Assembly (NCBI GenBank): GCA_026708565.1
Contig: JAPOUR010000039.1
Coordinates: forward strand, 1-36,572
Origin: Candidatus Dadabacteria bacterium
GTDB taxonomy: Bacteria > Desulfobacterota_D > UBA1144 > Nemesobacterales > Mycalebacteriaceae
Direction: 5' to 3'
Length of the DNA stretch: 36,572 nt
Shown: positions 1-36,572 of the stretch, piece after piece
Layout of the letters: every line of letters begins with the position of its first letter
Position numbering within the stretch: the stretch's first letter is position 1
Notes under the pieces: generated by a model
Told to the model about the DNA's origin: nothing
Databases searched by the model: none
What the model saw: the letters and a program-made list of their open reading frames with translations, nothing else
Position numbers and translations under genes: made by a program

Positions 1-844
1 TTGCTATGGTTGAATTCCCTACCGAATTTGCCTGAAACCCTATGCCAATTCCCCGATATTCGGCGGCTCTGGAATCAACGCCCACCGCTATACTTGAAAC
101 TCCAACGCTGCGGGCATGCCACCCTAAGGCAATAGCGCCGCGCGCATTGGCGAAAGCGCTTTGTCCGGCGGCGAATGCATTGTTTCTGGCACCCGCCTTA
201 TATCCTATGGCAATTGCCGCCTCTCCAATGGCATTTGTTTCTCTGCCAATGGCTGTTGCGCCCTGACCGCCAGCGCCGCCGGTGGCGTATGAGCCGGAGC
301 CAATGGCTGTTGCGCTCCCTGCATCCGCATGCGCTCCCCGCCCGAACGCGCTGGCGTCAGTGCCTGTGGCATTAGCATGTGCGCCAACGGCCACTGAGTT
401 CATCCCTGAGGCTGATGACTGTACCCCTATGGAGAGTGCGTTTATTGCGCTACCCGCAGCTTTGTATCCCATAGCGATTGCCTGGATTGCCGTAGCATTT
501 GCTTCAGAGCCAAAAGCCAACGCTCCCCTCGCATTGGCGTTTGCGACGCGGCCTATCGCCAGAGCAGACTCTGCGCCCGCACGGGAAGAAGAGCCCACGG
601 CGATTGCCGCCGTGCCTCCGACTGCGGACGCTGCTCTCCCAATGGCAATTCCTTCAATGACGGTTGCTCTGGCGACCGACCCCATTGAAGTAGCATAGTC
701 TCCGGTGGATCTGGAACCTGCGCCGATGGCGATAGCGCGCGTCCCCGAAGCGATGGCTCCGGTTCCAAGTGGTATCCGTGTTTGCGCCTGCACAACGGCG
801 GATACAAGGAAAACCGCCGCGAATGCGGCAATAAGTTTTTTCAT
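1..844 (-). CDS. Trimeric autotransporter (YadA-like head) adhesin, 5' part
   Basis: The reading frame is open from an ATG at 844 to the window edge, so the C-terminal part, including any membrane anchor, is missing. The first 20 residues form a signal peptide (MKKLIAAFAAVFLVSAVVQA, likely cut after AQA). From about residue 25 the chain is a run of degenerate 14-residue repeats of the kind AxAxGxxAxAxGxxS, for example AIAIGAGSRSTGDYATSMG and AVAVGAHANATG. This is the left-handed beta-roll head repeat (Hep_Hag/YadA head) of trimeric autotransporter adhesins, which sit on the outer membrane and bind surfaces or host and matrix molecules. A GGAGG lies 15 nt before the ATG (860-864), rather far. 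No ESPR-type extended signal peptide is seen. Family assignment is firm; the ligand and total length are unknown. Confidence 0.85.
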   Translation of the reverse strand, partial: MKKLIAAFAAVFLVSAVVQAQTRIPLGTGAIASGTRAIAIGAGSRSTGDYATSMGSVARATVIEGIAIGRAASAVGGTAAIAVGSSSRAGAESALAIGRVANANARGALAFGSEANATAIQAIAMGYKAAGSAINALSIGVQSSASGMNSVAVGAHANATGTDASAFGRGAHADAGSATAIGSGSYATGGAGGQGATAIGRETNAIGEAAIAIGYKAGARNNAFAAGQSAFANARGAIALGWHARSVGVSSIAVGVDSRAAEYRGIGIGFQANSVGNSTIA

Positions 845-981
845 AACAGTAGTTCCCAACCTCCGTTATGCAAATTCCAACCACGGCGCATTGCGCCCGG
901 TCAGATTTCGTATGCCCGTAAGTGTGGGGGTAAAACCCCTTTAAGTCAAGTTTACGGACACCGGCAGGTGTGCGCCGCCCG
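845..981. other. Intergenic region between hom and the adhesin gene
   Basis: Both flanking genes are on the minus strand, so this holds the end of the hom transcript and the upstream region of the adhesin. A TTGACT (minus strand, about 944-949) could be a -35 box, but no matching -10 is found at 16-18 nt. No convincing terminator is visible. Confidence 0.4.
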
Positions 982-2262
982 TTAATTTTCCGCTATTCTC
1001 AATACTACGGCGGAAGTTTTGGTTATATGCCTTTCAATCTCCGCGACCGCCTTTTTCATGGCGCTTTCAGGGGAAGGGCGGGTCATGATGACCACGGGAA
1101 CTTTCTTTGAAGATGCGCCCGGTTTCTGAATGACAGACCGTATGCTGATGCCCTGTTTGCCCAAAGCCGTTGAGATTTTTCCGAGGGTTCCCGGCGTGTC
1201 CTCCGCTTCAAACCGGGCGTAAAATCCGCTTGAAACCGAGCCGCGCGGGGCCGGTTTCACTCCCCCGCCGTCCGCCGCTATTTTCGCAACGCCGCCCCCG
1301 CCGCACGCAATCATCACAACATCGCTCACCACCGCGCTCGCGGTCGGCATCATTCCCGCCCCCATTCCGTAAAACATCACGGGGCCCACCGCATCCCCCT
1401 CAATCCGCACGGCGTTAAACGCGCCGTCAACGGCGGCAAGCTGAGAGTCCGCGCCCACAAGGGCGGGGTAAACGCCCGCCTCCACAACGCCGCCCGAAAC
1501 TTTTGCCGAGGCAAGCGGCTTGATTGCGTAGCCAAACTGTCCCGCGTGTGAAATGTCCGCCGGGGTAACCGGCGATATGCCCTCAACGGCAATCTCGTTT
1601 ATTTTGAACAGGCCGCCCCACGCAAGCGCGATGAGGATAAGCAACTTGTGGGCGGAATCCGTCCCGTTGATGTCAAAAGACGGGTCCGCCTCGGCGTATC
1701 CCTCTTTTTTTGCGTCCGCAAGCGCGGCGGCAAAAGGCATTCCCTCTGCTGACATTCTGTGCAGAATGTAGTTTGAAGTTCCGTTCATTATGCCCTGAAC
1801 GGACAGGATTTTGTTGGCGCACAGCCCCTCTTTCAGACTCCGTATCAGCGGAATGCCCCCGGCGACGCTTGCCTCAAAACCGACCTCAACTCCGTTTTTT
1901 CCGGCGGCGGAAAAAATTTCCTTTCCCCTGTGGGCGAGAAGCGCCTTGTTTGCGGTAACAACATGTTTGCCGTTTTTGACCGCCGCAAGGGCGACCTCCG
2001 CCGCCACGGTTGTGCCGCCGATGAGTTCAATCACAATGTCAATTTCAGGGTCGCCCGTTATCTCGCGGAAATCCGTTGTGAAAAGAGAGCGCGGGATTTT
2101 GACGGGACGCTTTCTTGAGGGCGCGATGTCCGCAATGCGGGTTATGGACAGGCTTGCGCCGGTCTGTTCGCGTATCAGTTTGCGGTTGCGCCGGATGACT
2201 TCGTAAACGCCGCAACCGACCGTGCCCGCCCCGATGAGGCCGATGTTGACTTTGTTTTTCAT
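982..2262 (-). CDS. hom: Homoserine dehydrogenase
   Basis: This enzyme reduces aspartate semialdehyde to homoserine with NAD(P)H (EC 1.1.1.3), the branch point to methionine and threonine. The 426-aa chain has the usual length of the ACT-containing form. The dinucleotide-binding loop GAGTVG is at residues 11-16, TANKALLA near 103-110 and GIMNGTSNYIL at 157-167. The substrate and catalytic segment YAEADPSFDINGTDSAHK is at 189-206, with the conserved Lys at 206. An ACT domain (about residues 348-425, EDTPGTLGKIS...) suggests feedback control, as known for the family. The ATG at 2262 has no Shine-Dalgarno, and a TATAAT box lies just 15 nt upstream. It follows clpB on the same strand with a 44-bp gap. 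Confidence 0.97.
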   Translation of the reverse strand: MKNKVNIGLIGAGTVGCGVYEVIRRNRKLIREQTGASLSITRIADIAPSRKRPVKIPRSLFTTDFREITGDPEIDIVIELIGGTTVAAEVALAAVKNGKHVVTANKALLAHRGKEIFSAAGKNGVEVGFEASVAGGIPLIRSLKEGLCANKILSVQGIMNGTSNYILHRMSAEGMPFAAALADAKKEGYAEADPSFDINGTDSAHKLLILIALAWGGLFKINEIAVEGISPVTPADISHAGQFGYAIKPLASAKVSGGVVEAGVYPALVGADSQLAAVDGAFNAVRIEGDAVGPVMFYGMGAGMMPTASAVVSDVVMIACGGGGVAKIAADGGGVKPAPRGSVSSGFYARFEAEDTPGTLGKISTALGKQGISIRSVIQKPGASSKKVPVVIMTRPSPESAMKKAVAEIERHITKTSAVVLRIAEN

Positions 2263-2276
2263 TGCCGGGAAGTGTG

Positions 2277-2306
2277 ATTATAGCCGAAAAAATCCCGCCT
2301 TGTCCG
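2277..2306 (-). promoter_or_regulatory. Candidate sigma70-type promoter for hom
   Basis: On the minus strand CGGACA (2301-2306) and a perfect TATAAT (2277-2282) are 18 nt apart, squeezed between the clpB stop (2307) and the hom ATG (2262). Transcription from it would give a leader of only about 8 nt. The -10 is strong, the -35 matches 4 of 6. Confidence 0.5.
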
Positions 2307-4850
2307 TCAGCGAAAATTAAACCCCTTTGCCTCCGCCCCGATTTTGACGGTTTGCCCCGCGCCGAATTTGCCCTCAAGCAGCAGTTTTGACAGCGGGTCT
2401 TCAAGTTCCCTCCGGATGACGCGCTTTAGCGGCCTCGCGCCGAATTCCGGGTCGTATCCCAGTTCGGCAAGTTTTGCCTTCGCCTTGTCGGTGATTTCAA
2501 GCCGGAGGTCTTTTTCTGCGAGCCGCGCGCGCAAGTCCTCAATTCTTATGTCCACAATTTGTTTGATTTCCTCCGGCGAGAGCGGTTTGAAAATTATGGT
2601 TTCGTCAAGCCGGTTCAGAAACTCCGGGCGGAAGGCGTCTTTGAGAGCCGCCGAGACAAGTTCGCGCATCTTTTCCCCGTCTCCCGCGTTTTCCTGAATC
2701 AGGCGGCTTCCGAGGTTTGAGGTCATTATTATCACGCAGTTGCGGAAATTGACCGTTCTGCCCTGTCCGTCCGTCAGGCGGCCGTCCTCAAGGATTTGGA
2801 GCAGAATGTTGAAAACATCGGTGTGCGCTTTTTCAATCTCATCAAGCAGAATGACGGAGTAGGGGCGGCGGCGGACGGCTTCGGTGAGCTGGCCGCCCTC
2901 GTCGTAGCCCACATATCCGGGCGGCGCGCCGATGAGGCGCGAAACGGAGTGTTTTTCCATGTATTCGCTCATGTCTATGCGGACGAGGTTGTTTTCATCG
3001 TCAAACATAAACCCGGCAAGGGCGCGGGCGAGTTCGGTTTTGCCGACCCCCGTCGGCCCCAGAAATACCAGAGAGCCAATCGGCCTTGCAGGGTCCGCAA
3101 GCCCGGCGCGGGACCTTCTGACGGTGTTTGAAACCTCCCGCACCGCCTCCTCCTGCCCGACCACTCTGCGCGACAGGTTCTGCTCCATTCCCAGAAGTTT
3201 TTCCGTCTCGCCCTCCATAAGTTTTGAGACGGGAACTCCCGTCCACTTTGACACGACCGCCGCAATATCCGCCGCGCCCACCTCTTCTTTGAGGGAGGGG
3301 GTGTTTTTGTCCGCCATGTCTTCAAGGGTTTTTTCCAGTTCGGGAAGTTTGCCGTAAAGGATTTCGGACGCCGCCGAAAGGTCTCCCTCTCTCTGCGCTT
3401 TTTCCGCCCGTGTTCGCGCCGCGTCTATCTCGCGTTTGATGTTTTTTGTTTGCGCCGCCCGTTCCTTCTCCCTCTCCCACGCGGCGGTTATGCCGGAAAG
3501 ATGCTCTTTCAAGTCGGCGATTTTTTTGTCAATTTCCCCGACACCCTTTCCGCCGGGCTCTTTCGCCACGCTTTCGCGCTCCATCTCAAGTTGCATTACC
3601 CTGCGCCTTGCCTCGTCAACCTCGGCGGGCATGGAGTCAATCTCCATCTTGATTTTTGCCGCCGCCTCGTCCACAAGGTCAACCGCTTTGTCGGGAAGAA
3701 ATCTTCCCGTTATGTATCTGTCGGACAGCCGCGCCGCCGCCGTGAGCGCCTCGTCCCTTATCCTGACGCCGTGATGCGCCTCGTATTTTTCCGCAAGTCC
3801 GCGCAGTATGGAAACCGTGTCTTCAACGGAGGGCTCGCCCACGTATATCTGCTGAAACCGCCTTTCAAAAGCGGCGTCTTTTTCAATGTTTGCGCGGAAC
3901 TCGTCAAGCGTTGTCGCGCCGATGCAGCGGAGTTCCCCTCTGGCAAGGGCGGGCTTGAGCATGTTTGAAGCGTCCACCGCCCCGTCCGCGCCGCCCGCCC
4001 CGACAACCGTGTGAATTTCATCTATAAAGAGGACGATTTCCCTGCCCGCCCCGGCGACTTCGGAGAGAACCGCTTTCAGACGCTCCTCAAACTGCCCCCG
4101 GTATTTTGCTCCGGCCACCAGAGCGCCCATGTCCAGCGCTATCAGGGTTTTGTTTTCAAGGCCTTCGGGAACGTCCCCGTCAACGATTCTCTGGGCGAGG
4201 CCCTCAACGATTGCGGTTTTGCCGACCCCCGGCTCGCCTATCAGAACGGGGTTGTTTTTCGTGCGCCGGAGCAACACCTGCACCACGCGCCGTATTTCAT
4301 CATCCCTTCCGATCACGGGGTCAATTTTCCCCTCACGCGCCATTGCCGTGAGGTCTGCGCCGTATTTGGCGAGCGCCTGAAACGTGTCTTCGGGGGATTC
4401 GCCCGTTACCTTCCTGCCGCCCGTTAATTCGCGGGTGGCTTTTTCAACCGATTCCGTGTCAACCCCCGCGCGTTCAAACTCCGCCTTCAAGCCGCCGGAC
4501 GCCTCGCGGACGGCTCCGGAGAGCAGGTGTTCGGCGCTTATGTATTCGTCTCCGCGCTCTTGCGCCAATTTCGCAGCCGCCGCGAGCGCGGCTCTTAATT
4601 CGGCGCTTGCATAGCGGTCGCCTGAGCCTTCAACCACGGGGAGTTTGTCAATTTCCCTCTCCGCTGCGGCGGTGATTTCCTTTGCGTCCGCGCCGATTTT
4701 TGAGAGGATTTCAAGCGGTATTCCGTCTTCGGACAGAAGCGCGGCGACCAGATGGGGCAGGTCAATCGCCTGATTCCCTCTGTTCTCGGCGATTTCCCCC
4801 GCCCGCGAGACCGCCTCGCGCGCCTTGATGGTGAGATTATCAGGTTTCAT
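2307..4850 (-). CDS. clpB: ATP-dependent disaggregase ClpB
   Basis: ClpB is the hexameric AAA+ chaperone that extracts and refolds aggregated proteins with DnaK. With the start at 4850 the chain is 847 aa, close to the usual 850-870. It has the N-terminal Clp repeat domain (about 1-145) and NBD1 with GEPGVGKT at about 205-212. A Lys/Glu-rich coiled-coil middle domain (about 390-510) separates ClpB from ClpA and ClpC. NBD2 carries GPTGVGKT and the ClpB sensor region. The frame stays open 60 nt further up, but ATG 4850 is preferred: it has GGAG about 9 nt upstream and the residues after it ([13 protein letters not shown]) are the normal ClpB N-terminus. It is divergent from the ligase gene and followed by hom. 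Confidence 0.98.
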
Positions 4851-4869
4851 TTTGCTCTCCTCACTGGTA

Positions 4870-4897
4870 AAATTAAAAACCGTCCGCGGCGATTCAA
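4870..4897 (-). promoter_or_regulatory. Possible clpB promoter
   Basis: Minus-strand TTGAAT (4892-4897) and TAATTT (4870-4875) are 16 nt apart in the 88-bp divergent region. The -35 reads CTTGAAT, which resembles the sigma32 -35, but no CCCCAT-type -10 is found, so heat-shock control is not shown by sequence. Confidence 0.3.
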
Positions 4898-4938
4898 GTG
4901 TTTTCACCACAGTTTTTGTGTTGCGGAGTGTGAATGAA

Positions 4939-5781
4939 ATGAGTTGTGTAAATCTCTTTTCCCGTTTGTTTGTTCTCGTATCCCTGTTTCTGTGCGTCTG
5001 CGCGCCGGTTGCGTCCGCAGACCTTATGCTACCCCGTGTTTACGAAGGAAACATTGATGTTACGAAATATCTGGTGAGTGAAAAGCTTGACGGCGTCCGA
5101 GCGCGGTGGGATGGGAAGAAACTGATCTCGCGCGGCGGGAAGGTGTTTGCCCACCCTTTCTGGTGGACGAGGAATTTTCCGTCCGAGGCCATTGATGGCG
5201 AACTGTGGATGGGTAGGGGCAGGTTTGAGGACACTCTGTCTGTTGTTCGCCGGTCTTCTCCTCATTCGGGGTGGGTGAATGTCCGGTTTCTGGCTTTTGA
5301 CCTTCCAAAACACGGCGGGACATTTGAGCAGAGGGACAAGGCGCTTCGCCGCGTGGTTTCGCGCGCGGGCTCGGACTACCTTAAAAAGGTGCGCCAGTTT
5401 GAGGTGGAGAGTTATAAACATCTTTCATACCTGCTTGAGCGGACCGTCCGTGCGGGCGGGGAAGGGCTGATGCTCCATAAAAAGAGCGGCCGTTACAAAA
5501 GCGGTAGGAGTTCCGATCTGCTGAAGTTCAAGAAGTTTTACGATGAAGAGGCGGTTGTTGTCGCCCACAACAAAGGGAAGGGGAAATACAGGGGCATGCT
5601 CGGAAGTTTAACGGTGAAAACGCCGGAAGGGATTCGTTTCAGAATCGGCTCCGGTTTTACAGATGAACAGCGTCAAAACCCGCCGCCGGTGGGTTCAACC
5701 GTTACTTACAGACACTCGGGGTTTACAAAAAACGGGATACCGAAATCCCCGTCCTTCTGGCGGGTGAGGGAATCCAAGTAG
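4939..5781 (+). CDS. ligE: Periplasmic (LigE-type) ATP-dependent DNA ligase
   Basis: This is a minimal ATP-dependent DNA ligase of 280 aa: a nucleotidyltransferase domain followed by an OB-fold, sealing nicks through a lysyl-AMP intermediate. Motif I KLDGVR puts the adenylated Lys at residue 49. IDGELW (85-90), FLAFDLP (117-123), EGLMLH and LLKFKKF are the other ligase motifs. The first 27 residues are a signal peptide ending ASA, so the enzyme should act in the periplasm or outside. This arrangement is known from the LigE group of Neisseria, Haemophilus, Vibrio and Campylobacter, linked to competence or extracellular DNA. The ATG at 4939 is chosen because GGAG lies 10 nt before it and it opens the signal peptide; the frame is open further upstream. 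It is divergent from clpB; no competence genes are in view. Confidence 0.9.
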   Translation: MSCVNLFSRLFVLVSLFLCVCAPVASADLMLPRVYEGNIDVTKYLVSEKLDGVRARWDGKKLISRGGKVFAHPFWWTRNFPSEAIDGELWMGRGRFEDTLSVVRRSSPHSGWVNVRFLAFDLPKHGGTFEQRDKALRRVVSRAGSDYLKKVRQFEVESYKHLSYLLERTVRAGGEGLMLHKKSGRYKSGRSSDLLKFKKFYDEEAVVVAHNKGKGKYRGMLGSLTVKTPEGIRFRIGSGFTDEQRQNPPPVGSTVTYRHSGFTKNGIPKSPSFWRVRESK

Positions 5782-5800
5782 GGTGGTTTCCGTTTTCAGG

Positions 5801-5829
5801 TTGCCTTAACGGGGCTTTAACTTTAGAAT
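5801..5829 (+). promoter_or_regulatory. Promoter of the beta-barrel gene, likely leaderless
   Basis: TTGCCT (5801-5806) and TAGAAT (5824-5829) are exactly 17 nt apart. The -10 ends 8 nt before the ATG at 5838, so the mRNA should begin at or within a base of the start codon. No Shine-Dalgarno is present, which agrees. Confidence 0.55.
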
Positions 5830-5837
5830 GAACGGCT

Positions 5838-6695
5838 ATGTTTAAGTCAAATCGCTTTTCATTGTTTCTTTTGGTCTTTCTGCTCTCCGCTCTTGCGGTC
5901 GGGCAGCCGCCCGTTTCCGCCTCCGGCTGGTATGTGGGGATTGACTCCGCTTTTGTTTCAAGCAAAACGGAGGGGACAGTTGGGCAGGTTGATACGTCTG
6001 TTTCTCTTGCCGCCGCGCCCGGCATGCCCATAGCCGCAAGCATTCCCAATATCTCTTTTGGCGGCACAGACAAACTTCCCGGAGGCTCTCTTTTTGCGGG
6101 TTACTCAAAGACTTTTGCCAGAGCCTTTTTTATAGCGGGTGAACTGAACGGGGGTTACGGAAGTTACGATGACACAGAGGCGTTCAGGAACAATGTTTTT
6201 ACTTCCAGAATAGATGTTACTCAGGGCTATTTCGGCGCAACGGCGCGGGCGGGGCTTATTATTCCCGGTAATTTGCGTGTGTATGCAAGCCTCGGATGGG
6301 CGCACAACTGGGTTGAGGCTAAAGGGACAATCAACTCTTTTTCTCTGCCTGCGCCCGCTGGTTTCCCCATTCCTCAAGGGACGCCAATACGCATTGACGG
6401 TGTTGACTGGTCGGTGAAGAACGATTTGACCTTTGACGGGGTTACATATGGCATTGGAATTGAATACGGAATTTCTTCGCTTCTCCCGCTTCTGAAAAAT
6501 GCTTATCTCCGTCTCGCATACTCAAGAATAGAATATGCAAAAGAGAAGTTTTCCTATGATGCATCAGGGTTTGAAGAAACGGACATTCCGGGTGGCGTAG
6601 GGACATTATCCATTACCAGTACCAACATCCCCGCAGAAGCGGATTCGGGTGTGCATGTGGTTTCTCTCGGACTGTCCTACAGGTTTGAGATTTAA
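5838..6695 (+). CDS. Outer-membrane beta-barrel protein (OmpA-barrel/Omp25-like)
   Basis: The 285-aa product starts with a clear signal peptide (about 29 residues, ending near PVSAS) and continues as alternating beta strands rich in Gly, Tyr and Phe, such as GWYVGIDSAFVSS, GGSLFAGYSKTF, GYFGATARAGLII and RVYASLGWAHNW. It ends in VVSLGLSYRFEI, a final beta strand with an aromatic residue near the C-terminus as needed for BAM-dependent insertion. Size and pattern fit an 8-stranded barrel of the OmpA-like/porin family seen in many Gram-negative bacteria; the substrate, if any, is unknown. It follows the ligase gene by 56 bp but has its own promoter. No terminator is visible after it. Confidence 0.8.
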   Translation: MFKSNRFSLFLLVFLLSALAVGQPPVSASGWYVGIDSAFVSSKTEGTVGQVDTSVSLAAAPGMPIAASIPNISFGGTDKLPGGSLFAGYSKTFARAFFIAGELNGGYGSYDDTEAFRNNVFTSRIDVTQGYFGATARAGLIIPGNLRVYASLGWAHNWVEAKGTINSFSLPAPAGFPIPQGTPIRIDGVDWSVKNDLTFDGVTYGIGIEYGISSLLPLLKNAYLRLAYSRIEYAKEKFSYDASGFEETDIPGGVGTLSITSTNIPAEADSGVHVVSLGLSYRFEI

Positions 6696-6707
6696 GGCGG
6701 CGGGGCG

Positions 6708-7067
6708 CTACTTGTCAGACCAGACCGCGTATTCGTTGCCGCACGGGTCGGCAAAGTGAAACCTTCTGCCGCTGGGAAAAGAGAAAACCGGATTTACGAT
6801 TTCCCCGCCGGATTTGATGACCTTCCTTTGGGTTTCCTCAAGATTTTCGCTGTAGAAAACAACCAGCGCGCCGCCTTTGTCCGCTCGCGCCATCAAATCG
6901 GATTTGTAAAATCCGCCCTCAAGACCGGCGCTCTCCTTTGAAAAGGAGATGTAGTTTTCGCTCCAATCCGTGAACTCCCATCCGAACACGGAGACAAAGA
7001 ACTTTTTTGTCTCCGCAAAATCCTTTGACGGAAACTCAACGTAGTCGATTTTTTCGTGTTCGGGCAC
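6708..7067 (-). CDS. VOC-family (glyoxalase/bleomycin-resistance fold) protein
   Basis: This is a 119-aa single-module vicinal-oxygen-chelate protein. The N-terminal YVEFPSKDFAETKKFFVSVFGW is the first beta-alpha-beta-beta unit, and FHFADPCGNEYAVWSDK is the typical last strand with D-P-x-G-N. Proteins of this type bind or modify small molecules, and the substrate cannot be read from sequence. The start is a GTG (7065-7067) without a Shine-Dalgarno, 15 nt after the stop of the thiolase gene. It is therefore likely the second gene of that transcript and translated by coupling. No Met near the N-terminus offers an alternative start. Confidence 0.8.
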   Translation of the reverse strand: MPEHEKIDYVEFPSKDFAETKKFFVSVFGWEFTDWSENYISFSKESAGLEGGFYKSDLMARADKGGALVVFYSENLEETQRKVIKSGGEIVNPVFSFPSGRRFHFADPCGNEYAVWSDK

Positions 7068-7082
7068 TTATTCGGCTTTGTT

Positions 7083-8246
7083 TTATTTGCCGAGGATGCT
7101 CACCACGCAGGTTATGCCGTCCATCGCCGGCTGAGCGCCGCCCATGGTCTCTATCAGGCCGACCTTTGCGCCGTCCACCTGCCTCTCGCCCGCCTCTCCC
7201 CTGAGCTGGCGGACAATCTCGGCGGTCTGGAGAAGCCCCGTCGCTCCGACCGGATGGCCCCTTGACAGAAGCCCGCCGCCCGGATTGACGGCAACCTTGT
7301 CTCCGCCGACCCACGTGCTTTGCTCGTCAATCAGACGCGCCCCCTCTCCCTCTTTGCAGAAGCCGAGGGCTTCGGTAACCATCATTTCGGCGATTGAAAA
7401 CGCATCGTGAATTTCGCACACATCAACATCTTCGGGACCCACACCGGCCATTTCATAGGCAAGTTTTGCGCTTCTGAAAACATTTTCAGACGGCGCGCAG
7501 GTAAGCCCGGTGGGGCTTGAGTATTTGCCGGACTGGGCAATGCAGCCCAGAACCTTGACGGGGGTTTTCTTCGCCAGTTTCTTCGCCTGATCTTCCGACA
7601 CCAGAACCGCGGCGGCCGCCGCGTCTCCGACGGGGCAACACTGGTTGCGCGTCAGCGGGTCGGCAATCAGCGGAGCGTCAAGAACGCTCTCTATGGTTTC
7701 CTCTTTCCTGTATTGCGCGTCCGGATTGACGGCCGCGTGCTTTCTGCTTTTGACCACAACCTTGGCGAGTTGCTCTTTGCTGACGCCGTATTCATGCATG
7801 TATCTGCTGGCGCGCATTGCGTAAAGGGCGGGCATTCCCATTCCCATTGCGACCTCAAGGTCGTCTTCCTCAAGCGGCAGCGGGCCGCCGGAGAGCACTT
7901 TGCTCAAGTTCTCAACTCCGAGGGCGAGCGCAATGTCCGCCTGTCCGTAGGCGATTGTTCTCCACGCCTCCCAGAAAGAGAGCGTTCCGCTTCCGCACGC
8001 GCCTTCAACATTTATGGTCGGCTGCCCCACAAGGCCGATCTCCTTCATTGTTCTCTGCCCGACTCCCATGCCCTGATAGACGTGTCCGCAGAAAACTATC
8101 TCAATTGAACGCGGATGAATTCCGGCGTCCTGTATTGCCTGCCATGAGGCGTCCCGCCCGAGAACATGGGCGGCTTTGTCGGGGAATCTTCCGCAGGGCG
8201 TGTTGCCCACCCCTATAACGTAAACATCTCTCAAAGATACTGACAT
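7083..8246 (-). CDS. SCP2/thiolase-family acetyl-CoA acetyltransferase-like protein
   Basis: This is a 387-aa thiolase-fold protein of the SCP-x/lipid-transfer type, expected to cleave or condense 3-ketoacyl-CoA. NVEGACGSG carries the nucleophilic Cys at about residue 85. CEIHDAFSIAEMM is the conserved N-x-D/H-D-AF region, and GGLLSRGHPVGATG holds the catalytic His. Cys residues near the C-terminus (GITCVV) take the place of the second thiolase Cys. The ATG at 8246 has GGAG 7 nt upstream. With the nearby nitroreductase, MaoC hydratase and thioesterase it suggests a local cluster for CoA-thioester metabolism; the true substrate is unknown. It is divergent from the nitroreductase gene. Confidence 0.88.
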   Translation of the reverse strand: MSVSLRDVYVIGVGNTPCGRFPDKAAHVLGRDASWQAIQDAGIHPRSIEIVFCGHVYQGMGVGQRTMKEIGLVGQPTINVEGACGSGTLSFWEAWRTIAYGQADIALALGVENLSKVLSGGPLPLEEDDLEVAMGMGMPALYAMRASRYMHEYGVSKEQLAKVVVKSRKHAAVNPDAQYRKEETIESVLDAPLIADPLTRNQCCPVGDAAAAAVLVSEDQAKKLAKKTPVKVLGCIAQSGKYSSPTGLTCAPSENVFRSAKLAYEMAGVGPEDVDVCEIHDAFSIAEMMVTEALGFCKEGEGARLIDEQSTWVGGDKVAVNPGGGLLSRGHPVGATGLLQTAEIVRQLRGEAGERQVDGAKVGLIETMGGAQPAMDGITCVVSILGK

Positions 8247-8297
8247 GTGGAAACTCCTTAAGCGCGCCCGCTGTGCCGGGGCTTAGCGCATGGTCAA

Positions 8298-8326
8298 AAT
8301 ATATGGAAAACGCCCCCCCGTGTCAA
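8298..8326 (-). promoter_or_regulatory. Consensus promoter for the thiolase gene
   Basis: On the minus strand TTGACA (8321-8326) and TATATT (8298-8303) are separated by 17 nt. The leader is about 45 nt and contains the GGAG ribosome site. The -35 is only 4 nt from the -35 of the opposite promoter. Confidence 0.75.
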
Positions 8327-8330
8327 TTTC

Positions 8331-8359
8331 TTGACAACACCCCCGGTTGCCAATAAGAT
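8331..8359 (+). promoter_or_regulatory. Consensus promoter for the nitroreductase gene
   Basis: TTGACA (8331-8336) and TAAGAT (8354-8359) are separated by 17 nt, leading to the ATG at 8432 with a leader of about 65 nt. It sits back to back with the thiolase promoter. Confidence 0.75.
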
Positions 8360-8431
8360 TTTGCCCGCGAGTTCGGTTGTCTTTATTTTGCAAGACGCCG
8401 GGTGAGACTTTTCCACAAGGGGGAAACAAAT

Positions 8432-9463
8432 ATGGCCAGCAAATTAATACTGGACGATGTGCCCGAGCCCGGCTCGGTGCAGGTTATGGACGCCCTCAAT
8501 GCCATGGGCACAAGGCGTTCAATAAGATGGTACGAACCGGACGCTCCGGTTGAAAGATGGAAGATTCAAGCGATGCTTGAGGCTGCAAGGGTGGCTCCTT
8601 CCGCCGGAAACTTCAACGGACAGCGTGCGATTGTGGTTTACCGGGACGAGGACCCTGAAATCTGGGAGTTCATTTCAGACTGGAGTCAGATAACGACCCA
8701 GATGGCTCCCGTGCTTGTCTTCTGGTGCTACGACCTTTCCGGTTACGACACTCAGGGTCAGTCAATACACGACCTTATGAGAACCGGCGCTTTGGACAAA
8801 GCCCACGGCTGGGAATACGACAGGGTTTCCGGTCTGTTCCCGCTTCCGGGTCTGCTTCCCGATGCCGTATTGCACAGGCTCGCGGCGATTGACCTCGGAA
8901 ACGCCATTCAGAACGCGATGATAGCGGCGACCGCTCTCGGTCTCGGCACTTGCCTCAACGGGGCGAGCGGCGGAGCGAGGCGGAACACCAAAGCCAAGTT
9001 CGGCCTTCCGGACACTTACGTGTTCAGTTGGCTGATGACGGTCGGAGTTCCCGCGGAGAAAATGGACGGCGGCGGAGCGCGCGGACGCCCCCCGTTTGAA
9101 AACATGTTCTTTGAGAAGAAGGTCGGGCAGGGTTTCAAAAGAGACCCCAAAGCCGTCAGCCTTCTTGAGAAACTGAACCTGATTCAGCCTTACGGGCCTC
9201 TTCCCGGAAGACTTGAGGAGCTCAACAATCTCACCAAGCGTTTCGGTCTTGGAGACGAGTCTCTTACGGACTGGAAGTTCGCGCCGTCTCAGATGGACGA
9301 CCCCAAGGTTATGGGAGACACCCGTCTTGAGCCGCTGAGCCCCGAAGAGGTGAAGGCGTCCGCCCCGGCTGAGGTCAAAGTTGAATTTGAACTCAAGCCG
9401 ACGGTGAAGAGAGAGGTGCTTGACCAGTACCGCAAGGAGAAAGGAATCGGCGATGCCGACTGA
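8432..9463 (+). CDS. Nitroreductase-family flavoprotein with C-terminal extension
   Basis: This is a 343-aa FMN-dependent nitroreductase-fold protein. RRSIRWYEPDAPVERWKIQAMLEAARVAPSAGNFNGQ (residues about 28-64, in two conserved blocks) is the classic N-terminal FMN-binding region, and the AATALGLGTCLNG block holds the second flavin and dimer region. These enzymes reduce nitro groups, quinones or enones with NAD(P)H. A charged tail of roughly 110 residues after about residue 230 is not part of the core fold, and its role is unknown. The ATG at 8432 is chosen because AGGGGG lies about 8 nt upstream. It is followed after 30 bp by a small ORF and then a terminator, so the two probably form one transcript. 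Confidence 0.85.
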   Translation: MASKLILDDVPEPGSVQVMDALNAMGTRRSIRWYEPDAPVERWKIQAMLEAARVAPSAGNFNGQRAIVVYRDEDPEIWEFISDWSQITTQMAPVLVFWCYDLSGYDTQGQSIHDLMRTGALDKAHGWEYDRVSGLFPLPGLLPDAVLHRLAAIDLGNAIQNAMIAATALGLGTCLNGASGGARRNTKAKFGLPDTYVFSWLMTVGVPAEKMDGGGARGRPPFENMFFEKKVGQGFKRDPKAVSLLEKLNLIQPYGPLPGRLEELNNLTKRFGLGDESLTDWKFAPSQMDDPKVMGDTRLEPLSPEEVKASAPAEVKVEFELKPTVKREVLDQYRKEKGIGDAD

Positions 9464-9493
9464 CCTTGAACAAAAACACGGAGGAAAACAACA

Positions 9494-9691
9494 ATGGCGG
9501 AAGTAACGCTTAACATTCCCGACCCCATCTACAAAATCATTGAGCAGAGGGCAAAGGACACAAACAACCCCAACGGCGCACAAGGCGTAATCATAGCAAA
9601 CCTTGCTCTGATATTCGGCGCGTGCAACTACAAGCCGGAAAAGTGGCTGAAAAACCAGACTGCCACAGACGACTTGTCGCAGCCCTGGTAA
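9494..9691 (+). CDS. Small hypothetical protein (65 aa)
   Basis: I do not recognise this gene. It has a good ribosome site (GGAGG about 9 nt before ATG 9494) and lies between the nitroreductase gene and a strong terminator, so it is likely translated from that transcript. The N-terminus (MAEVTLNIPDPIYKIIEQRAKD) has a beta strand followed by a helix, like the start of ribbon-helix-helix proteins. The rest has a hydrophobic segment (GVIIANLALIFGAC) and ends LSQPW. A role with the nitroreductase is possible but not shown. Confidence 0.6.
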   Translation: MAEVTLNIPDPIYKIIEQRAKDTNNPNGAQGVIIANLALIFGACNYKPEKWLKNQTATDDLSQPW

Positions 9692-9708
9692 GGGGGGAAG
9701 GAAACTTC

Positions 9709-9747
9709 AAAAAAAGGGGGAACGCTCCGGCGTTCCCCCTTTTTTTT
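9709..9747 (+). terminator. Strong rho-independent terminator
   Basis: A perfect 9-bp stem (9716-9724 with 9731-9739, GGGGGAACG/CGTTCCCCC) with a 6-nt loop is followed by eight T. Seven A precede the stem and extend the pairing. It ends the nitroreductase/small-ORF transcript. Confidence 0.95.
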
Positions 9748-9781
9748 GCTTTTGCCCTTTTGTGCGACTAACCTTTGCGTC

Positions 9782-10648
9782 ATGGGACTTGACAGAAATT
9801 TTATCGGCAAACAGTTCGGGCCGCATGCCTGCGCTGTAACTCAAGGCGGCATAGACGCCTATGCTCTTGTAACGGGCGGCGGCGCAAACCCCGCATACGC
9901 AGGAGGGATGGCGCCGCCCTCATATCCGGTTGTTTATGAACTTCCGGTTCTTGAAAAGATCTGGAGCGACCCCGCGCTCAACGGCGGGGAGGAGCAGGCG
10001 AGAAACAATGTGCTGATGCTTGTTCACGGCGACCAGAGGATGGCGTTTCACCGCCCGCTTCGGGCGGGTGATGAGGTGTCTTTCACCGCGCACATTGACG
10101 GGATTGAAGACAAGGGGTCGGGCGAGGTTCTCGCGCTCCGCACTGAGAGCAGGGCGGGGGGGGAGTTGGTCTGTGAATCAAAATGGGGGCTTTTTATTCG
10201 CGGGATTGGAAGCGGAAAGAAGCCCGGCGCGGGCAAAAAGCCGTCCGCGCCGTCCGCAAAACCGGCGGCGGAAAAAGCCGCGCCGGAGGCGGTTTTCAAA
10301 AGCATTGTTGAAATTCCGGCGGATATCACACCCCGCTATGCCGCCGCTTCAAACGACCGCAACCCCATTCATCTTGACGGCGATGTTGCAAAAGCGGCGG
10401 GGTTGAAGGGGGTTGTTGTTCACGGTCTCTGCACTATGTCAACCGTTATGCAGTCGCTCATAGACGGTCATCTCGGCGGAGCGCCGGAGAGGTTGAGAAG
10501 TCTGGCTGTGCGGTTTTCCGCGCCGGTTTACCCCGGAGACACTTTGACCCTTGAGTGCCGCGATGCGGGCGGGGGGGCGGTTTCGTTTGAAGTGGCGGGA
10601 GCGGGGGGAGTGAAGGTTATAAAGGGCGGGCTGGCGGAGTTTGTTTGA
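9782..10648 (+). CDS. Double-hotdog MaoC-like enoyl-CoA hydratase
   Basis: This 288-aa protein has two hotdog halves joined by a Lys/Ala/Pro-rich linker (about residues 150-180). The second half holds YAAASNDRNPIHLD, the hydratase-2 motif with catalytic Asp and His, followed by GVVVHGLCTMS. The first half resembles the FAS1-type N-terminal dehydratase domain and is likely structural. Members hydrate trans-2-enoyl-CoA to (R)-3-hydroxyacyl-CoA. The ATG at 9782 gives the natural N-terminus (MGLDRNFIGKQF); the frame runs back to 9746 but into the preceding terminator. There is no Shine-Dalgarno, and TAACCT ends 7 nt before the ATG, so the mRNA may be leaderless (weak evidence). Its substrate range is unknown. 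Confidence 0.85.
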   Translation: MGLDRNFIGKQFGPHACAVTQGGIDAYALVTGGGANPAYAGGMAPPSYPVVYELPVLEKIWSDPALNGGEEQARNNVLMLVHGDQRMAFHRPLRAGDEVSFTAHIDGIEDKGSGEVLALRTESRAGGELVCESKWGLFIRGIGSGKKPGAGKKPSAPSAKPAAEKAAPEAVFKSIVEIPADITPRYAAASNDRNPIHLDGDVAKAAGLKGVVVHGLCTMSTVMQSLIDGHLGGAPERLRSLAVRFSAPVYPGDTLTLECRDAGGGAVSFEVAGAGGVKVIKGGLAEFV

Positions 10649-10723
10649 GGTGGGAGAGGCGCTCGTAAAGAGGGTGGAAGTGAGATGAAGCAAAGGGTCG
10701 GCAATTCACCTGAAACGCCGATA
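10649..10723. other. Short convergent intergenic region
   Basis: This lies between the MaoC stop and the end of the PIN-toxin gene. I see no hairpin-plus-T terminator for either strand. Confidence 0.5.
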
Positions 10724-11140
10724 TCACCTGAACGGATTCTCTATCGTCAACCGCTCAATCTTTTGGCCGTGTTGCATGTCCTCGCTGTAGAGGGTTTTGC
10801 AACCCAACTCCAATGCGGCGGCGATTATCACGGAATCGTAGAACCCGTAGTTGTAACGAAACTGAATGTCCAGCCCCCGTCGGTAAAGAGACGGCGCTGA
10901 TGTCTCCTGATAAAGAGGCAAGAGCGTCCGTTCAAGCAAATGACCGGCTTCCTCCGGGGAGTAACTGAATTTCTTTGTCGCAACATTAAGTGTTTCCTGT
11001 ATAACTTGCCGACTAATGCAACAATCGCCATAGTCCGTGCCGGAACGGACAAGTTGCTCCGCCTTGGCCGTTTTCTCAGGGTTGTCTGTATCCACAATGT
11101 AAATAACAACATTGGTATCCAGCAGACTTTCAACGCTCAT
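10724..11140 (-). CDS. vapC: PIN-domain toxin (VapC-like ribonuclease)
   Basis: This 138-aa PIN-domain protein should be a metal-dependent RNase toxin. The acidic set is visible: LLDTNVVIY (Asp 8), QETLNV (Glu), YDSVIIAAAL (Asp) and LYSEDMQHG (Asp at the last position). VapC-type toxins cut tRNA or rRNA and are held inactive by the partner antitoxin. The ATG (11138-11140) lies inside the end of the antitoxin gene, an 11-nt overlap, so translation is coupled. The assignment to the family is strong; the RNA target cannot be told. Confidence 0.9.
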   Translation of the reverse strand: MSVESLLDTNVVIYIVDTDNPEKTAKAEQLVRSGTDYGDCCISRQVIQETLNVATKKFSYSPEEAGHLLERTLLPLYQETSAPSLYRRGLDIQFRYNYGFYDSVIIAAALELGCKTLYSEDMQHGQKIERLTIENPFR

Positions 11141-11393
11141 TCATCTCTTCCCGTGTGAATTTCCTGCCACCTGTGGGATGCTTCTTGCGCAATTCTCTGG
11201 CGGTTGCAACGGCCAACTCACCACGGGTCATTCTTTGCGTAGCGCCTTCGCCGCTTTTTGCCTGATTCCGCTTTTGGGCATAGCCCTCAAGCCATTCGCG
11301 GACTTTTGCTTCAAGTGTTGTGTGCTCATCGGCGGCAATCCGGCGAGCCGTTTCAACGAGACGGTCATCTATGTTTAAGGTGATGGTTTTCAT
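11130..11393 (-). CDS. vapB: VapB-like antitoxin
   Basis: This 87-aa protein starts with MKTITLNIDDRLVETARRIA, a ribbon-helix-helix-like DNA-binding N-terminus. It ends with a basic, probably disordered tail (GGRKFTREEMNER) of the kind that wraps the PIN toxin. The ATG at 11393 is preferred to an in-frame TTG 15 nt upstream because GGGG sits 5-9 nt before it. It is first in the pair and overlaps the toxin start. Autoregulation at the promoter just upstream is expected for the family. Confidence 0.82.
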   Translation of the reverse strand: MKTITLNIDDRLVETARRIAADEHTTLEAKVREWLEGYAQKRNQAKSGEGATQRMTRGELAVATARELRKKHPTGGRKFTREEMNER

Positions 11394-11422
11394 GTCAGCC
11401 CCCTGCAAATGTTCATGGAGAT

Positions 11423-11431
11423 ACTATAGCA
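11423..11431 (-). promoter_or_regulatory. Extended -10 promoter of the toxin-antitoxin pair
   Basis: Minus strand TGC-TATAGT (11423-11431) is an extended -10 element. No good -35 lies 17 nt further up, which is common for extended -10 promoters. It is 29 nt before the antitoxin ATG. Confidence 0.5.
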
Positions 11432-11445
11432 CATCTGCGGTCTCA

Positions 11446-12453
11446 TCACCCAACCACCGCCGCTTTGTAATCCTCAATATAAACCTCCGCTTTTCTGCGT
11501 ATCTCCCTGACCCTTTCGGAGCGCAACTCGCGCCTTTTTCCCGCCTCTTTCCAGAGCCGTTTTTCATACGGCGTTTCAGGCGATATCTGCGGGACGGCGG
11601 CCGGTTTGCCGTTTTTGTCTATGTGAACGAAAGACAAAAACGCCGTGCAAGTGTGCCCGCCTTCACCGGTTCGGGGGTTTTCCGAACTTATCCTCACGGC
11701 GGTCTCAAGAGAGGTTTTCCCCGTGTGCGTTATTCCCGCCTTAAGCGTTATGTATTCGCCCTGCCGTATCGGCGAGAAGAAAAACAGATTGTCCAGCGAG
11801 CCGGTTACAAGAGTGCCCCGCGCATGCCGCATTCCTATCAGGGCGGAAGTCTCGTCCGTGTATTTGAGCAACTTGCCCGCAGACATGAAATTGCCGAACG
11901 ATATGTCTTCGGGCATCACCGCCCTCGCAGTCTCAAGGTTCAGGCGCGTGAACTCGGTTTCATCCGCCGTGTTTGAAAGTTGCTGTTTTCGCAGTTTTAA
12001 CTCCCGCAACCGCCGCTCCCTCCGCTCTCCGGCGTTGTCAAAAACCTTTTTCTCCCCGCCGTCCGAGGGAGCGATTTTCTCCCCCACCGGGCGGGGCCTG
12101 CCTTCTCCGTCCACCGCGACAAACGCCAGACGGGACAATGTTACAAACTTCCTCCCGCCGGTCTCAGGGTCTTCGGCGTAAACCCGGACGGCAACCTCAA
12201 GGGACGACCTGCCCGTGAACTCAATCCAACTGTCCAGAACCACTATGTGCCCCACCCGGACGGGGTTCATAAAGTCTATGTTGTCCGCCGCTCCGAGAAC
12301 CGTCAGCCCCTTGGCAAAACGCGCCGAGGTGATGTTTCCCGCAGACATTATCCAGTCCATCAGCCGCCCGCCGTGAAGCGTCCCCTGAGAGTTTGCATGC
12401 TCGCGGGACACGTAACTGACCGCCGCGCTTATGGTGTCTTTGATAGTCCGCAT
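11446..12453 (-). CDS. Tandem-hotdog acyl-CoA thioesterase
   Basis: This 335-aa protein has two hotdog domains like cytosolic acyl-CoA hydrolases (ACOT7/BFIT type), which cleave acyl-CoA to free acid and CoA. The first domain has ANSQGTLHGGRLMDWIMSAG (about 20-39), the typical active-site helix with Asp. The second (about 185-300) has a parallel but degenerate NFMSAGKLLKYTDETSA, so one active site per pair may be lost. A charged Arg/Glu-rich helical segment (about 135-165) links them and another closes the C-terminus. A GGAG lies 9-12 nt before the ATG at 12453. It is divergent from cstA across 70 bp. Confidence 0.88.
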   Translation of the reverse strand: MRTIKDTISAAVSYVSREHANSQGTLHGGRLMDWIMSAGNITSARFAKGLTVLGAADNIDFMNPVRVGHIVVLDSWIEFTGRSSLEVAVRVYAEDPETGGRKFVTLSRLAFVAVDGEGRPRPVGEKIAPSDGGEKKVFDNAGERRERRLRELKLRKQQLSNTADETEFTRLNLETARAVMPEDISFGNFMSAGKLLKYTDETSALIGMRHARGTLVTGSLDNLFFFSPIRQGEYITLKAGITHTGKTSLETAVRISSENPRTGEGGHTCTAFLSFVHIDKNGKPAAVPQISPETPYEKRLWKEAGKRRELRSERVREIRRKAEVYIEDYKAAVVG

Positions 12454-12481
12454 TTGCCCTTGCTCCAGCCCAATGTATCAT
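12454..12481 (+). promoter_or_regulatory. Possible cstA promoter
   Basis: TTGCCC (12454-12459) and TATCAT (12476-12481) are 16 nt apart in the divergent region, about 43 nt before the cstA ATG. This is a moderate match only. Confidence 0.3.
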
Positions 12482-12523
12482 ATCAGCGTTTTCCGGCTTT
12501 CGCCGGGGACGGAGTTTCCAGTT

Positions 12524-14209
12524 ATGAGCGCTTCACTTGTGGCGGTTATCGCCATTGTTCTGTTTTTTGCGGGATACAGATTCTACGCCTCGTTTCTCGC
12601 ATCAAAGGTTTTCAAAATCTCCGATGAGGAAAGAACCCCCGCCCATGAAATGAGAGACGGGGTGGACTATGTGCCCGCGCGCAAAGGGGTCTTGTTCGGG
12701 CATCATTTCTCGTCCATAGCGGGGGCAGCGCCCATAATCGGGCCCGCCATAGCGGTTTTCTGGGGCTGGGTCCCCGCCGTGCTGTGGGTGGTTCTCGGCA
12801 CGATATTCATGGGCGCGGTTCATGACTTCAGCGCTCTTGTCATCTCCGCAAGAAACCGGGGCAGGTCGGTCGGAGACATTGCCGGGCAGATGATAACGCC
12901 CCGCGCGCGGACGCTTTTCCTCATCATCGTTTACTTTCTCATCTTCTTTGTCATAGCCGTTTTCGCCTACGCAATCGCCTCGCTGTTCGTGCGGTTTCCG
13001 GCAAGCGTTCTGCCCGTCAACCTTGAGATTGTGATGGCGCTTGTGCTGGGCTTTATCTTCTACAGAAAGCGGTCGGGCTCAACCGCCGCAACCGCAATCG
13101 CCCACATCCTTCTGCTCGCCGCAATATGGGCGGGAACGCGCTTTCATATATCCGTGCCGGAGGTGATGGGCTCAAGCGAGGTAACGTGGGTTTTCTTCCT
13201 GTTCGCCTACGCGTCTGTCGCGTGCGTTCTTCCGGTGTGGACACTTCTTCAGCCGAGAGACTATCTGAACAGTTTTCAGTTGATTGTGGGCCTCGGACTG
13301 CTGGTCGCGGGCATTATCGCGCTTGACCCGGAGATGGCCGCTCCGGCGTTCAACTCCGCCGCAGTCTCGCACGGCGCGCCCATAGTGCCGTTTCTGTTTG
13401 TTACTATCGCCTGCGGCGCGATAAGCGGGTTTCACGGGCTTGTCTCAAGCGGAACGACCTCAAAGCAGTTGGACAAAATGTCTCACTGCCACCCGATAGG
13501 ATACGGCTGCATGCTGGGGGAGGGGACGCTTGCCATAGTCGCCATCCTCGCCGTGGCGGCGGGTTTCGGCGGAGCGGAGTGGCTTGAGCGTTACGGCACA
13601 TGGGAGGGCGCAAAGGCGGGCGGAATGACCAACTTTGTTCTCGGCGCATCGGTGTTTCTTGAGGGGCTGGGCATTCCCTCAAGTTTCGGGACTACCATCA
13701 TAAGCGTTCTCGTAATCAGTTTTGCCGCCACCTCTCTTGACACGGCGGCGAGAATCCAGCGGCTGATAGTGGGGGAACTCGGCGCGGCATACAAGATAGG
13801 TTTTCTTCAAAACCGCTACGCCGCCACTCTGGTCGCGGTCGCTCCGGCGTTTCTTCTGGCGATGCTGGTTCAAGCCCCCGGCAGGGGGCTCGGTTCGGGC
13901 GGCTTTGTGCTGTGGCCGCTTTTCGGAGCGACAAACCAGCTCATCGCGGGGCTCACCCTGCTGGTCGCCACCATTTACCTTCACAAAACCGGCAGGCCTT
14001 TCATCTATACGCTCGTCCCGATGGTGATAGTCATCCTCGCCGCGGGCGCGTCCGTTGTGTTCAACATAGTCAACTTTTCCGACAGTCTGCTTCTCCGCTC
14101 CCTGTCGGTCTGCATTCTGATACTTACCGTCTGGCTTCTGCTTGAGGCGGTGATGTTTATAAAAAGGAGCAGGGCGGACGCCCCGCTTCAAGGCGGCGGG
14201 ACGGGTTAA
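12524..14209 (+). CDS. cstA: Carbon starvation protein CstA-family transporter
   Basis: This 561-aa integral inner-membrane protein has more than a dozen hydrophobic segments. The CstA signature is clear: an N-terminal helix, DGVDYVPARKGVLFGHHFSSIAG in two conserved blocks (about 48-70), AVHDFSAL, and the ISGFHGLVSSGTTSK region near 320. CstA-type proteins import peptides or pyruvate, mostly when carbon is short. The length is typical of the shorter CstA group. The ATG at 12524 is chosen because GGAG lies about 10 nt upstream and it opens the first membrane helix; the frame is open back to 12431 through the thioesterase start. Its stop shares four bases with the recR stop on the other strand. 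No CRP-like site was recognised. Confidence 0.93.
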   Translation: MSASLVAVIAIVLFFAGYRFYASFLASKVFKISDEERTPAHEMRDGVDYVPARKGVLFGHHFSSIAGAAPIIGPAIAVFWGWVPAVLWVVLGTIFMGAVHDFSALVISARNRGRSVGDIAGQMITPRARTLFLIIVYFLIFFVIAVFAYAIASLFVRFPASVLPVNLEIVMALVLGFIFYRKRSGSTAATAIAHILLLAAIWAGTRFHISVPEVMGSSEVTWVFFLFAYASVACVLPVWTLLQPRDYLNSFQLIVGLGLLVAGIIALDPEMAAPAFNSAAVSHGAPIVPFLFVTIACGAISGFHGLVSSGTTSKQLDKMSHCHPIGYGCMLGEGTLAIVAILAVAAGFGGAEWLERYGTWEGAKAGGMTNFVLGASVFLEGLGIPSSFGTTIISVLVISFAATSLDTAARIQRLIVGELGAAYKIGFLQNRYAATLVAVAPAFLLAMLVQAPGRGLGSGGFVLWPLFGATNQLIAGLTLLVATIYLHKTGRPFIYTLVPMVIVILAAGASVVFNIVNFSDSLLLRSLSVCILILTVWLLLEAVMFIKRSRADAPLQGGGTG

Positions 14210-14832
14210 AAATCCCGCCTGTCCGCAATCGCGTTTTTGAGCGTTACCTGATCAAGGTGCTCAATGTCGCTTCCGGACGGAACGCCGTGAGAGAGGCGCG
14301 AGATTTTTTTAAGGCCGGTTCTGTCCATCCGTTTTTTGAGGATTTCCGCAATAAAGCCGGCGGTCGCCACGCTTTCAACGCGTGAACTCATCGCGAGAAT
14401 CACCTCGGTAATCCCCCTGTCGGTTTGCAGTCTCTTTATAAGTTCGCGCAGTTTCAGGTGTTCGGGTCCCACGCCGTCAATGGGCGAGATAAAGCCGTGC
14501 AAAACGTGATACACGCCCCGGTAGCCGCCGCTTTTTTCTATCGCGATGAGGTCAAGCGGCTGTTCAACCACGCATACGATTGACTGGTCTCTCCTGCCGT
14601 CTCCGCATATGGCGCACCCGCCCGCCGATGAAAAATGAAAGCAGGTTTCACACACCGAAACCGCCTCGCGGGCTGCCGCTATCGCGCCCGAAAGGCGGCG
14701 CGCCCTGTCTGCGGACGCCTTGAAAACAATATGAAACGCAAGGCGCACGGCGTTTTTTTCGCCTATGCCCGGCAATGCCGCGAGTTCGGCGACAAGGTTT
14801 CTCATCTCCGGGGGAAGCCCTGAGGAGTCCAT
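14206..14832 (-). CDS. recR: Recombination mediator RecR
   Basis: RecR, with RecF and RecO, loads RecA on gapped DNA. The 208-aa chain has the helix-hairpin-helix (about 10-35, LAALPGIGEKNAVRLAF) and a four-Cys zinc finger (C61, C64, C73, C76). The Toprim domain starts IVCVVEQPLDLIAIE, and the C-terminus has the normal GSDIEHLDQVTLKNAI block. It starts 3 nt after ybaB in the conserved dnaX-ybaB-recR order. Confidence 0.97.
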   Translation of the reverse strand: MDSSGLPPEMRNLVAELAALPGIGEKNAVRLAFHIVFKASADRARRLSGAIAAAREAVSVCETCFHFSSAGGCAICGDGRRDQSIVCVVEQPLDLIAIEKSGGYRGVYHVLHGFISPIDGVGPEHLKLRELIKRLQTDRGITEVILAMSSRVESVATAGFIAEILKKRMDRTGLKKISRLSHGVPSGSDIEHLDQVTLKNAIADRRDF

Positions 14833-14835
14833 TTT

Positions 14836-15159
14836 CTAAAGAAGCCCCGGCGGGAGTCCCATGCCGCCGGTAACCTTGGAGATTTCGTCTTTCATTATCT
14901 TTCTTCCGCGTGAGAGCGCCTCGTTTGCCGCCGCGCATACGAGGTCTTCAAGCATCTCCGCGTCATCCGGCGACACCGCCGAGGGGTCTATTTTGACGGA
15001 GATTATTTCCCCCTTCGCCTTTGCGGTTACGGTTACCATTCCCCCGCCCGATGACGCCTCAACCACCGTTTCGCCCGCATCATTCTTAATCCTGTCCATG
15101 TCGGACTTGAGTTTTTCCGCCTGTTTAATGAGGTCTTTCAACCCGCCGTCAAATTTCAT
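14836..15159 (-). CDS. ybaB: YbaB/EbfC nucleoid-associated protein
   Basis: This 107-aa protein of the YbaB/EbfC family is a small dimeric DNA-binding protein. The N-terminal helix (LKDLIKQAEKLKSDMDRI) leads to the conserved middle GGGMVTVTAKAKGEIISVKIDP and the helical C-terminus. The family coats DNA and is nearly always found between dnaX and recR, as here. Its ATG overlaps the dnaX stop by four bases (ATGA). Confidence 0.95.
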   Translation of the reverse strand: MKFDGGLKDLIKQAEKLKSDMDRIKNDAGETVVEASSGGGMVTVTAKAKGEIISVKIDPSAVSPDDAEMLEDLVCAAANEALSRGRKIMKDEISKVTGGMGLPPGLL

Positions 15160-16772
15160 TTTGCTCTCCTTGTTTCAAGTGTTTTTATTCTTCCGTCAAA
15201 CATCTCAAGGGCGTGCCGGACTATGGGCTCTTCGCTTATGTCTTTGGGGGCGGCGGCCCCGTTTGCCTGAGCGTCCGTGTGGGCAATCTCTGCCTTGCAG
15301 CCGAAAAACTGCTCCGCCGCCGCAAGAAAATCCTTCTTTTTGCCGCCGTCTGAAAGCATCTGGTCCATCACGCTTTTCTTTGGAATTCCTATTGCGGCGA
15401 CCGAGTTTTCAAGCGTGATTTCGCACTTTGAAACCATGCTCGCCATATATCCGAAGTCTTTCTCGCCGGACTTGAGAAAGTTTGAAAATTCCTCCGCCGT
15501 TTTCCCCCCCTTGCCGGCGCGGGTCTCCGCGGGCGCCGCGCTTCCGTTGCTCTCCGGGGTTTCCCTCAGGGCTGTTGCTCTCTTTTTCGGGGCGGGGGCG
15601 CTTGAGTATTCCGCTGTTCCGCCTCCGGCCAGTTTTTCAAGCCGCCGCATAATGTCATCCAGAGGGACGGCTTTTTCCACCGCGCACAGTTTCAGCGCCA
15701 TCGCCTCCGCCGCCATTTCGGGATAAAACGACCTGCCCACCCGCTCGCATGCGTCTATGGCTATGTCAAAAAGCATCTCAAGGCTTTCCGGGGAACTGTC
15801 CGCCGCCGCAGACAGCAGAAACTCCGCCCTTTCGGGGGCTATGTCGGGGACGGCTCCCGCGCCGCCGATCTTGAGGACGGTCGCCGTCCTCAGCAGGGAC
15901 GTTATGCCTTCGGCAAACTTTGCCGGGCTTGTTCCCTTGTCAAGCGCTTTTCCGAGCGTCTCAAATCCCTTTGCGGGGTCGCGTTTCATCACCGCTTCAA
16001 ACATTTCGTCCATCAGATTCGCGTCAACAAAGCCCAGAAGCGCCATCGCCTCGCCGTGGTCTATTTCCGCCCCGAATGTGGCGGCGAGCTGGTCAAGAAG
16101 GCTCAGGGCGTCCCGCACGCTCCCGTCCGCCTCAAGGGCTATGGTGGAGACGGTTTCGGGCTCAACTTTGATGTCCTGCCCCTTTGCCGCCGCCTCAAGG
16201 GCGGCGCTTATGTCCGGGGTGGAGACTTTTCTGAAGTCGTAACGCTGGCAGCGGGAGAGGATGGTCGCCGGGATTTTGTGCGGTTCGGTGGTTGCCAGAA
16301 TGAAAAGGACATGCGCGGGCGGTTCTTCAAGCGTTTTGAGCAGGGCGTTGAACGCCGCCTGAGAGAGCATGTGCGCCTCGTCTATGATGTATATCTTGGT
16401 TTTGCCCGATGCGGTTGTGTAGCGGGCTTTTTCTATGATGTCGCGCACGTCGTTGACGCTTGTGTGCGAGGCGGCGTCCATTTCCTGAACTTCCACGGCT
16501 CGCCCTTCGGATATCAGCGAGCATGATTCGCACGGATTGTCCGCGCCGCAGGGTCTTTTTTCGGGGGAGGGGTTTTCGCAGTTGACGGTTTTTGCCACTA
16601 TCCTTGCGGTGGAGGTTTTCCCGACCCCTCTGGGCCCCGTAAACAGAAGGGCGTGCGCGAGTTTTTCCGACCTTGCCGCGTTGCAGAGCGCCTTGACGAT
16701 ATAGCCCTGCCCGATGACCTCATCAAAGGTCCGGGGCCTCAGCTTTCTCGCAAGAACCACATATGAAGACAT
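15156..16772 (-). CDS. dnaX: DNA polymerase III subunit gamma/tau
   Basis: This is the clamp-loader ATPase of the replisome (538 aa). Walker A is GPRGVGKT at 46-53. The zinc Cys are at 65, 75, 81 and 84, DEAH is at 131-134, and the sensor SRC motif is in ILSRCQRYDF. After the lid and collar domains (to about residue 370) comes a low-complexity Ala/Lys/Pro linker and a tau-like tail. I see no strong slippery site with an early stop for a short gamma form. The ATG lies 14 nt after the 3' end of the 4.5S RNA, without a clear Shine-Dalgarno. Confidence 0.97.
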   Translation of the reverse strand: MSSYVVLARKLRPRTFDEVIGQGYIVKALCNAARSEKLAHALLFTGPRGVGKTSTARIVAKTVNCENPSPEKRPCGADNPCESCSLISEGRAVEVQEMDAASHTSVNDVRDIIEKARYTTASGKTKIYIIDEAHMLSQAAFNALLKTLEEPPAHVLFILATTEPHKIPATILSRCQRYDFRKVSTPDISAALEAAAKGQDIKVEPETVSTIALEADGSVRDALSLLDQLAATFGAEIDHGEAMALLGFVDANLMDEMFEAVMKRDPAKGFETLGKALDKGTSPAKFAEGITSLLRTATVLKIGGAGAVPDIAPERAEFLLSAAADSSPESLEMLFDIAIDACERVGRSFYPEMAAEAMALKLCAVEKAVPLDDIMRRLEKLAGGGTAEYSSAPAPKKRATALRETPESNGSAAPAETRAGKGGKTAEEFSNFLKSGEKDFGYMASMVSKCEITLENSVAAIGIPKKSVMDQMLSDGGKKKDFLAAAEQFFGCKAEIAHTDAQANGAAAPKDISEEPIVRHALEMFDGRIKTLETRRAK

Positions 16773-16786
16773 TTCAAACCAGATTC

Positions 16787-16900
16787 AAACCCGGTTCGCC
16801 GGGTGTCGCAACGCCTGAGGACAGTTTGCTACCGTTGCTTCCTTCCGGACCTGGCGGGATTCGCAATATCCTCACCGCGCGGCCCGGCTCGCCGGGGTTT
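16787..16900 (-). ncRNA. ffs: 4.5S RNA of the signal recognition particle (small SRP RNA)
   Basis: The minus strand contains the universal SRP domain IV core GGTCCGGAAGGAAGCA (around 16836-16851) with its GGAA tetraloop and the asymmetric internal loop. The ends pair: AAACCC...GG...GCCGGG at the 5' side with CCCGGC...CCGGGTTT at the 3' side, broken only by a bulged C and a small internal loop. The length of about 114 nt equals the E. coli molecule. It binds Ffh for co-translational targeting. The place upstream of dnaX is the usual one in several phyla. Exact ends are judged from pairing and may be off by a few bases. Confidence 0.95.
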
Positions 16901-16907
16901 TGGCTTC

Positions 16908-16936
16908 ATTGTATCGGTTTGAAGGGGAGGGGGCAA
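16908..16936 (-). promoter_or_regulatory. Promoter of the 4.5S RNA
   Basis: Minus strand TTGCCC (16931-16936) and TACAAT (16908-16913) are 17 nt apart. The -10 ends 7 nt before the paired 5' end of the RNA, the right distance for +1. It likely also drives dnaX-ybaB-recR. Confidence 0.65.
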
Positions 16937-17008
16937 GGGAAGGGGGAAGAACGACCAGCCTTGACATAATGAAGTGGCGTAACCCTTAAAATCAATTAAA
17001 ATGCTGTT

Positions 17009-18169
17009 ATGGGTAGCCGATACATTGAAGGTGTCAACACAGACCGTATTCGCTGGGCGCTTGAGGATGTCAACACATCTCCCGAAGCGTTCGGGGAGAC
17101 GGCGGGCATTAAGGATTTTGCCGAAAAACTGGCGACCGGCCGCTGGACTTACAATCAGATAAGAAATGTTGCCGACCGGCTGGGCTACGGTGTGCTTTTC
17201 TTTATGGAGAGCGGGTTGCCGGAAGCGAAGAAGGTTCACACCGCCCACTACCGGACGCTTGCCAATCAGCGAGTACCCTTTGACCACAAACTTGCAAAAC
17301 TTGTCAAACAGGCCGAGAGGCATCGCGCTGTTTACATTGAAACTCTGGAGGAGTTGCGGGAGGAAGAGCCGCCTTTTCAACCGCCGGTTCTGCGCGGCGG
17401 TCTGGCGGACAAAGCCGCCGCCGTCCGAAAGTGGCTGAAACTTTCCGCCGCCGAAAATTACGAATTTGCGGATTACAGGAAGCGGTTGAGTGAAAAAAAC
17501 ATTTTGATACTTCAAGGCATGGGCTACAAGGGGAAATGGCGGGTTGAGGATGACAAAATTCACGGTCTTTCCATCTGCTACAAAAACACCCCCGTTATCT
17601 TTGTGGCTCAGGGCGGCAAGCAGCGCAGAACCTTCACATTGTTTCACGAATTGGCGCACTTGCTGTTGCACAGGAAGGACAAAATTGACAATGCCGACAC
17701 CATATACGACAAGCGTGACCGGCAGGAGATAGAAGCCAACAGGTTTGCCGGTTTGTGTCTGTTGCCGGATGAGTTGCTGAACGGCGTTGATGTTCCCGGT
17801 GATTTTGAACTGTTTAACGGAAGATTTGGCGGTCTGGCGAGGAAGTTGGGTATTAGTGTGGAGGTTGTTGTCAGGCGTTTGGCGGATACAAAGCGGATAA
17901 GCAACAAGGACTATGAAAGTTATGTTCAGTGGCGGGACGAAAATCGTGAAGGAGCGCCGAAACAAACGATGGGGACCAGGGAATACCGCCACCGCGAGCC
18001 GTTGCACATTTTCGGCGACCGTTATGTTCGCGCCATATTAAGCGGGTTGGAAGCGAAAATAATCACTCTTAACAAGGCAAGCAATTACTTGGACGGGCTT
18101 AAGATAACGGACATTAGAAAACTGGAAGATTATTGTTTGGAATTCCGTCCTGCCGTTTTGTTCAGGTGA
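17009..18169 (+). CDS. XRE-like/ImmA-IrrE family zinc metallopeptidase
   Basis: This 386-aa protein has a degenerate helix-turn-helix-like N-terminus (about 30-70, KLATGRWTYNQIRNVADRLG), a helical linker and an ImmA/IrrE peptidase domain. The zinc motif FHELAH gives HELAH at 213-217, with the third ligand Glu at about 242 in RQEIEANRFAG. ImmA-type peptidases cut repressors, for example in ICEBs1, and IrrE cuts DdrO. In toxin-antitoxin-like pairs this fusion often precedes a PIN (DUF4411) gene, which is missing here because hsdR follows. A TTGACA at 16961-16966 may be a -35, but its best -10 is 19-20 nt away. The start ATG at 17009 has no Shine-Dalgarno. Confidence 0.88.
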   Translation: MGSRYIEGVNTDRIRWALEDVNTSPEAFGETAGIKDFAEKLATGRWTYNQIRNVADRLGYGVLFFMESGLPEAKKVHTAHYRTLANQRVPFDHKLAKLVKQAERHRAVYIETLEELREEEPPFQPPVLRGGLADKAAAVRKWLKLSAAENYEFADYRKRLSEKNILILQGMGYKGKWRVEDDKIHGLSICYKNTPVIFVAQGGKQRRTFTLFHELAHLLLHRKDKIDNADTIYDKRDRQEIEANRFAGLCLLPDELLNGVDVPGDFELFNGRFGGLARKLGISVEVVVRRLADTKRISNKDYESYVQWRDENREGAPKQTMGTREYRHREPLHIFGDRYVRAILSGLEAKIITLNKASNYLDGLKITDIRKLEDYCLEFRPAVLFR

Positions 18170-18228
18170 TTAAGCAATCGGGTCAAGTGTTTTAGGGGAG
18201 GGGGCTGTGACGGACGGGAAGGTTCGGT
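18170..18228. other. Gap between the peptidase gene and hsdR promoter
   Basis: This is a G-rich stretch with no ORF of note and no hairpin terminator. The PIN-type partner gene often found after such peptidases is absent. Confidence 0.4.
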
Positions 18229-18258
18229 TTGAAGGGAAAGGGGCAAGAAAGGTATAGT
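18229..18258 (+). promoter_or_regulatory. Promoter of hsdR, likely leaderless
   Basis: TTGAAG (18229-18234) and TATAGT (18253-18258) are 18 nt apart. The -10 ends 8 nt before the ATG at 18267, so transcription should begin at or next to the start codon. The only purine-rich stretch (GAAAGG) overlaps the promoter itself. Confidence 0.5.
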
Positions 18259-18266
18259 ATCGGCTT

Positions 18267-20588
18267 ATGGACAAGAAGGGTCTCAGCGAAACCGACATAC
18301 GCACGAGATACATCACGCCCGCCATACAGGGGGCGGGGTGGGACTTACACACGCAGATACGCGAGGAATATATTCTTGCTCCGGGGCGGGTCGCTTTGGA
18401 CAAAGACAAGGAGAGGGGCAAGTCCAAGCAAGCCGACTATGTTCTTTTCCTCAAACCCAACATACCGCTTGCGGTTGTTGAGGCAAAAAACAACAGACAC
18501 GAACCGGCGGACGGCATTCAACAGGCGCTTGAGTATGCCGGACTTCTGGATGTGCCGTTTGCCTTTTCTTCAAACGGCGATTCGTTTGTGTTTCATGACA
18601 ACACCGCCCCCGGCGATATTGAAACCAATCTGAATATGGATGATTTTCCATCACCGGAGACTCTGCTTGAAAAATATAAGAAGTGGCGAAATCTGGATAA
18701 GACGGCGGGGGATATATTTTTTCAGGACTACCATGAAAGCGACAAAGAACCGCGCTATTATCAGCAAGCCGTTGTTAACCGCGCCGTTCATAGAATCGCC
18801 ACTGGTGGCGACCGTGTTTTGCTTGTGCTGGCGACCGGAACGGGAAAAACACAGGTTGCCTTTCAAATTATCTGGCGTTTGTGGAAAGCCGAGGTCAAGA
18901 AGCGCATCCTGTTTTTGACTGACCGCAATATTCTTGCCGACCAGCCGCAAAATGGTGATTTCCGCCCGTTTGGCAGGGCAATGACGCGCTTTGTTCGCGG
19001 CAAAACAGACCCGTCTTATGAAATCTATCTGGGGTTGTATCAATCGCTGACCGGCCCCCAAGAATCCGACAAGGCGTATCAGGACTTTTCCCCGAACTTC
19101 TTTGACTTGATTGTTGTGGATGAGTGCCACAGGGGAAGCGCCGATGAGGATTCGGCATGGCGCGAGATACTGGAATACTTTTCGGAAGCCGCGCAAATCG
19201 GCATGACCGCTACGCCGAAAGAAACAAGATACACATCCAACATTGACTACTTCGGCGAGCCGATTTACACATACTCGCTGAGGCAGGGCATAGAAGACGG
19301 CTTTCTGGCCCCTTACAAGGTGGTGAGGTCTCACATTGACAAAGATGTTGAGGGATACCGCCCTGAGCCCGGCAAATTGGATGATCAGGGAAATCCCGTT
19401 GAAAGCCGCATTTATCACAGGCCGGAATTTGACCGCGACATAGTGATAGATGAGCGCACCAAGATTGTCGCCAAGCGAATAAGCGATTATCTGCGCGACT
19501 CCGACCGCATGCACAAAACCATCGTTTTCTGTGTGGACAAGGAACACGCCGGACGGATGCGGCAGGCTCTTGTCAATGAAAACGCCGACAAGTGCAAAGA
19601 AAACCCCCGCTATGTCGTGCGCATTGTCAGCGGCGACACGGAAGGCGAGGCGCAACTGGACAATTTCCGCGACCCTGAATCCCGCTATCCCGTTATCGCG
19701 GTTACTTCGCGCCTTTTATCAACCGGCGTTGATGTGCCAACCTGCCGCCTGATTGCGCTTGACAGGGAAGTCGGTTCAATGACGGAGTTCAAGCAAATCA
19801 TAGGGCGCGGCACACGCCTTCATCCCGACAGCGACAAGCGATTTTTTACTGTGATGGATTTCCGGCTGGTTACAAACCACTTTGCCGACCCGGATTTTGA
19901 CGGCTTGCCGGTTCAGGTATACGAGGATTTAGGGGATACACCGGACCCGGAACCGGCCTTTTCAACACCGGAGGAGATGCCTACGGAGAACAATCTGGAT
20001 GAGGAAGATACGCCTGAGCCGCGCAATAAGATCTATGTAAGCGGTGTTGAGGTCACCATACTTGGCGAGCAGGTGCAGTATTTGGATGGAAGCGGCAACC
20101 TCATTACCAAAGATTTGCGCGTCTATATGGGCGAGCGGGTGCGTTCCCGCTACGCCACTTTGAGCGATTTTCTGACCCGGTGGGAAAGCGCCGACCGGCG
20201 GCGGGTGGTGCTGGATGAATTGAGAAACGCCGGATTATCTTTTGAAATCCTTTCAGAAGCGGTGGGCGACAGCAGTTTAGACCCGTTTGATTTGGTTTGC
20301 CATGTCGCTTTTGAGCGTCCCACACAAACCCGCAAACAACGGGCGGAACGCGCCCGCCAAAGTGATGTTTTCACGCGCTACGGCGGACAGGCGAGAGAAG
20401 TGCTATCCGCATTGCTTGATAAGTATGAGGACGGAGTGGAGTCCTTTGACGAGATTGATTTGCTGAATGTCAGCCCCTTGAGCGATATGGGGACGCCTTT
20501 GGAAATCGTTGGTTTGTTCGGTAGCGATGATGACTACCGCCGGACAGTGCGGGAATTGCATAACACTTTGTATCAAGAGTTGGTATAA
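18267..20588 (+). CDS. hsdR: Type I restriction endonuclease subunit R (EcoEI-like)
   Basis: HsdR is the translocating and cutting subunit of type I restriction enzymes. The 773-aa chain has an N-terminal PD-(D/E)xK nuclease (Asp 57, and Glu 72 and Lys 74 in VVEAKN). A superfamily 2 helicase follows with ATGTGKT (189-195), DECH (285-288), GMTATP (312-317) and QIIGRGTRL near 470. A C-terminal EcoEI-type domain binds the methylase core. It ends in the bases TAA that are also part of a TATAAT box for the next gene. The operon order is hsdR, two unknown genes, hsdM, hsdS. All catalytic motifs are intact, so the enzyme looks active. Confidence 0.95.
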   Translation: MDKKGLSETDIRTRYITPAIQGAGWDLHTQIREEYILAPGRVALDKDKERGKSKQADYVLFLKPNIPLAVVEAKNNRHEPADGIQQALEYAGLLDVPFAFSSNGDSFVFHDNTAPGDIETNLNMDDFPSPETLLEKYKKWRNLDKTAGDIFFQDYHESDKEPRYYQQAVVNRAVHRIATGGDRVLLVLATGTGKTQVAFQIIWRLWKAEVKKRILFLTDRNILADQPQNGDFRPFGRAMTRFVRGKTDPSYEIYLGLYQSLTGPQESDKAYQDFSPNFFDLIVVDECHRGSADEDSAWREILEYFSEAAQIGMTATPKETRYTSNIDYFGEPIYTYSLRQGIEDGFLAPYKVVRSHIDKDVEGYRPEPGKLDDQGNPVESRIYHRPEFDRDIVIDERTKIVAKRISDYLRDSDRMHKTIVFCVDKEHAGRMRQALVNENADKCKENPRYVVRIVSGDTEGEAQLDNFRDPESRYPVIAVTSRLLSTGVDVPTCRLIALDREVGSMTEFKQIIGRGTRLHPDSDKRFFTVMDFRLVTNHFADPDFDGLPVQVYEDLGDTPDPEPAFSTPEEMPTENNLDEEDTPEPRNKIYVSGVEVTILGEQVQYLDGSGNLITKDLRVYMGERVRSRYATLSDFLTRWESADRRRVVLDELRNAGLSFEILSEAVGDSSLDPFDLVCHVAFERPTQTRKQRAERARQSDVFTRYGGQAREVLSALLDKYEDGVESFDEIDLLNVSPLSDMGTPLEIVGLFGSDDDYRRTVRELHNTLYQELV

Positions 20589-20589
20589 T
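20581..20589 (+). promoter_or_regulatory. Extended -10 promoter overlapping the hsdR stop
   Basis: TGG-TATAAT (20581-20589, with TG at 20582-20583) is a perfect extended -10 element whose TATAAT contains the hsdR stop codon TAA. It lies 39 nt before the ATG of the next gene, which has a strong GAGGAGG ribosome site. The -35 region is poor. Confidence 0.55.
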
Positions 20590-20628
20590 GAGCGAACTAA
20601 CAACTAATGTCTTGAGGAGGACGAAAAC

Positions 20629-21507
20629 ATGAGCGACCTGAAGCAATACACCTTCTATTTCTACCGCCCTGAGCCTGTGGCTGAGGGTGAATTACTGACA
20701 AGTTTTCTTGACGGTTCTATGAGTCAGCAACCTACTGATGCCCAGATATCCGGTGACTATTATATTCAAATAGAGGGATTGGAGGCGGTTAATTCCCCGA
20801 GAAACTCTATGATACGTGGAGTTGTAAAGAAGTTTAGAAGACAAGACATACCCAGTATTGGAAAACTTAATGAAATTAAAGAACGTTCCATAGAGTTGCA
20901 AAGAGAAGAAGCCATTGTGGAGAAAACGCACTTTCTTTATAATTCCTCTATGAATGTGTTGCTCTACCAGAGCAATTTTTATGGAACAAATGTCAAATAT
21001 TTCGGCGAGTACCTTTCACATTTAATCGGTAGAACAGTTTCGTTCAATCCTGTAATAGTTCCTGATGCTTACAAGAAGATTCTGGATAGCAATCTGAAGT
21101 TGAAGAGGTTTATTGTAAAGATTGCTCGCCCCACAAATATATCAATGTTGAAGAATCCCAGTAACAGTATTGTATGGGACGAGTCTATGAAATTATTGGA
21201 TGAATCAACGGCAAGCAATCTTACCTTGACAATAGCAGGAGACAAGAGAGAGGGGGTTTATATTAGTGAAACTTTCAAAGAGAAGATAATCAGGATGATG
21301 CCGCTATTTGGTCAGAAAGACGGGGGAAAAGTAACACTTATTGATAAGGAAGGGGCAGAACAAGTTATTGATCTCATAGCAGACAGGCTTTCCGTGAAGT
21401 TTGATGTTGAGATGGATGGAAAGTATCCCGTCTCTGATACCTTGTTTAAGTCAATGGCGCAAAGAATGTTGGAAAAGAGTGCGGAGTTAAAGCGAATCTT
21501 CGGATAG
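20629..21507 (+). CDS. Unknown 292-aa cytosolic protein inserted in the hsd operon
   Basis: I cannot name this gene with confidence. The 292-aa chain has no signal peptide, no membrane helix and no nucleotide-binding motif I recognise. The N-terminus (LKQYTFYFYRPEP) and the middle block (KTHFLYNSSMNVLLYQSN) recall uncharacterised families such as DUF6731 seen near mobile and defence genes; this is from memory and unchecked. GAGGAGG 8 nt before the ATG makes the start certain. Base composition is unlike hsdR: sampled 60-base lines are 32-42% GC. It is followed 6 nt later by a small membrane-protein gene, so the two probably work as a pair. A defence or immunity role is inferred from position only. 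Confidence 0.75.
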   Translation: MSDLKQYTFYFYRPEPVAEGELLTSFLDGSMSQQPTDAQISGDYYIQIEGLEAVNSPRNSMIRGVVKKFRRQDIPSIGKLNEIKERSIELQREEAIVEKTHFLYNSSMNVLLYQSNFYGTNVKYFGEYLSHLIGRTVSFNPVIVPDAYKKILDSNLKLKRFIVKIARPTNISMLKNPSNSIVWDESMKLLDESTASNLTLTIAGDKREGVYISETFKEKIIRMMPLFGQKDGGKVTLIDKEGAEQVIDLIADRLSVKFDVEMDGKYPVSDTLFKSMAQRMLEKSAELKRIFG

Positions 21508-21513
21508 CGACTA

Positions 21514-21945
21514 ATGAACTTCCGTATTGTTATTTTGTATGCAGTTGTTGCAATTCCGCCTTGGTTTTTAGATGAAATACCTGTCGGTAGTGGTGGTATG
21601 GGAGATTTCCTTCTTGCCTTTATGGAATTGTCAGGAACTCTTTTAGGATTTGTTATAGGAGGTTTGGCTATATTTACCACATTTGGCGGAACTTTAATCA
21701 ATAATATGAAAAAGACAGGCCATTACAGATGTCTTGTTAACAACTTTTACGTGACTGGGGCTTCCCTCTTCTTATGTATGTTGTTCTCAATTGTTTGTTA
21801 CTTTATTCCTCGTTTGTTTATTTGGAAAGTCGGTTGCTCTATTTTGTTGATGTCTCTTGTTTCCTTGGTGATGACAGGACGGCGGTTTTATACTGTCATG
21901 AGGTTTATTGGTAAGCCCGAGGGCAACCCCAATGTTTTAGACTAA
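21514..21945 (+). CDS. Unknown small membrane protein, about four helices
   Basis: This 143-aa protein has about four hydrophobic helices: residues 5-19, 30-56, 76-98 and 103-122. The second contains LSGTLLGFVIGGLAIFTTF with small residues that could pack into an oligomer. It ends in a short polar tail. The ATG lies 6 nt after the stop of the preceding gene without a good Shine-Dalgarno, so translational coupling is likely. It is AT-rich like its partner. Small multi-helix membrane proteins next to a cytosolic partner are known as defence effectors (for example KwaA of Kiwa, with the gene order reversed), but no homology is claimed. Confidence 0.75.
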   Translation: MNFRIVILYAVVAIPPWFLDEIPVGSGGMGDFLLAFMELSGTLLGFVIGGLAIFTTFGGTLINNMKKTGHYRCLVNNFYVTGASLFLCMLFSIVCYFIPRLFIWKVGCSILLMSLVSLVMTGRRFYTVMRFIGKPEGNPNVLD

Positions 21946-21977
21946 CCGAGAGGCAATCTTGTTAAGAAGGGCAACCC

Positions 21978-23402
21978 ATGACCGTCTCCACAACCGTTAA
22001 AACCATTCAAGACATTATGCACAAAGACGCCGGCGTTGATGGCGATGCTCAGCGTATTTCTCAGTTGACTTGGATGTTGTTCCTGAAAATCATAGATGAT
22101 CAGGATGATGAACTGGCTCTGATGGTTCGGGGCTACAAGCCGCCAATTCCCGCCGCATTGCGCTGGCGCAATTGGGCGAAAGACCCTGAGGGAATTACCG
22201 GCGATAGATTGTTGGATTTTGTTAACGGCGATCTCTTTCCAAAACTCAAAAACTTGGCAGTAAGCAAGGATGAACGCCGCCGTATTGTCCGGGAAGTGTT
22301 TGCGGACGCTAACAACTACATGAAATCCGGTCAATTAATGCGGCAGGTAATCAACAAGATACAGACCATTGACTTCAACAAACTTGCCGAGAGGCAGCAT
22401 TTCGGCGAGATATACGAGAAAATACTGAACGACCTGCAAAGCGCGGGTAATGCGGGAGAGTTTTACACGCCCCGCGCCCTCACCAGTTTTATGGCGGCGC
22501 GAACAGACCCCAAGCCGGATGAGATAGTTTTAGACCCCGCTTGCGGCACGGGCGGCTTCCTCACTTGCGCCATTCGGCACATGCGCGATAAACACATAAA
22601 AGCGCCGAAGCAGGAAAGCGAAATGCAAAGCAATCTGAGCGGGTGCGAACTCAAACACCTGCCCTATGTTCTTTGCGTTACCAATATGCTGTTGCACAAC
22701 ATAGCGTCCCCTTCCTTTGTCAAACATGATGACATGCTCGCGCGTCCGCTTACGAGTTACACAAACTCCGACCGCGTTGATGTTGTGCTGACTAATCCGC
22801 CGTTTGGCGGCGCGGTAGCCCCCAATATTGAGCGTATTTTTTCAAAGGAGTTTAGGACAAAAGAAACCGCCGATTTGTTTTTGGTTTTGATTATGCGTCT
22901 GCTCAAGCCCGGCGGGCGTTGCGCCATTGTGTTGCCGGATGGCACACTGTTCGGCGAGGGCGTTAAAACCCGCATTAAAAAGCAGTTGCTTGAAACCTGC
23001 AATCTTCACACGATTGTCCGCCTGCCGAATAGTGTTTTTCGTCCCTACGCTTCAATCGGGACTAATCTGCTGTTTTTCACAAAGGGCGAAGAGACGCGCC
23101 ATATTTGGTATTACGAGCATAAAGTCCCCGAAGGGCAAGCGGCGTATTCCAAGACAAAGCCGATTAGGTTGGAGCATTTGCAGCCGTGCGCCGATTGGTG
23201 GGACAAGCGGCGCGAAAATGAAAACGCTTGGAAGGTGGACATAAAGGAAATAAGAGAGCGCAATTACAATTTGGACATCAAAAACCCGCATGGGCGGAAA
23301 ACAGAGAGGCAACACACCAGTAAACAATTGTTGAGCATGTTGCATCGTTCATTTGCGGAAAGCAATGAATTATTGAACCGACTCAAAGAGGAGTTGAAAT
23401 GA
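21978..23402 (+). CDS. hsdM: Type I DNA methyltransferase subunit M
   Basis: HsdM is the N6-adenine methyltransferase of the type I system, modifying both strands of the target with HsdS. The 474-aa chain has the helical N-terminal domain (1-150) and the GNAGEFYTPRAL block (158-168). The SAM motif I is DPACGTGGF (186-194) and the catalytic motif IV is NPPF (273-276). AAGG lies about 9 nt before the ATG. The stop overlaps the hsdS start by four bases. Base composition returns to that of hsdR, unlike the two genes in between. Confidence 0.97.
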   Translation: MTVSTTVKTIQDIMHKDAGVDGDAQRISQLTWMLFLKIIDDQDDELALMVRGYKPPIPAALRWRNWAKDPEGITGDRLLDFVNGDLFPKLKNLAVSKDERRRIVREVFADANNYMKSGQLMRQVINKIQTIDFNKLAERQHFGEIYEKILNDLQSAGNAGEFYTPRALTSFMAARTDPKPDEIVLDPACGTGGFLTCAIRHMRDKHIKAPKQESEMQSNLSGCELKHLPYVLCVTNMLLHNIASPSFVKHDDMLARPLTSYTNSDRVDVVLTNPPFGGAVAPNIERIFSKEFRTKETADLFLVLIMRLLKPGGRCAIVLPDGTLFGEGVKTRIKKQLLETCNLHTIVRLPNSVFRPYASIGTNLLFFTKGEETRHIWYYEHKVPEGQAAYSKTKPIRLEHLQPCADWWDKRRENENAWKVDIKEIRERNYNLDIKNPHGRKTERQHTSKQLLSMLHRSFAESNELLNRLKEELK

Positions 23403-24694
23403 TGACAGCATGGGAAAAATTTCAAATCGGGGAATTTGTCTTTGAGAGAGAAGGCAAATACAAACCTCATCATGAGGCTATAGTGGGTCTGCAAAGAATT
23501 GATAAGATTGATTTTGACGGCAATTTTCATTTGTCTGGCAAACCAAGCAAGACAGGTATGATCTTGATTAAACCTCGAGACTTGGTGATATCAGGTATTA
23601 ATGTTTCCAAAGGGGCACTAGGTGTTTATCAGGGAGATGAAGATGTTTCAGCGACCATACACTACTCTTCTTATACTTTTGATGAGAAGAAGATTGATGT
23701 TGACTATTTTAGGTATTTTGTCAAATCTGAATCGTTTCTTGATTTGCTTGAAAAGCAAGTTGGAGGGGGGATTAAGACCGAGATAAAACCTCGGCATTTC
23801 TTGTCGCTTACAATATCTCTCCCGAATAAGTCAGAGCAAGAAGAGATAGTTAAGAAATTTCGGAGGATAGAAAAAGAGTACGCGAAGTTGCAAATTGCAA
23901 TTGAGCAACAGAGAGCATTAGTATCAAATCTTCGCCAGATGATTCTGGATATGGCGGTGCGCGGTAAGTTAGTGCCGCAAAATCCGAAAAGTGAACCGGC
24001 GGCGGTGTTGTTGGAGAAAATCAAGGCGGAGCGGCAAAAGCAGGAGAGAGCGGGCAAGGTCTCCGCTAATCCGTTGCCGTCTCTCACCGATGAAGAAAAA
24101 TCGTTTACCATTCCTGTGGGTTGGGAGTGGGCGCGGCTTGGTGAAGTATTGATTTATGATGCGGGAATCAATGTAACTCCGGGACAACTGAAAGGTGAGA
24201 AGTGGCTTTTGGAGCTGGAAGATATTGAAAAAAATACCAGCCGCCTTTTGCAGAAAATCAAAGTAAAGGAACGCTCGGCAAAAAGTCATAAATCAGAATT
24301 TATGAAAGGCGATGTTTTATACGGAAAACTACGCCCCTATCTGAATAAAGCGCTTGTTGCAAGCGAGGATGGCTACTCTACGACTGAAATCGTCTCTCTC
24401 AGGCCTTATTGCGATATTGTGCCGGAGTACGCTGTTGTCTGCTTGAAGAGAAGCGATTTCCACGCTTATGTAGAACAGTCCGGCCAAGGAACAAAAATGC
24501 CGAGACTGAGAAAAGTGGACGCTATCAAAGCCAGTTTTCCCCTTCCTCCGCTTGCCGAGCAAAAGCGCATTGTTACGAAAGTGAACAAGTTAATGGCATT
24601 GTGCGACAAACTGGAGGCACAGATTACTGACAACCAGAACAATACCAATGAGTTAGTGAAGGCAATTTCACGGGAAACTTTCCCCAATGCTTAA
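23399..24694 (+). CDS. hsdS: Type I specificity subunit S
   Basis: HsdS reads the split target with two target-recognition domains (TRDs). The 431-aa chain has TRD1 (about 1-150), the central helical spacer with the conserved LRQMILDMAVRGKLVPQ (about 180-196), TRD2 (about 235-385) starting IPVGWEWARLGEV, and a C-terminal helical repeat ending LPPLAEQKRIV...KLEAQI. Two full TRDs mean an asymmetric bipartite target, which cannot be read from sequence. TRD1 is visibly more AT-rich than TRD2, as if exchanged. It starts in an ATGA overlap with hsdM. Confidence 0.93.
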   Translation: MMTAWEKFQIGEFVFEREGKYKPHHEAIVGLQRIDKIDFDGNFHLSGKPSKTGMILIKPRDLVISGINVSKGALGVYQGDEDVSATIHYSSYTFDEKKIDVDYFRYFVKSESFLDLLEKQVGGGIKTEIKPRHFLSLTISLPNKSEQEEIVKKFRRIEKEYAKLQIAIEQQRALVSNLRQMILDMAVRGKLVPQNPKSEPAAVLLEKIKAERQKQERAGKVSANPLPSLTDEEKSFTIPVGWEWARLGEVLIYDAGINVTPGQLKGEKWLLELEDIEKNTSRLLQKIKVKERSAKSHKSEFMKGDVLYGKLRPYLNKALVASEDGYSTTEIVSLRPYCDIVPEYAVVCLKRSDFHAYVEQSGQGTKMPRLRKVDAIKASFPLPPLAEQKRIVTKVNKLMALCDKLEAQITDNQNNTNELVKAISRETFPNA

Positions 24695-24714
24695 TGGACA
24701 GAACCCATAACCCC

Positions 24715-25962
24715 TCACCCCATCTCCCACAAACAAGAAACCGGCGCCGCCCTCAGTCCTTTCTCAAACGAAACCGCCGCCTCTCCATCATAGAGTATCA
24801 CCCCGGCGGCAAACTTTCTTCCCGCCGCATCCCGCAACTTGCGGAGGGCTTTGAAATCCTTGTTTGTTACGGTTGAGGAGGCCTTTACCTCCACGCCGAA
24901 AATTCTGCCCTTGTGCTCAAGCACAATGTCAATCTCAACCCCGTCTTTGTCTCGGAAATGACTGAACCGCACCGCATCCTCATGGCAGTCCGCCTGCCGT
25001 CTTAACTCCTGATACACAAAGGTCTCAAGCATTTGTCCGAACGTCTCCCTGTCGTTCCAAAGCCCGGCACCGTCAAAGCCGAGCAGGGAGCAGGCAAGCC
25101 CCGTGTCGCCAATGTGCAGTTTCGGTGTTTTCACAAGACGGCTCAGCCGGTTGCTGTGCCACGGGGGCAACTCCTCAAGCAGGAAGATTTGCGACAACAG
25201 GCTTATATACTCGCGTATTGTGGGACGGCTCACCTGAAGCGGAGAGGCGAGGTCCGACACATTCAGCATCCGCGCCGTCTGTCCCGCTACCGCCGTCAGC
25301 AGGCGCAACAGGTCATCCGACCGTTTTATGCGCGACAGGTCGCGTATGTCTCTCTGAATAAGAGTGTCAATATAATCCGCATACCAGTCCGTCCGTCTGC
25401 GGGCGGTTTTGCGGGCAAGGGCCACAGGATAGCCGCCTGCTGCCACGCGACCGGCAAGTTTTTGCCCCAGACGGCGGTTTGCGGAACCCGCTTTGATCTT
25501 TCCGCCGAACAGGGCGGATAAAAAACGCGGCTCCCCTACCGCAATCTCCGCCTGCGACAGCGGATGCAGCCGGAGTATGCTGATGCGCCCCGCAAGAGAA
25601 TCGGCAAGTTTGGGCGTCAACATCACATTTGCCGAACCGGTGAGAATGAAACGCCCGGGCCTTCTGTCCCTGTCCACAGCCAGCTTCAAAGCCGTGAACA
25701 GACCCGGCACGCGCTGCACCTCGTCTAAAATAACTCTCTCCGGCAGGTCGGCCACATAACCCGCCGGGTCATTCGCCGCCGCTTTCATCTGAACATCATC
25801 GTCAAAACTGATGTATGCGTAGCCGTCCGCCTCTCCCGCCCGCCGCGCAAAGGTCGTTTTCCCGCACTGGCGGGGGCCGTGAACCAACGTTACGGGAGAA
25901 TCGGACAGACACTCCCGAAGCCTCGGCAAGAGATGGCGGTTATAAATTGTGTCTTTTTTCAT
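24715..25962 (-). CDS. AAA_14/DUF4143 family ATPase
   Basis: This 415-aa protein has an N-terminal AAA+ ATPase with Walker A GPRQCGKTT (29-37) and Walker B RVILDEVQR (about 76-84). A sensor follows in FILTGSANVM. The C-terminal DUF4143 domain contains DGVEIDIVLE and GVEVKAS (about 335-360), a PD-(D/E)xK-like nuclease core. The family is widespread, horizontally mobile and of uncertain role. The ATG (25960-25962) has no ribosome site and sits directly beside the repeat array, whose first two units form its promoter. It faces hsdS convergently with a 20-bp gap and no terminator. Confidence 0.9.
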   Translation of the reverse strand: MKKDTIYNRHLLPRLRECLSDSPVTLVHGPRQCGKTTFARRAGEADGYAYISFDDDVQMKAAANDPAGYVADLPERVILDEVQRVPGLFTALKLAVDRDRRPGRFILTGSANVMLTPKLADSLAGRISILRLHPLSQAEIAVGEPRFLSALFGGKIKAGSANRRLGQKLAGRVAAGGYPVALARKTARRRTDWYADYIDTLIQRDIRDLSRIKRSDDLLRLLTAVAGQTARMLNVSDLASPLQVSRPTIREYISLLSQIFLLEELPPWHSNRLSRLVKTPKLHIGDTGLACSLLGFDGAGLWNDRETFGQMLETFVYQELRRQADCHEDAVRFSHFRDKDGVEIDIVLEHKGRIFGVEVKASSTVTNKDFKALRKLRDAAGRKFAAGVILYDGEAAVSFEKGLRAAPVSCLWEMG

Positions 25963-25964
25963 AA

Positions 25965-26183
25965 CGGCTGATTGTAAGTTATCTTTCGGCTAATTGCAAG
26001 TTTATTTGCGTCTAATTGCAAGTATAACCCTCGGCTGATTGTAAGTTTATAGTCCGGCTGATTTTCATTTAGTATGCGTCTAATTGCAAGTTTGTTTGCG
26101 TCTAATTGTAAGTTCAGTATCCGGCTAATTGCAAGTTACACCTGCGGCTAATTGCAAGTTTCAGGGGCGGCTGATTGAAAGTT
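25965..26183 (-). repeat. Ten-copy array of a 16-bp motif at 22-23 bp spacing
   Basis: The 16-bp core reads CGGCTAATTGCAAGTT on the plus strand, with variants CGTCTAATTG and CGGCTGATTG. Copies start at 25965, 25987, 26009, 26032, 26055, 26077, 26099, 26122, 26145 and 26168, always 22 or 23 bp apart, about two turns of the helix. The 6-7 bp spacers vary freely, so the core is what is kept. Copy 5 is degenerate and copy 10 lies in the last codons of the SMUG2-like gene. On the minus strand every unit holds TTGCAA (like a -35) and TGCAAT or TACAAT (like a -10), with 17-18 nt from one unit's -35 to the next unit's -10. Confidence 0.92.
25971..25999 (-). promoter_or_regulatory. Promoter of the DUF4143 ATPase within the array, likely leaderless
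   Basis: Minus strand TTGCAA (25994-25999, unit 2) and TACAAT (25971-25976, unit 1) are 17 nt apart. The -10 ends 8 nt before the ATG at 25962, which predicts a leaderless mRNA. Confidence 0.5.
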
Positions 26184-26877
26184 TCTCAATAAACTCGCGG
26201 AGATGCCGCGCCGTGTGGCGGCTTTGGTATTGGACAACATAGCGCGGGTGGGGCAGGGGAATGATCTCGCCGAAATAGCCGCGCTCCGCATTCAGGGCTT
26301 GCAGGTATTCGCTGTTTTTGCCCATGCCGAGACACCATGCGACATCGCGCAGTATGGGCATGCTCATATAGCGCGACATCGCCTCATCTATGAGGGGCTG
26401 CACGGCGCGGGTGAGGGCTTTGGTCTCATAGTAGTTGCAGTTGACCCAGTTGCCGCGCGGGTTCTTTTTGACCAGCCCAAGCGGCAGCGGCGAGTTGATA
26501 TAAAAGTCGCCGTAAAACGCGCTTGCGCCGCCCCACGCCCGCACCACCTCATATATGAAAACCGATGAGGGCTCGCGGGTCGTAATGCCGCGCGAGTCTA
26601 TCCCCAGAGGGTCCGCAAGGCGGTGGCTGTCTGTGAACGGCACTCCGGTCAGCCCCGCTCCCAGCCGCCCCGGATTGATGCCTAAAATCAAATGCCGGGG
26701 GCGGGTGTCGGCGTAATACTTGCGGTAGAAATCCGCGCTTATGGGAAGCGCCTCGCCGCGCGCAAAAGGGTTCATCATCCTGTTGCCGGAAGGCAGCCGC
26801 GCCGCCCGGTCGCCCAGCGTTGCCAGATGCTCGTTTAGGGCGATTGCATGGTCTGCAAATGTGGTTTTTGTTTTCAA
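26161..26877 (-). CDS. SMUG2-like uracil-DNA glycosylase family protein (DUF4918 type)
   Basis: This 238-aa protein is of the uracil-DNA glycosylase superfamily. LILGINPGRLGAGLTGVPFTD is the motif-1 region (64-84), with G-I-N-P-G as in SMUG-type enzymes, and PLPHPRYV near the C-terminus is motif 2 with the His. It should remove uracil or related damaged bases from DNA. The start appears to be TTG at 26877, since no ATG lies in frame between the tRNA-Ser and residue 34; TTFADHAIALNEHL is the normal N-terminus. No Shine-Dalgarno is present. The stop overlaps the last unit of the repeat array. Confidence 0.82.
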   Translation of the reverse strand: MKTKTTFADHAIALNEHLATLGDRAARLPSGNRMMNPFARGEALPISADFYRKYYADTRPRHLILGINPGRLGAGLTGVPFTDSHRLADPLGIDSRGITTREPSSVFIYEVVRAWGGASAFYGDFYINSPLPLGLVKKNPRGNWVNCNYYETKALTRAVQPLIDEAMSRYMSMPILRDVAWCLGMGKNSEYLQALNAERGYFGEIIPLPHPRYVVQYQSRHTARHLREFIEKLSISRP

Positions 26878-26895
26878 GATTTTTGCGGCGCAAAA

Positions 26896-26987
26896 TGGCG
26901 GAGAGGATGGGATTCGAACCCATGAGGGAGCGTAAACCCCCTACACGCTTTCCAGGCGTGCACCTTCGGCCGCTCGGTCACCTCTCC
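26896..26987 (-). tRNA. tRNA-Ser (anticodon GGA)
   Basis: The minus strand folds into a class II tRNA: acceptor GGAGAGG/CCTCTCC, anticodon stem CACGC/GCGTG with loop CTGGAAA (anticodon GGA), a long variable arm, and T-arm ATGGG-TTCGAAT-CCCAT. The discriminator is G and CCA is encoded. Confidence 0.97.
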
Positions 26988-26997
26988 GTTTGCCGTC

Positions 26998-27384
26998 CTA
27001 CTCTGTCGCGGGCTCACAGCCGCATATATCTTCTCTTATGTAGGCAATGACGTTCCACGCGCCCTCGTCTCCGAGCACCCCTCCCCACGGGGGCATCATC
27101 GCGGACTTGCCGACCGCCATGCCGCCTTTGGTTATAACCTCAAACAAATACTCGTCCGTCAATGTTGACAGATATTCCGCATCGCTCAGATCTCTGGGCT
27201 TGGGGGTGAGAGCCGCAGACGCAATGCCGTCTCCCTTGCCGCCCTCGCCGTGACACGAGGCGCAGACCGTTATGAAAGACTGTTTGCCCGCCTCGCCGTC
27301 CCCCTTTGCCGCAAACGCGTCCGCGCAAGCAAACACCGCCGCAAAGACGGCAAGAAAAGCGAATGTGGCGTTTTTTCCTTTCAT
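26998..27384 (-). CDS. Small periplasmic c-type cytochrome
   Basis: This 128-aa protein has a signal peptide (about 1-26, ending AFA) and one class I cytochrome c domain. Heme is bound at CASCH (41-45), and the likely axial Met is in SAMMPPWGG. It should carry electrons in the periplasm, perhaps to an oxidase; the partner is not in the window. The ATG at 27384 is preferred over an in-frame TTG 18 nt upstream because it opens the signal peptide and has GGTGA 9 nt before it. It lies between two tRNA genes. Confidence 0.88.
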   Translation of the reverse strand: MKGKNATFAFLAVFAAVFACADAFAAKGDGEAGKQSFITVCASCHGEGGKGDGIASAALTPKPRDLSDAEYLSTLTDEYLFEVITKGGMAVGKSAMMPPWGGVLGDEGAWNVIAYIREDICGCEPATE

Positions 27385-27436
27385 TGATAAATCACCGCGC
27401 AACAGGATAATTAACTTCCGTCATATTTCCAGTTCC

Positions 27437-27518
27437 GGGCGGGTGGCGAAATGGCAGACGCGACGGATTCAAAACCCGTTGGGCAACCCCCGTGAGGGTT
27501 CGACTCCCTCCCCGCCCA
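27437..27518 (+). tRNA. tRNA-Leu (anticodon CAA)
   Basis: This is a class II tRNA: acceptor GGGCGGG/CCCGCCC, D-stem GCG/CGC, anticodon stem ACGGA/CCCGT with loop TTCAAAA (anticodon CAA), variable stem GGG-CAA-CCC, and T-arm GAGGG-TTCGACT-CCCTC. The discriminator is A, as tRNA-Leu requires; CCA is not encoded. The last anticodon-stem pair is A31-C39, a mismatch. Confidence 0.95.
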
Positions 27519-27520
27519 CT

Positions 27521-28672
27521 TCAGTAACGGGGTATGGACGGGTCAAATTTTTCCGCCCATTCATCTATTCCGCCTTTAAGGCTTTTGACTTTTGTGAAGC
27601 CTTTTTCAATCAGCAACTCCGCCGCCTTGAGGCTTCTGCCGCCGTGGTGGCAATGGATGACTATGCTGTCGGCGGAGTCCAGCTCCCCCATCCTCCCCTC
27701 TATCTCGGACAGGGGCAGCAGAACAGAGCCCTCTATCCGGCAGATTTCATGTTCGTGCGGCTCTCTCACATCCACAAGTTTGGGGCTGTCGCCGCCGTTC
27801 CAGAGTTTTCTGAATTCCTCAACGCTGATTTCATTCTCGCCCACGGCGCTCTGCGCGATGCTCTCGTCTCCGACGGGTATGCCGCAAAACTGCTCGTAGT
27901 CTATGAGTTCGGTAACGGTCGGCGCGTCTCCGCATATCGGGCACGACTTGTCTTTGCGGAGTTTCATCTCCCTTGGCGACATCTCAAGGACGTCTATGAA
28001 GAGCAACCTTCCGACAAGCGGCTCTCCCGTGCCGAGGATGAGTTTGACGGTTTCCGCCGCCTGCATTGCGCCCACTATGCCGGGCAGAACGCCCAGCACG
28101 CCGCCTTCGGCGCAACTGGGAACAAGGCCGGGCGGGGGCGGTTCGGGATACAGGCATCTGTAGCACGGGCCCCTTTTGGCGTCAAAAACGCTCACCTGCC
28201 CCTCAAAGCGGAAAATGCTTCCGTAAACATTGGGCTTGCCAGAAAGAACGCAAGCGTCATTCACAAGGTAGCGGGTGGGGAAATTGTCCGTCCCGTCCAC
28301 CACCACATCGTAGCCGCCGATTATCTCCATCGCGTTGCCGGATGACAGTCTCTCATTGTGAATGGTAACTTGCACATCGGAATTGAGGTCGCCTATTCTC
28401 TTTTTTGCGCTCTCCGCCTTCAGTTGGCCGAGAGTGCTTTCGCCGTGAATTATCTGCCTCTGAAGGTTGCTGAAATCAACCACGTCAAAATCCACTATCC
28501 CTATGTTGCCGACCCCGGCGGCGGCAAGATAAAGCGCCAGCGGAGAGCCGAGCCCTCCCGCCCCTATGCACAACACCCGCGCCCCGAGCAGTTTTTTCTG
28601 CCCTTCGGGACCGACCTCCGGAAGTATCAAATGCCTTCCGTATCTGCTTGCCTGTTCTTTGGTAAGTTCCAT
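27521..28672 (-). CDS. moeB: MoeB/ThiF-type sulfur-carrier adenylyltransferase fused to rhodanese
   Basis: This 383-aa E1-like enzyme adenylates the C-terminal glycine of a small sulfur carrier (MoaD, ThiS or CysO type), and its rhodanese domain can supply the sulfur, as in MoeZ and MOCS3. The ATP-binding loop is GAGGLGS (37-43). Zinc Cys pairs are CYRC and CPIC, with the acceptor Cys in LVPSCAEGG. The rhodanese domain (about 275-383) has the active loop HCHHGGRS. The frame runs open to 29050, but ATG 28672 is right: AGGGG lies 5 nt upstream and the standard N-terminus begins there. Which carrier it serves is not shown. Confidence 0.92.
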   Translation of the reverse strand: MELTKEQASRYGRHLILPEVGPEGQKKLLGARVLCIGAGGLGSPLALYLAAAGVGNIGIVDFDVVDFSNLQRQIIHGESTLGQLKAESAKKRIGDLNSDVQVTIHNERLSSGNAMEIIGGYDVVVDGTDNFPTRYLVNDACVLSGKPNVYGSIFRFEGQVSVFDAKRGPCYRCLYPEPPPPGLVPSCAEGGVLGVLPGIVGAMQAAETVKLILGTGEPLVGRLLFIDVLEMSPREMKLRKDKSCPICGDAPTVTELIDYEQFCGIPVGDESIAQSAVGENEISVEEFRKLWNGGDSPKLVDVREPHEHEICRIEGSVLLPLSEIEGRMGELDSADSIVIHCHHGGRSLKAAELLIEKGFTKVKSLKGGIDEWAEKFDPSIPRY

Positions 28673-28694
28673 TTTCCCCTCACAAAACCGCCTT

Positions 28695-28723
28695 AATATC
28701 ACACCCGCGCCCCGTGTTGTCAA
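28695..28723 (-). promoter_or_regulatory. Promoter of the moeB-like gene
   Basis: Minus strand TTGACA (28718-28723) and GATATT (28695-28700) are 17 nt apart, 22 nt before the ATG. The -35 is perfect, the -10 matches 4 of 6. Confidence 0.5.
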
Positions 28724-28771
28724 CGCGCCGCAGGGTTTGCAAGCCCGCCCGATAACGGGAAGCATAAAGCC

Positions 28772-29614
28772 GTGCCGCGTCTTTACATAGTAGCCACCCC
28801 GGTCGGAAACCTTGAGGACATCACCTTCAGGGCGGCGCGAATTCTCAAAGAGGCCGCCGCCGTGGCGTGCGAAGACACAAGGGTAACCCGCAAACTGCTG
28901 ACAAAATACGGAATTAAAACCCGCCTCATATCGTGCCACGAGCACAACGAGGCGCGGGCGGCTGCGCGAATAGTCGGCATACTCAAAGACGGGGGGGACG
29001 TCGCCCTTGTTACGGACGCGGGAACGCCTCTGCTTTCCGACCCCGGGCACAGGGTTGTGGCGCGGGCGGCGGAGAACGGCTTTGAGGTCTCGCCCGTGCC
29101 GGGCGCGTCCGCGCTTCTTTGCGCCCTTGCCGTTTGCGGGCTTCCGTTTTCGGGGTTCACCTTTCTGGGCTTTCTTCCGCGAGGCCGGGCGCGCGCCCTC
29201 AGGGCGCTTGAGGAAGCCGCGTCTTCCCCCCGCCCGTTTGTGGTTTACGAATCGCCGAAGAGGGCGGCGTCCGCGCTTAAACTGATAATTGAGGCGGCGG
29301 GAGATCGCCCGGCGGCGCTGTGCCGGGAAATGACCAAGATTTACGAAGAGGTTTTGCGCGGGCGGCTGTCCGAGTTGTCGGACGGTCTTGCGGGGCGGGA
29401 GACGCTGAAGGGCGAGGTGGTGATAGTGGTCGGCGGCCCCGAAGAGGGGAGGGCGTCTCTTGAAAAAGATGAGATAAAGGCGCGCCTTGCCGCGCTTAAA
29501 GAAGGGGGCGCGGGTTTCAGGGAGGCGGTTGCCGGGGTTTCCGGAAGCGCCTCAAAAAACGCCGTTTACAATCTCGCCCTTGAAGTGTGGGGCAGGGGGG
29601 CGCGCAAAGACTAA
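28772..29614 (+). CDS. rsmI: 16S rRNA 2'-O-ribose C1402 methyltransferase
   Basis: RsmI methylates the ribose of C1402 in the ribosomal P site (EC 2.1.1.198). The 280-aa chain begins PRLYIVATPVGNLEDITFRA, the strict family start. CEDTR, LVTDAGTPLLSDPG and PGASALLCAL follow from the tetrapyrrole-methylase fold, then FLGFLPR and YESPKR. The C-terminal extension ends SKNAVYNLAL. The start is GTG (28772-28774), with GGGA 10-13 nt upstream. The stop overlaps the gatA stop by four bases. Confidence 0.96.
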   Translation: MPRLYIVATPVGNLEDITFRAARILKEAAAVACEDTRVTRKLLTKYGIKTRLISCHEHNEARAAARIVGILKDGGDVALVTDAGTPLLSDPGHRVVARAAENGFEVSPVPGASALLCALAVCGLPFSGFTFLGFLPRGRARALRALEEAASSPRPFVVYESPKRAASALKLIIEAAGDRPAALCREMTKIYEEVLRGRLSELSDGLAGRETLKGEVVIVVGGPEEGRASLEKDEIKARLAALKEGGAGFREAVAGVSGSASKNAVYNLALEVWGRGARKD

Positions 29615-31077
29615 ATCCCCGAAGGGCGAAGCCCGTCAAACCTTCCGGTTGATTCCAGCGCGCGGGCGGCCCTGATGACGGTTTGCTCGTCAAACCGCCT
29701 TCCGATGATTTGAGCGCCTATGGGAAGCCCCGATTTTGTGAGCCCGCACGGGACGGAAATTGCGGGAACGCCCGCGATGTTGGCGGGGATGGTGAGCGCG
29801 TCCGACAGATACATCTTTATCGGGTCGCCCGTTTTTTCGCCCAGTTTGAAAGCCGCCTCCGGCGCGGTGGGCGTCATTATCAGGTCCGCCTTTTCAAATG
29901 CGGTGTAGAACTCTTCGGTGATAAGGGTTTTGACCTTCTGCGCCTTGAGATAGTAGGCGTCGTAATACCCCGAAGAAAGCGCGTGCGTGCCGAGCATTAT
30001 CCTTCTCTTCACCTCTTCGCCGAACCCCTCGCTCCGGCTTTTGACGATCATCTCCTCAAGGGACTGCGCATCCCCGGCGCGCCTTCCGTATCTTACGCCG
30101 TCATATCTGGCAAGGTTTGAACTCGCCTCGCACGGGGCGATTACATAGTAGGCGCTCACCGCGTATCCGGTGTTGGGCATGGAGACGTCCACTATTTCCG
30201 CGCCGAGGGATTCCATGTCTTTGAGCGCCTCGCGCACGCAGTTTTCCACCTCTCCGTCCATGCCGCCGATGTTGAAATACTCGCGCGGCGCGGCGATCTT
30301 CAGCCCCCGAACTCCGCCGTTGAGTTCCGCAATGAGGTCCGGCGCGGGCGTGTCGCGGGAGGTGGAGTCTTTTTCGTCAAAACCGGAGATTGCGCCGAGC
30401 AGGATTGCGGCGTCTTCAACGGAGCGGGCAAGGGGCCCCGCCTGGTCAAGCGATGACGCAAACGCGACCATTCCGAACCTGCTCACCCTTCCATAGGTGG
30501 GCTTCATTCCCACCACGCCGCAAAACGCCGCCGGCTGCCTGATTGAGCCGCCCGTGTCCGTGCCGACCGCCCCGCAGCACATTTCCGCCGCAACCGCCGC
30601 CGCGCAACCGCCGCTTGAGCCGCCCGGAACTCTTGCCGTGTCCCACGGGTTTTTTACCGCCCCGAAATACGATGTCTCGTTTGAAGAGCCCATGGCGAAC
30701 TCGTCCATGTTGTTTTTTCCGATTATCACCGCGCCCGCCCGCCTCAGCCGTTCGGCAACGCCGGAGTCATAACCGGGAACGAAATTTTCAAGAATCCTTG
30801 AGCCGCAGGTAAGGGGCATGCCGCTCACCGCGAACAGGTCTTTAAGCGCCACGGGAACGCCGTGAAGCGCCCCCCGCGCTCCGCCCGCCGCAATCTCTTT
30901 TTCCGCAACTTTTGCGGCGGCAAGCGCCGCGTCCGCGTCAAATCCGATAAAGCAGTTCAGTTCGCCGTCAATTCCGGCTATGCGCTCCGCCGCCGCGCGG
31001 ACAAGGTCTGTCGGGGAGGCTTCCCCCGCCTTTATGAGCCGCGCCGCTTCGGCTATGCCCGGAAAACTGTCTTTCAC
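29611..31077 (-). CDS. gatA: Asp/Glu-tRNA amidotransferase subunit A
   Basis: GatA is the glutaminase/amidase subunit of GatCAB, which turns Glu-tRNA(Gln) or Asp-tRNA(Asn) into the correct aminoacyl-tRNA. The 488-aa chain has the amidase signature, and the Ser-cisSer-Lys triad falls at Lys 79, Ser 154 and Ser 178, the same numbers as in well-studied GatA proteins. The start is a GTG overlapping the gatC stop (GTGA). GatB lies upstream in the same series of genes, split off by carA and gshB. Confidence 0.97.
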   Translation of the reverse strand: MKDSFPGIAEAARLIKAGEASPTDLVRAAAERIAGIDGELNCFIGFDADAALAAAKVAEKEIAAGGARGALHGVPVALKDLFAVSGMPLTCGSRILENFVPGYDSGVAERLRRAGAVIIGKNNMDEFAMGSSNETSYFGAVKNPWDTARVPGGSSGGCAAAVAAEMCCGAVGTDTGGSIRQPAAFCGVVGMKPTYGRVSRFGMVAFASSLDQAGPLARSVEDAAILLGAISGFDEKDSTSRDTPAPDLIAELNGGVRGLKIAAPREYFNIGGMDGEVENCVREALKDMESLGAEIVDVSMPNTGYAVSAYYVIAPCEASSNLARYDGVRYGRRAGDAQSLEEMIVKSRSEGFGEEVKRRIMLGTHALSSGYYDAYYLKAQKVKTLITEEFYTAFEKADLIMTPTAPEAAFKLGEKTGDPIKMYLSDALTIPANIAGVPAISVPCGLTKSGLPIGAQIIGRRFDEQTVIRAARALESTGRFDGLRPSGI

Positions 31078-31364
31078 TCCACCACCCTCGGCACGGAGAA
31101 AAAGCCGTCCGCAGACTCAGGAGCGCCTGCGGTTGCGCCTTCGCTTTTTTCCGCCGCGGCGTCCTCCCTCAGCCGCGCTTTCGTTTCAAGCGCGTGAGAG
31201 GCGGGCTCAACCCCACCCGTGTCAAGCCCGTTCAGGTTTTCCATGTATTCAAGAATTTTCGCCAGATAGGAGCGAAACCGCTCCGTCTCCTCTTCGTCAA
31301 ACCGGAGCATTGCGAGTTTTGCCGCATTTTCCACTTCGTCTTTTGTGATTTTTTCCTTTGTCAT
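31074..31364 (-). CDS. gatC: Asp/Glu-tRNA amidotransferase subunit C
   Basis: This 96-aa GatC stabilises GatA-GatB. The helical N-terminus (ITKDEVENAAKLAMLRFDEEE) and the C-terminal DGFFSVPRVVE are the family hallmarks. The ATG overlaps the gshB stop by four bases and the stop overlaps the gatA GTG by four. Confidence 0.95.
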   Translation of the reverse strand: MTKEKITKDEVENAAKLAMLRFDEEETERFRSYLAKILEYMENLNGLDTGGVEPASHALETKARLREDAAAEKSEGATAGAPESADGFFSVPRVVE

Positions 31365-32326
31365 TTTCCCTTCCGCCGGATGAGGTCTTCGGCGAAATCC
31401 ATTATATCGGACTCCAGCCGCGCGCCCTCAAGCCGGTTGATTTCGCGCACGCATGTCGGGCTGGTGCAGTTGATTTCCGTAAGCATGCCGCCCACGATGT
31501 CTATTCCCGCCAGATATATGCCCGCCCGCCGCAAATGCCCGCCGAGCGCGCCGCATATCTCCCTGTCTCTTTCCGTTATCTCCGTCTTCGCCGGGCTTCC
31601 GCCGGAGTGAAAATTGCAGATAAAACCGCCTTCCGGCGGAAGCCTGAGAACCGCCCCGACGGGCTCGCCGTCAAGCATGATGATCCGTTTGTCCCCCCCT
31701 GAGACCTCGCGTATGAACTCCTGCGCCATAACAAAAACCCGCCCGCCGCCGGTCGCTTTCCCTATCAGTTGCCGCGCGTCCGCGCCGGTCTCAATCCGGA
31801 CGATTCCCTCTCCGCCGAAACCGTCAAGCGGTTTGACGACTATTTTTTTCTTTTCGGCGAGGAACTCCTCAATCCTTTCCGTGTCTTTTGAGACAAGCGT
31901 GTCGGGCATGAAGCGCGCGAATTCAAGCGCGCTTAATTTTTCGTTTGATTTCCTTATCGCGTCCGGCCGGTTGATGACGGCGGCTCCGCGTTTTTCCGCA
32001 AGCGAGAGGATGTGCGTCAGATACACGTAGTCCATGTCAAACGGCGGGTCTTTTCTCATCCAGACCGCGTCCATCTCTCCGAGGTTTGCTTCTTCGGGCG
32101 CGTCTGTGCGGAAAAGTCCGCTCATGTCTTTTGCATCGTCCGGCGGCTCGCTCACGCGTATGCGCCGGGCGGAGCAGAGAGGGGCGTCTCCCCGCGCCGC
32201 AAGCGTTTCGGGCTTCACGTAATAAACCCCGTGCCCGCGCCGCTGAGCCTCAAGCATCAGGACAAGCGTGGTGTCAGTCGCCGGGTTCAGAGACTCCGGC
32301 GGGTCCATTATGAATGCCATGTTCAT
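31361..32326 (-). CDS. gshB: Glutathione synthetase
   Basis: GshB is an ATP-grasp ligase that joins gamma-glutamylcysteine and glycine (EC 6.3.2.3). The 321-aa chain has the proteobacterial-type N-terminus (FIMDPPESLNPATDTTLVLM), RKDPPFDMDYVY, NRPDAIRKSNEKLSAL and the ATP-grasp VVKPLDGFGGEGIVR. The metal and substrate loop is EINCTSPTCVREI, where most relatives have V and G instead of the two Cys. No gshA is in the window. It starts 5 nt after the carA stop and overlaps gatC by four, so it is part of the carA-gshB-gatC-gatA series. Another ATP-grasp specificity is possible but less likely. Confidence 0.9.
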   Translation of the reverse strand: MNMAFIMDPPESLNPATDTTLVLMLEAQRRGHGVYYVKPETLAARGDAPLCSARRIRVSEPPDDAKDMSGLFRTDAPEEANLGEMDAVWMRKDPPFDMDYVYLTHILSLAEKRGAAVINRPDAIRKSNEKLSALEFARFMPDTLVSKDTERIEEFLAEKKKIVVKPLDGFGGEGIVRIETGADARQLIGKATGGGRVFVMAQEFIREVSGGDKRIIMLDGEPVGAVLRLPPEGGFICNFHSGGSPAKTEITERDREICGALGGHLRRAGIYLAGIDIVGGMLTEINCTSPTCVREINRLEGARLESDIMDFAEDLIRRKGK

Positions 32327-32331
32327 AACTT

Positions 32332-33441
32332 TCAGAAACCCATCAGCCGCAGGAAGTCTCCAAACAGGTAGGAGGAGTCGCGCGGGCCGGGGGACGATTC
32401 GGGATGATACTGGACGGAGAAGACCGATTTGGAGCGGTTTTCCAGACCCTCCACCGTGTTGTCGTTCAGGTTTATGTGGGTTATCCGGGTGTCGCCGCCG
32501 AGAGAGTCGGGGTCAAGGGCGAACCCGTGATTTTGCGAGGTGATCTCCACCTTTCCGTCCGCCAGCCGCTGAACCGGCTGGTTGCCCCCCCGGTGGCCGA
32601 ACTTCATCTTGAAGGTTTTCCCCCCAAGCGCGAGGCCGATTATCTGGTGGCCGAGGCATATTCCGAAAACCGGAACATTGCCGAGAAGTTTCCCGATGTT
32701 GTCCGCCGCATACCGCACCGCTTCGGGGTCGCCGGGGCCGTTTGAGAGAAAAACGCCGTCCGGCTTTAGGGCGAGAACGTCTTTTGCCGGAGTCTGCGCG
32801 GGAATGACCGTCAGGGCGCAGCCGGCGTCCGCAAGGTTTTTCATTATGCTGTGTTTTATTCCGAAATCGTAGGCGACAACCTTCGGGGATTTCCCGCCGC
32901 CCCCGCGCGGCGGGCTTCCGCCCTGCCCGTTGTTCCACTCATAGGGGGTTTTGCAACTTACTCCGGTTACAAGGTCCAGCCCCATGATTCCCGGCGCCGC
33001 CCTGACTTTTTTCAGCAGACTTTGCGGGTCGGCATCCTCGGTTGAAACGCCGCACTTCTGCGCGCCGCCGGTTCTAATCTTCCGGGTGATTTCCCTTGTG
33101 TCCGCGCCCTGTATGCCGACTATCCCGTGCTCCTCCATGTATTTGTGAAGCGGCATCGCGGAGCGCCAGTTGCTTGGCTCGTCCCAGTATTCCTTGACCA
33201 CAAGCCCCCGCGCAAAGGGCTTTGAGGATTCGCAGTCTTCGGGGTTCACCCCGTAGTTTCCGATTTCGGGGTAGGTCATTGTGATTATCTGCCCGTTGTA
33301 GGACGGGTCTGTCAGGATTTCCTGATAGCCGGTCATTGAGGTGTTGAACACCGCCTCGCCGAAACTCTCCCCTCGCGCCCCGAAGTTTTTTCCTTCAAAG
33401 ACCTCTCCGTCTTCAAACACCAAAAGGCATTTTTTGCTCAT
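32332..33441 (-). CDS. carA: Carbamoyl-phosphate synthase small chain
   Basis: CarA hydrolyses glutamine and passes ammonia to CarB for arginine and pyrimidine synthesis. The 369-aa chain has the CPSase small N-terminal domain (FNTSMTGYQEILTDPSY) and a class I glutaminase with Cys 262 in GICLGHQ, His 346 and Glu 348 in QYHPE. A short Gly/Pro-rich insert is seen at about 172-184. carB is not in view. Its ATG overlaps the gatB stop by four bases. Confidence 0.97.
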   Translation of the reverse strand: MSKKCLLVFEDGEVFEGKNFGARGESFGEAVFNTSMTGYQEILTDPSYNGQIITMTYPEIGNYGVNPEDCESSKPFARGLVVKEYWDEPSNWRSAMPLHKYMEEHGIVGIQGADTREITRKIRTGGAQKCGVSTEDADPQSLLKKVRAAPGIMGLDLVTGVSCKTPYEWNNGQGGSPPRGGGGKSPKVVAYDFGIKHSIMKNLADAGCALTVIPAQTPAKDVLALKPDGVFLSNGPGDPEAVRYAADNIGKLLGNVPVFGICLGHQIIGLALGGKTFKMKFGHRGGNQPVQRLADGKVEITSQNHGFALDPDSLGGDTRITHINLNDNTVEGLENRSKSVFSVQYHPESSPGPRDSSYLFGDFLRLMGF

Positions 33442-34868
33442 TTTTCGCCTCCGAGAATTTTTTTCAGTTCCTCGCCCGCCACTTTCGGGTTCACCTTGCC
33501 GCCGGTTTCCTTCATCACCCCGCCCACAAAAAAGCCCATCAGTTTTTCCTCCCCGCCGCGAAACCTCTCGGCCTCTTTCGGATGTTTTTCCACAAACTCC
33601 CGCGCAATTTTCCCTATCTCCCCTGCGTCCGAAACCTGAGACAGCCCCGCCTCTTTGACGATTTCGGCGGCGGTCTTTCCGGTTTCCGCCATCTGCGGGA
33701 AGACCTTCTCCCTTGCGACCACATTGCTTATTTCGCCGCGCTTTATCATCGCCACCATTTCGCCGAGGTTTTCCGCCGAAACCGCAAAATCCCCTCCGCC
33801 GTCCTCGCGCCCGGCAACGTTTGTGAGTATCCAGTTTGCCGTCTCTTTCGGCGCGCCGCTTTTTCTTGCCGCCGCCTCAAAGTAGTCCGCAAAACCGCGC
33901 TCCGCCGTGAGGCGTTCGGCATCCTCCGCCTTTATTCCGTACTCCGTTTGAAACCGCCGCATCTTTTCGGCGGGCATTTCCGGCAGGTCTTTTTTCCGCC
34001 GCTCAACCGTCTCCGTTTCAACCACAAGGGGGGGCAGGTCGGGGTCGGGGAAATACCTGTAGTCATCTGCCTCTTCTTTTGAGCGCATTGCAAAGGTTTT
34101 GCCGCTGTCGGGGTCAAACAGCCGGGTTTCCTGAATCACCTCTTCCCCGCCGCGCAATGCGGCGGCCTGCCGCGCCGTTTCGTATTCAAGCGCCTTTTTG
34201 ATGAACTTGAAGGAATTAAGGTTTTTGATTTCCACCTTGACTCCCAGCCTTTGGCATCCCGCCGGGCGCAGGGAGATGTTCGCGTCGCACCTGAGGTTTC
34301 CCTTTTCCATATTGCCGTCGCACACGCCCGCATAGCGCAGGATTTGCCGCAGCAGCCGCACATACCGCGCCGCCTCATCCGGCTCGCGCATGTCCGGCTC
34401 GCTCACTATTTCAATCAGCGCAACGCCGGCGCGGTTCAGGTCAACGAGGCTCGCCGCGCCCGAATGAATGAGTTTACCGGCGTCTTCCTCCATGTGTATG
34501 CGCGTTATGCGGATTTTTTTCTCCTCCCCGTCCGCGCCGATGTCAATCCAGCCGCCCCGCGCCAGCGGCTCTTGATACTGCGATATCTGGTAGCCCTTGG
34601 GCAGGTCGGGATAAAAGTAGTTTTTGCGCTCAAAGCGCGAGACCCTTTCAACGGAGCAGTTTGTCGCCACGGCGGCGGTAACGGCAAGTTCCACCGCTTT
34701 TGCGTTCAGCACCGGCAGCGCGCCCGGCATTCCGAGGCAGACGGGGGAAACGTTTGTGTTCGGCTTCGCATCGGTGTCCGCGCGCGCCGGGGCGGGCGAG
34801 AATATCTTTGAGCCGGTGAGGAGTTGGGCGTGAACTTCAAGTCCGATTACGGCTTCGTAATCAGTCAT
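33438..34868 (-). CDS. gatB: Asp/Glu-tRNA amidotransferase subunit B
   Basis: GatB is the kinase and tRNA-binding subunit of GatCAB. The 476-aa chain begins YEAVIGLEVHAQL, has the NYFYPDLPKGYQISQYQ and LIEIVSEPD blocks, and ends with a YqeY-like tail domain (GQ-type, VGGVMKETGGKVNP). The frame runs open to 35090, but the start at 34868 is clear from the conserved N-terminus; GGAG lies about 11 nt upstream. A TTGACA (minus strand, 34919-34924) may be part of its promoter, but the -10 is poor. Confidence 0.97.
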   Translation of the reverse strand: MTDYEAVIGLEVHAQLLTGSKIFSPAPARADTDAKPNTNVSPVCLGMPGALPVLNAKAVELAVTAAVATNCSVERVSRFERKNYFYPDLPKGYQISQYQEPLARGGWIDIGADGEEKKIRITRIHMEEDAGKLIHSGAASLVDLNRAGVALIEIVSEPDMREPDEAARYVRLLRQILRYAGVCDGNMEKGNLRCDANISLRPAGCQRLGVKVEIKNLNSFKFIKKALEYETARQAAALRGGEEVIQETRLFDPDSGKTFAMRSKEEADDYRYFPDPDLPPLVVETETVERRKKDLPEMPAEKMRRFQTEYGIKAEDAERLTAERGFADYFEAAARKSGAPKETANWILTNVAGREDGGGDFAVSAENLGEMVAMIKRGEISNVVAREKVFPQMAETGKTAAEIVKEAGLSQVSDAGEIGKIAREFVEKHPKEAERFRGGEEKLMGFFVGGVMKETGGKVNPKVAGEELKKILGGEK

Positions 34869-34929
34869 AGGGCAGGTGTCTCCAATTTGCGCGGTAAAGG
34901 TGAAGGATAGGGCGGTTTTGTCAAGTTTG

Positions 34930-35583
34930 CTATTTGAGAATCGCTCCCGTTTTTTCACTCCACAGCAGCAGGTCCATCTCGTCCATGTCAAACCCGTGGC
35001 ACTTTGCGTAGCGCCGCAGCGCGCCCTCAATCTCAAGATACCGCTTTCCGCGCGCGGGCGGCGCGGGGTCGTCAACCACTCCCATTTCAAACAGGCAGTT
35101 CATTATGTGCTTGTCTAAAATGGCGTATCCGCCCAGTCCGATGTTTCTGAGAAAATGGCTCGCCTCCTTGAAGCCGATGCCTTTGATGTCCGGGGTTTCC
35201 GCAAAAAACGCCCGCCTTTTGTCCGGGTCGTCAAACGACATTATGAGCCGTCTCATCTCCATACCGTGAGTGTCTCTGAGGTAGTTTCTGGTGTGAAGAA
35301 GGTATCTCGCCCTCTCGTTCGGAAACCTGTGCGCGCCGTTTTTTTTCAGCAGACGGGAGAACTGTTTTTCCGACCTTGCCGACATGATTACGGGGCGGAC
35401 GGCGGCTATGGATTTGAGCCCCATCCTTGCGCTTGCCCCGGCGGTGAAGATGCAGAACGCGAGTTCCTCAAAGATTTCCGCATCGTCGGCATGTTTGATA
35501 ACGCGGCGGAATCCGGTGAGTTTCTTTCTTATTTCGCTCCGTTTTTCGGAGAGCGATTTTTTCAGGGTTTTTACGGTCAGCAC
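34930..35583 (-). CDS. ogg: Ogg2-type 8-oxoguanine DNA glycosylase/AP lyase
   Basis: This is a 217-aa HhH-GPD glycosylase of the Ogg2 group (archaea, Thermotoga and scattered bacteria), which removes 8-oxoguanine and nicks the strand. The hairpin PDIKGIGFKEASHFLRNIG holds the catalytic Lys 139, and YAILDKHI holds Asp 157; the 18-residue distance matches characterised members. The whole-length N-terminus (EKRSEIRKKLTGFRRVI) is normal. The start is GTG at 35583, only 8 nt from the T-run of a strong terminator, and no promoter or ribosome site is evident. How it is expressed is unclear; a slightly later start is possible. Confidence 0.87.
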   Translation of the reverse strand: MLTVKTLKKSLSEKRSEIRKKLTGFRRVIKHADDAEIFEELAFCIFTAGASARMGLKSIAAVRPVIMSARSEKQFSRLLKKNGAHRFPNERARYLLHTRNYLRDTHGMEMRRLIMSFDDPDKRRAFFAETPDIKGIGFKEASHFLRNIGLGGYAILDKHIMNCLFEMGVVDDPAPPARGKRYLEIEGALRRYAKCHGFDMDEMDLLLWSEKTGAILK

Positions 35584-35591
35584 GGTCGGGC

Positions 35592-35627
35592 AAAAAAAAC
35601 CGGCGGGCTTAAGCCGCCGGTTTTTTC
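35592..35627 (-). terminator. Strong bidirectional terminator
   Basis: CCGGCGG (35600-35606) and CCGCCGG (35614-35620) form a 7-bp stem extended by flanking A/T runs (eight A on one side, six T on the other). On the minus strand it ends the AT-hook gene just after its stop at 35638. The symmetric runs could stop plus-strand transcription too. Confidence 0.9.
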
Positions 35628-35637
35628 TCCGGAAAGG

Positions 35638-36572
35638 TTATGACTTTTTCGGTCTGCCGGGTCCGCGCCGGACGCCGGAGCCCTTGGGTCTGCCGGGTCC
35701 GCGTTTAACGCCCGAACCCTTCGGCCTGCCCGGCCCGCGCTTGACGGCGGTTGCCGCTTTGACGCCAGAGCCTTTGGGTCTGCCGGGTCCGCGTTTGACG
35801 CCAGAGCCCTTCGGCCTACCGGGCCCGCGCTTGACGGCGGTTGCCACTTTGACGCCAGAGCCTTTGGGTCTGCCGGGTCCGCGTTTAACGCCGGAGCCCT
35901 TCGGCCTACCGGGTCCGCGTTTGACGGCGGTTGCCGCTTTAACGCCTGAGCCCTTCGGCCTGCCCGGCCCGCGTTTAACACCTGAGCCTTTCGGTCTACC
36001 CGGCCCGCGTTTTACCGGAGCGGCGGTTTCCTCGGCGACCATTCTGGGTCTGCCGGGTCCGCGTTTAACGCCGGAGCCTTTGGGTCTTCCCGGCCCGCGC
36101 TTAACACCTGAGCCCTTCGGCCTGCCCGGCCCGCGTTTTGCCGGAGCGGCGGTTTCCTCGGCGACCATTCTGGGTCTTCCGGGTCCGCGTTTAACACCAG
36201 AGCCTTTGGGTCTTCCGGGTCCGCGCTTAACGCCTGAGCCCTTCGGCCTGCCCGGCCCGCGTTTTGCCGGAGCGGCGGTTTCCTCGGCGACCATTCTGGG
36301 TCTTCCGGGTCCGCGTTTAACACCAGAGCCTTTGGGTCTTCCGGGTCCGCGCTTAACGCCTGAGCCCTTCGGCCTGCCCGGCCCGCGTTTTGCCGGAGCG
36401 GCGGTTTCCTCGGCGACCATTCTGGGTCTTCCGGGTCCGCGTTTAACACCAGAGCCTTTGGGTCTTCCGGGTCCGCGCTTGACACCTGAGCCTTTGGGTC
36501 TTCCCGGCCCGCGCTTGACACCTGAGCCTTTCGGCCTGCCGGGCCCGCGCCTTCCCGTGGCGGGGGCGTAGG
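35638..36572 (-). CDS. AT-hook-like repeat protein, 3' part
   Basis: The frame is open from the window edge to TAA at 35638; the N-terminus is missing. The visible part of about 310 residues is nearly all repeats of KRGPGRPKGSGV, with 22 copies of the core RGPGRP. Two spacers occur: MVAEETAAPA (or APV) and KAATAV/KVATAV. The core is a variant of the AT-hook (R-G-R-P) that lies in the minor groove of AT-rich DNA, and the chain is extremely basic, so a nucleoid or chromatin-like DNA-binding role is likely. It ends RRGPGRPKKS. The minus strand is chosen over the also-open plus strand because of the terminator after the stop and the sensible product. Confidence 0.8.
   Translation of the reverse strand, partial: YAPATGRRGPGRPKGSGVKRGPGRPKGSGVKRGPGRPKGSGVKRGPGRPRMVAEETAAPAKRGPGRPKGSGVKRGPGRPKGSGVKRGPGRPRMVAEETAAPAKRGPGRPKGSGVKRGPGRPKGSGVKRGPGRPRMVAEETAAPAKRGPGRPKGSGVKRGPGRPKGSGVKRGPGRPRMVAEETAAPVKRGPGRPKGSGVKRGPGRPKGSGVKAATAVKRGPGRPKGSGVKRGPGRPKGSGVKVATAVKRGPGRPKGSGVKRGPGRPKGSGVKAATAVKRGPGRPKGSGVKRGPGRPKGSGVRRGPGRPKKS
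35661..36572 (-). repeat. Coding tandem repeats, 36-bp unit within 126-bp and 90-bp higher units
   Basis: The basic unit is 36 bp (12 codons). At the 5' side of the gene it is arranged in 126-bp units, seen by identical ATG positions at 36420, 36294, 36168 and 36042. Three 90-bp units of a second type follow nearer the stop. Neighbouring 126-bp copies are almost identical, so they are recent duplications. Confidence 0.9.

Follow-up and report, generated by a model that had tools for sequence, protein, structure and literature searches.

What protein does an array of AT-hook-like modules at the very end of a contig belong to? We analyzed a window of 36,572 bp, which is the entire length of contig C39 from a Candidatus Dadabacteria genome (1.57 Mb in 60 contigs). 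One end of the window is filled by such an array. Where a contig breaks off, an apparent "hook protein" may turn out to be part of a very different product, and it is this question of identity that we address here.

The array is a long and strongly basic stretch of a gene that is cut by the contig end. It lies in a minus-strand frame that stays open for 310 codons and runs past the last base of the contig. The visible fragment begins with YAPATGRRGPGRPKGSGVK and ends with RGPGRPKKS, followed by a TAA stop at positions 35638-35640. Upstream of the first hook, the visible frame contains no start codon. We count exactly 22 RGPGRP modules, in agreement with the original prediction of at least 22, and these are spaced 12 or 18 residues apart. 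The linkers that join them read KGSGVK, RMVAEETAAP(A/V)K, or KGSGVK(A/V)ATAVK. The 310 visible residues include 79 Gly, 50 Arg, 49 Pro, and 42 Lys; the pI is ~12, the net charge is approximately +84, and the chain is probably disordered. A pattern of two consecutive hooks matches 21 times in the window and not once in 60 related genomes, while its reversed control has no match anywhere. Thus, the array is far beyond what chance would produce. The same two-hook pattern was also sampled in one other small phylum (17 genomes) and in viral contigs. We consider that the visible residues probably represent a tail only, and that the gene is unlikely to encode a hook-only protein.

Table 1. Coordinates of the hook array, its repeat units, and the adjacent features within the window.
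Feature	Position	Strand	Evidence
Predicted C-terminal tail with 22 RGPGRP modules; gene cut by contig end	35638..36570	-	Frame, hooks, and homology to the G001 tail
Three 126-bp repeat copies (36045, 36171, 36297), 95-100% identical	36045..36422	-	Repeat comparison
More diverged 36-, 54-, and 90-bp units with (A/V)ATAVK linkers	35648..36009	-	Repeat and linker reading
Terminator-like hairpin and T run, between the array stop codon and ogg	35592..35628	-	z-scores of -4.4 and -4.8; counterpart in G001
8-oxoguanine DNA glycosylase (Ogg-HhH), syntenic downstream neighbor, outside the hook protein	34930..35583	-	PF22175, E 5.4e-44

A thiolase with a short hook tail occupies the matching place in a genus-mate. 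Only one other genome of the genus was returned, here called G001. At the place marked by carA, gatB, and the 8-oxoguanine glycosylase gene, it encodes, on the glycosylase strand, a 444-aa acetyl-CoA acetyltransferase. This protein matches PF00108 (E 1.7e-90) and PF02803 (E 7.7e-48), scores 473 bits against TIGR01930 (cut-off 240.55), and has acetyl-CoA acetyltransferases (PDB 4n44 and relatives) as its best solved relatives. Its last 47 residues (GTSAASTGRRGRPKGSGVKAKPGPKPGAKKRGPGRPKKRGRGRPRKS) form a tail with three hooks, read in one open frame with the enzyme. The core of the protein is slightly acidic and the tail strongly basic. The tails of the window and of G001 start alike (TGRRG..RPKGSGVK) and end alike (RGxGRPxKS, then a stop). 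Furthermore, G001 residues 401-442 align with the window array at 67% identity (unmasked tblastn, E 1.6e-5). The surroundings also correspond: the window glycosylase is 75% identical to its G001 orthologue, and the hairpin with its T run, which is absent from the list of a consensus terminator scanner, has a counterpart at the matching place in G001.

Gene order indicates where the rest of the gene should lie. Past the thiolase, the order in G001 is ddl, eamA, exbD, exbB, lysA, hemE, hemH, and hemG (names assigned by reading translations). The window genome has no match to a thiolase body of the G001 type at E <= 1e-60, and no good match to ddl. Its lysA sits on another contig, C51, which starts within eamA (residue 312 of 327) and then carries exbD, exbB, lysA, hemE, hemH, and hemG in the G001 order. 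Because the flanks on C39 and C51 follow the order seen in G001, the gap between them, ~2.5 kb in G001 coordinates, should hold ddl and the thiolase core. A contig-overlap search with the first 19 bases matched the window's own copy alone. The N-terminal domain that was expected upstream of the hooks is absent from the assembly, while synteny points to a thiolase core as its identity. From these flanks we infer an in-frame fusion of thiolase and array across the contig gap, and the array is very probably the C-terminal tail of that thiolase.

Both ends of the contig fall in repeat proteins. At the other end (2-859, minus strand) is a YadA-head repeat protein (PF05658, E 3.6e-24) that is also cut by the contig boundary, and whose product is likely a trimeric autotransporter adhesin. 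Elsewhere in the window, Type I restriction-modification genes (hsdR, hsdM, and hsdS) occupy positions 18267-24694 on the plus strand. Two genes separate hsdR from hsdM: one encodes a DUF6731 protein (20629-21507), the other a protein of 143 aa that has no match in Pfam (21514-21945). An ImmA/IrrE-type protein (17009-18169) lies just before the restriction-modification genes. Approximately nine degenerate 23-bp repeats (CGGCTAATTGCAAGTTT...) are found at 25965-26185, flanked by a DUF4143 ATPase gene and a gene of the uracil-DNA-glycosylase superfamily.

The hook array is internally repetitive, with periods of 36, 90, and 126 bp. Its most recently duplicated part is the block of three 126-bp copies, in which the adjacent copies at 36171 and 36297 are 100% identical. 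The near-identity of these copies was correctly anticipated from the sequence. The longest exact direct repeat spans 248 bp; given this length and the identical copies, the hook count of 22 is uncertain, since a short-read assembly may have collapsed or stretched the array. A variable copy number between strains had also been proposed. The variability stands (three hooks versus 22), although what we observe is a difference between two species. The tail probably lengthened as units of 36, 54, and 126 bp were duplicated.

Hook tails on thiolases are confined to one genus among the genomes read, with three hooks in one species and 22 in the other. Thiolases themselves are widespread, with a match at E <= 1e-60 in 56 of 61 genomes. 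We read the C-terminal ends of the 30 best loci, together with those of the 80 named loci for which a single frame was recovered. Among these ends, G001 alone carries a hook tail; all others, from order-mates and from the closest named genomes alike, stop within ~10 residues of the core. Most open frames of the remaining relatives in the thiolase search leave little room for a long tail. Profile and protein searches with the tail in 40 relatives returned the window itself only. A contig scan of genomes in which the tail protein served as query yielded no confirmed relative, an outcome that low-complexity masking probably explains. Within the genus, the patterns RGRPKxxG and RGxGRP[KR] recovered the thiolase tails and, beyond these, matches in numbers close to those of the reversed-pattern control; no further hook tail was present among the pattern loci examined in frame (one orientation, part of the matches). 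The tail has no relative among solved structures and no match among PHROG families. A literature search for AT-hook, thiolase, and bacteria, which covered part of the literature, returned no such fusion.

The module itself is not restricted to the genus, as RGPGRPK recurs in viral contigs. Proteins with tandem RGPGRP modules are encoded on L188 (near 1440-1500) and L191 (near 4150-4300), and contain RGPGRPPGSKNKRGPGRPKGSKNK and repeated KRGPGRPKK. Of the viral RGPGRP proteins, one is short and basic and one has acidic stretches.

RGPGRP is an AT-hook-like variant and not a classical RGRP hook. AT-hooks comprise a GRP core with basic flanks, of which the central RGR fits the minor groove (PMC11354804). 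The window modules, all of them RGPGRP, keep GRP and the basic flanks but have Pro where RGR has its first Arg. An RGR(P) core is thus present in none of the window modules and in two of the three G001 hooks. The Pfam AT_hook model (PF02178), which is short and gives a weak scan, had no match to the window tail at E <= 10 and scored 12.2 bits on the G001 tail, below its cut-off of 17.4.

Thiolases of the AtoB/PhaA type are usually tetramers. On balance, we favor a model in which the array is the C-terminal tail of such a thiolase and the multivalent tails of the tetramer tether the enzyme to the nucleoid. The core would fold into the usual tetramer, as expected from its family, and each subunit would bear a probably disordered tail with a charge of approximately +84. 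At 22 modules per chain, a tetramer would present ~88 modules, each a weak binder of the minor groove or of phosphates. Most likely, the tails would together bind the chromosome in a multivalent and largely sequence-tolerant way and so hold the enzyme at the nucleoid; tetramers may also link DNA segments. Judging from sequence, DNA or nucleoid binding is likely to be the main role of the tail. That the tail binds nucleic acids, that it tethers the enzyme, and that it influences metabolism or chromosome structure are all predictions; if the hooks work, the tail would let a thiolase sit on DNA or RNA. Against the favored model count the small number of tail-bearing genomes, only two, and the window modules, which lack the central RGR and fail to match the Pfam AT_hook model. 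We put forward only tentatively the broader proposal that a tail-bearing metabolic enzyme is now chromosome-bound and DNA-bridging, and couples acetyl-CoA metabolism to the nucleoid in one genus. With a short tail in one species and 22 modules in the other, such a thiolase would offer a natural experiment on how enzymes acquire a new location in the cell.

A different gene could in principle be encoded here, either on the opposite strand or as hooks alone. The plus strand holds a frame (35384-36571) that is open for 395 codons, but the chance that it is the real gene is negligible; it would overlap ogg. Across 17 comparable units, the minus frame has 749 pairwise base differences in same-residue codons and 43 in different-residue codons, against 611 and 115 in the plus frame; amino-acid changes thus account for 43/792 and 115/726 differences, respectively. 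Nine DNA spellings of the hook all encode RGPGRP. The residue sequence is kept in the minus frame while codons vary, and changes among the repeats are overwhelmingly silent. Because third codon positions coincide on both strands, the openness of the plus frame follows from the minus frame, and the silent-change counts favor the minus frame without proof. Repeat duplication can also make copies similar in the absence of selection, so that the codon argument carries less weight for the most recent copies. What settles the minus strand as coding is that, in G001, the corresponding frame runs on from a thiolase, and so the reading frame originally assigned to the hooks holds. A free-standing hook protein, H1-like or a xenogeneic silencer, would have its start beyond the contig end or at internal ATGs in the RMVAEETAAPAK linkers. 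The gene body is indeed missing from C39 and in-frame ATGs do occur within the array, the first at 36420, but we regard this alternative as very improbable: the visible frame has no start before the first hook, the G001 tail contains no internal Met, a matching thiolase tail sits at the same gene-order position in G001, and the assembly of the window genome lacks both body and ddl. The G001 gene and the flanking gene order place a thiolase where the original prediction had a hook-only protein. Every RMVAEETAAPAK linker contains an in-frame ATG (36420 and its repeats), with GGAAGA ~9 bases upstream in some copies, and internal starts at these ATGs may give hook-only products.

If the array is a thiolase tail, its target may still differ from the chromosome. 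It is possible, though unlikely, that the main partner of the tail is RNA, polyphosphate, or another polyanion, or that the tail promotes condensates. The very high positive charge, the Gly/Pro/Ser linkers, and the lack of a classical RGR core in the 22-hook tail would all suit such a role, and AT-hooks can bind RNA (PMC11354804); however, the RGRP cores in G001 point to DNA as the older target, and GRP with basic flanks is kept in 22 of 22 modules. Less probable again is a tail without a function of its own, in which a GC-rich repeat ending a thiolase gene expanded nearly neutrally and was tolerated. The restriction of the tail to one genus, the great difference in length between the two species, and the recent duplication evident from the identical 126-bp copies are each consistent with neutral expansion. 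Yet the older units show many silent differences and hardly any residue changes (the 749 versus 43 above), and both species retain recognizable hooks rather than random repeats. A DNA- or nucleoid-binding thiolase tail remains the interpretation that we prefer.

Bacterial DNA-binding tails usually occur on regulators or granule proteins. The enzyme core resembles bacterial acetyl-CoA acetyltransferases (TIGR01930; PDB 4n44), with both thiolase domains found in the G001 gene, while the related thiolases that we read end near the core and, unlike G001, have no hook tail. In Myxococcus xanthus, CarD combines a folded domain with an unstructured HMGA-like tail of four RGRP hooks (PMC4374960). The likeness is the arrangement, in which a folded bacterial domain precedes a basic hook tail that lacks structure. 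However, CarD regulates transcription and contains an acidic stretch, whereas here the tail would belong to a metabolic enzyme and has 22 RGPGRP-type modules. PhaM, PhaF, and AlgP bind DNA non-specifically and thereby tether PHB or polyphosphate granules to the nucleoid (PMC13052382); they likewise use a basic C-terminal region to attach metabolic machinery to DNA without sequence specificity. They differ in being granule proteins with histone-like tails, where here an enzyme bears hooks. Tethering of PHA granules was dropped as an explanation, as neither the window genome (G000) nor G001 has a match to PF07167 (PhaC), which is matched in 11 of the 26 genomes searched. With HMGA (PMC11354804), the tail shares a GRP core, basic flanks, and several hooks on a flexible chain, but HMGA lacks an enzyme domain and its hooks are three in number, of the PRGRP type, and the window module has Pro for the first Arg of RGR. 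We found no silencer-family domain (Pfam, NCBIfam) in the visible window tail or in the G001 protein, and the G001 counterpart is a thiolase; action in the manner of H1 or a xenogeneic silencer, as originally predicted, is thus not borne out. What the tailed thiolase would have in common with H-NS, MvaT, Lsr2, and Rok is the logic of an oligomerizing core with minor-groove contacts, although here the core is an enzyme and its many hooks, arranged in tandem, belong to another type.
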